From Polytrichum commune (Eukaryota; Streptophyta; Polytrichopsida; Polytrichales; Polytrichaceae), in contig OX485803.1 in the NCBI GenBank assembly GCA_950295325.1, forward strand, positions 42,733,554 to 42,797,553: a DNA stretch of 64,000 bases. Direction: 5' to 3'. The translations under genes were made by a program, and so were the position numbers. Shown here one piece after another: positions 1 to 64,000 of the stretch. A model generated the notes under the pieces. It was not told the origin of the DNA, did no database searches, and saw only the letters and a program-made list of their open reading frames with translations. Every line of letters begins with the position of its first letter. Position 1 is the stretch's first letter.

Positions 1-1228
1 TATAGATTTGAATGAAATGAAATTGATGGCATAAGGTATGTGGGCCTTATGTGGCGATTCTTCTCAATTGGGCACATGTATTTGAGTGGCATATAGCAAG
101 GTTTGTAGTTGAAAATGAAACCCTAAAAAGTCACATGGTGTTTCTTGAAGGCGAGAAAGCTAATTAAGATGAGGAACTTTCCATGTTACGATCTCGTTCA
201 CACAACAATAGAAGTTGTTATAACGCACCCAAAGATTACATCCATATTGTTACAATTTCAAGTTAACATCTTGACATGGTAGAAATCCATGTATAAGATT
301 TTGATTTGTCAATGTTCGTTGTCAATTCCCATCACGGCATTATATAAGGAGATAATGTGCGTAAGCTCAACTAACTGATGTAGATTATATTATGAAGGAT
401 TGAGAAAGAGATACAATCAAGTGTGAAAATGGTGGCTCAAAATCCTATTTATTGCAAGACGAGAAAAAGAAACTCTAATGTTTTCACACCAACATGATTG
501 TGAGCCCATTGGCCCTATGTTGATCATGGTATTCCGAGATGCAAATTAGGGGGAAGTTGCCTTCCTTTTGTGAGGTAGGCTCAATCTACTTATTGCATAG
601 GATTGTATATTGTATTGTAATTTTGTTGTATTTGCACCCTTCTTCCAATGTCTTTCTCTATTTGGCCCAAGCCCACTAGAAAGATGAATGAAGCTATTCA
701 ATATAGGTTACTTTTCTAAGAAACGAGTGAAAATGAAGCTAACAACAAGAAACTTCCATTCTCCTTGTCTCCAAAGTCTCGTATGGGTCTCGGTGACCGA
801 GTGTTGAGAGATCACGTAGACCCTCCCAATTGTATTCGCTATTAGAATGGTGTCTATATTTCAAGCATATACTTAGCCCTAGTGAACATAGACTAGGAAG
901 TTCCATGTGTTAGAAAGAGATCTTCAGTCCGACCTGTGATAACTTTTGCATTTCAACTCATATTCCAATTGCAGTTCGAATGAGATTTCTTTTGATTCAG
1001 GATTATTTCCTAATTGAGACAATTCAAAATCCAATTCAAAGGTTGTAACCGGTTGGCCGCTTTGTTTCGACGAGGTGGCACTACACGATTGGCTCTGAGC
1101 ACACAAGTTTGCAGACGATAACCTCGACATCCCAGCCGGTTATGATCATCTAAATCGGTTATGGTGACAGGTGACCCACTGTTTAGGTCACGTGCGCGGC
1201 TCAACAAAGCAGCCAACCGGTTACGTCC

Positions 1229-1288
1229 GGTAATCGTTTTATTGGAACCGGTTCTGCACCGATAACCGGTTCCAATAAAACGATTACC
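1229..1288. repeat. Perfect 25-bp-arm hairpin
   Basis: Positions 1229-1253 and 1264-1288 are perfect reverse complements around a 10-base loop. The arms begin GGTAATCG and end AACCGGTT. The surrounding 250 bp (1040-1290) contain several more CCGGTT or near-CCGGTT words, so the hairpin sits in a local motif cluster. Confidence 0.85.
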
Positions 1289-1328
1289 TAATACGTAATT
1301 GTTTGTAGAGTTGGCAGTGCCAGTCACA

Positions 1329-1839
1329 TAGGGCCACTTCCCACATGAGACTGAGAGCCCGTGACCATTACACTTCAAGCACTCTCATTGGTGGAAAAGG
1401 CGGAGCCGCTCCAAGTTCGCTACTTCACACTACGCTTTGAGGGATCAATGGAGTATTTGAATGCAAGATGGATGTAAAGTCTACATGGACTCCTACATGG
1501 CATCGAATGGATCATGTTTCATGGTCACTTGGACTATTCTCAAAAACCACCTCTTGAAGGTAGGCCTAACACAAAACCGGGAGACCATGGCACTCCGAAC
1601 ACTCATAACCGTTGATTTTTTCTATTTTATCATGTGTCATGGCCCGCGTGAATAGAAATTCAATGAAATAGCCATTTGGTTGAGGCCCCGGTTACATATG
1701 ACATCACACTGCACTTGAGGGTCCGTGACCACACTACAAGATTTTGGAGGTGTTGTGGGACGGCCTTTGGACACTTTCCTTTGGGCTCTCACAATTTCAT
1801 GGTCACGGCTCTTGGCTCATGTGCATGAAGTGGCCCTTA
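1329..1839. mobile_element. 511-bp non-autonomous TIR element, copy A
   Basis: The ends are inverted: left GGGCCACTTCCCACATGAG, right CATGTGCATGAAGTGGCCC, with further inverted similarity inward (GTGACCAT). TA flanks both termini, compatible with a TA duplication as in Tc1/mariner-type MITEs; no 8-bp duplication is seen. A second copy of identical length lies inverted at 27273-27783. The open frames inside it look accidental. Confidence 0.7.
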
Positions 1840-4800
1840 CTTATGTTAGATTTGAGTGTGATGATTTTGTGAGCAGTTGCCATGATAGTGCTGAGTCATA
1901 TATATATATATATATATATTGGTGGGGCCCACATTCATGGAGTTTTTGCATGGTGGGGTCCATGCAAGCTCCCAAGTGGCCCGATGTGATGATGTGGCTG
2001 CTCATGGACCATGCATCGAGCCATAGGTCGCCGCTTGCCCACATCATACACCTTTTGGTTTTTAAACAAAATGCGGTCGGAAAACACCATATAACATGGC
2101 TAATAAGGGCCGTTTATTTATACACGTGACCAAGGGTTGTGAGGAAAAAACAATTTAGGGCTTCTCGTGCACACAATGGGTGGTCCAATAACCATGATCA
2201 GGAGAATCCTACATCATTTTTTTTAAAAGCCTTGGTTATGGGATGTATTGTAAATGACCCTATCGTTGATGAGATACCCATTACAAAACAATTGACCCCC
2301 AATAGTTAGGAACAAAACAATGTTAGGCCCTAGAGAACCATCTTGTGTTATCCAAATTGATTTTCTCGCATTGGAAAGAAAGGTTTAGGGACTCCACTGT
2401 GGATTGAAAACAATCATGTTGGTGATGAGATATCCATTTACAACTCAAATCTTTGTGTAAGCCCTTCTAAATATATGTATGTTCCAATTAGAATAACACA
2501 TGTGATGAATGGGCTAATTTCATAGAGGGTTAATTTTGACACTTTTAGCTAAATACATGAAGAAATAGTTTCAAATTTCGTATCCATGAGGTTTTATGTG
2601 ATTCCAAGATCAATTATAAAGTGACATTTGCAAGCTCGATTTATGAAATGTTCATGAAGTGATATTGTTGATGCAAAGTCAAAGAGCACATCCATATGCT
2701 TGGACCTTCTATATAGGGTCATGAGGTTCATGTGAGCATTTTCAAAGAAAAAGGTTAAAGAAAAAAAAAACTGCATAAAATGGAGATTACATTGTCTTTT
2801 TTTAATATTTAATAGATGTGTTCATCTTATAAGGACTTAAGAAAATACTTTAAGATCCATAAAAGAATATCATCATATATAGAGAGTGAGAACAATACTT
2901 GTTAAAGAAACTAGAAACTCATCATTTAGTTCATTAAAAATGATGTTTTATTTCTATTTTTTTTAAAAATTTAACATAGAATTGCTAATCATCATGGTGA
3001 TGCACATACAAAAATAGAAAGAATTCATATTTTTTATGCCATAGCACTTTGAAAATAATATTAAGATAATATCAACATATATATATACACAATGAATAGA
3101 GAAAAGTATTTCCAACAACTCTTCATTATAAAATACACCATTTGAGTACTAAAAGTTAATAATTCTCTTGAATACAACGTTTATGTTGGAAAATCGTTTA
3201 CCAGCTGGAAGGTTGGCTACGAACTTAATGAAGAACCGTAATCATATGATAAGTCCAAATCCACTCTTCAAGACGCCATTCTGATGTAAACCTTTAACAC
3301 TCCACCAAAAAATATTCTCACATCTAAAAGGACCTCCAACCAATGCTAAGGGGGATAGGAAAATGATGTGGCCATCATAATGTGGTTTTTATATGTGGTC
3401 AAACCCCTCCATTGACACATGACATGTAATAGGTTCAATAACAAACTATCTACATCTTACCATCCCCCAATAGAATCTAGGCTAAGTTACGAAACACCCT
3501 CTATAATTGTCACTCATGAACAATATTGGTGGGGAAAATTATAACCAACCACATGGCTCTTTTGCAAGGTGTTAGACCTCCAAGAGGGGTTTTTTTTCAT
3601 TTTCATACCCTATTGTGCTAATAATGTTATATCACAATTAATTAAGAGAAATGTGTGACACTATATTTATAGTGTTGATTTATGTGGGTGTCACATGAAT
3701 GTAACCTTTTCAATTCCTTTAACCCCTTATGCACAAGCATTTTTTCAATACATAGATTGATTTGAAATTTGACTTCTTAGTTTTTGAGACATTTTGATTT
3801 AAATACAAAGTTGTAGATGGTTATTGTTAAAACTCATTCAGACAATAATTATGTTAAGAAACTCTTTGGAGCTTTATAAATCTAATCTAAGAGAAATTGA
3901 TCTAAAAATTCATAAGATAATGACATAGTCTGGTTGACGGTCCAAATTTTGTTAAAGTTATCACAAAACCATGTACTTCCCACATTTGTAAGTGCTACAA
4001 CTCCCCCCCCCCCTCCCCATGTCACTGAGGCACTGTGAATGAAGGGTGTGTGATTGTGGGCATACCACATCCAAGGCATCCATTCACAAAGCCCTATCCT
4101 ATGGTCTACAAAATTGTTCGGGCAGCCTGGGAAAAAAACTTTCCCACAGATGACATTTTGGTGGATGAAAAATCAATGTTTGCAAGATGAAGGGGTTGAT
4201 TGTTCATTCCATTGTATCATCACATTGGTTCCCAACGGGGAAGAGTTCCCACGCAGGTGTGGGCAAGTAGTGAATGAGGCATGGGAGGGGCGGGGTCCTC
4301 CTAAGCATAGATGTGATTTTGACCAGAGCAAGACGACATGTTTGCCTGTTGGCACCCTCCTTGTCTCTTTATGTTGGCGAGGTCCTCAACTTTCTAGTCA
4401 AATTAGCCATGAATGAAAGGGTAGCCGGAAGGCATGGTGGTCCTTGGTGGTGAGGGACAACAAGTCATCTCATAGTACGGAAATGACAAGTCCTTCACGA
4501 TTGGATGTGCTTTAACTTTCGACTCCAAAGCCAACTTGTTTTGTATTGAGCTTATGCTCAATATTGGGGCTTGAGAGCAATTGAATGAAGAGCCTTGCCT
4601 ATTGTTTTTAATATAGGCATGAGGCCACCATGGCTTGCACGATTACCTTGCAATGGGTCGCAAGAGGATGAGGTGTCTAAAATTCTAGGCATCCCATTTG
4701 GCCATAACCTTCAGGTGAAATGTGTTGATAAGTTCGGAATGGAAAAAAGGTTAAGGAAACACTTATTTTTTGGTACGTGGGGTGGACTTTCTAGTGGAAA

Positions 4801-5166
4801 CCTAAATGATGTGGGTGGGTTACTATGAAATAAAAGTCCCTGTATACAAGAATTTTATAGAGAAAAATAAATGTACACGTAGTAATGCCATGCTAGAAAA
4901 TGGACTCATGCATTTATATCAAGCATTTCAAGTTGATGTGATAAATGCTTCCACTACACACACTGTGAACCCTTTGAGTGGTCCACCACTCTGCGGGATC
5001 ACTTTTAGTTAGAATGTTAGCATTAAAAGTTAGAATTGATAGGGAATTTAGGAAAAATTAGTTCATTTAGCATTTAGCCTAGAAGAAGGAAGGTCAAAAT
5101 GAAACTAAGTAGTGCTAGAAGATAGCAAAGTAGAAAAAATGTGCTAGCTAGTAAAAACAACTAGCT
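1840..5166. other. Gene-empty stretch
   Basis: No recognisable gene. It holds a (TA)n run near 1899-1919, a C-homopolymer at 4003-4014, and mostly AT-rich anonymous sequence. The longest frame (4054-4416, 120 residues) has no recognisable domain. Confidence 0.5.
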
Positions 5167-5255
5167 AAGCAAATATTAGTAGATGCTAGTTATTAAGCAA
5201 ATATTAGTAGATGCTAGTTATTAAGCAAATGTTAGTAGATGCTAGCTAAGCAAGT
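5167..5255. repeat. 28-bp tandem repeat, three units
   Basis: The unit beginning AAGCAAATATTAGTAGATGC starts at about 5167, 5195 and 5223. The same GCTAG/TTAG words continue into the flanks. Confidence 0.85.
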
Positions 5256-6009
5256 GTTAGTTTATTAGTTAGTGTGAGGCACACAAGACTATTGGAGGTG
5301 TTTTACGTAAGAAGATAAAATCGGCGTGAAGAATTTTGAAGACAAAAAAGAAAGAGAGCAAGGGGGATACTTGCCCACTTGCCCCCTTGCCAACTCGATG
5401 GCGGAAAAATTAGAAAGATTTCTAAAGGTTTTTTGTCGGAGCCACCTCGGCGAGAGGGTGGCAACCTCAACCGGGAAAACCCCCGAGCCAAAATTTCGGG
5501 AAAGGGTTTGAAAAATGGATCCGGTGGAGGAGGGGTCCAACCCTTTTGTGAGAGGGTTTAAAAACCCCTCCTTCCACCTTGTAGCTCTCTTTCTTTCTCT
5601 AGTTTTTGGGCGAAGCCCTGCTTCAATGTAGTTAGGAAAAAATCCTTTAGCATGTATTCTCAATGGTCTAGAAGAAAGGCTTGAGAACCTCCTCTACTCT
5701 CTCTCTCCTAGTTAGGTTGTGTGTTTATTAACACACCAACAAAATTATTCCTTCTTTTGTAGAGGTAGGTTGGATGGTAGAGTTTTGAGTAGAGGCATTA
5801 TAGACCTCATCTGCCAATGCCCTGAAGGCTTAGTTCAAAAGCTAGAACAAGATACTTATCATTTTTCTCTTAGAGAGATTTCATATAGCTATCCATAGCC
5901 GTTTCCCATTTGTGATTTGGTTGAGATGACAATTAGTTATGGATTTTCAAAGATGGAGTAGAAAAACTGGGTGGTCTTGTGGGTAGCGGCTGCTGGATCA
6001 GACCTGCGA

Positions 6010-6520
6010 GCCCAATAGGAATTTTAATTCCAAGAAATTATATTTTTCCCAAGTAGAACTTTTGTGTAGCTTCCCAAAATGGCTTAGAACATTTGATTTG
6101 AGCATGATTTGAATTAGATATGAATTGTGCAAGATGGGACACATAGTTTGAGAACTTTTGGTTGACTGCTGCATTACAGAGGACCTGCTGGGTTCACTTC
6201 GGCTTACCTTTCTAATCACATATTTTTATCAAATACATATTTTTAATATCTCTCCAGGGTCATATAGAACGTTTGATTTGACTAAGATTTGAATTAGATA
6301 TGAATTGTTGAAGGCGAGATACATAGTTTAAGCCTTCTTGATTGACTGCTGTGTAACAAGGAGTCCGCTGAATTTCTATTAGCTTAACCTGCTGATGTCA
6401 TAATTTTTCTAGTTAGAGCTTGTTCATAGCTTTCCAATGGTATAAGGAAAGCCTAGATCCAAGTAGTAAGGAATGTGCTATGAATTCTTCAAGTTAGAAG
6501 GTAGATAGGTGGGTTGGAAG
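6010..6520. repeat. Diverged ~180-bp tandem repeat, about three units
   Basis: GAACATTTGATTTGAGCATG near 6087 recurs as GAACGTTTGATTTGACTAAG near 6267, followed in both by GATTTGAATTAGATATGAAT; a weaker third unit follows near 6445. This type of sequence is common in retroelement LTRs or leaders, but no partner LTR is seen in the window. Confidence 0.6.
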
Positions 6521-7830
6521 GGTCGGTTGAATCGACCTCACACTTCCAACCCTCATAACTTTTGCATTTCTTATCCGATTAGAGTGATTTTTAGATCATT
6601 GGAAAGATAATTTGGTGCACTAAGTATAAATATTATGCTTAGGATTAAATTACAGGGCAGAATAACACTTTATATTTTAATTGTTAACTAAGGTACGCTT
6701 ACTACCAAACTAGTTACAAAGAAGGAGGCAAGGTCGACGCTCGGAAAGTGGAGCAAGGAAGGAGGTAGCGGCTCGGCCTACATCAAGCCCAAATCAACCG
6801 AGGAAAATTGAGGTAAATTAACTAACCTTAAGCCTTTCATTTAGGATTGGAGGGAGCACGGCTAAGGTACGCATCTCTAAACCCACTCACCTATCTCGTA
6901 AGGTCAAGTGGCTTGACCACTTGACCGCCAAGGGAGTACCCAATTCCATTGTTTTCGGGGCCCTTGGTATGTTTTGTGGTAGTAGCTTCATTTATTAGCA
7001 AGTTTCGTGTGTGGTAAGTCGGATTAATCACCGACACGACCACTCTGAATGTTGTTGGTGGAAAAGTGGGGTTAATGACCCGCGAATCCACTATTATGTT
7101 GTTGGCCCCATAGATTGGGAGTAATGGCCCAATTTATGAAGATTGCGCAACAGGGTGAACCTACAGGTCGCCCGTCACCATGGTCCCATTGAGTTGCATT
7201 TCGTGGTCTATCCAGTGTAAACACATTTAACAATCAAAACATACAAAATAAATCGTAAACCCTTGTTGGCAAGAGACCCGAGGTAAGGGGTGATGCCTAA
7301 TATGTTAATGTAGTAAGTTAGGACGTGCAAACAAAAGTAAGTAATTAAGAAGGAATTTGTGTGAAGGGTGGGACTTAGGCCAAGTTCCCCCGCTTAGAAA
7401 ACTAAATAGAACTAAATAAAGAAATAGGAAGAATTGAATGGTCCATCAAATTGTCGTTATTCCGTTCGTTGAGTTAGGGTGGTATGAGTCACATCCGGTT
7501 GGGTGTATCAGAACCATCCCAATTCACAAATTAGGATTGCCTTGGTTTCAAGGCTGGTGCGTCTGCGCGTAGAATAGGTTGTAGGTTAAGGTTAGAACTA
7601 GATATGAAATTGGTTAGTGGAGTTTAAAGCCACACTAATAAAAAACTAAGGCCTAACCTCCGGAGGTACTACGACGCATATTTAATCTCCCTTAAAAATC
7701 TAACTACTCACGTTATACACCTATCATCCGGGTTCGGCTTGGGCGCCTGCAAATGCAGGCCACCTTCACCGAAGGGCTTGTGTGATACTTTTAGGCTCCC
7801 TCGAAAGGGGGTGGCCCAAAAGTACCACAC
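6521..7830. other. Probable decayed non-coding retroelement sequence
   Basis: No coding region. It includes a small perfect hairpin at 6901-6925 (GGTCAAGTGG arms), a 7-bp-arm palindrome at about 7746-7761, and an imperfect inverted pair around 7780-7830 (GATACTTTTAGGC / GCCCAAAAGTACC). Texture differs from the neighbours, which is why I suspect an old LTR or leader. Confidence 0.35.
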
Positions 7831-10790
7831 ACACCAAACATAAATCATGAAATAGAGAGGCCTTTATTAGATAGACAATCCACTTTCCACTTTCCAATGA
7901 GAAAGTCATTGAACATGTTTTCATCCATATGATATAGTCTCATAATAATATGACCTGAAAACATCCGGGGGGGGGAGGGCCGGGAGCGGTGCACCTTTGA
8001 TAACATGTATGAGTATAGGTGAGTGCACAAAAAAAGATTTTAATTTGAACTTATATGTTTTATGTATATGTATGCTACACAAATTATAACTTGTAGTTAT
8101 GTACATGTATGATGGACCTTTAGAAAATATATATAACATTTGTACTTGTATGATAGGGTCACTAGACTTTATGAAACTAGGATAAGTAATTTTCTCATTT
8201 CCTTATCTCAACTATGTATGTATAGAAGAGGCACTATTAGGGGTTTGGAAGGGGTGCTTGAGTTGAGAAAAAGGCCACTTCTTGCTTAGAGTTGCAGGAG
8301 GAATAACTAGTGATTCTTTGTGGCGTTTCTTTGTGGTTGATGCAGGTGGTTGTGGGTGGTCGATGCCTTGGTTAGATCATGGGTGGCATTGAAATTGCGA
8401 AGGTGTTAATTCCCAAGTGGGACTTCTCTCAATTGTTTTCGTATCATTAGTTTACTTTCGATGTGCAACAATTTGGATCAAGCATTTATGGATTGTAATT
8501 GTTGCAAGTTCTAGTAGCAAGCATGGAGATTAATTTATGTTGGTATCAATAAGGAATAAAAAATAAGTGGACTTACAATCTTACGTATCATTTGGTGGTA
8601 GATTTAGAAAAAAAATATTGGATAAGCTTCTATGACATAGATTATATACTTACATCCTTATGAGTTACATCTAGGGGATGAAAAACCTTCAACAACTTTA
8701 GTAAGGAATGTTGGGGCTTTACATTATACATATGATAAGGGTTCATTATTATTCAAAAGTATATGTGTATACTTATGTTAATGACTGTACATAAATGCAC
8801 TTTTTTTTTACATATACATATTGTCAGTTATATTCCATCCTTAAAATTATCGTGTATGGCTTGATTTTATAAATAAATACTTGTATACGAGGGGGGGGGG
8901 GTAGAGTATGTTGTGAACGTGTTGTGGTTCTTGGTTTTTAATAAAAAAAGTGCAACCCTAAAGAAAACACACGTCATTGAAGTTACAATTAATGAAAATG
9001 TGAATTGGATGGAACTAGTGCATTTATTGTCAATTTTGTCTCTAAATCTTAGGGCCCCCTTTGTACATCTATCTTTACTTCAAAATATAATAGCATGTTT
9101 AAATATACTCTAAAGAAAAACAATGCTTCTTCCTTAAGTATATTATGTATGCTAATGCCCCAAATAATACTTTTATATATATATATAAATAATACATTGA
9201 GGTTTGCTTGTACACCCCTGGGCTTTTGATGCACCTCTAGATTAATGTTTAGACATCATTGTTTAATCATTGATTATGTGTTACTTTCATCGTTGTGGTA
9301 CTCTTCAACAACTTGGACTATCAACATTTGAATTGTAGACCATATCAAAACTCTAGTGCATAATTATTTGCGGACAAGACTTATAGCAAATAATGAAATG
9401 AAAATATATGTTTGAGTTAAATTGGGATAATTAAATTAAATTAATGAAATATAATATGTAATATAGTAAAAAAACCCTAATAGAAAATAAATGAAAATAG
9501 AAATAATAATATAATATAATATGAAAACAAAGCCCGTATAACATGTAGAAATTTTACATTGCCTTCTAGACCGGTAGATCTCCCCATGCTAGTACATGAT
9601 ATTTTGAATGTACTAAATAATAGAATGGGGAGACTTCCCAATTCACACTTAAAAGACAATTTGAGGGGTCATAGGGTGAGTAGATTTTATGGCATCATGG
9701 GGAGATATTCCAGTGTGGCTCCAAAGGTAAAAGTTAGAAAATCCACTAATTTCACCCTCAAAGCCCCACCATGAGATCCCCCAATATAATGTTGAATGAA
9801 AATTCAAATAAATAAAATTGTGAAATCATTTATAAGGAGAACAATTACTTCCCTTTATGTGGTCTTTAAGACGCAAAGCTATTAGAGTTTAGACAACAAT
9901 TTTAGGCATTTATCAAAAAAGGTTAAAGAATGTAATACATCAGATTGTACAATATACTTCATGAGAGTTCAAGAAATTTTTTTGTGAACATAAGACTCCA
10001 AGGGTTAAAACATAAGACATAAGAGCTAATGTGGACAATAACACGACATGGGGGAAAATTCTACATGTGAACAATAAATTATGCACAACACTCTCGATAC
10101 ATGATCAAGAAAAATGCGTTGTTGTATTTTAAACCAACTAGAAAATCACTACTTGGAACATAAATAAGGATATTGATGCCTTGAAATATAATTTTATAAA
10201 TTTTGAATGATTATCATGTATTAGTAAGCCATGAGACTTATGCAACTACATGAAAATGTAAGTCCAAATGGCTTCGTGAAGTTTAACATGTAATTTTATA
10301 TGGAAAACCATCAGGAGCACTCCTGATGTTTTCCCTATGCTAGTTGGTTAGAGGAGTTCACCAATTCTAAAATTTGTTTGGTGTTTTTCTGGTCATATTT
10401 TACTATTTGCACAATATAAGTGTCAATTGTGGTTTTCCTAGTTATGTTGGGATAAAGCACAAAACTACATCTATTCACATAATTGTTATTGAAGCCGGAT
10501 CACATTCCCACTTACCATCTCAAGCTCCTTTATAACGTACAAGGTCTATCTTTTAAAAATAAAATAAAATAATTGTTTGCTAGGTCTCCAATACCGAATT
10601 TGAAATTGACCACATTGAGAATGATTGTATCTAGTTGCACAATTGTGAATCCTTGGCCCACCCACACATGGTAGATATTGTGTTCAAAGGATTGACAAGA
10701 ACAAAATCATCTCAAAGAAAATCTTTATAAAGGTTGTAGGATTCTTTGGGTTCCCAAATTGTGATTCCAACTATTGCTTCTTTCCTTAAG
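7831..10790. other. Gene-empty stretch
   Basis: AT-rich sequence with G-homopolymers near 7967 and 8890 and short (TA)n runs. No gene, RNA or intact transposon was recognised. Confidence 0.45.
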
Positions 10791-10794
10791 GTGG

Positions 10795-11045
10795 CTATTG
10801 AGGTTTTCATACCTGTGATTCATTGCTTTTTATTGGATGACTCAAAGTATTTATGGTATCAATCCCAAGGTATTTATTTTCATGGGTTATCTTAATTTGG
10901 TCCTTGCCTAGGTAAATTGCATCTTGGTTTAATTTCATTCTGTTGCGGCCAAAGATCATAATTTTGGTCTTAGATAAATTGATATCAAGGCTAAAAGTCC
11001 TACAATATAAATAGTATTGTGGCCACCTACTCAGAGAGATTGAAC
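10795..11045 (-). pseudogene. LINE reverse-transcriptase relic
   Basis: On the minus strand one frame reads YCRTFSLDINLSKTKIMIFG and, shortly after, THENKYLGID. This is the typical post-catalytic region of non-LTR (LINE/jockey-like) reverse transcriptases, where an N-x-x-KTK-x-(M/V)-x-FG block precedes a Y-K-YLG motif. The frame is closed by stops just downstream, and the catalytic core upstream is not recoverable by eye, so this is a fragment. Confidence 0.65.
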
Positions 11046-14000
11046 ATGTTTATCTATTAATAGATTCTTATGTTCATTCTAAAAAAGGTGGTAAATTTGG
11101 TCACACGCAACAAATAATTTGGTTGCTTTATAATGTTCCCTCAAGGAGGAGGGCCTACCCACTCTACTTTAGCTTGTTTTGCGTGTTGCGTTGGGGCAAC
11201 CTGCTTGACTATTGAGGTTAATTGTCTAGATTTTTCCCGGCCCCCATCAATCTTGCCTACACTAACAACGTAGTCAATTAGTCATAAGATCATAAATATC
11301 TTCTTTGACTTTCAATCCCAAAGAATTATAACAAACATTGCATTAAACCGGTGCAACCAAGTTGAAATGGGTTGGTTACAAACATATGGGGACATGTTTT
11401 AGTGGATTTGTTTTTTTTTTACCTCAATAAGAGTGATGGGGGTTCAATTTCAACAAGAGGAAGTGTAGTTAGGATTTTGCTACGACTCAAAACAACAAAC
11501 CTAGGGAACTAAGTCTCCAGGAAGACTGAGATAGTGTCTATAAGGGTTAATGTCACATTGGATTAAGGATCACAATAACAACTTAGGGTCTTTCTTTCTT
11601 CATTCCTTCTTTATTTCACTTATTTTCCACTCTTATAGTTCCTTGCTGCTTCTCCAGTTGTGAGTGATCCCATCCTATCTTTAGGGAATTTTCTATCACT
11701 TTATGTCTTGACCTATTTAAGTCGTGAAGCTCAAAAGCTTGGCAAGTTGTCATTGGCAGGACATAGTCCGGGGTAATGTCTTTTTATAACCGCATAGTCT
11801 TGGAAATGCCATAAACAGAGTGTGTGGGCCAAATTTTTGGATCATTTAGTTTAACTATAGACTGATAGTTGAGGCTCGGATGAAGTCCATCCGAGCATAT
11901 GAACATAGTTAAACTATAGGCAAGTAGTTATAACCATAGGCACGGGCTTAGGTGCCCTCAGTCGGTTATGATAACTATCGTCTCCCCCCGCTGAGCTAAG
12001 AGGGTTGGCGAGGGAGAAGCAAGCAAGCATTTCTCTGCATAGTTTTGAGCGCATAGTTAAACTTATGGACTTGTCTCCCTCATCACAAAGATTGTGAGAG
12101 GATAATCGTTAAACGATTTTCTAAGTAAACTTATTGATCGCTGCAATGATTGCAGGACACTGTTTTCTATTAAAGCTTATTGTTACTTTAAATGTTGAGT
12201 CGATTGAATGGCCGGAGCCTTGTCGAACTATTTTCTTGTTTTGATTATGTGAATGTGAAATTATAAACTATTGTCAGTCGATAGTACTGCAAGTGACCGA
12301 GACTGAAAGTAAGGATGAAATTGATTGGGTGCAAACTGCAGAGAGCAATGCGAGATTGAGAGAGGAACTGAACAAGTTCAAACTGTGAGGAGCAACTGCA
12401 GATTGGGAGGAAAGTGATAAGTATCAAGCGATGGGAAATGTGAATGAATAAGAGGGTTAAGCAAGGAGCAAGTAAATGAGAATGAAGAATCTGTGAGGAA
12501 TGAAGAAGTCAATGTAGAAATCAAGAGTGAAAACTATTGGCAGTCGAAGTGGAATATTGTGTCACCATTGCCTAAGTGCAAATTCTGGAACATAGTTGAG
12601 CCGGCTGCGATTATGAATAAGGAGAGTATGTTGATTGTTGTATAAATGAACCATCGTCAAGGCAATAAACCTTTTCAGTCTGAGTGAAACAAATGAACTG
12701 TCAAGATTTTCACGGCGAGGAATTGTGTCGCACTATGAGCGTAGAGAGTTATCACAGAGAGAGAGAGAGAGAGAGAGAGAGATGAACAGGGGGGGATCCC
12801 ACATTGCCAATACAGTCTGATACCGTGATTGTCGAAGGAAGGGAGAAGAGTGAAACTGTAATCTGATATACCCGAGAGGTGCATTCCCTGAGTGATGAAG
12901 GAAGATAAGATAAACTATTATTTGAGGAGTTGTGTGTGAGAGAGATAATCCACTTGAGAGAGGTTCTGTGAGAGTTCCAGTCGAGAGAAGGGAGTTGAAA
13001 GGTCAGGGAGTTAGCCTGTCTGAAGTGTAACTATGGGCTATAGTTGAAACTTACTATAGGTTGTAAAGAAGCCGTAAGGCCAAGTGTCTGACTGTGAGAG
13101 AATCTATTGAGTATAATTGAAGCCTGCGAGAGGCCATGATGAAGAAAGCCAATACTTCAGCCAAGTGTGATTATAGTTGAATCATAAAACTTTAAGCTAA
13201 TAGGTTTAAAATTGGGAAAAGTGAATTTAATGAGAAAATCTCAATCAACTGAGGTGACGAGAAATCACTTCTGATCAGTTGATTAGAAGAGGAATTGAGG
13301 AATGTGAAAGGGATTAAATGAATTTCAGATAGAATGAACTTTGGATTATAAAGGAAATCTAGGCATAAGTTATTCTAATCTTAATTAAAGTTGTAAATTG
13401 ATATTTAGTCAAGGGATTTGATCTTTGAGTATGAGATGCACATTAACACAATCAACTACTATCTTGTGTGTTACCCTGGTTGTTGTTGTTGCAGGTTGCA
13501 GGGCGACCGAGACTATAGCTTGTCCTTGATGTTCGTTGTTAGTTGCATGAGTTGTGAGTAATGATTAAATCTGAAGTTAAGGAATAAACAATTTGTCTTG
13601 TATTGGAATTAACATTGGCCAAGTAATGGAGGAATTGTTTTGATTTGAAGATGCATTGACCAATGATTACCAAAGACAATTGTGATACTAAAAAACTATT
13701 GTTCTCTCTTGACTATTGTTATACAAAATCTCATGGCGAGATGGAAACTACATTTCCACTAACTGAGAAATATTGAGAGGAAAACCAAGAGAGAAAAAGA
13801 GAGTAAAAGACATACTAGTCATAATTTGGAGTGAAGATAGCAACCTTATTGTCCGATTAATGAACTATAATGTGACAAATGCCTGTAATAGACACTAGTT
13901 AAGTCTTCTTTGAGAGTCTGTACCCTCGGTTTTGGGTTATTTAGTTGAGAGCAAAAACTTACTACACAGAGTCTGCAAGGTTCTTTGATTAACTGCTTGT

Positions 14001-14917
14001 TAACAACTTACAATCATCATGCATGTCTTCGCATAACTCAAGTCACCACCTTCATCTTCAATCATCTAGTGACTCATCTCAAACAATCATCCAATAGTCA
14101 ATATAAAATTCATCATCAGCTAGGCTATTTCCTTTCCTTAAGGCTTTAGTCTGCTTTAAACTAACAACACATGCAGATGGTAAAGTCTTACTCTAGTAGG
14201 GTAATCTTTCCTTCTTGGGAAGGTAATGTCTTGGCAGCCTATAGCCTGCCCCTAGTCCTTCCATGTCCTGCGCTGGCAATTAGCCCAACTCTCTCTCTTT
14301 GTGGCTTCCCAGCTAATGGCCAGTACTCTAACGGCACTTGTCCAAGCGATGGCCCCTCTCTGTAATCTCTCTGTCGGCCTCTCTCAATAAAGGCTATTGC
14401 CCTTTCGGCTAGCTACTGAGCAACCTTCAGGGTTCTCTCAGCCCTTTTTCAAAACTGTAGCTATCATCCTTCTTTACTTGGCCAATCGCCTGCACTCACT
14501 GCTTTCGGCCAACTTGCCTAAATCTAAGATCATTGCTCGCTAAGCTTTTGCTTTCTTTTCGACAGGCTGACATCCCCTGCCAATTTTCTTCTTGGACTAA
14601 TTTCTTCGCCACTTTCTGGCTTGCTATTAGATTATTGCCACATATTGGTTTTGTCTTGTTGTTACTCTCAAACATGTCTTGGCCACTCGGCCTCCTCGAC
14701 TTCCCCCGTCTGCGGGAGTACATTGGCCAATAGCCCTCTTAGAATATGGCCTCACTGTTTCTCATGACTCAAGACATCTTTCAACTCTTCGTCATATACT
14801 CAGCCTCTTTAGACGCTTCCCACGACTGAGCCATCTTCTGTCAATAGCCTTTCATGCTTCCTCTCTAATCACTCACTCTTAATCAATCTTGGTTCACTCC
14901 AAAGCAAACTTCTTATT
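11046..14917. other. Anonymous region with a purine/pyrimidine switch
   Basis: No gene recognised. From about 12280 to 13960 the plus strand is markedly purine-rich (GAGA, GGAA, AAGAGA words, including (AG)n at 12756-12782); from about 14030 to 14900 it is pyrimidine-rich. Words such as CTATAG and its variants recur at 11860, 11915, 13030, 13515 and 14240. The methyltransferase element inserted into the pyrimidine-rich part. It may be an old transposon of unknown class. Confidence 0.4.
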
Positions 14918-14922
14918 AGCCT
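14918..14922. repeat. Target-site duplication, left side
   Basis: AGCCT lies immediately outside the left end and recurs at 24784-24788. If the final A of the right LTR is counted as LTR, the duplication is the 4-bp GCCT. Either reading joins the two outer flanks as one former target. Confidence 0.6.
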
Positions 14923-15363
14923 TGTCGTGTAAACTAAGTTTCTCTCTCCAAACTTAAGAAACTAAAATGTCTCCTTACAAAGCTTAAGAAACTCTAAAAT
15001 TCACACACAAGAGTCAAGCTATCTCTCACTCCACGAAGGGAGAATCCAAGAGTGCAAGTGGTGGAGAAAGAATGCAAAGGCTTTACTCATAATCTACTAC
15101 ACCATAGCCATGAGAAAGCAACAACAAGCTCTCTCTCTCTCAAAACACACTCACAAGACTTGACTTGACAACAATGGCAAGTCAAGAGGCCTTCCTCTCC
15201 ATACAACCCCAATCCTATGTGGAGTTCATCCATGGAGTGGATGAACAACTAACTAGGACTCCCAATGGAGTCCGTTATTCATCCCAACACACATGGGCTC
15301 CTAGTGGAGTCCATTTACTCCTAAATTGACGTGACTTAGCCCCCGATGTTACCTCACGTGACA
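14923..15363 (-). repeat. Left LTR (3' LTR of the element)
   Basis: This 441-bp copy starts TGTCGTG and ends CACGTGACA on the plus strand, so in the element's orientation it runs TGTCACGTGAGG to CACGACA, with TG/CA ends and a G-box (CACGTG) at its very start. Positions 14937-15363 match 24358-24784 without gaps and with about four differences. The 17-bp sequence TTGTCGTGTAAACTAAG, which overlaps the outer end (14922-14938), recurs just inside the inner end (15365-15381). A polypurine tract is expected immediately inside but is not seen. Confidence 0.88.
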
Positions 15364-15796
15364 GTTGTCGTGTAAACTAAGATCGTTAAACACAACAGAT
15401 CGAGTGTTGTTGTCAACATCAATTAGCAAAATAAAATAGCAAACTAAAATGCTAAACAACCACCTCTTCAAGTGCCCCCACTAGCAGATAAGGAGCCCCT
15501 CCAATCGGCTAGGAACAAACACACTCATCGGTAGAGTTGTTGAACATGATGAAGTTGTTGCTACATCTATACATATTTAATTGGGTAGTAGTAATCAAAG
15601 GAATTAAACTCGTGATTGACAAAGCAATCCAAGAACTGTAGGCTGGGTGCAATGTGAGCCCCATCCTTAATCGCCTTCAACAATTAATGTTGAATTCTTA
15701 GATAACTCTTTCAATGTGGTCTTAATTCCATAAAATTTCCAACCAACTAAATAACAACTTCGCTACTAAAACATGAGGTAAACATCCACAAAATTC
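15364..15796 (-). other. 3' untranslated part of the retroelement
   Basis: Between the stop after the PHD finger and the 3' LTR. It is AT-rich with no coding signal. It contains the second copy of TTGTCGTGTAAACTAAG (15365-15381) next to the LTR. The purine tract expected just upstream of the 3' LTR is not evident. Confidence 0.6.
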
Positions 15797-15982
15797 TCAA
15801 TCATGACCATTAACGGCCACGGAATGAGAGGCTTTCCAACAACGAGGACAAACCCAATTGCCAGAAGGAAGAGTCAAAATGGGAGGTGTCAAATATGCCA
15901 TGTGCCATCCACGTTGACATTGGTCGCACAATAACATTGTTGCAGCTCCTTTCTTCTCTCCACAAACATAACAAGGGAGATC
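15797..15982 (-). pseudogene. PHD finger at the C-terminus of the integrase polyprotein
   Basis: After the shifted integrase C-terminus (ending ELAVVP) and a TAG at 15983-15985, the same frame encodes a C4HC3-type PHD finger from 15973 to 15839: CYVCGEKKGAATML, then LLCDQCQRGWHM, then LPSGNWVCPRC, and TGA at 15797-15799. Seven of eight zinc ligands are present; the sixth position, normally Cys after HMA, is Tyr (TAT; one G-to-A change from TGT). PHD fingers read histone H3 tails, so the domain could steer integration to particular chromatin. In this copy it is unreachable without suppressing the shift and the stop, and the lost ligand may weaken zinc binding. Confidence 0.85.
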
Positions 15983-16119
15983 CTATGGTACAACCGCCAA
16001 CTCGGAATGCACAGAGCCGTCGATGGGAAGGTGACATGGAGCACAATTCTTTGAATGCTCACGACATTCCCGTCCATCCTTGCCTTCAAGCAATAATATA
16101 CCACTTGGCAAGACATCTT

Positions 16120-17262
16120 TTACCCGCAAAATCGTGCGTCCAGCCTTGACATCCAATGTCGTAGGCGCCTCCTGTTGCAAGTAAACATAATCCCCTTGGA
16201 AAATCTACGAACCTGAGGTCGATAAGCTCCACTGCGGATCCGGGCATACCGTAATGTATCACGATGTTGAGCAATATTTAAGTTCTCCATAGCCATAGGC
16301 ATGGCCTTTTGGAAGAATGTTGCTCGGTCATGAAGACATTGAGCCCAAACATCTGGATCATCCAAGTTTACCACGGGAGCCAATTTCTCTCGCACCGAGC
16401 TAGGTAAAATTGGTTCCCGTCCATACAAGAGTTGGTAAGGACTATAGGATGCCAAAGATGCTTGCCTGCTGAAACGATAACCCATTGCTATCCATGGTAA
16501 CATCAAGTCCCAATCGCGATGGTTGCCATGAAGCAATCCATACTTCCGCAAACCGCGCTTAACTGTCTGAACAACTCGTTCAGCTAAACCATCTGCCTCA
16601 GGGTGATATCTAGAAGTTGTCCGATGATCAATCAAAGCCTTGGTACACAAAGCCTCGAAAGATCCAAGGAATTCTCTCCCTTGATCCGTCAACACCTCTG
16701 CAGGTGCTCCAAACCGTGCCAAAACTCGATCAAGAAATGCCATAGCCGCCAATTCTGAGGAATTTTGGGGAAGAGCCACGAGTTCAATCCACTTACTAAA
16801 ATGCTCCACCATCACAAGCACATACTTGGAACCACGTGGAGTGATAGTAAGCGGTCCGGCAAAATCCAAAGACCAACAATATCCCAAACCCATAATAGGT
16901 AAAGGCTGAAGTTGAGGTGACAGAGTATTAAAACTTGACCTGACCCGGTCACATACTTCACACCAAGAAACATAAGTGGCAACCTGTTGATACATACCAG
17001 TCCAGCAATATTGGTTGCGCAACATAGAGTGCGTCCTTCGCACTCCAAAATGTCCAAGCTCCTCGTGCACTTGCCGCACCAAAGAAACTCTTTGATCTGG
17101 CATTGGAACGATGCGCCTCGTTCCGTTCGGCCACATACGAAATAACAAGCTGTTTGCCCAACGAAACCTTGTTATCCGGTGACTAACTCTATCTCGCTCC
17201 ATAGCAGATAGTCTAAGAGGAAATATCCCTTGTTGAAGTTTGTGCAAGACCGCCTGGTCTTC
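16120..17262 (-). CDS. int: Integrase of the retroelement, frameshifted near its C-terminus
   Basis: Same frame as RT, beyond a TGA. An HHCC zinc-binding N-terminus is visible (ELGHFGVRRTH and WCEVCDRV), then the DDE core: SLDFAGPL, VLTDQGREFLGS and HPEADGLAERVVQTVKRGL, with the second Asp and Glu spaced as in DD35E integrases. It would insert the cDNA. At about 16190-16195, in a GGGG run, the frame is lost: the C-terminal SH3-like part (VYLQQEAPTTLDVKAGRTI, then VKDVLPSGILLLEG) reads on in the next frame from about 16190 to 15986, so the frame ending at 16120 has a false C-terminus. A single-base loss, or a base-call error, in the G run explains this. Confidence 0.92.
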   Translation of the reverse strand, partial: EDQAVLHKLQQGIFPLRLSAMERDRVSHRITRFRWANSLLFRMWPNGTRRIVPMPDQRVSLVRQVHEELGHFGVRRTHSMLRNQYCWTGMYQQVATYVSWCEVCDRVRSSFNTLSPQLQPLPIMGLGYCWSLDFAGPLTITPRGSKYVLVMVEHFSKWIELVALPQNSSELAAMAFLDRVLARFGAPAEVLTDQGREFLGSFEALCTKALIDHRTTSRYHPEADGLAERVVQTVKRGLRKYGLLHGNHRDWDLMLPWIAMGYRFSRQASLASYSPYQLLYGREPILPSSVREKLAPVVNLDDPDVWAQCLHDRATFFQKAMPMAMENLNIAQHRDTLRYARIRSGAYRPQVRRFSKGIMFTCNRRRLRHWMSRLDARFCG

Positions 17263-18702
17263 TCACACATCACTAACAACGAGAGATTTATCAACCTCCT
17301 CATCTTGTTCTTCTACAAGGATCTCAGCAGCCAATCCCAACATCATTGTGAGATATGTGGCAGCATGCCAACCTGGCACTGCCTCCCTATCACAATCTCC
17401 ATGCCACCTGGCTCCAGTTAAATCCTCATCTGAAGGACTTGGATTGCGAGACAATCCGTCTGCATCCAAGTTGGCAATTCCTGCTCGGTGAACAACTTCA
17501 AAATCATATTCTTGAAGTAACAATGCCCACCTAGCAAGTTTCCCGGTGAATTTATCTGATTCCATAAGCCATTTTAAAGGCTGATGATCAATCACCAAAG
17601 TAAACTTTTGCCCATACAAATAAGGTAAAAAATGTGCAATGGCCCAAACGGCTGCCAAGGCCTCGCCTTCATAAGAAGAATAATTAGATTCAGCACTATT
17701 ATTGCTTCTAGATGCATAAGCCACCACATATTTTTTTCCCTCTTCATCTTTCTGTGTCAATACCGCTCCCAATCCCACTGCACTCCAATCCGTGTGCAAT
17801 TGAAAAGCTCTAGACACATCCGGGCGTCGAAGCACTGGCGCTGAACCGAGCCTCTGCTTCAATGTATCAAATGCATGTTGTTGTTCCCGACTCCAAATCC
17901 ATGGTTGGTCTTTCCCCGTGAGAATGGTAAGAGGTTTGGCAATCAAACTAAAGTTTTTGACAAGCCTCCTATAATAATTTGACAATCCTAGAAATGCACG
18001 AAGCCGTGGTACATCACTAGGTGTGGGAATTTTGTACAAAGCATCCACCTTCGCCTGTTGCACACCAAGACCGCCAGGAACAATCATGTGGCCTAAATAG
18101 GGCAATTGATCATGGAAAAACTTACATTTTCCATGATGTAAACGGAGTCCCCACCGTTGAAGTCGTTCAAATACCGCTTGCAAATGTCTCACATGATCCT
18201 GTGGACTATTACTAAAGATGATAACATCATCAATGTAACATCTAGCAAACGGCAAACCAGCCAATAATTGGTCCATCACCCGTTGAAATTCAGCCGGTGC
18301 ATTCTTAAGACCAAATGGCAGAAATTTCCAATGATAAAGTTGATCCTTGCCATCTTTATCAATTCCCCAAAATGCGGTCTTCACCCGATCACCCAACAAC
18401 AAAGGTAATTGGTGATAACCAGACCTCAAATCCAGAGTGCTGAAGATTCTAGAAAATCCCAGTGCATTAAACAACTCCTCCGGCATCGGCATTGGATATC
18501 GATCCGACTTGGTCTTGCGGTTGACTGGACGATAATCACCACACATCCGTTTTTCCGTCCAGTTGCCAAAGATATTCTTCTTTGACGGCATAACCGTGGT
18601 ACAAGCATACTCTCCATTGGAGAGTTCAATCAATTCCGTTGCCAATAACTCTTGACATCGAGTTTGAACACCCAACCTTTCAGAGGTACTAAGTCTGTAC
18701 GG
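17263..18702 (-). CDS. pol: Reverse transcriptase-RNase H of the retroelement
   Basis: About 480 residues. Visible RT blocks: RMCGDYRPVNRKT, FSTLDLRSGYHQLPL (first catalytic Asp), LPFGLKNAPAEFQRVMD, and CYIDDVIIFS, the YxDD active site, around 18225-18240. Then FLGLSNYYRRLVKNF and the connection, and an RNase H with HTDWSAVGLGAVL (Asp), YEGEALAAVWA (Glu) and VIDHQPLKWL (Asp). It would copy element RNA to cDNA and remove the RNA strand. It has no start codon of its own (frame after TAG 18703) and ends at TGA 17263-17265, after which the same frame continues into integrase. Confidence 0.95.
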   Translation of the reverse strand, partial: PYRLSTSERLGVQTRCQELLATELIELSNGEYACTTVMPSKKNIFGNWTEKRMCGDYRPVNRKTKSDRYPMPMPEELFNALGFSRIFSTLDLRSGYHQLPLLLGDRVKTAFWGIDKDGKDQLYHWKFLPFGLKNAPAEFQRVMDQLLAGLPFARCYIDDVIIFSNSPQDHVRHLQAVFERLQRWGLRLHHGKCKFFHDQLPYLGHMIVPGGLGVQQAKVDALYKIPTPSDVPRLRAFLGLSNYYRRLVKNFSLIAKPLTILTGKDQPWIWSREQQHAFDTLKQRLGSAPVLRRPDVSRAFQLHTDWSAVGLGAVLTQKDEEGKKYVVAYASRSNNSAESNYSSYEGEALAAVWAIAHFLPYLYGQKFTLVIDHQPLKWLMESDKFTGKLARWALLLQEYDFEVVHRAGIANLDADGLSRNPSPSDEDLTGARWHGDCDREAVPGWHAATYLTMMLGLAAEILVEEQDEEVDKSLVVSDV

Positions 18703-18939
18703 CTATCTGAAAATAGGGTGGTCGTCCTCGAGTTGAATACGAACAGGTTTACCTTTATATCCTTCAAGATCATGAAGACTAAAGGCAAAACAATTATGGT
18801 AAGAGCAAATAAATGCCCGTACCTTTCGTGCTTCGGCACCAGTAAGCTTTGGCCCCACTTCAATTGGCCAATCGTCAAACTCCGTGGTTTCCTTTTTCAT
18901 AGAAGGATTGCCACTTGGTGCCAGCACAGCCTGTGATCG
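18703..18939 (-). CDS. N-terminal extension of the reverse transcriptase
   Basis: Same frame, between TAG 18940 and TAG 18703. It ends GKPVRIQLEDDHPIFR, and the next frame resumes with PYRLS; together these match the conserved entry into gypsy RT (short strand, HPIxR..PYR). The segment CSYHNCFAFSLHDLEGYKG is the usual pre-RT region of this class. The TAG therefore lies inside the conserved start of the RT domain, where a basic residue is usual. Confidence 0.75.
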   Translation of the reverse strand, partial: RSQAVLAPSGNPSMKKETTEFDDWPIEVGPKLTGAEARKVRAFICSYHNCFAFSLHDLEGYKGKPVRIQLEDDHPIFR

Positions 18940-19281
18940 CTAGTCCGTGGAGAGGGCAACACCTTTGCCCCCATCATCTGTACTTGAATCCAAATGCGTA
19001 TCCTCTCCACTACAATCAGTTTGTGTAGCTAAATAGCTACCCACATATGAAGTATCACCAAAAAATAGAAGTGGAAAAATTTTATGGGCCTCCAACTTCC
19101 CAAACTCTTGGGCCAAAGCCGAAAAAACACGTTGGGCTCGAAGCTCTTCCGCAACATGAAGTTTTAAAGGAAATAATCCCTCGGTGTCATTGACCTCAAT
19201 GTGATCCTTGGATTGCGGCTCCATTGCCCCTTGACCATTGTTCTCTGCCCTCAGAGTAAGCAATTGGTCATCCATACGTTG
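18940..19281 (-). CDS. Linker segment between methyltransferase and RT, no recognised domain
   Basis: Same frame as the methyltransferase, separated only by a TAA (19282-19284), and ended by TAG at 18940-18942. About 113 residues with an ATG at 19275. It is acidic and polar at both ends, with a central LHVAEELRAQRVFSALAQEF and a hydrophobic FPLLFFGDTSYVGSYL. I do not recognise a domain. It may be a spacer with cleavage sites or a lineage-specific domain of this family. Confidence 0.6.
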   Translation of the reverse strand, partial: QRMDDQLLTLRAENNGQGAMEPQSKDHIEVNDTEGLFPLKLHVAEELRAQRVFSALAQEFGKLEAHKIFPLLFFGDTSYVGSYLATQTDCSGEDTHLDSSTDDGGKGVALSTD

Positions 19282-20373
19282 TTAAGCAACAAGACAAATT
19301 CCAATTATCCACACAATGCTGTTAAGATCCATAGCTTGCCCCAATAGGAAACGTCTCTGACCTTCCTCAAGCCCGTGAGCAGCCGTGGTACCTGTAAGAA
19401 AACCCATGGCGCGTTCCCGCTCATCTGCCGTAGGCTCCTCATAAGTTTGGGATTTTGAATCCCAAACCATGCCAGGTCCACGAGATCGAAATGCAAAAGA
19501 CTGTGGATATGTCACAAAAGTAGGTAGTGCACCTTTCGGAATGCCCACCTTATTAAGTAATGCAAATGGCAAGGTGTCATCCTTGGTAACTGCCAAGGAA
19601 ACACGATGATCATCTAAAATGTCATCCACCTTGCGATCCATAAGGCGGGGAATGCGGGCAATCGCCGCTGAAAGCACCCGAGGTGATACCAAGTTGGTCA
19701 AAAACCAACGAGGCCGATGAGCAAAGGATCCCAAAGATGCAGCATCCAGAAATGTTGGAGTATCCAGAATTTGGTTAATGTACTCACCATCCTTCACCAC
19801 TTTGTGCCGGGTATCACCCAATAATGGTACATTTTCGAAAATGTACCCTGGCGGAGTTGATTGGTGGGTAAACCACCATTGCGTCAATTGCGTCAAATCC
19901 GCAAACAAACTAGACCTAGGATCATCCAATCCCTGGCCAGTTCCTGCCCGCGAATTGCCTTGACAAGGCCATCCTGCAAGAATCAAATCCACGTGGCCCA
20001 ACCTTCTCAAATCCTCATCACTAATCATAGTGACATCTTGAGGAAGTTGACCACAACATCCATGAATGGCAGAGGCTGACAATTGTGCGGGGTATCTCAA
20101 CAACAATTGTTGGATGTGGTGTCGGACGGCTCTGTTGGCTGCATACCCATTGTCCACATGAATATATCCCCAAACTGTAATTCCAGCTTCCAACACTGCC
20201 GCCAAACCTGTGCCAATGCCTCCAAAGATCTCCACAAGGACAATACCTTCAGGTGATGGTTGCCAACGAATGGGTTGAGCAAAAGAAAATGAGGATAAAG
20301 TTGGAGGTGCCTCTCCAAGCTCCAAATCCGCTACAATGTGTCGACAATGGTCGGATAACTCCTTAGGAGTTCG
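19282..20373 (-). CDS. C5 cytosine DNA methyltransferase domain inside pol
   Basis: An uninterrupted frame of about 360 residues between the protease and the RT. Numbering from the TTG at 20325 it shows: motif I VEIFGGIGTG (31-40, SAM binding), an acidic HVDNG after the second strand (56-60), motif IV AGWPCQGNS with catalytic Cys121 (codon 19963-19965), motif VI FENV (163-166), motif VIII-like HRPRWF (203-208), a variable stretch (210-300) where the target-recognition region should lie, then ERERAMGF and LLGQAMDLNSI near the C-terminus (motifs IX-X). It would transfer methyl from SAM to cytosine C5. No BAH, PWWP, UBA or chromodomain is seen. Subfamily is unresolved: PCQ is DNMT1/CMT/bacterial-like and the C-terminus is DNMT3-like. 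There is no ATG; it shares the frame of pro and RT and was probably released from a polyprotein. Confidence 0.92.
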   Translation of the reverse strand, partial: RTPKELSDHCRHIVADLELGEAPPTLSSFSFAQPIRWQPSPEGIVLVEIFGGIGTGLAAVLEAGITVWGYIHVDNGYAANRAVRHHIQQLLLRYPAQLSASAIHGCCGQLPQDVTMISDEDLRRLGHVDLILAGWPCQGNSRAGTGQGLDDPRSSLFADLTQLTQWWFTHQSTPPGYIFENVPLLGDTRHKVVKDGEYINQILDTPTFLDAASLGSFAHRPRWFLTNLVSPRVLSAAIARIPRLMDRKVDDILDDHRVSLAVTKDDTLPFALLNKVGIPKGALPTFVTYPQSFAFRSRGPGMVWDSKSQTYEEPTADERERAMGFLTGTTAAHGLEEGQRRFLLGQAMDLNSIVWIIGICLVA

Positions 20374-20412
20374 CTATGGTGGAGGTGGATCCTTGAAATG
20401 TCGAGCATGAAT

Positions 20413-21825
20413 TTAAAAAGATGGTAAAAATTGTTGTTCTGCCGCATTACAAGTGTAGTCCATTGTTTCCTCCAATAAAACTGGAGCACAAGGCAAATCT
20501 GCAACTGAACCGCTGCAACCAAACATTGCCTCCGCAACCATAGTCATAGCAGTGGCTGCAAATGTGACGGGAATAAATACCTTCCTCCCATCTCCAGTGG
20601 ACCATCCCGGTCTAATCCATGCCTCTTCCGTCCAATTATCCAAACCAAAGCCAAGTGGGTAAAGAGCTTGCTGACCAACAAGTATATCATAGTTGGTAGC
20701 ATTAGTAACAACACACTTCATTGACAAATGAGTGTAAGTAGGCCCTGCCCCCACATGAAAAATCAAACGTAGAGGTGCCTTGGTGTAACCTGTTGCACGT
20801 TCAGTGCCCCCTACTGAAGTCACAATAGTGAATGGACAAGGATCCAAGCTTGCTGGCGTCAATCCAAGACTGTCAGCAAGTCCTTTGCCAATCATAACCG
20901 GTTGAGCACCGGAATCCATCATAACTCTCAGTGGTGTAGCACGGATAGTGGGCATATCCGTGCGTGAAACGACAAACAAAGATTTGTCGTTCATCAGCCG
21001 TACAACTCCAGGTTGCAAATTATGCCGTTCGCGAGCAGGCCTTGCAGAAATGTCTGCAAGATATGCCGCTCCCGACGCATAATTCGAAAATGACGTATCC
21101 ACTGCTGAAATTGATGCTGGAGGAATATCAGTTTGCTTACCAAAAGCAATGATCGCCGCATCCGCAAGACTCGCTCGCAAATTGGCTAAGTCCTCCACCT
21201 CCTCAGCCACAGGTACGTCAACCACAGCTTGGGATACTTGAAGGGATGGCAAATCCGCCTTACCTTCTAACATTCTCCCAGCTAAATGAAAAACTGCAGC
21301 AGGCTTGAAATTCGAAGCCATAAACTCCGAACCCGAGAAAATTGACATATGGAGAATTTTATATGCCAATGCCTGCGTAACATCCTTCGAGATGGAATCC
21401 CCATCTCTCAAAGGTACAGGGTTTTTAGCCCCAACAACAGTAGTGTCTACCAATCCAAATGAAAGAGGTAAACGTGTTTGACCAATTTGATCAGCTGGTC
21501 CGGCATGGCGAGGATGTAGCATCTCGTTGCTACCACCACTCGTGGAAGCCACCGCATCTGCCAATGTTTGTGAGCGGGTAGAAGCCGCCGCCACCACCTC
21601 TCCAGCTGCTCCAAACATATACATGTCCGAACCCGAGGTGCCACCACCCACATGCGGCTCATAAATTTGAGCAAAAGATGCAGAAGATTTGAGCTTTTGC
21701 TCAAGCTCTGCCACCTTAGCCCTCAAGACTCTGCTCCCTTGGAGACTTTCCAGTGACATAACTGGCATGCCGCATCTTCGGATGAAGTTGGAAACAATGA
21801 TCCACATCGTGATTAGTGCCACCAC
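20413..21825 (-). CDS. pro: Retropepsin (aspartic protease) segment of pol
   Basis: This 470-residue frame starts inside the 3' end of gag. Its first part (VLRAKVAELEQKL) looks like a short coiled coil that would normally follow the gag knuckles, then a long Ala/Ser-rich region, then a retropepsin-like domain with the active-site motif MMDSGAQPVMI (DSG at 20908-20916). The downstream YDILVGQQALYPLGF matches the second conserved block of gypsy proteases. It would cleave the Gag-Pol polyprotein. The frame ends at TAA (20413-20415), but the same frame continues past it and past a TAG at 20374-20376 into the methyltransferase, so pro and methyltransferase were probably one polyprotein. Confidence 0.85.
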   Translation of the reverse strand: MVALITMWIIVSNFIRRCGMPVMSLESLQGSRVLRAKVAELEQKLKSSASFAQIYEPHVGGGTSGSDMYMFGAAGEVVAAASTRSQTLADAVASTSGGSNEMLHPRHAGPADQIGQTRLPLSFGLVDTTVVGAKNPVPLRDGDSISKDVTQALAYKILHMSIFSGSEFMASNFKPAAVFHLAGRMLEGKADLPSLQVSQAVVDVPVAEEVEDLANLRASLADAAIIAFGKQTDIPPASISAVDTSFSNYASGAAYLADISARPARERHNLQPGVVRLMNDKSLFVVSRTDMPTIRATPLRVMMDSGAQPVMIGKGLADSLGLTPASLDPCPFTIVTSVGGTERATGYTKAPLRLIFHVGAGPTYTHLSMKCVVTNATNYDILVGQQALYPLGFGLDNWTEEAWIRPGWSTGDGRKVFIPVTFAATAMTMVAEAMFGCSGSVADLPCAPVLLEETMDYTCNAAEQQFLPSF

Positions 21826-23038
21826 AATGGCTACATTTCAATTGTCTCTTCTTAGAATTGTCCCCTGCCCTTACTGGTTCCATCTTTTGTTTTAATTTTC
21901 CCAAAGGCTGAGTTTTCTTCTTCTTAGGACAATTGGGATCATTCTTCGAATGACCAGCTTCTCCACAACCCCAACAATGCAAAATCTTTTGCTCCTTGAC
22001 GGGTTGAGTCTCAGCTAAACTACTAGTAGCTGTGACAATTCTTCTTGGTTTCGGACTCTCTGTCATCCAAGATACCATATCCGTGGCATCATGTTGGCAA
22101 AGAGCCCGATCACATCTCTCAACCACGGCAAACGCTTGTGCAAGCGTAGCTCGGCCCTCGTAGTCGAGGATAATCCGAGGTGATGCCAACTCAAGTAGCC
22201 GCTTGTCAATCTTAGACAAAAAGATTTTAACAAGCTGACTCTCAGCAAAAACACCTCCCGACTCCACCGCAAATCGCGGGAGTCGCGTATACATGGTCCG
22301 TGGAGTATCATCCTTCTTTCGGCGAAAATCCTGGATGCGTTGCATCTGGTCTCGCCGAAACCCACCATACTCCACTTCCAAATGTGCGACAAATTCAGTA
22401 AGGGGATTAAACAGAGGTGGTGGACCAACAGCCGTCAATGCTGCCTGTGTAGCACGTGCCACCCGTGAAAGGGTTGCCGTGCTACTGCTAGCCACCATTG
22501 GCCCAAGTGCCAGTTCCGTGTCCTTAGACTCCGCCGGCGATTCCTCCTCCTTTAAGGTGGGTGGAGCTAAGGTAGCAACCGCCCCATCCTTAAGGGCTGA
22601 AATGAGCTCAACCCGAGCCTCCCAATACTGCTCCACCTCCCGAAGTTGTCGCTGATGACCCTCCGTCCAGCGTTCATAAGTTTGGAGTGCCTCATACTCC
22701 AAATGCTGAGGCAGAAGTTCAAAGGCATACCAATCATTGAAATTGGAAGACCTTTGGCGTTTCTCCTTGATCCAGGTACGAAACCGGAGTTTCCAATCGG
22801 GCAAGGAAATGCCCCCAGCTCGACCTGAAAACCGATCACGCACTGAATTGTGGCGATCATCCTCCATTTCGTCGAACGTGCCGACACTCCAAATCCGAAG
22901 CCTACTAGTAGTGTCCAACGCCGAAATAGGCTCAAAAGCCTCGTTGGTATCTACCTCTGGCTCAAGATTTGTGGTATGCACGTCCTCCAAGTAATATGGT
23001 GATGGAGATCGATAATATCGGCTCCTAGTTTGCACCAT
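21716..23038 (-). CDS. gag: Gag polyprotein of the retroelement
   Basis: This 440-residue open frame starts with a real ATG and is the first protein after the leader. It forms the particle and binds element RNA. Residues about 75-130 (WKLRFRTWIKEK to YERWTEG) and 215-330 resemble a retrotransposon gag core. Two zinc knuckles follow: a variant C-x2-C-x4-H-x6-C at residues 355-370 (CWGCGEAGH) and a canonical C-x2-C-x4-H-x4-C at 402-415 (CSHCGGTNH), separated by a lysine-rich basic stretch. The frame ends just after the second knuckle. The protease frame overlaps its last 110 bases and is shifted by +1 (or -2), so translation into pro needs a programmed shift or a small indel has broken the join. 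Confidence 0.9.
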   Translation of the reverse strand: MVQTRSRYYRSPSPYYLEDVHTTNLEPEVDTNEAFEPISALDTTSRLRIWSVGTFDEMEDDRHNSVRDRFSGRAGGISLPDWKLRFRTWIKEKRQRSSNFNDWYAFELLPQHLEYEALQTYERWTEGHQRQLREVEQYWEARVELISALKDGAVATLAPPTLKEEESPAESKDTELALGPMVASSSTATLSRVARATQAALTAVGPPPLFNPLTEFVAHLEVEYGGFRRDQMQRIQDFRRKKDDTPRTMYTRLPRFAVESGGVFAESQLVKIFLSKIDKRLLELASPRIILDYEGRATLAQAFAVVERCDRALCQHDATDMVSWMTESPKPRRIVTATSSLAETQPVKEQKILHCWGCGEAGHSKNDPNCPKKKKTQPLGKLKQKMEPVRAGDNSKKRQLKCSHCGGTNHDVDHCFQLHPKMRHASYVTGKSPREQSLEG

Positions 23039-23189
23039 AAAATAATCACTTGAGTACCTGCAACTATCTACAAGGTAATGGCAACCTGCACCTGTTGCGG
23101 GCTATCTAAATGGCAATCCCTTGCCAAATGCCAAGTGTTTATGCCCCCAGAATTCCAAAATTGTGCAAAGGTTTGAGATTGGTAATTAA

Positions 23190-23630
23190 AATGAAAAATC
23201 AGCGTTGAAAAGGCTCATTTCCAAGGTGATTATGGACTCCAATCAACAAACTAAGTGCACCAATGGACTCCTAGGCAGATTTCACACAAATTAGGCTCAA
23301 ATTTCACTCCGTTCGGAGTTAATTTGCTCCCAAAAACAAAAATCAGCGTTGAAATTAATAATTTCAGCAATGATTTTGAATTCCAATCAACAATCCAATT
23401 ACACCATTGGATTCCTTGGCAAATTTCACACAAGATAGGCTCAAATTTCACTCCGTTCGGAGTTAATTTGCTCCCAAAAACAAAAATCAGCGTTGAAATT
23501 GCTAATTTCAGCAATGATTTTGAATTCCAATCAACAATCCAATTACACCATTGGATTCCTTGGCAAATTTCACACAAGATAGGCTCAAATTTCACTCCAA
23601 TCGGAGCTAGTATGCCCCCAAATTTGAACC
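23190..23630. repeat. 144-bp tandem repeat in the retroelement leader
   Basis: The landmark AATCAGCGTTGAAA occurs at about 23197, 23341 and 23485, a period of exactly 144 bp over about three units; the last two are almost identical. The array lies between the 5' LTR and gag. Because 144 is a multiple of three, both strands show long open frames here, but they are repeat artefacts and not genes. Tandem repeats in an untranslated leader could matter for packaging, translation or regulation; none of that is shown by the sequence. Confidence 0.9.
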
Positions 23631-24001
23631 TCAAAGTGTGTGAGAAGGGGATGCCAAGTTTGAAAGGTGAAAGTAAAAATGTAAAAATAATAAAAATAAA
23701 AATAAAGTAATAATAAAGTAAAAGTAAAAAGTAAAAATAAGTGTTTTATTTTTGTTGTTGAAATCAAAAAAAATAAAAAATAAAAAAAATAAAAACAAAG
23801 GTAAGGTTAACTTACCTTTAAGACAAGCCAACCAGGCTTGGCCAGCGTCCGCCCGCCCGTGGGCCTGGCCGACGCCCGCCCGCCTGGCCCGCTCCGTTGG
23901 CGCCTGGGCCCGGCCTGCGTACGCCCGCCCCGGCCCCGGGATCTGCCGCCGCCCGGTGCAGAATTGGAGCTCCAAGAGTGTCCGTGGAGCTCCGGAGCTC
24001 C

Positions 24002-24032
<31 letters not shown>

Positions 24033-24357
24033 GGATTTTAAGTTTGGTTTGTGTTTGTTTGTAAATTAAAAAAAAATTAAACTTTGCTTTTACAAATTGC
24101 AAGCAAGAATGATGTGACTTGAGAATCTTGAGACCAAATGGAATCTCAAGATTCAACCATCAACACTTGAAGAAAACACAAAGAGACAACAAAAGAAAAA
24201 TGGGAAGATTTCTCTCAAAATCTTCTTGAGGGTTGCAAGAAATGACAAACTAAGCTTTCAAACACTTGTATCACTCATTTACTCTCAATACTGGGCCATT
24301 CTAGCTCATAAATACAACCAAAAATGAAAAATTTGAACAATTGTTGCCAAGTATGAG
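23631..24357. other. Low-complexity leader of the retroelement
   Basis: Between the 144-bp array and the 5' LTR lie an AT-rich stretch of AAAATAAAA-type repeats (23675-23810), a strongly GC-rich block of about 130 bp (23835-23965, CCCGCC/GGCC motifs) and a run of about 30 A (24001-24030; poly-T in the element's orientation). The GC-rich block stands out sharply in this AT-rich window and could be CpG-dense. No start codon context or coding region is seen before gag. Confidence 0.7.
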
Positions 24358-24784
24358 AGTTTCTCTCTCCAAGCTTAAGAAACTAAAATGTCTCCTTACA
24401 AAGCTTAAGAAACTCTAAAATTCACACACAAGAGTCAAGCTATCTCTCACTCCACGAAGGGAGAATCCAAGAGTGCAAGTGGTGGAGAAAGAATGCAAAG
24501 GCTTTACTCATAATCTACTACACCATAGCCATGAGAAAGCAACAACAAGCTCTCTCTCTCTCAAAACACACTCACAAGACTTGACTTGACAACAATGGCA
24601 AGTCAAGAGGCCTTCCTCTCCATACAACCCCAATCCTATGTGGAGTTCATCCATGGAGTGGATGAACAACTAACTAGGACTCCCAATGGAGTCCGTTACT
24701 CATCCCAACACACATGGACTCCTAGTGGAGTCCATTTACTCCTAAATTGACGTGACTTAGCCCCCGATGTCACCTCACGTGACA
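24358..24784 (-). repeat. Right LTR (5' LTR of the element)
   Basis: Gap-free match to 14937-15363 with about four differences, all transitions. This LTR should carry the element promoter. It has the same G-box CACGTG at its U3 start and several short inverted GGACTCC/GGAGTCC motifs, but I see no convincing TATA box. The terminal 14 bp present at the outer end of the left LTR are replaced here by weakly similar sequence, so the true inner boundary may lie near 24344. The adjacent internal sequence does not resemble the common initiator-Met primer site. Confidence 0.85.
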
Positions 24785-24788
24785 GCCT
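24784..24788. repeat. Target-site duplication, right side
   Basis: AGCCT matches 14918-14922. The flanks left of 14918 and right of 24788 are both pyrimidine-rich, as expected for one interrupted sequence. Confidence 0.6.
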
Positions 24789-27134
24789 ATTTGCATGATT
24801 TTGACATTACAATGCTACGCCATACTACTTGCTCAGATTTATTCTTCACACATTGCTCACAAGAAAACACTGACACAACACACTTCGACAATTCCTCTCC
24901 GCTCGTAGGACAAACAATTGCACATCACAATTTGCTCATAACTTTCGTATTAACAGAAAATGTATTTCCACTTCCAGGGTCTGGTTACTACGGCCCTTCT
25001 TCTCCTACCACTATGACCTTAAGCTTCTTGCTTGGTCCTGTCTATGGCCAAACTCAATCACTGAGCGGCTATCTTTCTATGCCTATTGCTAACACTACTT
25101 TTGAGACTATGTAAGATCTTTTTTGTATGCAAATAGTTTGTCTCCTACTTGGCCAGTCTCCTCCTTATCGTCGAGGGAGGGGATGAGGTGGTTAGCAGTC
25201 TTAACCACTTCCTCGCAGCTATTGCCCTCGCCTGCCACTCTGGATGACCTCCAACCGCCAATCGCCGGATGAAAGACGTTGAAATTCAAGAATGGCCCTA
25301 TTCAGACAAGCGATGGCCAAAAAATTGGTTCTATAGGAAGTCATCTAGCCTTGGCGCAATCACTTGAAAATGCCAAGGTGGTAAGAATCAAAAAAAAGAA
25401 AGAAATACTCCATCTCCCTCTTAAAGCATGCATGAATGGGAATTCTCTTTGCCCACATGATATTGCCAACTTTTGATGGAGGACTCTCCTACACATGTTG
25501 AGGAATACACTTGGGTGATGGGGAATTGATGGGTGGGGGTGGTAGAACCTCGCTTCAATGTTGAAGGTGGTGGGGAGAGTTCTTATTTGTGTTTGACTTA
25601 CAAGCATCATGGCATGGTTTGAGTACCGTTGTTTGACCTTAATTTCATGAGAAGGGGAGATGGTGTTATCTAATCACCCAAGCTTGGTGCAATTGATATC
25701 TCCTAGGTTGTTGAGTTGAAGTTACGCTCTCCATTATATCATTGTTGATTCAACAATTTGTTGCCAGAGGTTTTGTTGTGTGAATTTTAGACTAGGTATC
25801 TAGTATGGATTTCAAATTATTTTTGCTGAGCATGATGGCATAGAGAGAGCATATTGCCATGTTGTTGTTCTTCTTGTTATATAAATATAAAGGAGGGTGA
25901 GTTTTGAATTGTATGTAAAGGAAATTGTGGTTGGTTTTGTGAATGCCTCCCCATTGCCCTACAATGAGGACCATGAGGGGTTGGATGTGTCACCATGCTG
26001 TGGCGATTATGAAAATAAGATGGGTACATTTGTCCATTTTTCTTTTAGTGGCAATTTGTGAGATTTGGTTGTGGGAGAAGTGAATTCAATGAGGTGAAGT
26101 TGGAGGTGATTGGATGGGTGGGTTGAAAGGGGGTGGTGGGAACATTGACCTTAGACAATTAGGATGTTTGCTAGAGTTGGGTAGGGATATGCATAGATGG
26201 GAGGAGCATGTGTAGGGCAAGACTTAGTTGGGAAAATGTTGTTGGAGGTGTGTTCTAGGGAGGACATGCCATTGGTAAGGCATTCCCATCAAGTGTGGTG
26301 GTTAGAGAGTAGTGGTTCCCAAATATATTCTAGGCCTTGGTTATGTCAATGGATATAGAGGCCTTTTATAAGCACGGTGGTCGCAAATGACCAATACATA
26401 TTAAGGTCATGTATGAATTTGGGAAGTTCATGTGCAACAAAGAGGGCATAATGGAGATTGAAATTTCATGACCAAAACATGTTTATCCAACAATGGCCCA
26501 TGTGTTGCGCATTGCGGAACTTGAGTGTTTGGATTATGTGGGAGGCAATTACATTTGTGTGGTTCCATGAGGTGCTTGAGAGGATAGTGTCTAGATTACC
26601 ATTGTTGATGCATTTTTATAAGGATTTGTGAGTGAGGTATTACTTGTAGAAGAGGGGAGTTGGTTGTCCAAGTTATGTATTGGCCCTTCCCAAGAGCATT
26701 GAATGTGAAGGTAGTGGGGTTATGTGCTATAGATGTGAATTGGGTTCTCGCCCGGTGTTGCTGAGTGGGTAATGGCTTTGGTTTTTGCCCTTCATGCTGA
26801 TGCCAAGACCGTACATCAAAAAGCTGCGTGCATTCACAATATGACAACCATACATGGTTCAATAGTCAATATGATTGGGGGTACCTATATGACTATTTAA
26901 TGAACACAATAATTTTCACTATGGTAATGGATGAGGTATTCATACGAACTCCCAAGATTACAAGGGAAGTGGCTACAACCCGATTTGAATTCACCACCAT
27001 CTTGTAGAAAACATGTGTTTCCATATCCTAGGAGAAGTTTGTTAGTAAAAAAATCGACCCATCTACCTCACCAGTCACAAGGCGGGTGTGGGGGGGGGGG
27101 GGAGCTCCAATAAAATGTCTAAGGAGATTTTTGT
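24789..27134. other. Continuation of the target region, then anonymous sequence
   Basis: 24789-25110 is pyrimidine-rich and resembles the left flank of the retroelement, as expected if the element split one sequence. The remainder has no gene apart from the LINE relic near 26.3 kb. A G-run of 14 lies at 27089-27102. Confidence 0.45.
26220..26420 (-). pseudogene. Possible LINE reverse-transcriptase relic
   Basis: The minus strand at 26330-26362 reads ASISIDITKA followed by a stop. This is very close to the FIDITKAFD block that carries the first catalytic Asp region of LINE reverse transcriptases, in a plausible orientation and context. The surroundings are full of stops. Identification rests on this one motif. 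Confidence 0.35.
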
Positions 27135-27265
27135 GTCGAAATCCTAGTGTGTGTTTCCAAGTCCAACCGGCTACATGTTGTGATTTTCCAGTTTTTCTTT
27201 GTTAATTTGAGGCATATTCCATAGATTCCTTTAAAATGATGCGTAATTATGTTGAACTTCAACTA
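27135..27265. mobile_element. Partial hAT-like MITE copy
   Basis: Matches the inner and left part of the 226-bp family in reverse orientation (GTTTCCAAGTCCAACCGG, ATTCCATAGATTCCTTTAAA). It stops where the 511-bp element begins. Confidence 0.6.
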
Positions 27266-27272
27266 GCTAACT

Positions 27273-27783
27273 CATGGCCACTTCACACACAAGTCAAGAA
27301 CCGTGACCATTAAACTATGAGAGCTCAAAAGCAAGTGTCCGAAGGCCGTCCCAACACACCTCCAAAATCATGTAGTGTGGTCACGGACCCTCAAGTGTAG
27401 TGTGAAGCCACATGTGACCGGGCCCTCAACCAAATGCCATTTTAGTGAATTCCTATCCAAGCAGGTCCTCACACATGATTAAACAGAATAAACCAACGGT
27501 TATGAACGTTCAGAGTGCCATGGTCTCCCAATGATTTTGTGGTAGACCTACCTCCAACAGGTGGTTGTTGAAAAGAGTCCAAGTGACCATGAACCATGAT
27601 CCATTCGATGCCATGTAGGAATCCACGTGGACTTCAAATCCATCTTGCATTCCCACACTCCGTCCGTTGGTCCCTCAAGCGTAGTGTGAAGCGAACGTGG
27701 ACCGGCTCCACCGTCTCCACCAATGGGAGTGCTTGAAGTGTAGTGGTCAGGGGCTCTCAGTCTCGTGTGGGAAGTGGCCCCTG
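27273..27783. mobile_element. 511-bp non-autonomous TIR element, copy B (inverted)
   Basis: Reverse-complement homologue of 1329-1839 along its full length, with conserved blocks such as GTCACGGACCCTCAAGTG and CGATGCCATGTAGGA. Same length by my boundaries. The flanking dinucleotides are CA and TG, consistent with decay of a TA duplication. Its left end abuts a partial hAT-like MITE (27135-27265). Confidence 0.7.
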
Positions 27784-29735
27784 ATTCGTCAAACGCAGCC
27801 AGTTCATGTGTACCTAGTGGCCCGATTCTCCCTGTTTGGTGTTCCAATAAAAGCCAGGGCCACAGCCCCTGACACATGCTAAGCTGGTAAAGGCAAGTGA
27901 GCAGAAGCCCAATGCCATGACTCATGAGTGGCCTTCTCTCTTGTGTGTGTGTGGGGGGGAGGGAAGTGGCAGAGCCAATGCTGCCAAGGGACAGGAGATA
28001 GAGAAGGGAGCTCGATACATAAGTTAGTCGCACACTGTGCTGATCGAGAATGATGCCATGCCCGAGGCTTCAATTCTGCTGTCTCTGCCACCACATTCCC
28101 TTCCTCCCCTTCAATAATAATAACAATAATAATAATAATACAACAATCTCACCAGGCATGCGCTCCATCATTGCACTTAACCCTTTAAGAAGGCCTCCGT
28201 AGCTTCTCTCTCTCTCTCTCTCTCTATATGTGTACGACATACTACAAGCTTGTGTGTCCGTATACACGATGTGTATGATCCTCAGGCAAGTCTAAGAATA
28301 CGTATTAGAAAAACGAGTTCGGATATGAAGCTTTGTTTAGTACATTCAGTGTCAAGGGGAAGATTGAAGCCGATTTGGTTGTATGTGATGTTGATGATCG
28401 AAATGTGAAGCATGCATTTGTATCCAGGGGGGGACTCACGTTGTGCAGTTGAACCTACATCTTCGATGACATTCGAGTTTTAATCGATTCGAAAAGTGCG
28501 TTTGGACAGTAGGTCGGTTCTTAGATTGAGGTAAGTTTTGATGTGATTCATTAAAAATGGAAGTATGTAGTTGAAATACATGGTTTGGTGGGTAGAGAAG
28601 ATCAATCAGTGTAGGCCTCTTGGGTGTTTAAGTGTTGACCTTATTTAGAATTCTTGTTGAAGTTAGTTCATTGCTGTATTTTAAGGATGATGTTTTGTAG
28701 CACCTACTAGGGGAGGGGGGGGGGGAGATTATTAAGTAGAGCATGGGGATTACATTATGAGCCAATTTAACACTTATACTGAAGTTGGGGACCTTGAACT
28801 AGTGTACTATGATTGAATCAAGTTGAAGCAACAACAAATCTACAGGGGGCATCTTTTCATTACACCCCTTTGGCAATTGTTTGGAAACCAAATCCATACT
28901 AAAGTCATACCGTGCATTGAGGTATTATAAATGGGCAAGTTCGCACCTAAATTCAGCCTCCATGTCATTTCTAAAGAGGCTCCAACCAGTCACGTCATGA
29001 CACGTGCCACTTTTTTGGGGGGGGCATGACAAAATCAAGTTCATGCCCTATCCAACGCACATACATGGTATCAATACGTGCAAGATGATAAAGTCTTCAC
29101 CAATGTTGGTCTAGTATCGTCATTTTCTCTATCATCCATGTACTTCTAATGAGAATTTCACATACTTTGATACCAAGAGGATAAGGTTACTTGACAATCT
29201 TTTTGTTGTCTGCAATACTAGTCTGATCTCTACGCCATGCAAGAACTGTCACACCCAGACAAAACCGCCCTAACATCAATATGGTGAAGAACAATCTCGA
29301 CCCAAATAACAACTCACATATCCAGAAACTCTCTCGCATTCACATACCCACTAAACATCAAAACCTGACTGGTATCACAAAGTTGACACCCATGGCTAGG
29401 TTCATGGATACCATGATAAAGTCACCCAATATACACCATACCAACACGGTCTCAAATCCTCCCACCATCACGATTTCCTTCTGCCTTCCTTCCTTCCTTC
29501 CTTCCTTCCTTTTGCAAACTCATAACCGCCTCATCAGCTTGCATGTTGTGTTTGAGGTGAGGTGAGGTGAGGCGATGTTGTTAGTTTCTTGCAGTTCAGT
29601 GGGTCGTACATTGGTTGTGAATTGAAGGCAGGCAAGTAAGTAAAGAGGGCAAATTCCCTGGCATTGGCACTTTTTGGCAGTTGCATGTGCAGTAGCAGCA
29701 GCAGGCATGCCAATTGCCAAAGTGGTGACGTGTTA
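27784..29735. other. Gene-empty stretch with microsatellites
   Basis: Contains an (AAT)n run near 28110-28140, (CT)n at 28205-28226, G-runs near 27953 and 28715, and (CTTC)n at about 29486-29510. No gene recognised. Confidence 0.5.
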
Positions 29736-30433
29736 TTCCAGGCGCCCCCTTTCTATCAACCCCCCACCCCCAGAACCCACTTTACTACTACTCCTCTCCT
29801 CTACTGCACAGTTAGCCGCTACACTCACACAGTCAATTTCGGTTCAAGAGGCTCTGCTGGAGAGAACAAAAAAAATTAATAAAATTTAATTACTGAACAA
29901 TCGAAGTGAACGGTGGCAGTGCTGGACGAACTGCTACACTGTTTTATGCTATATTAGTGTCACTTACTGTTTGGAGTCATATGTTCCTCTATATTTTCTA
30001 GTTTTGATGTACTTTTCCTGACCAAGTAAAGATGTTAATGTGCCATAGTGTCCAAACAACCAAGTCGAGCATGGCTGGTAAAAAAATGAGATTCCAGGCG
30101 CCCCCTTTCTATCAACCCCCGACCCCAAGAACCCACTTTACTACTACTCCTCTCTTCTACTGCACAGTCAGCCGCTAAACTCACACAGTCAATTTCAGTT
30201 CAAGAGGCTCTGCTGGAGAGAACAAAAAAAATGACTGAATGACCGAAGTGAATGGTGGCAGTGCTGGACGAACTGCTACACTGTTTTATGCTATATTAGT
30301 GTCGCTTACTGTTTGGAGTTATATGTTCCTATATATTTTCTAGTTTTGATGTACTTTTTGTGACCAAGTAAAGATGTTAATGTTCCATAGTGTCCAAACA
30401 ACCAATTTGAGCATGGCTGGTAAAAGAATGAGA
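29736..30433. repeat. Direct tandem duplication of about 350 bp
   Basis: TTCCAGGCGCCCCCTTTCTA at about 29738 recurs at about 30091, and the following ~345 bp match with few differences, up to GAGCATGGCTGGTAAAA at the end of each unit. Each unit contains one end of the TACACYGTTTATG MITE family (from about 29935 and 30278), so the duplication copied a partial MITE. Confidence 0.85.
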
Positions 30434-31874
30434 TGCAAAGTACACAATTATATAGCATTACGTGATTCCAAATAGTATGGCACACTAAATATCATATTTA
30501 GTGTACACTGTTTATGGGGTACTTAGTGGTGCTTATTGTTTGGAATCACGCGATGAAATAGCTTCTTACTTGTGAGTTCGATTTTTGCGATCGAAAGTTT
30601 GAATAGGTTGTTTGGACATTATTGAACGTGACTGATTTTGCTTGGTAAAGTACTACGTTCTTGATAGATAATCAAAGCATTGTGTAACTCCAAATTGTAA
30701 GTGACTCTAAATACCATGAATGGTGTAGTAGGAAAGGGGTCTTGATACAACTACGAGATGACTGTGTGACGACTGTGTTGCAACTATGTTTGGGCTAGTT
30801 TGAGCATTGTTGAAGGTGGTTTGAAGTTTTTAGGTTTGGTGTTGATGTGTAGTCAACGTGGTCACTTCACACGTAGAAACAATGTATTGAAACTGCACGA
30901 AAATTACGCACATTTGGCCCTTTGGACTGATGTTAAATTTCCCTCTGAAACCCATACTGAACCTCCCTATATGCCATTAACTCATGAACAATATATTATA
31001 TTGTGTCTTGTCATGATCATGGAAAATAAATAATTGCCAAGTGCTTTTAACTCGACAACTCTCCCTAATTAGATGGTCCTTCCAACTCTCACTTATTGGA
31101 TGATCCTTGTCGACACCTATGTGGCAATACTGGAGTAGAGCAAAGGAATTGACCACCACCCCCAACTCCACGTTCTAGGTGGGTGCCCTAGCCAACTCTT
31201 TAAACAAACTGGCGTGAAAGCTCTAAGGGCTTACTATTATCTAGCCCATACTATTCATTGTCGATCCACATTATTTGCATTGCAATAACTAGTAGGTGGA
31301 AAGTAGAGAGGATGTCACATGACACTCAATGATTGTGCAATAATTTGTTAAAATGGATCTAATTAACATGGCACATGAACTTCATTCCCACACCTCTTTA
31401 CCCATGCAAGTTACCTTGGGTCAAAAGATTATAACAAGTTATAACTTTGTTCATTAATCCGTATAGAAACTTCGGTAATTGCATTTTGTTACCATTGTAG
31501 TAATAATTCAAATAGCGATGGAATGTTGATATATTCACATGGGGCAACCTAATTACACATATCAATTTAGTTACCTTTGTAGTTAAAGCTTGTATTTAAC
31601 TCCTCAACATCTAAGTCATGTATGCACAATTTTTATGAGTCGCACCAAGTCTTGTTTTATGTTGATTTGATTATAGTGAGTCTCAAATGATATGGGGCTA
31701 CATTATCTTATGCCAATGAGAAAATAAAGCATAGTCATTTGTCACATTGATGATCACAATACTAAGCATTTGAGCTATAAACTTCCATTTTAGTCAATTG
31801 TGTCAAAAAGGATGGGCCCATCTAAAATTAACTCATTCTTCAAGGACACTTTTCAAACCGAGTGCAAAATGCTA
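30434..31874. other. Gene-empty stretch with MITE fragments
   Basis: Contains inverted MITE ends near 30480-30560 and 30690-30730, and dispersed-repeat words (TTACCTTGGGTCAAAAGAT near 31410 recurs near 63930). Confidence 0.45.
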
Positions 31875-32094
31875 CTCCCTCTGTTTCACAATAAAACCAT
31901 GGTTTCTGCATAAACTCCGTGCCAGAATAAAACCATGGTTTCGTTACGGACCTCCTCCGGGCATGACAGAGACGTCGGCAACTTTTCGGCAGCTCCCAAT
32001 TTTGGTTAAAAAGCGCATTGTGGTTCAAATCCGGTCACTGTTCTTAATCCCGCACTGAAATAGAAACCACAATTTTATTTTGAAACAGAGGGAG
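31875..32094. mobile_element. Stowaway-like MITE
   Basis: The 220-bp element begins CTCCCTCTGTTTCACAATAA and ends with its inverted partner (TTTTGAAACAGAGGGAG), with TA on both sides (31873-31874 and 32095-32096). This terminal sequence and TA target are the hallmark of Stowaway (Tc1/mariner) MITEs. ACCATGGTTTC is repeated inside. Confidence 0.9.
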
Positions 32095-33031
32095 TATTTA
32101 TGAATGAATTGGTTTTATATCATGTGAATTTTGACATAATTAGCCAAATGTGAAAGTATGGAAATTCAAACACACTTCAGGCACTTCTCACTAACATAAA
32201 TATAAGTAATACATGTTGTGTGTGGAGAGGTTAGGGGTTTAAAACTCAACATGAATAAGACATTGTTATGATAAGATTGGACTACGTGCTCAATAAAAAT
32301 AGAAACCATTATGAGTTCAATAATGAACACTATTGAGAGGGTCGACATGATCACTTGAAGACAAAAAAATTCTCACTTTAACCTCTTGTAACTTTTGCAT
32401 TTGAACTCCAATTCTAAAGTTGAAATGACAATCTTCTTGATTTGTAAGTACTTACCTAATAGAATAATTAAGCACATAACCTACAATACTAGATTCTAAC
32501 CTCTTTGGTAACTACTAAGGGGCTACCTAATGTCAATTTGCAGCTACCCCACCTTGCAAGTACACTAAATAGTCCTACTATTGTGGGCCACATTAATTTT
32601 CAACCTACGCTAAATTTCTACTAGGAAATTACTATGCGCGACTATTTGTTTTTCGTGCTACTTTTGATGTAAGATGACGATTTTATTTTATGTAAGGTGT
32701 TGGTCAAAAGTCTTCATGACAACTTAGGGGAGGACCTAGGGTCTTGGACCCACAATAATCCCATCTCGATTAGAAAATAAGCGTGGCCCACGCTAATTTC
32801 CCATCCACACTAATAGGACTATTTAGTGTAGTTGCGAAACCGCATTCATTAGTCACATACTAGCCACCAAACCTCACCAAGTAGCCATTGAACCTAAGTG
32901 ACAATTCATTACCGGTTGCCGAGCCTCGCCACTAGGTATCGAACCTTGTTACTCGCTATTAAACCACAAATGACATTGAATTTTTGACAAGTGTTAAAAT
33001 AAAATTGTCAGCCAAAGTGTCCAGGGCCAAT

Positions 33032-33370
33032 AGAGTTATCCTTTAACTCAAGCGGAGTTTTAGTAGGGAGTTGGTTGTTTCGCATGCATAACTTTCCATG
33101 TTGGGTAAGTTGTGGGTGCATGCTTGGAGTCAATGTGGAGGTTTGAACAAAGGACCTTCCATATTAGTTCATTGGGTACCAAACTCATTTTGGCATTGCC
33201 AAGAGACGCCAAAATGAGTTTGATACCCAATGAACTAATATGGAAGGTTCTTCGTTCAAACCTCCACATTGACTCCAAGAACGCACCCACAACTTACCGA
33301 ACATGGAAAGTTATGCATGCGAAACAACCAACTCCCTATTAAAACTCCGCTTGAGTTAAAGGATAACTCT
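33032..33370. mobile_element. 339-bp near-complete foldback element
   Basis: Almost the whole element is an inverted repeat: about 160-bp arms around a short loop near 33201, from AGAGTTATCC to GGATAACTCT. AAT flanks both ends (33029-33031, 33371-33373), possibly a 3-bp duplication as in PIF/Harbinger elements. The two near-identical open frames on opposite strands (SMWRFE.RTFHISSLG) are a by-product of the symmetry. A transcript would fold into a very long hairpin. Confidence 0.85.
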
Positions 33371-33588
33371 AATATTGTTGAAAGTTTAGACTCAAACCCA
33401 GGTTTTGTCATTTGTACCCGTCATAAAAATACGTTATATCTAGCTACCAGTGAATGTTGACGAGCCTTGATCGGTAGATATGTGGGTGCTAAGTTACTGT
33501 GGCCATTTTTAGTACCATACATTTTTGGGTTGGATTGAATCGGGAATGGACTCATTTTAGGTTTGAGTCTCATGCTATAACATTGTTA

Positions 33589-33814
33589 CAATGAATGGGG
33601 ACAACTGACTGCTAGTTGAAGATGAACTGGGTTGAGTTTGAGAAATAACTGGTTGAAGTTCAAGACTTGAGGAAAACTACAGATCATTTAAAAGGAATAT
33701 ATGGAATATACTTCAAATGAATAATGAAACCCAAAAGATCACCACATGTAACCGGTTGGACTTGGAAACACTAGGATTTTAACTGATTAAGTCCAATAAT
33801 CTTCATGGACACTA
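33589..33814. mobile_element. hAT-like MITE, 226 bp
   Basis: Begins CAATGAATGGGGACAAC and contains the family's core (GTTGAGTTTGAGAAATAA, ATGTAACCGGTTGGACTTGG). It is flanked by CATTGTTA (33581-33588) and CATTATTA (33815-33822), an 8-bp target duplication with one transition. Confidence 0.8.
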
Positions 33815-33822
33815 CATTATTA

Positions 33823-36607
33823 AGAACATCTCCACCATAATATCTTAACGTCAAATAAAGCATATAATATTTTGTTTGTTTGGGGAACTTGTCAACCTGG
33901 GCGGGACCACTCATATTGAGTCAAATTCCACCTAAGCCTAGGCATACCCCGCCATTATTGGGGAGCAATCAGTAAGACAATGACACCTATCATCTGCCAC
34001 ATGATAAAGTAGGATACCACATTATTTGATATTAAAGTAATCTCTTGGCGGGCCAGAGGAGGGTTGCTATATGAGCCATTTGTGACAAGGGAATGTCCTC
34101 ACTACACTTGGGCCAATTCTAAGGTATGGAGGGGGGGGGGGCACTGGTGGGGCTCACTTTGTGTTGGCACTGTCACCCAAGAACCCGGGATGGCATTGGC
34201 TCGCCCCATACCAACGCTAGTGGGCACGCTCTACGAGGCTCAGTGTGCACTCCTTCCGAAACCACCACGGATTATCTACGATGCTCAGGTTGAGCATTGT
34301 AGAAACGTTGATGGTCCGGGATTGTCTTAACCGATTATTCCCAACCCCACATCACCTGATTATTGAACTAAGTAACGTCATGGCAGATATCATAATATAT
34401 AATTTTCTTTTTCTTTTTCTTTACGTGATCAAGTACAAGTCCTCACAATCATTCAACCTGGAATGATTAATATGATTTGAGCATGTAGTCCAATCTCATC
34501 GTAACGTGTGTCTTTCTAGTGTCCATTCTTAGCTACAAGCCGCCATGACATAACGACTGACCATATAAGGCCCATACTCCGGCTTTGAAACTCAAAGTGT
34601 CCATGTATTGTGGCTGGCTTGCAGGACAGACACTGTGCTCCCGAGCGCGGTTAGATACTCCGGGTGTTGTTTTTCTCTTCATTTTTATAAGATGTAAAGT
34701 TTTCTGTATCGATAGGCTTAATTCTTCCAAACTGGACTCATGTGGAGATATTTGCTGCCAAATCATCAGCAACTAAGTGATTTGTACTGCGACTTGCTTT
34801 TCCAGCAGGACGGAGCACAGTTTGATGCACAAGTTTCGACTTCACCTACCTAAGATCCTCCATTGAGTTACACAACTTTATTAGTAGCCCAAGGGACTCT
34901 GAGGTCTCATTCTTCTGAAGGAGCTTGCCACTTGGACACGACAAAGTCCTGGCGGGAGGGTCCGAGGCCGAGTCGCTTTATTCCAAGTGGAAATAATAGT
35001 GCAGAGCCACCAGCTTCTGGAACCCGACAACACCTGGACCAGTTTAAAAGAGTGTTGTGGATTTTTTTAACCATGGCCAAAAGGATGTCTTCACTTTTTT
35101 CCTTTGTACCTTGGCGGTCTCCAGCATGTATATGAGACTGAAAAAAAATCTGGAAGTTCGTTCTGGAAATGCAGTATGCTTTCGTTGTGTTCAGGTACGA
35201 GATACTAAGGGACGCGGATGTTGTTTGGTACGATTTTCATGGTCTCCAGCTTTGACCGGTTGTATTTACACAACAAAACATGTGTTGCATTAGCAAATCT
35301 ACGATGAGGCATCAGCGAAAAACGGGACTGAGAATCCGACCTTCCCTTGTTCACTTATGGTTATCGATCGGGAGTGCATGTTTCTTGGTGACTTCACTGA
35401 ATATACATATGTATATACGTCCTCCCAATTCTGTTCACTATTAATGTGGAGTAGTGATCAAAATTCGATGACATAGTCCAATCCAATTTTTTAACTGTGG
35501 CTTTATGGTGTTTGTTCTTAGATCCTCACTGCACCACATGCCAATCAAGCTCAGGTGTCCGATTAAGGAAAGTAATTGAATAACACCCACATACCTGAAA
35601 GAAACATGAGATAGCATCAACATTAGTAAGTAAGAGCAGACACTGTGACCAGATTGCCTGACTGTCACACTGCCTTCTGCAGGATCGCGTGTGAACATCA
35701 AATTTTTCGAGCCTTCAGACATTGTCCTATTTTTGACAGAAATGACGTTGTTTTGTCCTAGTGGGATGTGGATGGTCTAGCTCTAATTGTGTGGCAGCTA
35801 CAAACATTTCTCAAATTTGAGCAGATTTTGAGTCCAGATTTTGTAATGATTCACAATAGATCCGTGCTTGTGTCCCTGTGTTCAGAATGCTACACCCGAG
35901 TAAACCTACAGGTGTGGAGATTTGTGCAGCAATCAACATTTCCAGGTCTAAAAAAGACCTCACTTTCAGTCTTACATTGGTAGTGGCGCTATTGTAGGCA
36001 TTTCCACTTTGACAGACAATGTTGAACCGTTGGATCAAAAGAAGGAAACTGTCTCTTAAATTTAGCACTTGCAAATCACACAGTTTGTTATATCAAGTCT
36101 CTGAGTCGAAGCTGAGATGGAAATATCATAGTAGGAGTCCAAAGTGGTCATATAGGAGCTCTCAATTTGTGTTTATAACAATTGAACCTAGAATGGTGCC
36201 TATATTTTAAGCACATTGTCCAATCTAATCGTAATGCGTGTCTTTTGGGTGTCCATTCTTAATTACAAGACTGGCCATATCACTAGAATATAGGTTTTCA
36301 ATTCAAGAGTGTGACTCCTTCGGAAGGCCCACATACATCACAAAGTGCTTGACAATCTCCTGGTGGATCATGATCCTGTTTTGGTGGCGTCTCCTTGATA
36401 TATCGAATTTGAGACTTTATACCCTACATTTGACATACTGTTTAAAAGGGCAAGGAAATCAAACACCTCATCATGCCATCCATTGACCAACACCCCAGAT
36501 TCGTCTGGCTAACTGCAAGTCCTTCATCACTGCACTCCCAAATACAAAGGGCAAATTAATAGCCGTAATTTCATTTGAAGCAAATTTTGCACCTGGAACT
36601 GTCTTCT

Positions 36608-36638
<31 letters not shown>

Positions 36639-37269
36639 TGGTGACTTGCTTGGCGTAAATTTTACATAGGTTTGATCTTCAAATAAATGGATCAATTAGT
36701 CCATATTTGCCTGCACTTCGTTTCAGAAATCTGTTAACAAATAGTTAACTGTTGACGCATCCAGTAGTTAGGTTTTGAATGTGCAAAGCTGAGAGCATGT
36801 GTAAAGGTTTGACTGGTAGATAAAATCTTACTTATAACCGGTTTATGGCATCGTCTCGCCATCTTGGCAGTTTCTGGTTGGTTGAGAAGGGGGCAATATC
36901 ATGTAACCAGGCAGTCTCCAAGCATAACACCGAACATGTTCACAACAGTTCAGCAGACTTGAACTGGTGGTTCAATAGTGTTTCAACTTCCAGACGTGGC
37001 AGGGTGAACAAGTGGCATAGATCCAATTGGCTCCAAACATCGGCGGCTCAACATTCCCATAACACCGGCTTATGTTGGGTAAGTGCTTTGAATATATTCG
37101 TTGTGGTTAGTAGCCTCAGCACCCTGGGCCAAGCTCTGTCGAACTTGGCCCAGAGTGCCACAACTACCAGCCATAACCACACCCTACAAAATGGTTACCC
37201 TAATTCCTTAACTGGGCTCGCCAAAAGGGTTACCCAATTTGTTATCATGAACAAAAGTTGCATGTGAAA
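33823..37269. other. Gene-empty stretch with dispersed diverged repeats
   Basis: Texture is less AT-rich than average, and fragments of a dispersed family recur: AGTCCAATCTCATCGTAAC with GTGTCCATTCTTAG near 34490, related blocks near 35470 and 36210. A 10-bp perfect hairpin (CTGGGCCAAG arms) lies at about 37123-37152, and (GA)n near 36609-36634. A gene with small exons cannot be excluded but none can be supported. Confidence 0.4.
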
Positions 37270-37497
37270 CAATGAACAAGGAAAACTGACCGCTACTTAC
37301 AGATGAACCGGTTGAGTTTGAGAAATGACCGGTTGACGGTGGAGACATCAGGATAAAGACTGATTAATTATAGAAGAATCTATGGAATATTCCTGAAATA
37401 AATAAAGGAAAACCGGAAAGATCACAACATGTAACCGGCTGGACTTGGAAACACTAGGATGTGGACTGATTATGCCCAAAAATCTCCCTGGGCATTG
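37270..37497. mobile_element. hAT-like MITE, 228 bp
   Basis: Begins CAATGAACAAGG and ends CTGGGCATTG, with the same internal landmarks as the 226-bp family. The flanks ATGTGAAA and ATGCAAAA agree at six of eight positions, both differences being transitions. Confidence 0.8.
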
Positions 37498-40409
37498 ATG
37501 CAAAATGCATCTCATACAAGCAATAGAAGCTTCTGCTGTCCACCGCAGCATATACGAGGAAACTGGATTTGTGATTTCCTTCACCTGCGAGTTTTAGTGG
37601 CTGTCAATTAACTCGCCACAGAATTTTCCATGTATGTCAGTACACCTCGCTATCTCCTTCCACCATTCTAGATCGATTCTTGTGCCTGAGATCACCCTAG
37701 AGGTTGATTGAGTGGCATTGACTTGTGACACCACAACCCTGTTCCCACTTACTCAGTGATGGCCCTTACGCTTACATGTTGCAAAGATTTGGAGGAGAAA
37801 GTGAATGGGAACGGATTAAATGTAACCTGTGTGGTGTTTGGGACATGCAACGATCCTGGGAGGATAAACAGTGGTGCGATAAAAGATAGGATCGTATTTA
37901 ATGCTTCAAAGTAAAATCTTTAAATCTATAAGGGTAGTGGAAATTCACTTTGAGACTGCACTAGATACATCTCAAAATTGTTCATCGAAAATGTGGATTA
38001 TTTTATGAATATATACATATATATGTGGTTTACTTCATAATCCCTCCTGGAAACACCCTTGTACCTTGGGTGGTTCATGTCTCTACAAGGGAGTGGCTCC
38101 TAGACGATTGATGCATGTCTTTTATTTCAACGAGCACGTGAGAATTCTGCGAGGATCTTCAGGAGCTTTGAAGGCCACAATCAGCCTGCACAATTGAATT
38201 CTGTCAGATCAAATGAAGATGATAAACCTTTAGTACAGGGAACTTGAGTGATTTATTCCATAGGCTCTATGGAAAATCCTGTCAACATGAAATGACAAAC
38301 AGATAGTAAGATATTCTTCATAAAATGAAGAACTTACAGGTGAGGTACTTAGCTTCACATGTTTTCTCTCGAGTATCGCCGAATATAGGAGATTACATTG
38401 CAGCAAGCCGTAATAGGTACATATCCCAAAAGCTGTTTAAGGAAATTTTTCCCAAGATAGTATATCGCGAGCACTGTACCTTCTGGATTGGTCTCTTGGA
38501 GCCAATAGATTCAGAGAGGGTATGCAGGACATGGAAGTTTTATGAGGTTTTTTTGGTATTCTTGATGTGTTCCTGCAACTAATGTTCCAGCTTCACTGGG
38601 GCTCCTGGAGATTCAGGAAATTGATATTGTTGCTTTAAATGCATGTCAACAATTCTAATGGTTGTTCGATCCACTGAGACTTCCATTGAACCACAACTTA
38701 TCTCAAACAAGTAAAAAAAATCTAACATAAACACATGTTGTTCTTTGTCTGTTTGTTATTATCTGTCCACTTCATAACATAATCAACACATTTGTGGACA
38801 GAGTGAATTTTTGACACCGTATAATGCCTGCTCGTATGGTTCTTTATGCATAATACCTGCCATACAAGGCAAAATGCCCATTGTATAGCTCTTTACACAA
38901 AAAATCAGAAATTCTTGATGTAGGGTAATGCCCTTTGGGTGATGCTTTATGGAATTTTAGACACTCCCCTCATGCTCCCGCCCTTAAACAAGTACCCTTA
39001 AATCCCACAATGCACTCCCCTCAAGGTATTCCCCTATGCATGGACTATAAGAATTCCTAGTGGGGAGAGAAGTCCGTTTTTGTAACATTTGCCATACAAC
39101 TCTAGCTATTGTGTGGCATCATTCCAATAATCTCACAACTTGCATGTGATCAACACCTAGAAGTTTCTTATGATCAACTCACAACTTACAACATTTTCAT
39201 TCACATTTTCTTGTGCTACATTTGATGAAGATGTTGCTCAAGACTGCTAAGATTGCACATGGCAAAATTTTAGAGGAGGAATGTCAAGAATTTCCCCTTG
39301 AACTTAGGTCCTTTGGGAATGATTCCGACATGAAGTACATCAACATGTCTTTCAATCCAACGGTGAGTAAAAGCAAGGAGAATAGGAGGAAACTAGACTA
39401 GGCAAAATTGTAAGTGCAAAATTCAGGAGGTCAATAGCATGAGTGTTCACCAAGCAAGCGAAAGGAATACGAGCCTAGAGGTTACCAATGTTCCACAAGA
39501 AAACACCTTGTGATAAAACAGAGCATCCTAATAAATGTTTAAAATCAAAAGTTATAAAGGTATTAATCAAGAGCATTAGAAATTCCTTTGAGAATATATT
39601 AGGCATATTCTAAATTTAAAATGTATGGAATATCCCATGATTATGTGCATTATTTTAAATCTCACCTTAAAATAACTATGTAATTCATGTTGTTTATATC
39701 ATTAGAGGAGGAAGTTGTTATAGTAGTGGGCCTCAAGTCTAGGGATTTTTAGTGAATGCCCCTCCCCCAAAGAAAATTCCCCGACTGTACTTCCTTTCTC
39801 GTCCCTCGTGGCACATAACGTGCCACGCATGAAATCAAGACAAGAGAATAAATAAATAAAAATGTCCAGATTCTTTTTATTTATAATTTTTAAGAACATT
39901 AAGGATTTAAAAATAATATTTATAAGTTAAATAAATTTTTAGATTCATTAATTCAAATTAATCCTTTTTTTATGAGAATCATTGTTCAGATATGCAACAT
40001 GCACCCAAAATCAACAAACGGGAAGAACCAACTCTTACTAATAGTCTAAAGGGTCCAATCTAAAGGTCCAATCTTTTGATTTTCAGGTCTAATGAGATCT
40101 ACTCATGAGATACTTGGTTGTTTGGGCCCATGGATGGAAATCAAATTAGTAAGAAGCATCTCATTTTTGCTCACCAATTGAGGATCCTCTGAGGCCTATT
40201 TCGCCCCCCACCCCCTTAAATGTTTTTAGTTGTCTCAACATACGCAACTTAAATCACAACTTCATCTTCACAAATTGCTCAACAAAATGCGTGTAGACGG
40301 GGAGTTGCTCCGTTCTACTTGTTTCTATCTTTTAAGTGCACTCTCCTATGGAGCCCAGGCAATGTGGCTTCCGCTTGCCTGTCATTGCTCCATAACAAGA
40401 CTCTTCATC
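37498..40409. other. Gene-empty stretch
   Basis: No gene recognised. The 38325-38582 frame (85 residues) shows no known domain. 39540-39990 is very AT-rich. Confidence 0.4.
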
Positions 40410-40834
40410 TAAGGTAGAAATACCATAACCCGTTAACCACCCTGTAGCCGTGCACTAGACCGCCGTCATAATGGTGAAGTGCCATTTCTAAAACCGATCA
40501 TGGCTCGGTGGCAACTTCAATGCGTGTACACTTAGTGTAGCCAATGGGAGTCAAGTGTTAATGCACTCATGAGGTAACTGATTTAGGCGATGTTCTGTAT
40601 GGAAATGCGGATTACCGTGTTCGGTGTAGGGAGAATCTAGTGAACGAGTAGGGAATTGAACAACTTTCCACTTTGAAAAATTGTAGCATTTTTTATATAG
40701 GACTAAAAAATATGAAACAATTTGCATTCTTCATGAATCCGTCTCGTCTATCTTGAAAAATTATCTCATGATTGTCAAACCAGATCTTCAATGCAAATCA
40801 CCTTATTTTCACGGGTTATGGTATTTCTACCTTA
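40410..40834. mobile_element. 425-bp TIR element with perfect 24-bp termini
   Basis: Starts TAAGGTAGAAATACCATAAC; the first 24 bases are an exact reverse complement of the last 24. Without the outer TA on each side the TIRs are 22 bp and the flanks give a TA duplication. Internal sequence is non-coding. Confidence 0.75.
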
Positions 40835-43800
40835 ATATATTGGTCACTTGTCCTAATTGGACGCTTATATTTGAGTGGTAACTTATAATGTATGATCTGT
40901 AGTCAAGCACAGAACCAAAAAGACACATTGCATGATGAGATCGGACTTGGTGCTCAAATTGTACACACAATTCTAAGTTCAATAAGTAACACAAAGAGGA
41001 GTTGGGCTTATGTGTTTACTTACAAAGCAAGAATCTTCTTTTCGTCCACCTACAAATTTTGCATTTCAACTCCGATTTTGAAACTTGAAATAATGATGTA
41101 CATGGAAATTGCAAGAACTGTTATTTCAAGTTTGTAAAAAAATCATTATCTACAATTATGGACTATAATACTTGTAAAGCTGAATCAAAGCACCCTCTAT
41201 GGTACAAAGTGCATTGATGTGTGCAATTATGTTGTCCCATGCTAATTTATTGACATTCCACATTATTGATAACATTTATTACCACAATAATAGAATATAA
41301 GAATTCTATTTCACTATGGTTGCTATATGAATGTATAAACGAAGACATAAGTTTTGTTACATCTTATTTGGACCCAAGGTAATTTGCATGGTTAAAGAGG
41401 CAACCTATTTGCAAAGGCAACCTAATTGCACATATTAGGGTCTTAAATGGCTACTTTTTTTTTACCGCTTCTCGTAGGATATGAAACATTCGATAAGTTC
41501 AAGGTGGTTAGCAAATCCAAATCAAGGCCATAGCCGCTTTCTTCATAACTTTCGGAGCTCGTATGAATATCTTATTCATTATCAACGTGAAGACTCTCGT
41601 GCTCATTAAATGGTCACATATGTCCCTTTAATTAGGTTGACTATTGAACCAGGTATGGTTTTCATATTTTGACCATGCAGTCCAATGTCTCTATAACAAA
41701 TGTCTTTTTGGTCTCCGTTCTTGGAGACACACCAAACCACATGCCACTCAAATATAGGTGTATGTTTAATTATAATAATTGTATTAGACACATCGACCTT
41801 TAGTGTTTTGTTTAGGGACAAAAGAGGGGCTCCATCCCCCTCTTCGCATCCCATCTCCTTGGGTTGTCACCCCTGCAACCTTCCAATGCTCATCTCCTAC
41901 GTGTTCATTTTTACTATAAAAGAATCTCAAATATGTGGAATCGACTCATAAGCTTTTATGCAAGAACCTTATAATGAAATGGCACTCAAGGCTCGACAAC
42001 TTTTCAGCCTTTGCAATACTGAAAGTGAAATGAGAACAATGGGACCCCATAACGCTTTGAGAGGAGGTGATTGAGACGTTCGTTGGACAATATCAATGAG
42101 GAGGCGGGGGGGGGGGGGGTTAATAGTACACTAAATATTGTATTTAGTGTCATACGGTATTTTATGTCATTGTGATAACTTTTCTAATGACGCTTCTTAT
42201 GAATGAGGACAAGTCTAATTGAGGTTCAAGCAACGGAGAGAAAGAATATGTTGACGATAGCATAAGAGTAATGAGACTGTGAGTAAATGGAAGATGGCAT
42301 TGAGATTGAGTGTAAGTGAATTGAGTTGCTAACAATAGGCCAAGGATTAGAAGAATGGAAAGATAATGTTAGTTGGAAGAGAGAGAGAGAATTTGATTAA
42401 GGCCGTGGTTAATTATGAGTGTGAATACGAAGTGTAATGTTCCGAGAAGTTATTGCAGGTTAGTAAGAATATGAAAGTCTATGAGAGCCAAAGTCAAACT
42501 TGTGTGTGTGTGTGACATTGAGGTGATAGCCTTTCAGAGGTAATGTTGTAATTAATATCACCTACCAAGTGATATTTCATTCAAATTTTGATCATCCATG
42601 ACAATATTTCATCACAAGCTGCTGACAAGAGCAGGTGGAGTTTTGGCCGATGGATGAACTCACTCACCATCCATGACAATATTTGGTCACTTATTCATAA
42701 GAAGTGTCATCCAAAAAGTTACCGTAGTGACATAATATATCACATGACACAAAATATCATATTTAATGTAGCACACACAACGAGGGAGATTGGCAGGAAA
42801 TATTGCCAAGAAGTACTGGTCCTCGGGGGGGGGGGTAGTCATTGGCTGGAGTAGCAATATACGTGCGAACAAATGATAGGGTATTTTAAAAACATGGGGG
42901 CTAAAAATTATAAATGGACTTAAGAGTAATATAGGGTATCAAAAATGACATTGGACATCTTTAAAGTACTATAGGGTATGGAATAATAGGTAATTTGGAA
43001 TTATAAGTAATGCAAGCCATTTTTCTATTAACCCAAAGTAGAATTTTACATAATGATAGCATGTGAAAAAAAGAAGAGAATTGAAAGTAATACCCCCCTA
43101 TAAAATAGTGGTTGTTCGCACCTATATCCTTAACTTTTTAACACACTGCCCCCCCCCCCCCCCCCGAGTACTGGTCGCAAATTGTTGCTACTATGGGAAA
43201 GGGCAAGGTCGTTGACCCAACCCTTGAGCCGAAGGTATTGGGAAGAATGTGAAAATCCCAAATGCATGTGAGGAGGAAACAAAAGCACTACAAGATATTT
43301 TTCCATGCAATTGTTAAGTTTAGTACGAAAGATTGAAGGATTGCTAACCTCTTATTGATCTAACTTCTATTACAAGCATGTGAGTCCGTGAACATTTGGT
43401 GTGCATCCCACTAACACTCATTGAGATGGTGTAAGAATATGGGCCTGGGTGAGGACGACATCTATAGCAGGAATTTTTCAGGGAGCGGCTCCTCTTCGAA
43501 TTCTACATACCAAAAAACCTGTTCCATTGATGTTGATAATTTTTTGCTCCTGTTTGATAAGTTGAACAAGCCAAATGCTTGGCAGTTTCTTGGTGAAGTC
43601 TGCCCGTATAATGCGAAAGACAGCTTCTATGAATCGCCTCATAAAAAGAAGGGTTTGTGCTTGATTCAGAAGCAAGTAAACGATGCTTGCGAAGTGATGT
43701 AATAGCTGTGTTAGTTTGAGTAATACTTCAAAATACCCACAATGAGAAAGTGCAGAGGGGTAGATAATACTACATCTCTGTGTGAAGCCCAGAGTTACTG

Positions 43801-46134
43801 TTTTCGGTGATCGAACAATGCAGTTGATTTCATATCCGTATGACTATAATGCCCCCTCCCCACCTGACTTTAGCTAAGCCTAAAAGTTGGTTGGTTTTAA
43901 AAGCACGGCCTCCACACCATCGACATTTATTATCTAGTGCTGAGCCTAGTTGGTAAATGACGTGGCATGGCTTAAAAGTGGAGGGTTTTAAGCCTCAAGC
44001 ACCAACCCTCCCATCAGTACATAAAGCAAGAATGTTGGACTTTTAAAAGTGTCGCCTCTCGCCCTTGTGATTAGTTGCTTTTAGTCTTAGCTATGAGGGT
44101 ACAAGGAGCTTCATTGACAAAAACCAATGGTAAGATAGATGAGTAGTGAGGCACTTGGAGATGGGACAAAAACTATCCAACATTTCATTGCTTGGTAAAT
44201 GAAACAATGAACATGTGTGAAAGTTGCTTAATTGAAACCTACTTGGAAAATCTCCGGAGCAAGTTCTTGTAGGTGCATTGGGAGAGCCAGATGCCTCTGC
44301 TATAACCGAGGGAGCTTTACCCGGGTTTTAGGAAAACCTTTAGTTATTTGGTAAAGTCAGGTGGGGATGGGGCATGAGGTTGTGAGTGAATGGACTGAAA
44401 TTTTTCTAAGGGTACATACATATGCGGAGATTGGGTAAGAAACGTTACAGTACCAGTGCAGAATTTGTTTCTTGGTGGAGTGCTACAATAGCACTTTTGT
44501 AAGAGAGTTTGACTAGGGTGGTTCTTCTTCTTCTTCTTCTTCTGTTAAAGACAGACTGCATAATCTAACCTACCTCTGTTGTGCGACAGAAGATGTTCTG
44601 AAGATTGTCATTCCACTTCTTGGAGGAAGAAGAGAAGAGAGTAGTGTAAGAAGAGTGAAGGTTGGGTAGATGAGTATAAAGACTACCTATGACTGACTAC
44701 TTCTAGACACATGTAAATGGGGTGTCTGACATAGAAGTAAGAGTTAAGAAATTTGTTATAACGGGTTGACAAATGAGAGGAGACTTTAACTCCTATAGCG
44801 TCTCTCTCAATTCCTTGGACATTTTCCACAACAATCTCAATAAGTAGTGTGTTGAGGAAAGCATTGACATCTCAATGATCATTGCCTTCTTTTCTTTGAT
44901 TTCGACGCCTCAGTCTCTACCAAATGATTTTCTTTGAGGCAATGGCAGGTGGAGAGGTAAGCAATCCCTATTGAGATAACGGCAGTCCTTAGTCTGGCGG
45001 TTACCCTCAACGCCTTCTAAATACGAGAATCGCAAGCTGATGTCACTTGGCAACACCCAATATAACAACGTAGGTAAAGTTTTTGCCCCCTTGGCCCAAC
45101 CAACCCCATCATTGCTTCACCCACAATATCCAAGGTGGCATTGTCAACCAATGCTCGCCTCAACACACTACTTATTGCTTAACCTTTGGCACATTCCCCT
45201 AAGGGAGAGCCTATGTCATCACTTAGAGAGAGAGAGAGAGAGTCAATCTTCACTTTGCCCTTGTATACATTCTGGATATAACTCCAATTCCAAAACGGTT
45301 GAAATAACAATCCTTGTAATTCACAAATGCTAACATGGATAAGGCGATCCTAGAGCCGATCCAAATTTTCAAAATCATATGTGATGTTGGAAGTGCCCAC
45401 AATAGGGCCGCATCCCTTAGATGCCAAATTGCACCAAAAACAATGTGATTGTATCCCTTAAATACAAAAGCTTTTAATTTTATTTTTTAAAAGCCAATGA
45501 AGTTGTGTAGCTTGGCAAGTCAATGCCAACTCCGCATCAAGTGTCACGTATGCAACAAGTGTTGTCTCCGACACATGAACCACAACAGCTCCTCCCTTGC
45601 GACCTAACTCCAATGTTTACGAAACAAATTGCATCTCATAACCAACTTTAAAGTTGGATAAAACATACAAAAAACCAATGACATCTCAATTGTACATGCA
45701 GCCAACACTCAGATACTCATAACACACCTCCTAAATATTTATTAAAAAATAATAAATAAAGAAGAAGAAGAAGAAGAAGAAGAACTTTGCTTAATTAGAT
45801 GTGCTAGGTTGCGGAGTTTTGAACACTTACCTCAGCTAGGTTGTTAATAGCTTTGCTGTTCATGTTGCAAATAACAAGAATACAAATGTGGTCCAAACAG
45901 CCAAGGATTTTTGTTTCGGTCGAAATGAGGTCCAACTTGGAATACAGTTTTGAAATTGATTATGGCCACATCAATTCGCTATTTCGATATGTTTGGCCAA
46001 TATTTGCATTTTTGTGCGGTGATTAGAGGGATGGTTGCTTGAAGGTTGTGTGTGATAGCCATCAGATGCTAGTGCGTGTATTTTCAGATATAAAGGTCCT
46101 CATTTCAACCTTAACCTTCTCACTAATGTTGCAC
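40835..46134. other. Gene-empty stretch with repeats
   Basis: Contains dispersed-family fragments near 40850-41460 and 41640-41790, G-runs at 42105-42119 and 42826, a C-run near 43149-43165, (TTC)n at 44521-44542, (GA)n near 45224-45241 and (GAA)n at 45762-45783. Only the doubtful frame at 43421-43702 stands out. Confidence 0.45.
43421..43702 (+). CDS. Unrecognised 93-residue open frame
   Basis: Begins MRWCKNMGLGEDDIYSRNF, ends QKQVNDACEVM, and has more even codon composition than the surrounding noise. I recognise no domain. It could be an exon of an unseen gene, a retrocopy fragment or chance. No splice context was established. Confidence 0.2.
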   Translation: MRWCKNMGLGEDDIYSRNFSGSGSSSNSTYQKTCSIDVDNFLLLFDKLNKPNAWQFLGEVCPYNAKDSFYESPHKKKGLCLIQKQVNDACEVM

Positions 46135-46712
46135 TAAGGGCCGCTTTACACCATGGACCATGAAGTCGGACCATGGAAGATGGCCTTTTTCATGGTCCGA
46201 CTTTCATGGTTTGATTTCTTAAAAAATCAATGTACAAAGTCCTTTGGGCCCCTCGCTAGGTGTAAACTGAATGTGGACCCAAGAGGAATGACCATGCACT
46301 AAAAAATAAATGTGTTGATTTTTTTTTTTAAAACCATATGTCCAAAAAGGACAATTTAAAAAAAAATCAAGTTCGATCATTCTCTTGTCTTAATCTTCTC
46401 TTCCCCCCCCCCCCCTCAATAATAATAATAATCATCATTAAAAATTTATTATAACAATATTTTTTGCCATGGGCTCCTTCTTTTTCTTACCAGATCACCT
46501 CCTTTGCCTCTCCCACCACAAAATCCGTTGGACCATGTCAATGGATAATTTAGGCCTTTAAATATATTTGTTGGGGACCTCAAACTTCATGGTCACTCCG
46601 ACATTTTTTCCTTAGTGTATACCAAAGTGGTCCCTGGACAAGTTCAACAACCAATCCCAGATTTTACAAGGCCTTGGACATACTTCATGGTCCATGGTGT
46701 AAACAACCCCTA
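46135..46712. mobile_element. 578-bp TIR element
   Basis: Left end AGGGCCGCTTTACACCATGG and right end inverted (CATGGTCCATGGTGTAAACA, then ACCCC), both flanked by TA. Inner inverted similarity continues with GGACCATGAAG. Contains a C-run (46406-46415) and (AAT)n. The TIR resembles those at 50799 and 1329. Confidence 0.7.
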
Positions 46713-49700
46713 AACATACACAATTTTTTTAATATTATTATTTATTTTCTTATTAAATTCATTATATTCAGAGAAGGTCCACAAACACAAGTGAAATAAG
46801 GTACTCGCACCTATTCCCAACACTTTGGCAAGTATGGGTGCTTGAGTGATTGAACTTATGTGCAAATCATCTCGTTGGGTGAGCCTTTTAAGGTGGATTT
46901 GAGGGCCATATGATTCAATGTACTCTAATCGCGATTCATGTCTCGGTTCTTATGGAATTTTAGATCACAACGTTGTCAATCCCAATAAGGTAGGGGTGGC
47001 AATTTCCGTGCGGGTCCTAAAGTCGACTCCTATGTCGGAAGCACCTTTTTAGGTGCTTTTACCTGGGTTTACAAAAGCATCTATCAAGGTGCTTTTACCG
47101 TCCACAGTGCTCCCAACATTTCATTGGCTGCCAGCGGTCGGTTTTAGAAATCCACCCAGTGGATATATCACGTACTCTATGTGCGAGTGTTGGTCACTCT
47201 ACAAGGTTTCCTTTAAAATTTTGTAGGAAATCATAAACATGCCGGAAATTTTTGATTTTTTCATAGTTGCTCTTGCACTAGCTTTGCGGAGCGCTCAAAA
47301 TTTATAAAAAAATAATTTCAGCATCCCAACTAGGCACATCTGAAATTTGGACGGAAATAGCCACCCCTACCTTATAGGGATATCCGATGGCTTTGCCCAT
47401 CTAGATCACGCGTTACCTTTTACAAGGGGAAAATCAACTCTTTTTTGAAAAGCTTATTATCGCCTTCTCTTAGGCCTCATGGTTGTGAAGGTCGGCCGCA
47501 CAAAGCTTGGACTTGAGCTCAAGTTTTCAATGTTTGATGGGCCAAGGTGAAAGGATGTGGAACCTCATATGTGCCTCACATGATGGAGCTTTGGTTTCTC
47601 CTTATTTTGGATTGATTATCAAGTTCAAGCACAAACTTCAAATTGTAGTCATTTGACTTGATAATTATGTAAGTTTTAGTTTGTTCTTGAGTTTTGAGGG
47701 CTAACTTCCATATAGTTGGTGGTTGGTAGCTACAACTAGCAGCAACAATAACCAACAAACTAGTCAAGCATGTCATGGCTAGACTACAACGGTTGGCCAA
47801 CACTCCTAAACTGGGACACGGCTGGTATACACCCAAGTTGCTACTAGTTGAAAGTTTTTAATTCCAAAGGCACAATTTATGGAAAGGGGGAGCCAATCAA
47901 AATGGCCCATGGTTCCGAATAATGGGCTACCCTACATAAGGAATCACATTATGACTATGAATGACTATTCTAAGACAAGTTGACTCCGGAAATAAAGTCA
48001 GAAACCCATGATTAGTCTAGTGGTGTCAAATTGGAATGAATCGGTCCTCAATGTTGTAGGGGACTTTTTTCATTGGAGCCCCTTCATTCATGATGGATGA
48101 GTTTTTGTAGACGCATGAATCCCAAGCCTTCATCCAACATAGAAGCCTTGAAATAGTATGCAGCACGAGGTTACTTATTTTAGTTTATTTGACACTAAAT
48201 TTAGCTTTGAAGACCATGAATTATCCTACTCAAGGTCATTGGAGATGACTCAACAACAAACCTATAGGGGACCAAATTTCTATGTTGGGTGATTGAGAGA
48301 CACCCCTGTATACAAAATTCCCTCTCTCCACATATGAGTCATGTGTGCCCTCAAACACTTAAATCTATCTATAGCGCAACCACCATTTCAAGCTTGGAAT
48401 GGTGCCTAGTTGAGTAGGGCAACCCCATGAGAAACCTCCACTATCTTAGGCACATGTAAAGTTCTTAAATTCTTTATCCTTGGCCCACCAAATTTGGGAG
48501 TTTGAACTCAAGTTGTGTGTGGCAACCGCATGAGAAAATTGGGATCACACACAACACGCCACACTTGTATATGTGCCAAATCAATGGCATGTGTTATTCG
48601 GTTTTCATAATAATAATATTGTTATTATTATTATTAAATTACGTGAGGCAAAGCCCAAGCCGGCAAAGCATGACATGTGTGCACATACAACAAGTCTGCC
48701 ACATAGAAAACCGTGACGGAGGCAAGTGAGTGAAGGCTCCAACATAGGTAGGGCTATATGTCGTTCTACCATTTACTTTGGGTTTGTGAAATAGATCACA
48801 AGCCCATGACACATGACTTATTACGACAACCCTACGTTTCTCCTTGGTTGAATTTACTGTAAGTTGGAAGGGCTTGGGCTTCATGGCAACGTGATAAAGT
48901 CATCCATTGTCGTATGCAGATGGATGGAATGCAATAAAATTAGAGGATTGAATCATTCCAATGGGGTCTACCTCTATAAAACTAAGGTCTTGGATGTCAT
49001 TTGAAGTCAAATTGGTGATATATATATATATATATAGTCTCTTATACAAACCAAACACAATCTCATCACATTTTCACCGGATAAATGAATTCACAAAGAC
49101 TTGATTGGACTTCATGGCATCTATGTAAAGCCATCCATCGTGGATGAAGGGGCTCTAGCAAAGATAAACTACTTATACCTAATTTGATGACCAATTCATT
49201 CCAACATGAACCCGCTAGAGTGTTTCAGGGCTTTTAATGTGAGTTTTAAAGCCAAGTAGAATTTCTCATGATATAATAGAATGGCTCATTGCATACACTA
49301 ACTTTCACCTCCCAGTGGATGGGACCAATTTAACTAAACACCATGAAGCTTTATTTGAGCTTCATCTATGGCTTGGGGTCCGTGGTGTCTATGTAAACTC
49401 ATCCATTGTGGACGAAGGGGTTCAAATTATCTAATAATAGTCATCCACATACCGTAATAGTTTACTTAGACACCAAGAATCCTTGGCATGCATCTATGGG
49501 CTTGGGATTCGTGATGTCTATCTAAACTCATCCATCATGAATGTAGGGGCTTCGGTAAAAACAAGTCCCCTATAACATCGGGAGGCCAACTCATTCCAAC
49601 TGAACTCCACTAGACTAATTTGGGAGCAAATTACATCCAAGAAATAGTCAATTACATATTGCAATACAATTCACTATGGTTTCGCCTCCGTGGCAATGAA

Positions 49701-49768
49701 CAAGTTCACTTACTACACACCAAGAATCCCTACTACACTATTGTGTCTAACTAGTGTAAGTTGGGTTG
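46713..49768. other. Gene-empty stretch with short diverged repeats
   Basis: Words such as TCTATGTAAACTCATCCATTGTG and GGGGCTTCGGTAAAAACAAG recur near 49120, 49390 and 49520, and in reverse orientation near 48050-48120, suggesting an old, rearranged element. (TA)n lies at 49018-49036. Confidence 0.45.
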
Positions 49769-49851
49769 GGGCGAACCAACCGGTACACTTGTTCCTTGGA
49801 GGCAAGGGTTTAGACATCCAACAAGGAACGAGTGTATGGGTTGGTTCGCCC
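49769..49851. repeat. Hairpin with ~30-bp arms
   Basis: 49769-49798 (GGGCGAACCAACC, then ACTTGTTCCTTG) pairs with 49822-49851 with few mismatches across a 23-base loop. The size is similar to a plant miRNA precursor stem, but no evidence of transcription exists here. Confidence 0.75.
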
Positions 49852-50798
49852 AAATCTTTAAGTTGTTGTTTGGATCTACGCATTGCTATAACATTTTACT
49901 GAGAGCATTTCTTTTTTTATCCCAAGCAACATAAATAGTTAGTATGCACATCAAAAAATATGATAATCCTTCCTTAATACTAACAAAAGAAGAGTCTTGG
50001 TAAAAAAACTATAGCAACACGTAACTCCTAATGGTAACCCACATCAATTAGACCCAAATAGTGTAGCCGGAGTCTATGGCATGTCGTTATTTGTGTACAC
50101 GGCATATTCTCCTACAACTTTGCCTAGGACCGGGTGTCCTTTGGTAGGCACATGATGTCCTTCTATCAACTTGCGCCTCCACAATTTGCTAAAGCAAAAA
50201 TTTTAATGCACAATCAATTGATGCACCATTTGTGGCACTACTATTGACAAATACAAGCCCATATGCACATGCTGTGGGGAGTCAAAACTAATCCCTAAAT
50301 CGGGGCCAAAATTCCCAACTTAGTCTAGTACATTGAATTGGGATCTGTGTGAACATATGTCCAAGTTATCGTGTACGTGCATATATACCTCTCATCAATT
50401 CGGTAGAAACATTTGACCTCTATTAGTTTGTTGCCAATTCATCTCAAATAAGCTTAAGTAGACTAATTTCAAAGTCAAATCAACTTAAGATAGTAACATA
50501 TGGGCTTCATACTATTTCACCGCTTTTATGTTGGATGAATGAGAGGTACGTTCATTTACGATAAATTCCGTCTCTCTCAAGTGGATGACCCATTTTTACA
50601 GCGCCTTCCCTCCCCTCTCCGATAATGTGTTGGGAAACAAAATCCTTTTTCTTTTAGTTGTTTCGTTACATGTCGTATATGTATATCAAACTATACACAA
50701 AGATATCTTGCAACGATCTCATGTGACTTTGATGATATTGAATTTGAATAATGGCATATGGCGACATCTAATGATTGATAGCCTTATGTGCATGTTTG

Positions 50799-51288
50799 TA
50801 AGGGCCGCTCCGCACTATGGCCGAAGGTCGAGAGGCTGTTGAATTCCACCAATCAGATTGCAGAAAACCAAGATTTCAACCTCTTGACCCTTCACACTAG
50901 AGGCCAAAGTCCAAGGCCGTCGCTCTCCAAAATGTCTACATGGCAGTGTTTTTTGACCAAGGCGACGGACTCTCAAAGGAAGTTTGGGTTGGACAAGAAT
51001 GGAGACCCAAATTATGGTCGATTTTTTTCCATAAAAAAATCAAAAACTGACAAGATCTCAGCCATTAGATTGGAGGGGTTGTTTTGGGCAGGGAATAAAG
51101 TGGGATGCTCCTTCTTCCTTTGAACTTTGGGCTTGGCCTTTAGAGGCTTCACACTATGCCCGCCCAAAGGCTCCGATTCCTATATTTTATTGGCTATTTT
51201 CAAACCATTTCTTTGGACTCTCAACAAAGTTTGGCCATTCAATCCCACGGCCTCTTGACTTGGATGGCCACAATGTAAAGCAACCCTA
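50799..51288. mobile_element. 490-bp TIR element
   Basis: Left end TAAGGGCCGCTCCGCACTAT and right end CACAATGTAAAGCAACCCTA are imperfect inverted repeats, and GAGGCTGT/GCCTCTTG continues inward. TA lies at both termini. Same TIR type as 46135-46712. The open frame 50788-51123 crosses its end and looks accidental. Confidence 0.65.
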
Positions 51289-52980
51289 AGGTGTGTGGGT
51301 TGGTGCTACTCGGTTGCTTTTCTTAAAAAGGCACCTATATTTGAACGGTGTTGGGTTAGGTGTGGATACAAGAACATACGCCATTGATTCACATGTTCAA
51401 AAGAGTTTAGACTAAACTTTTATATTTTATCAACTATTGTACATTTGATAGTCGACATGATTGGGGGAACATGTGTATCCTTTAAGGAATGAACACACAT
51501 GCACTTCCAATAATCATAACTAAATCAAGGGTTGTTCAAATTTTAATCTAATATTTGTTGATGTTTCGTAATATATTTGTTAGTGTAGTTGCTTTTTGTA
51601 TCGATTACAAGACATAAGTTTGATCAAAAGAAGATGGAGAACAAGAATAATTATCCAAAGAACACATGCACACCTTGGGGTGTTTACTCAACTACTCAAA
51701 GGGGTTGTGGTTGTGGTTGTGGTTGTGGCTTGGGTACACTTTCAACCACAATGAAGGACTTTATAGTTCACACACAAGGTGTAATGTAAGATGGGTGCAA
51801 ACATGGTAAAGTGGACCAAAATAGTGCTCCAGTAAACTAAAAACATTTTTTGTTGCGGGGGGGGGGGGGGGGGGTCAAAGGCCTAAAATTAATGACAAAG
51901 TGTCGTTTGAATTGGAGTTTTTTTTTTCATGATGACCTTTATTGTTGTGTTAAATATTCAAATGAGAATATCAAGTTGAGATCTTCAAAAAAATTTATTA
52001 AAAATGATGCTCAAAAGCAAATGGTTGAATTTGGTTTTGGATGTTAATTATTTTTCATGACTTGAACTATTTTTAAGTTTGATTTTTTTTTTCATATTCC
52101 TTGCATTCATTATTTACTTGAGGGCATCTTCACAAAACTTTGTAGAAAACCATCAATTTCATGTTATTTTATTTTATTTTAATAAACAAATTCTAGACAA
52201 TTGCTTGTTCAATACGCCTACTTGCACACCACTTGCAACATCTTCTAAAAATGTAGACTTTTCTTGAAATTTTTTTTGTCGTCGTATATTGCTTGGCTTT
52301 GTAGGTCAATATGTTTTCAAAATGCCCATGTTTTGTTCTTAATGAGTTCAATTCGACTTGGGGGGTCAAAGACCTTATTGTGACCGAGAGTAACTTAGTT
52401 AGTTGTCACTTGGAAGGTTAGGCCACAAATGGGCATTATTTCTTGATTTTCACTCAGGTTATGTTGGTTTAGCCATGTTGGTTGTATTTTGGTTCCTTTC
52501 TTGCAATTGGATTTTCAAAATGTGCCAAAGAAATAAAATGTTGTTGATTTTTTTTCTTCCGAAAAATCAAAGTTAGTACATAGTTTAGTTACTTTCACTC
52601 AACACTCAGCAAGGATTAGGAGTTGTCCACTTCACCGTGCTTGCACCCAACTAGCTTACTTTTGTTACTTATTTAATCATACGTCTATATTTGAGTGATA
52701 TGTTGTAAGATGTGGATCTAAGAACATACCTCAGAAATACACATGTTTGAAAGAGAGTGGACTATGTGGCACTCAAATTTTGTAAATTCTTGGAGGTTTA
52801 GTGGTCAACATCATTGAGGGGCGTCTGTGATCATTTCGTAAGGAAGAAAATCTGCACTTTGATAACGTATTAATTATCAAGTAAGTTATTCATGGAAGCT
52901 CCAGATGTTATGAGGAAAATAGTTGAGTCTTTGATTTGGAATTACTAGTCATTCATTAAGTCTGTATTTCATATCCTAGA

Positions 52981-53131
52981 ATCATAACATCATTCAGATC
53001 CATAATAGTATTATGTGGGAGTGACAATATACCACAAAATATTCCCCACATTTAGTACAAATATGGGGAATATTCCGGAGAATACTGTTAGTCCCACAAA
53101 ACATTGTTATGGATCTAAATAATGTTATGAT
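52981..53131. repeat. Imperfect ~150-bp foldback
   Basis: Arms 52981-53052 and 53060-53131 are largely complementary (ATCATAACAT, AGATCCATAA, TATTCCCCA blocks) around a very short loop. It could be a small MITE or an miRNA-like foldback. Confidence 0.75.
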
Positions 53132-54959
53132 AAGTGGGTGCAAATCCACAAATGAAACAAACCCAAAGAAGGTAAACTAAAACCATCGCAACTAGAAGCA
53201 GGCGCGTAGAACGAGAGAGAGTTGTGATTGTGGTTGTCAATAGTGCACCTTATCCATCATTCCCCTTATAAAAGAGAGCAAAGAAACCAACCTTCAATTA
53301 TCAATCACCATGGTTATTGTTGTATGTAAACATCCCTTATATCACAAGCGATGTATTTGTCATTATAAAATGCTAGATTGAGTTGATGTGAATAGGAGCT
53401 ACCAAATATAGAGAGGTTGTACATGTTTTTAGTAGCCCGCCCACTTCTCCAAAGATAATAAACACACAATAAGTGTGAGATGTTTCTCTCATATCCAAAA
53501 GGAAGCCATAGCCGATTCTATCGAAATGTGAAGGACTCACATAAATTTCTCACTCTTTATTAAAGTGGTCTTCATTGTACTATATGGAAACACAAAAATG
53601 ACATTCTCTTTAATTCTATCCACTAGCAAGAGGAGAAAACACTCAATAGATTGTTTGGGTTGCCCTCCTTGAATATGGGAGAATTGAGTGGACAAAGACC
53701 CTTACCGATTTTGAGAAAGCTTAGATGTTGCTCACCATGATGTTCTTACGAAGTTTGATAGGATTTGGTGTGTTAAAAGTCTTACTGCCACTAGAAGCAA
53801 TCTAGTGATCACTTGAAATGTCAAGCCCAAAATGGACATGATCACTTAATGCCCCGCTTGCCGTTGGTGGGTTCTTTTTTCCGGCGGTAGTTGTACTTTG
53901 GTTACCTTCTACAATTGAATGCGTTCAATTTGTACCCGAAAAAAGCTTTAAAAAGCAAAGAATCTCTCTCTTCAAGGGCCGTGTAGATATCATATTAAAT
54001 GATATCATTATGAGGGTTCCCTTCCTTTTTAAATGATCACATATATACTTCCGGCCCTTATTGTGTTGACTATATTGGTTTTAGAATAAATAACAAATGT
54101 TTAGCACATAGTCAACCCATCTTTTAAAAACATGTGTCTTTCCGTGTCCAATTCTTAGATTCGCACCTAAACACATGTCACTCAAATGTACGTGTATATG
54201 ATTGATAATATAAGTGGCTGACTTCGGTCCACTTATCTTACAAGGTAGCCCACATGGTGGTGACTAATGTTTTGATTTATTTTGTTTGCCACTCAAGCCA
54301 AGCAAGATAGAATCTTGTAACTTAAGATGATTTCATCACTCGGGGGGTGACCGGTCAAAAAGTAGAAACCACGTGAGAACAACTATAGGGTGCTTTTGAT
54401 TCATTGGCAAGAAAAATTATAGAAACTTTGGATCTACCAAGCCTACTTAAATTGTGAAACATGTGATTATATATAATTTAGCATAAGGTAAAAACCCCCC
54501 ACTTTGGGTTTGAGGTAGAAAGAAATTAGTATGACAAAAAGATAAAGGGTTTGAAAAAAAGTAGAATGAGATTTTCACATAGAATATATGCAAAATGGAT
54601 GAAAACTAAACGACTAGGTTATGATGTGTACACTCTTGTTTCACCAATAGATAGCAACATGTATATACACCATGCCATATTGGAGTCTTTAGTTTGCCTT
54701 CATACGGAACAAGTAAATCAAAATTTTATAAGTAATTTAGCATCATTTGAAATAGCATAGGTTTTCTTTTATGATCACCTATAGGGTGTTGAATATTTGG
54801 TGAAGTTGTTGTTTTTTTTCCCCTACTTAAAGGGTTCCCTAAAATCCATATGAGGAGGTAAATAGCCTCCTATAAAAATACCCTTTGTACGCACATGGTT
54901 ACATAATACAAGAGGGAGTGACCCCCCCCCCCCCCCACCCACTTTCATCACCACACAAA

Positions 54960-55070
54960 CCAATGAACAGGGAGAACCGACCTCTAGTTATAGATGAACC
55001 AATTGAGTTTGAGGGACTGATCACACCAGCCACTTATGGCACCATTCATCACCATCTCCGGTTGTAACAA
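54960..55070. mobile_element. Partial hAT-like MITE
   Basis: CAATGAACAGGGAGAACCGA followed by GATGAACCAATTGAGTTTGA matches the first ~70 bp of the family; the rest is different sequence. Confidence 0.55.
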
Positions 55071-55989
55071 TGTGAAAAGTGGTGGGCCAACCCTCAACAA
55101 TTAGCATTTGGGGTTAAAATTGTTGACCACATTGATTGTCTAGTATTGTTGCTAGTGTGTTTTGTGTAATATAACATCTAACACACATCTAATTGAAACA
55201 TGTGAAACCCCTCTTTTAGTTTTTTCAAAGATAGCGAGCCATTATTTAGAGTTCTGAGCTACATAGGTGAGTATGAAACCAAGGGGACTCTTGAGCATAG
55301 TAGGATGAATGGGCCCACATTCATGTACATGGAAAATCACCAATGTTTATTTTTCTTTTTAGTAAGTAAGAACTGATGATGGTGTATGCAAAGTGGTGTT
55401 AGTCACGGACCAAATTGGATTATGCACATGACTAAATATAAGCATTCCAATGAATAGTCCACCTTGAGATTATTTTTCCTTCTAGTGTGAAACACACTTT
55501 ACTAGGCGGGTGTATCAATGTCAATTTTGTCGTGGTACCATTTTCCTTAGACCAATCAACAATTTTGCCCCCATAGTTAACATTTAAGTATATTTGGATA
55601 AACCATTTTTCCAAAAATAATAAGGGATATGCACTTGTGGAGACAAAAACATCAAATAACAACAACAAAAGTAAGAACACAATAACCACAACTTCAAATG
55701 TATGTATTCCATGCTTGCCGACCATCATATTTGTCTAGATTTGCGATCTAGTGTATGTTAGATTGGCGGTAGGAATTGTTCAAAATTCATGCATAAATCC
55801 AAATATACTCAAATCCTAGTTTAATGTACCTCTTCTCAAACCTTGTGCCCAATTGCATGTGCTTAGAGTTACCCTTTCATTTAGTAGGACCTTTTGTTGG
55901 GAGTCGGTCCCCTATAAATCTTCATCGCTAGTTTTGCATACAAAACCAATATTCCCTACCACTTGTGGTGCATGCTCAAAGATAGTGTT

Positions 55990-56215
55990 TGAATATGGAT
56001 GAAAGAGCAACCTATCTCGAGTTCATGGAAGGCCAAACTCATTTTAGCACTTCTTGACATGCCAAAATCACTTTGACCCTCAATGAACTGAAAACTTCTG
56101 AGGATGCACCCTCACTATCTCCAAGCACGCACCAAAAACTTCCAAACACATGTAAGATCTTCTATGCAAAACAACGAACTCCCGACTAAAATATCATGTT
56201 GAGTTACAGGGTAAT
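55990..56215. mobile_element. Diverged relative of the 33-kb foldback
   Basis: GCCAAACTCATTTTAGCAC, CTCAATGAACTGAAAACTTC, AACGAACTCCCGACTAAAAT and GAGTTACAGGGTAATTCT follow in the same order as the corresponding blocks in the right half of 33032-33370. It is strongly diverged and no longer symmetrical. Confidence 0.55.
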
Positions 56216-57743
56216 TCTAGTAAACCATAATTCCCCCTATAAGTAGGACATGGTTATCGCATTCGACGTCTTCCCCAAAAAACCACCCAAAAAAGGAAGC
56301 CCCTTACTTACTCATATTTTCAAGAGTTTCTCAAACAAGTGATCACTCATTGACTATTTTCTCAAAGATGGGTGCACAACAATGGTCATTTGAAATTCTA
56401 GTTGAAAGGAGTAGGAGGACCTTTGCGAAGTTGATGATGTCACCAACTTTTTTTTGAAAGAGTTCCAGTTTAAAATATGCAACCGTGATGATACCAAGAA
56501 CTGAGTCATTACAAGAAAAGAAAAGAAAAGAAAAGAAAAACCAACGTCGGGCAATCTGATGTGAATTTGAACCCGTTGACCCAAGTCACTCCAAGAGAAA
56601 ACTCACCAAAGAAAGCACCCACTTTGCTCATATTTTCAGGAGCTTCCCATCGAGCAGTCATTGATCACCACACTCTCAAATATGAATGCACAATGACGAT
56701 TGTTTGAAGTTCTAATCGAAAGGAGTCGGAGAACCTTCACAAAGTTGACGACGTCATATATCAGCCTTTCTTGGGGAGGAGGGGACTCCAGTTTACTACT
56801 GTAGGGTGTTGTCTGGTTCGACACGAAATGCTAAACTTCTTGCAAGAAATCTGCCACTTGTCAGTTTCAAATTGATGAAGACATCGTGAAATCTTACATG
56901 GAAATCACCTCTTGACACTCAAAGTGTTCAACCATGCATCACTCTATCTGCAATGTGATACCTGTTAACTGACTCCCAGGAGAAACCTACTAAAGGAAGA
57001 GCCTATACTTTGATCAGGTTTTCAAGAGCTTCCGAACAAGGGGCCATACATCACCTGATTCTCAAAGACGAGTGCGCAACAAGGCACGTTTAAAGATCTA
57101 GTTAACATGAGTGTGAGCACCTTCCTGAACTTGATGGCGCATGACATGCCATTTCGAGAGTTTCGGGCTTCTCTCGAGGGTTTTAGATTCGCATGTGATT
57201 CACGCAACTTTAACGTGCAAAAGAAGGTCAAACACTACACTGTGTATGGTAGTGAGTGTCACGTACACCTCGAATGAGGGTATAGTGACACATATTATGC
57301 ATGTGACATTAAATATTATCATAAATGTGTGTAGTCAACATACTCATTCCTGGATATTAGTGATAACGTGCACTTGACCACCAAGTGTCATGAGGTGACA
57401 CTAACGATGAAGTTGTTGGTCATTAGTGTAACCTAGCATACGTCTCAAAAGAGGGTATAATGACACATATTATGCTTGTGACATTGAATACCATAAACAG
57501 TGTAGTCAACATACTCATTCCTGGATATTAGTGATAACGTGCACTTGACCACCAAGTGCCATGAGGTAACACTAATGGTGAGGTTGTTGATCATTAGTGT
57601 AACCTAGCATACGCCTCAAAAGAGGGTAAAGTGACACGTATTACACATGTGACACTAAATTCCATAAACATTGTAGTCAACGTACTCATCCCAAGATATT
57701 AGTGATGAAGTGCACTTGACCACCAAGTTCCATGAGGTGACAC

Positions 57744-57969
57744 TTATGTGCAGGAAGAACCGTCGGTTAGTTGCAGATGAACCGGTTAAGTTCGAGAAAT
57801 AATTGGTTAAAGTTCAAGACTTCAGGAAATTTACCGATCGTTTTAGATGAATCTATAGAATATACCTCAAATGAATGAAAGAAAAACCGGAAGATGTCAA
57901 CATGTATTTGGTTGGATTTAGAATCACTACGATCTTGACCGACTATGCCCAAAGACTTCCCGGGCACTG
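57744..57969. mobile_element. hAT-like MITE, 226 bp, inserted in the 171-bp array
   Basis: Same family (AACCGGTTAAGTTCGAG, ATCTTGACCGACTATGCC), 226 bp long, flanked by a perfect 8-bp duplication GGTGACAC at 57736-57743 and 57970-57977. The target is part of the tandem-repeat unit, so it inserted after the array formed. Confidence 0.85.
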
Positions 57970-58033
57970 GGTGACACTAACCATGAAGTTGGTCATTAGC
58001 GTAACTCAACAGATGCCTCAAAAGAGGGTAAAG

Positions 58034-58148
58034 TCTATAGAATATACCTCAAATGAATGAAAGCAAAACTGAAAGATGTCAACATGTAACCGGTTGGATT
58101 TAGAATCACTAGGATCTTGATGCCCAAAGACTTCTCGGGCACTGGGTG
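58034..58148. mobile_element. Partial hAT-like MITE
   Basis: Second half of the family (CTATAGAATATACCTCAAAT through ACTTCTCGGGCACTGGG). Its flanks are tandem-array sequence, so it looks like a copy or unequal-exchange product of the 57744 insertion. Confidence 0.65.
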
Positions 58149-58262
58149 ACACTAACCGTGAAGTTGTTGGTCATTAGTTTAACCCAGCACATGCCTCAAA
58201 TGAGGGTAAAGTGACACACATATTGCACATGTGACACCAAATACCATAAATGGTGCATGTAG

Positions 58263-59156
58263 TTGTGTACGGGGTGAATCCAGTGACCACGTGTTTCAGC
58301 GGCCTGACCCTTGAATGAAGCTCTAAAGAGATTCAGCTTTTGGGAAGTCAACGGCTCAACACCTTCCCACAAATTTGAGCAATGTTTGAAACTTTGAACT
58401 TTGCATACAAAATCCTACAGACAGCTAGGATAGCCTTTGGTATGTATGATGATCGTACTTTTTTGGAAGTGGGTGTTCCTCAACGACAGTATTCTCAAAG
58501 TTCCTGAAACATCGTCGATGGGTCAATTTTGTGTCTGCCTTAGTGGCTCGCTCTGTGAATTCCCCACAAATGCTTTTGAAGATTATTGACAATTCTGGGG
58601 ATCGATCCAATGGAGTTTGATTTCAATCATCTCTGGCTCCATACAATTGCGCCGTGAGGATCACGTGTTCAAATTAGGGTTACAGCTAAGTAAGCAGCTA
58701 ATCGATACAAGCTTGTACAATTCCCCATCTGGATTCTGAAGACTATCAAAAATGTTCAGAGAGACGCAGAGAATCCAATTCTTGGGTTCCCAAAATACAT
58801 TGGTAGTTTCTGTTCGATCTATCCTGCTCGCCAATCCAAGCAGCTACCTAATTATCATTACAAGCTTGATGAGCTCCCGTTTCTTCTACAGCCACGGAAT
58901 GAATGGTCACTGGTGTTGTCCAACATTTGATCACCCGAAAGCTTACGTCTCCAAGGGCAACAACAATTTGCAATCTGCCGTATGATCATCTGGGAAATGG
59001 TCGTATGAGAAGAAGTAAAGACACACAAATCCTTTGAGTCAAATCAATCAATTGGCCATAGCCAAATTGTCTGTCTGTCTGTCTGTGTCTGTTTGGCTCC
59101 CTTATATTGGAGTTCAGTGCTCACCGAAGAATCAAAAACATCAATAGTTTGCTTGC
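58263..59156. other. Downstream flank of the F-box/kelch gene
   Basis: No coding region recognised. It has a (GTCT)n-like stretch near 59071-59090. The 3' untranslated region of the gene should start at 59156 going left, but no poly(A) signal could be assigned. Confidence 0.4.
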
Positions 59157-60287
59157 TCATAGCTCTACAGCGCAAGAGATTTGTGCAACTCCGACGAAGT
59201 CTTCAGCCACAGGACAAGCCTCCCACCTACCTTTCCTACGCTTGGAGGCAGGAAAAGTGTAAATCAAGGTTCGGTACTGTTCATCATCTTCATTCCAGGG
59301 GCCGGTGACAGCAAGAGCCTTACCAAGCCCGGTAGCACAAGCAAGGGAAGAGATTCCTGTCTCCCCCTCGGGCAAGAAATCCAACAGCTCCCATCGATTC
59401 CTGTCCTCACAGTACACCAAAACCTGTCGATCGTGAAAGGCCACAAGGCGATCCGCCACAGCTACAATGGTGCCAGGCCGCACAGTGCACATGTTCTCCA
59501 CCATATTCCAACGTCCCTCTTGCTCGTTCCAAAACTCAGCACTCGTCACAAAATTACACTCCACCGAAGAGTCGTAACCGCTAATGGCATAAAACTTCCC
59601 GTTCAAAGTTGCACCGATGCACTCGTCACGCAAAACAGCCAAGTTAGGTAAAGCCTCCCAAGCATTTGTGTCCAGGTTGTAAACCTCCGCGGAAGGTAAG
59701 GCTGTTTTGGTGTTATCATGGCCTCCTGCAACGAACACACGGCTTCCCACCGCGGAACATGCGAAGAACGATCTTGTCGTAGGCATATCGGCACCCCGCT
59801 CCCAAGACCATTTGCAAAAGTCGAATACATACACCCTTCGAAGAGTTTCCCATGTGGCAGGGTGCCATCCACCGATGATGACGAGCTTGCCTTCACCTGC
59901 TGCGAACCGGCAGAAGAGAGGGACCCCTAGGTCTTTGAAATCGGGGATGGGAGGAAGCCTATCCCATTTGCGATCATCTTGCTCGTTCAAGACGCTGATG
60001 AAGTAAACCGGGTGTGATTGTGTCTCGGAGCGATCCGGTGTCGCTTGTAAGATGCACAGGAAATGGCCTGTCGTGCCTTCCCGTTTGCGTTGGGAGTAGT
60101 ATTCGGGGCTGGATACCAGCTCCTTCCACTTGCGTGACACTCCGTGAAGTAGGCCATGTGAGTGTGGGGAGACTCGAAGTAAACACTCCCTGGCTACGTC
60201 GTCTGGGAGTGATGGTATGTATGGTTGCGATACTAACTGCCGTTTCTTGCTGCCAATGATGTTATTCTTACTTTGCTCCTCCGCCAT
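59157..60287 (-). CDS. F-box/kelch-repeat protein (KFB/KMD-like)
   Basis: A single-exon gene of 376 residues. I chose the ATG at 60285-60287 (MAEEQSKNN) because the longer frame begins with an (Arg-Glu)n run that is only the translated (GA)n leader. Residues about 23-70 form the F-box (IPSLPDDVARECLLRVSPHS, then SRKWKELVSSPEYYSQRK). Kelch repeats follow: LVIIGGWHPATW, VFVAGGHDN with SAEVYNLDTNAWEALP, and FYAISGYDSS with SAEFWNEQEGRWN. The pattern RSFFACSAVGSRVFVAGGHD is typical of the plant KFB01/20/39/50 (KMD) group, which in Arabidopsis are SCF E3 substrate adaptors for phenylalanine ammonia-lyase and type-B response regulators. Length and the VAQISCAVEL C-terminus fit the family. The substrate here is not known. 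Confidence 0.95.
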   Translation of the reverse strand: MAEEQSKNNIIGSKKRQLVSQPYIPSLPDDVARECLLRVSPHSHGLLHGVSRKWKELVSSPEYYSQRKREGTTGHFLCILQATPDRSETQSHPVYFISVLNEQDDRKWDRLPPIPDFKDLGVPLFCRFAAGEGKLVIIGGWHPATWETLRRVYVFDFCKWSWERGADMPTTRSFFACSAVGSRVFVAGGHDNTKTALPSAEVYNLDTNAWEALPNLAVLRDECIGATLNGKFYAISGYDSSVECNFVTSAEFWNEQEGRWNMVENMCTVRPGTIVAVADRLVAFHDRQVLVYCEDRNRWELLDFLPEGETGISSLACATGLGKALAVTGPWNEDDEQYRTLIYTFPASKRRKGRWEACPVAEDFVGVAQISCAVEL

Positions 60288-60320
60288 AGCCACCGACTTA
60301 TACCCCCCGCTACCCACTCC

Positions 60321-60322
<2 letters not shown>

Positions 60323-60386
<64 letters not shown>
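60323..60386 (-). promoter_or_regulatory. (AG)32 tract in the leader of the F-box/kelch gene
   Basis: A pure CT run of 64 bases on the plus strand, so (AG)n in the gene's orientation, from about 36 to 100 bases upstream of the ATG. GA tracts in plant leaders and promoters are known binding sites for BPC/GAGA-type factors. It could equally be a neutral microsatellite. Length variation here would change the leader but not the protein. Confidence 0.55.
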
Positions 60387-60387
<1 letters not shown>

Positions 60388-60390
<3 letters not shown>

Positions 60391-61166
60391 AAGATTCTCT
60401 CTGTGACAGACTCCTCCCCTCGCAACAAGGGAAACCACCTACACTCTTGAACCTACCATGCTCAACTGAGTGAGCCGACTTCATACCCTGCGATACCCAT
60501 CACAAAAAACTCCTCAAACCATCCGGGACCAAGAAATTGAACACCTCCATAGAACCTCGACTCCTGCATTCCAATCACTCCTCGACCATCAACATCGCCA
60601 CTCTCTCTTCAACATCCACATGAAGGTAGATGATGTCACACTTCTCACTGCATCACCATAGATCGGGGAGTTACTACAACAAAATTATAGAGTTGCAGGG
60701 AGCTCCTCCTCCAGTCCTCCAAACGGTAGCCTGGCGATGACGACGTCCTCAAACCTTCGGGATACCCAAAAACCTCTACAAAATCACTCCTGCGACTTTC
60801 TTCAGAATCCACAACTGTTGATGATGCTAGACTTGCTTGTTTGTCCGGATCGAACCAAATGCATCATCGACGTACTTACACGCGTTTCCGGCATTCCTTC
60901 AAACATTTAGCACGGGCCCATGATACTCTGCCACAAGCTTTTTTCAGGAGCTGAGATCGATTGTGCCCTTCCAAATCACACATATATTGAGTTCACTGCA
61001 GAGTCATCATATTGTTTATGTACTTAATGCCTCAAGTGAGGAAGGTACATTTGGATCGTCGATTTTTTTTCTAGCCATGTGGCTGGATGCGATGTGATCT
61101 ATTGTGCTCGTGATTAAGATTAACTTAAGTTGTCTGTAGTTGTATTATACGATGGATCACGAAGCA
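60388..61166. other. Upstream region of the F-box/kelch gene
   Basis: This should hold the promoter. It is richer in C/T and more complex than the surrounding repeats up to about 60950. I see no certain TATA box and no other coding region. Confidence 0.4.
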
Positions 61167-61378
61167 CAGTGTCCAGGGGATTTGTGGGTGCACTCGGTCA
61201 AGATCCAAGTGTTTCCAAGCCCAACCGGTTACATGTTGTGATGATCTTTTGGTTTCTCTTTATTAATTTGAGGTGTATTCTATAGATTCCTTTAAAATAA
61301 TCAGTAATTTTCCTGAAGTCTTGGACTTGGACTGGTTCATCGCTAACTGACTTAGCGGTCACTTCTCCTTGCTCATTG
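61167..61378. mobile_element. hAT-like MITE, reverse orientation
   Basis: Begins CAGTGTCCAGGGGA and ends CTTGCTCATTG, with the core CAACCGGTTACATGTTGTGA in reverse orientation. No convincing target duplication. Confidence 0.65.
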
Positions 61379-61616
61379 CCGACAGTGGTCATGAAAATGG
61401 AAAAGTGTATACATACGGAAATTAGTAAGCAAATAAGTAGTACACCGTTTATGGTTTAAGTGCCGCACACACTATTTGTTGCCCAGTGGTATCGAAGTGT
61501 CACGTCTGCTAATTGTCAACATGATGTTGTTCATCAAAACAAGTAACTTTCTTATCTGAAAATTTATACACAATATGATGTTTAGTGTAGTCGCACATTG
61601 GGATACTTGAGATTAT

Positions 61617-61842
61617 CAATGATCGGGGAGATTTTTGGGCATAATCGGTTGAGATCCTAGTGTTTGCAAGTCCAACCGGTTACATGTTCACATCCTCCGG
61701 TTTTCCTTTATAAAATTGGGGTATATTCTATACATTCCTCTAAAATGATCGGTAATTTTCCTGCAGTCTTGAACTTCAACCGGTTATTTCTCAAACTCAA
61801 CCGGTTCATTTGTAACTAACTGCCGGTTCTCCCCGATCATTG
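61617..61842. mobile_element. hAT-like MITE, 226 bp, best-preserved termini
   Basis: Perfect 15-bp terminal inverted repeats CAATGATCGGGGAGA, which fit the hAT terminal consensus YARNG, and 8-bp flanks GAGATTAT/GAGATGAT (7 of 8). Core motif AACCGGTT occurs repeatedly. This is the reference copy for the family. Confidence 0.88.
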
Positions 61843-62429
61843 GAGATGATGGTTTTGGGTTTTAGTATGCATAGGGAAGATATTCTTGAGCACATTGATG
61901 GTAAGTGTTTTGTGTTTATATTTTAGTGAGGTACAAACACCGAAAATGGTGAATGACCACTAGTGGTGCACTAGACTAGGATAGACGTGTGGACCCATGG
62001 CTAATTGTTGAAGTGGTGGTCTAGATTGGATGCAATAATTGGCCGGATAGGTGATGTTTCACACCATTTGTGATCACTTTTGGGTGTCATTGAGTTTTGT
62101 GTGCATTCATATGCTTAGTAGGAAAGTTTGGTGCTAAAATTAGGGAGACTGTACAAGTTGGGGGCTTGACTTACTTGCCTCTTTGGGAAAACGTAACAAA
62201 TATCTACATGGAATAAAATTATGAAACAACTTTGCATTCCTCTTCATTTCCTCTATTCCATCTCGAAAAAATGTTGCACAAATTTCAAGCCGCTCTTTCT
62301 AGCCGAATCTAGCCAAACTAGCCGAATTCATTGTTATCTGTATTTTTACCTTATGCAAGAGGAAGATATTCTTCATGATAGTAATTATAAGTGTCATTTT
62401 TATACATTTGTAGTCAACTTGTAGACCAT

Positions 62430-62630
62430 TGTGTAACCTAGGCATACAACCGCATTACATTGGTGAACACTCCCATCCCAAGATGTTAGTGTGTGAACTT
62501 GAACGCCAAGTGTCTCAAGGTGACACTAATGATGAACTTGTCAGTCATCGGTGTAGCCTAGCATACACTTCAAAATAGGGTTAGTGACACTTTTATGTAT
62601 GTGACCCTCAATAACATGAATGGTGTTGTT
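62430..62630. repeat. Diverged single unit of the 171-bp repeat
   Basis: AACGCCAAGTGTCTCAAGGTGACACTAATGATG and GTAGCCTAGCATACACTTCA follow the order of the 57-kb array. A (GGT)n run follows at about 62617-62646. Confidence 0.6.
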
Positions 62631-63357
62631 GTGGTGGTGGTGGTGGGGATGGGGCATGCCATGTCAAGGTAGATGAGGCTAATTCAATTAGCTCCCTTAA
62701 TCGGACACCTATTTTTTGCTCATAATGGGCAGTATAGTTGCCCTAATTAGGTGGATGAGTAGTACATGCAGAGCTAGCTGCCATCTTGATGATATTTGGG
62801 TTAGTCACCTTCATAGAAATCAAACTACACCCATCATCCTTCATAATAAGGAGTGCTACCCATTGAGCCCTATTACGCTTCATTTTTGTGGGCGAGTTGG
62901 GCAAATGAGAAGGCGCATGTGGCTTCGAGGTGCCAACCTACTTGTATTGTGGGTATTCTATAATGAAAAGCCCATTTGGAAACATTTATCATATTAGTGA
63001 CCACTTTAGAGACATAACACAGTCAATATTAGCATTAAACTTGATTTTCATTGGCAAGTGGCCCATGTAGAATTATTATAGTGATGTCGTCCACTTACAC
63101 AACATTGAACAATGAAAAAGTTCCTTCCTATAACACTAGAATGGCAAGCAAAGAATCCTTCATTTAAGAGCCTAGATCAACACCTTTCTCAAACTCCAAT
63201 TTCAGTGACTTTAAATTCTTTGGTCGTGTTTTGCAATTGCTAACTTGCTCAAACTTCTAATGCCCAAATCCATCAGATGAATGATTCCATAGGGTTGGAG
63301 GTGTCCACATTAGCTTCATCTACCTTATTGGTTCCTCATTACTAGGAGAACTAAGTT

Positions 63358-63569
63358 ACACCGTTTATGGTATTTAGTGTTACTTACTATTCGGAGCTAT
63401 GCAGTGTTATGACTTTTTGCTTAAGATGTAATTTTTTATCAAGTAAAGTCATTATGTTGTATAATACCACTTGTTTAAACTTTGTTGGTAAAAATGAAAC
63501 CTATAGTAAGAAGTTCTAGCTTTGTGTGATTCCAAATAGTAAATGACACTAAATATCATAAGCGGTGTA
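63358..63569. mobile_element. 212-bp MITE with TACACCG ends
   Basis: Left TACACCGTTTATGGTATTTA and right TATCATAAGCGGTGTA are inverted repeats that continue inward (ACTTACTATTCGGA / TCCAAATAGTAAATG). Related ends occur at about 29935, 30278, 30500, 30700, 57500, 61440 and 61590, so this is a multicopy family here. Confidence 0.7.
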
Positions 63570-64000
63570 GCGTTTCCAACTTCTCCTTTGCATTCAAGGA
63601 CATAGGGAATTATTGTACACAAGTGTACCTCGCATCACATTTATGTGTTACAAGCATAAAAACTTGACGCCTATAGGTTTGTGGTGATTTGTCTCAAATG
63701 ACTTGGAGTAGATTCATTTGGGGTCTTCCAAGCAAATTCCAACGTCAAGTCAACTAAAAGTAATAATAAACTTTGGATTGAATATTGATTCATGGCTTTT
63801 GTGTTGGATGAATGAAAGGTACACTTGTAAGTCATAATCCCCTCTCTCTCTCTCCCATGTACAAGGCCCATTCTACATTGATATATGCAATTAGGCTACT
63901 TCTGCAAATAGGTTGTCTCTTTATCCATGCAAATTACCTTGGGTCAAAATCAAATCTTAAAAGCCTATAGCTTTTTTTATTCGTTTTTATATTAACAACA

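What the first reader, a model, noticed from the sequence alone, without database searches (positions are those of the whole stretch)
19282..20373. DNA cytosine methyltransferase built into a gypsy retrotransposon polyprotein
An uninterrupted frame with C5-methyltransferase motifs I, IV (GWPCQG with catalytic Cys), VI (FENV), VIII-like and X-like sits between protease and RT, in the same frame as both, inside an element bounded by LTRs and a target duplication. It is cargo, not a neighbour. Retroelement-borne methyltransferases have been reported in charophyte algae and dinoflagellates, with the idea that the element methylates its own cDNA. This element may extend the phenomenon to another plant lineage or represent the same capture. 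The methyltransferase is in better shape than the surrounding pol.
Basis: partly seen in the sequence, partly recalled or inferred. Interest (0 to 1): 0.92.

Follow-up and report, generated by a model that had tools for sequence, protein, structure and literature searches.

The report
Moss retrotransposon carrying DNA methyltransferase
A jumping gene that has multiplied in what is probably a moss genome carries its own DNA-methylating enzyme, fused to its capsid and protease proteins and followed by what looks like a leaky stop signal, a kind of element so far described in algae and dinoflagellates.

Summary
On the minus strand, 19282-20373 is a DNMT3-type cytosine methyltransferase domain (MT): Pfam 5e-11, model pLDDT 93.5, all 50 listed structure matches DNMT3. 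It lies in a Ty3/gypsy-type element (14923-24784) flanked by a 4-bp duplication, GCCT. This copy is a damaged member of a large, recently active family in a 408-Mb genome, probably a moss: 112 scored MT matches (lower bound), 56 without a stop.

Better-kept copies show more. ORF1 is one gag-protease-MT frame ending in UAG-CAR-YYA, the plant-virus leaky stop (24 of 29 distinct copies). ORF2 holds RT, RNase H, integrase and a PHD finger. The repeats are A-coding-B-A-B rather than plain LTRs, in two diverged subfamilies, with 4-bp duplications in 13 of 13 readable copies.

Closest known: KnitGypsy-Dnmt3 of Klebsormidium (2018), with gypsy domains and the same repeat plan. Relatives occur in liverworts, Sphagnum and Klebsormidium; one shared capture is likely but unproven (p-AU 0.44 for the alternative). 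Likely working, inferred: MT is made with Gag, packaged, and methylates the element's cDNA. New variant of a known kind.

The parts
14919..14922 (.). target-site duplication GCCT, left copy
24785..24788 (.). target-site duplication GCCT, right copy
14923..24784 (-). whole element, TG...CA ends; its 5' end is at the right
24358..24784 (-). repeat A1 (5' end of the element)
14937..15363 (-). repeat A2, 4 of 428 bases different from A1 over the aligned stretch
15366..15472 (-). repeat B1, about 107 bp, inside A2
14923..14938 (-). remnant of B2 (full length about 107 bp in other copies)
21716..23038 (-). gag: no Pfam match; named from position and a CX2CX4HX4C zinc knuckle read by eye; here in another frame than protease
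20413..21825 (-). aspartic protease region (Pfam match 23.2 bits, just under the 24.3 cut-off)
19282..20373 (-). DNMT3-type cytosine methyltransferase domain (MT)
18940..18942 (-). ORF1 terminator TAG; context here CGA TCA, in most other copies CAR YYA
17263..18675 (-). reverse transcriptase and RNase H
16120..17247 (-). integrase (H2C2 zinc finger and rve core); the frame is lost near its 3' end in this copy
15839..15973 (-). PHD finger, C-terminal to integrase; out of frame and behind a stop in this copy

Best explanation
A Ty3/gypsy-type retrotransposon of a bryophyte (probably a moss) that carries a DNMT3-type cytosine methyltransferase as a regular domain. Shown: in better-kept copies ORF1 is one gag-protease-MT frame; ORF2 (RT, RNase H, integrase, PHD finger) follows in the same frame after one stop, usually UAG in a CAR-YYA context; the ends are A-coding-B-A-B; insertions leave 4-bp duplications; the family is multi-copy and recently active. 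Inferred: most ribosomes stop at the UAG and make Gag-protease-MT, a minority read through and add RT-integrase-PHD, so the MT is made in capsid-protein amounts. It is packaged, freed by the protease, and methylates the double-stranded cDNA (probably at CG) before integration, so that a new copy arrives already marked. The internal B-A junction lets reverse transcription restore both ends. My shares: identity 0.97, leaky stop 0.85, own cDNA as main substrate 0.5.
For: DNMT3 kinship in sequence and fold. 112 scored MT matches of 590 candidates, 56 without a stop, 15 of these in a 1386-codon frame. Gag, protease and MT in one frame in 10 of 10 loci. TAG CAR YYA at the ORF1 end in 25 of 30 loci, 24 of 29 distinct copies, in both subfamilies. 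ORF2 domains and PHD finger in one copy of each subfamily. A-B-A-B with 4-bp duplications in 13 of 13 readable copies. A1 and A2 identical in 5 of 9. 74 of the 90 scored RT matches have an MT match just upstream. Between-subfamily dN/dS of MT about 0.1. Published: SymbioDIRS MT domains methylate CG in yeast (PMC5890265).
Against: No activity was measured here; the KnitGypsy MT gave no methylation in yeast, which its authors call inconclusive. Within subfamily I the MT has dN/dS 0.69 against 0.28 for RT, so recent constraint is weak. No CG depletion: CpG o/e 0.65 in the element, 0.49 in the rest of the window. The window copy and L051 lack the exact stop motif. 16 of 90 RT matches have no listed MT and could not be read. 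dS between subfamilies is saturated.
Confidence: 0.6

Rival explanations
1. The MT acts mainly on the host: after the particle opens it methylates chromatin at or near the insertion site, shifting silencing around the new copy rather than marking cDNA in the particle.
For: The integrase ORF ends in a PHD finger, a chromatin-reader fold; DNMT3 enzymes act on nuclear DNA (recalled).
Against: The MT lies on the gag side of the stop, in a different product from the PHD finger unless readthrough occurs; nothing here links it to host DNA.
Confidence: 0.2
2. The MT is a passenger: captured long ago, kept because the polyprotein needs the segment for folding, spacing or nucleic-acid binding, with catalysis now of little use.
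For: dN/dS 0.69 for MT within subfamily I; non-singleton changes there 8 replacement, 6 silent.
Against: Catalytic motifs are nearly invariant across 31 and 39 aligned relatives; dN/dS 0.28 in subfamily II and about 0.1 between subfamilies.
Confidence: 0.15
3. The MT methylates the element's RNA, or the RNA strand of its hybrids, rather than DNA.
For: It is co-made with Gag, which binds RNA; the 2018 authors raised RNA methylation for SymbioLINE.
Against: Kinship is to DNMT3, far ahead of the tRNA methyltransferase DNMT2 (2.8e-24 against 4.5e-9).
Confidence: 0.08
4. A host DNMT gene or another insert happens to lie nested in this one copy.
For: In this copy stops lie on both sides of the MT.
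Against: Same order and similar spacing in many inserts, one gag-protease-MT frame in 10 of 10 loci; fused proteins in other species.
Confidence: 0.01

Closest known systems
KnitGypsy-Dnmt3 of Klebsormidium nitens (PMC5890265)
   Same: Gypsy domain composition, DNMT3-type MT inside the coding region, and repeats arranged like those of DIRS elements (text and Fig. 4c legend).
   Different: There the MT is described in the Pol ORF; here it closes a gag-protease ORF before a UAG-CAR-YYA stop, and ORF2 ends in a PHD finger. The words gag, readthrough, PHD and moss do not occur in the main text of that paper. Host is a bryophyte; common descent of the MT is not proven.
SymbioDIRS-Dnmt3 and SymbioLINE-Dnmt of Symbiodinium (PMC5890265)
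   Same: Retrotransposon-borne DNMT; SymbioDIRS has the A-coding-B-A-B repeats.
   Different: DIRS with tyrosine recombinase, or LINE; here a DDE integrase and 4-bp duplications.
Leaky UAG-CAR-YYA of tobacco mosaic virus and other plant viruses (PMC2754532)
   Same: UAG followed by CAR YYA, called essential for readthrough there.
   Different: Here it separates gag-protease-MT from RT-integrase in a retrotransposon. The paper mentions gypsy elements of rice among readthrough cases; SIRE1 as a further case is recalled. Readthrough here is unmeasured.
Chromoviruses and Ginger1-9 (PHD-bearing transposase, PMC2836005)
   Same: A chromatin-reader domain behind a gypsy-like integrase (Ginger1-9; chromodomains of chromoviruses recalled).
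   Different: A PHD finger rather than a chromodomain, in an element that also carries a DNA methyltransferase.

Membership tests
KnitGypsy-Dnmt3-like elements | gypsy-type RT, RNase H and rve integrase | tested here: met
KnitGypsy-Dnmt3-like elements | DNMT3-type MT in the element's coding region | tested here: met
KnitGypsy-Dnmt3-like elements | DIRS-like A-coding-B-A-B repeats | tested here: met
   13 of 13 copies with both ends readable, of 16 examined
KnitGypsy-Dnmt3-like elements | MT in the same ORF as RT (Pol) | tested here: not met
   A stop separates MT and RT; joined only if read through
KnitGypsy-Dnmt3-like elements | MT shares descent with Klebsormidium MTs | tested here: inconclusive
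   One clade in the best trees, but the alternative has p-AU 0.444
DNMT3 | sequence and fold closest to DNMT3, with catalytic PCQ, ENV and AHR motifs | tested here: met
DNMT3 | de novo cytosine methylation | not testable with these tools
   needs an enzyme assay
Ty3/gypsy LTR elements | DDE integrase downstream of RT and RNase H | tested here: met
Ty3/gypsy LTR elements | TG...CA ends and a short target duplication | tested here: met
   4 bp in 13 of 13 readable copies
Ty3/gypsy LTR elements | two equal terminal repeats | tested here: not met
   A is at the 5' end, A-B at the 3' end
DIRS elements | tyrosine recombinase instead of DDE integrase | tested here: not met
   rve found, no recombinase family among the Pfam matches of ORF1 and ORF2 in either subfamily
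type I leaky stop | UAG CAR YYA | tested here: met
   25 of 30 loci, 24 of 29 distinct copies; not in the window copy itself
type I leaky stop | measured readthrough | not testable with these tools
   needs a reporter assay

The most novel reading that the evidence does not exclude
The element carries a writer and a reader of silent chromatin. A DNMT3 domain made in capsid amounts pre-methylates the cDNA inside the particle, and a PHD finger on the integrase steers insertion into chromatin with unmethylated H3K4. Together they rebuild in one retrotransposon the pairing of DNMT3 with an H3K4me0 sensor (recalled for host DNMT3 and its ADD domain), so the element plants copies already wearing the host's own mark.
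Probability: 0.25. Interest if true: 0.88.

Novelty: new variant of a known kind. Interest (0 to 1): 0.66.

Why it matters
Retrotransposons are usual targets of DNA methylation, so an element that makes its own methyltransferase asks what methylation does for a parasite. The published cases I found are algal and dinoflagellate. A bryophyte family with a hundred or more copies, open frames and inserts with identical repeats would make the question testable in a land plant whose methylome can be read. The gag-side place of the enzyme and the leaky stop predict capsid-level dosage, and the PHD finger suggests chromatin-guided insertion. Split repeats on an element with a DDE integrase do not fit the textbook account of how LTR elements rebuild their ends.

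Tried and rejected
Nested or neighbouring host gene: rejected. Simple LTR pair: rejected for A-B-A-B. MT as sole survivor of a decayed pol: true of this copy only. CG depletion as a trace of self-methylation: not seen. B as primer by matching the sequence after A1: a short match (CTTGA) in subfamily I has no counterpart in II, dropped. Relatives in viral contigs and genome contigs: 5 and 13 stretches hit a pattern, none confirmed. Host DNMT3 gene as outgroup: search did not complete; a host DRM-like gene was met instead (L027; named from its motif order). Host name: not established; the F-box/kelch gene has Sphagnum among its nearest named kin, seven contigs hold 406.1 of 407.8 Mb, and a search for a seven-chromosome moss genome named no host. 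So 'moss' is an inference.

Full report
What is there. The stretch 19282-20373 is open on the minus strand only and encodes 363 residues that match Pfam DNA_methylase (5.3e-11). A single-sequence search of solved structures puts DNMT3B/3A first (4.4e-5; 46 sequences at E up to 1). A profile of 31 relatives gives 57 matches at E up to 0.01: the best 29 are all named DNMT3, led by DNMT3A at 2.8e-24; then come 4onj (2.3e-13; that it is a DRM is recalled) and entries named DRM2 (1.1e-10), DNMT2-type (4.5e-9) and HhaI (about 1e-7). A model from 39 aligned sequences has pLDDT 93.5 and pTM 0.93, and all 50 listed Foldseek matches, of 205 at E up to 0.001, are DNMT3 entries.

The window copy. Protease, MT, RT/RNase H and integrase share one minus frame with stops between them; gag lies in another frame. 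The element runs 14923-24784 and is flanked by GCCT. The protease Pfam score is just below its cut-off, and gag has no Pfam match; I name gag from its position and a zinc knuckle.

The genome. The assembly holds 407.8 Mb in 64 contigs, seven of them 406.1 Mb. PF00145 gave 123 scored matches of 353 candidates. The MT protein gave 112 scored of 590, all at 85-100% identity; 56 have no stop in the match and 15 of those lie in a 1386-codon frame. The tool calls such counts lower bounds. A second subfamily is 55-69% identical in MT pieces and 71-88% in RT pieces.

Layout of better-kept copies. In 10 of 10 loci (six of subfamily I, four of II) gag, protease and MT share one frame. It measured 1386 codons in L049, the one locus there whose frame start was fetched and visible as such; L057 and the others were cut by the fetched edge or shorter. 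The frame ends 114 codons after the MT in subfamily I and 98 in II. A second frame follows, of 1045-1048 codons in four of ten loci (L050, L051, L055, L058) and shorter or broken in six. Pfam finds DNA_methylase in ORF1 of one copy of each subfamily; the protease match was below its cut-off in I and absent in II, where I rely on 50% identity to the window's protease region. ORF2 shows RVT_1, RNase H, H2C2, rve and a C-terminal PHD finger (7e-10 and 2.2e-10). In the window the PHD finger lies at 15839-15973, out of frame and behind a stop. Its nearest solved sequences are CHD4, PHF12 and PHF21A, with UHRF1 further down; that several of these read unmodified H3K4 is recalled.

The stop. At the ORF1 end 25 of 30 loci read TAG CAR YYA; L020 and L056 are one copy, so 24 of 29 distinct copies. 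The flanking codons differ between subfamilies. Misses: window TAG CGA TCA; L051 TAA in the same context; L013 nothing alike; L012 and L028 carry the motif displaced by indels. In six loci as stored, 4 of 406 TAGs are followed by CARYYA, which equals the number of those loci that lie on + and keep the site. PMC2754532 (passages) calls CAR YYA essential for readthrough of the TMV UAG and mentions gypsy elements of rice. Proteins P0001, P0002, P0003, P0005, P0006 and P0007 end at the matching place after the MT, so the terminator seems older than this genome's copies.

The ends. For subfamily I ten copies were fetched and the window added; nine of these eleven gave both ends, all with the order A1-coding-B1-A2-B2 and a 4-bp duplication at one fixed offset; L031/L032 and L045/L046 lacked one A repeat. 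The window's B2 is cut to about 16 bases, and L039/L040 has about 130 extra bases between A2 and B2. A1 and A2 are identical in 5 of 9. For subfamily II four of five pairs gave the same plan with A of 334-335 and B of 106 bases; the 4-bp duplications (CCAC, TATC, TGTC, CTCC) were read by eye in 4 of 4; L063/L064 showed no repeat. B1 and B2 match within each copy at 98-100%, which suggests they are renewed together. The legend of Fig. 4 in PMC5890265 says the same of the KnitGypsy repeats.

Relatives elsewhere. The MT search returned 129 proteins at E up to 1e-3, 120 listed. A profile search (89 at E up to 1e-5) added Marchantia MARPO_0008s0049, 961 aa, in which I read zinc knuckle, protease and MT, and fusions with Pfam RT (P0170, P0179), integrase (P0186) and protease (P0168, P0169). 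P0179 has RT and RNase H before the MT and P0186 has MT before integrase: a second domain order. In trees of 57 and 47 rows the retro-MT rows form one clade against partial human DNMT3A, the host DRM-like gene and a bacterial enzyme (UFBoot 92; SH-aLRT 95). Placing P0116 (K. nitens) and P0177 with the outgroups is not rejected (p-AU 0.444), long branches are flagged, and no host DNMT3 of a plant was in the tree.

Do close relatives lack the MT? The RT search gave 90 scored of 2474 candidates. Of these, 74 have a listed MT match within 2.5 kb upstream on the same strand. The other 16 could not be read, so MT-less copies are not excluded.

Selection. Nei-Gojobori ratios: MT within I 0.69 (36 pairs of 9 copies), within II 0.28 (15 pairs of 6), between 0.08-0.10 with dS saturated; RT 0.28, 0.22 and 0.05. 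Some copies held stops, which were skipped. Non-singleton changes in I: MT 8 replacement and 6 silent, RT 6 and 14. Long-term constraint is supported; recent constraint on the MT in subfamily I is weak. CpG o/e shows no depletion in the element.

Literature. Six searches aimed at DNMT-bearing retrotransposons listed no report of them in land plants; the library holds open-licence papers only. Searches aimed at readthrough, split repeats, PHD fingers and the host. Of PMC5890265 I saw parts 1-4 of 7 and passages; of PMC12344493, PMC6453930, PMC10952607, PMC9985172, PMC2754532, PMC6317226 and PMC2836005 passages only. [quoted passage not shown]

Verdict. Added here: a probable bryophyte host, copy number and youth, the gag-side position before a leaky-type UAG, the integrase-linked PHD finger, and the split-repeat plan with 4-bp duplications. 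What the enzyme does for the element remains inferred.

Noticed in passing
window 23188-23619: Three tandem copies of a 144-bp unit (80-83% alike) in the leader between A1 and gag, near a GC-rich stretch and a long A run around 24002-24030.
   Followed up: no
P0179, P0186, P0191: MT relatives in another domain order: after RT-RNase H (P0179) or before integrase (P0186; P0191 looks alike); hosts unnamed.
   Followed up: partly
P0002: A protein filed as DNA cytosine methyltransferase of a Candidatus Obscuribacterales MAG is 74% identical to this MT; probably plant DNA in a bacterial bin.
   Followed up: no
G000 C3:7302807-7303892 and C3:7318270-7319355: Two MT copies with equal scores in opposite orientation about 15 kb apart, perhaps an inverted segmental duplication.
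   Followed up: no
L027 (G000 C2:4700606-4705459): A host gene with DRM-like reordered methyltransferase motifs in separate open stretches.
   Followed up: partly
window 59157-60428 (-): F-box/kelch gene, 94% identical to an unnamed ena protein, 51% to Sphagnum balticum over part of its length.
   Followed up: partly
B1-A2 junction; window 15364-15365: Between B's terminal CA and A's initial TG stand two bases (GC in the other copies printed, AC in the window), as if the element's two unprocessed ends were joined inside it.
   Followed up: no
L059-L062, L065-L068: All four subfamily II target duplications end in C, a possible site preference not seen in subfamily I.
   Followed up: no
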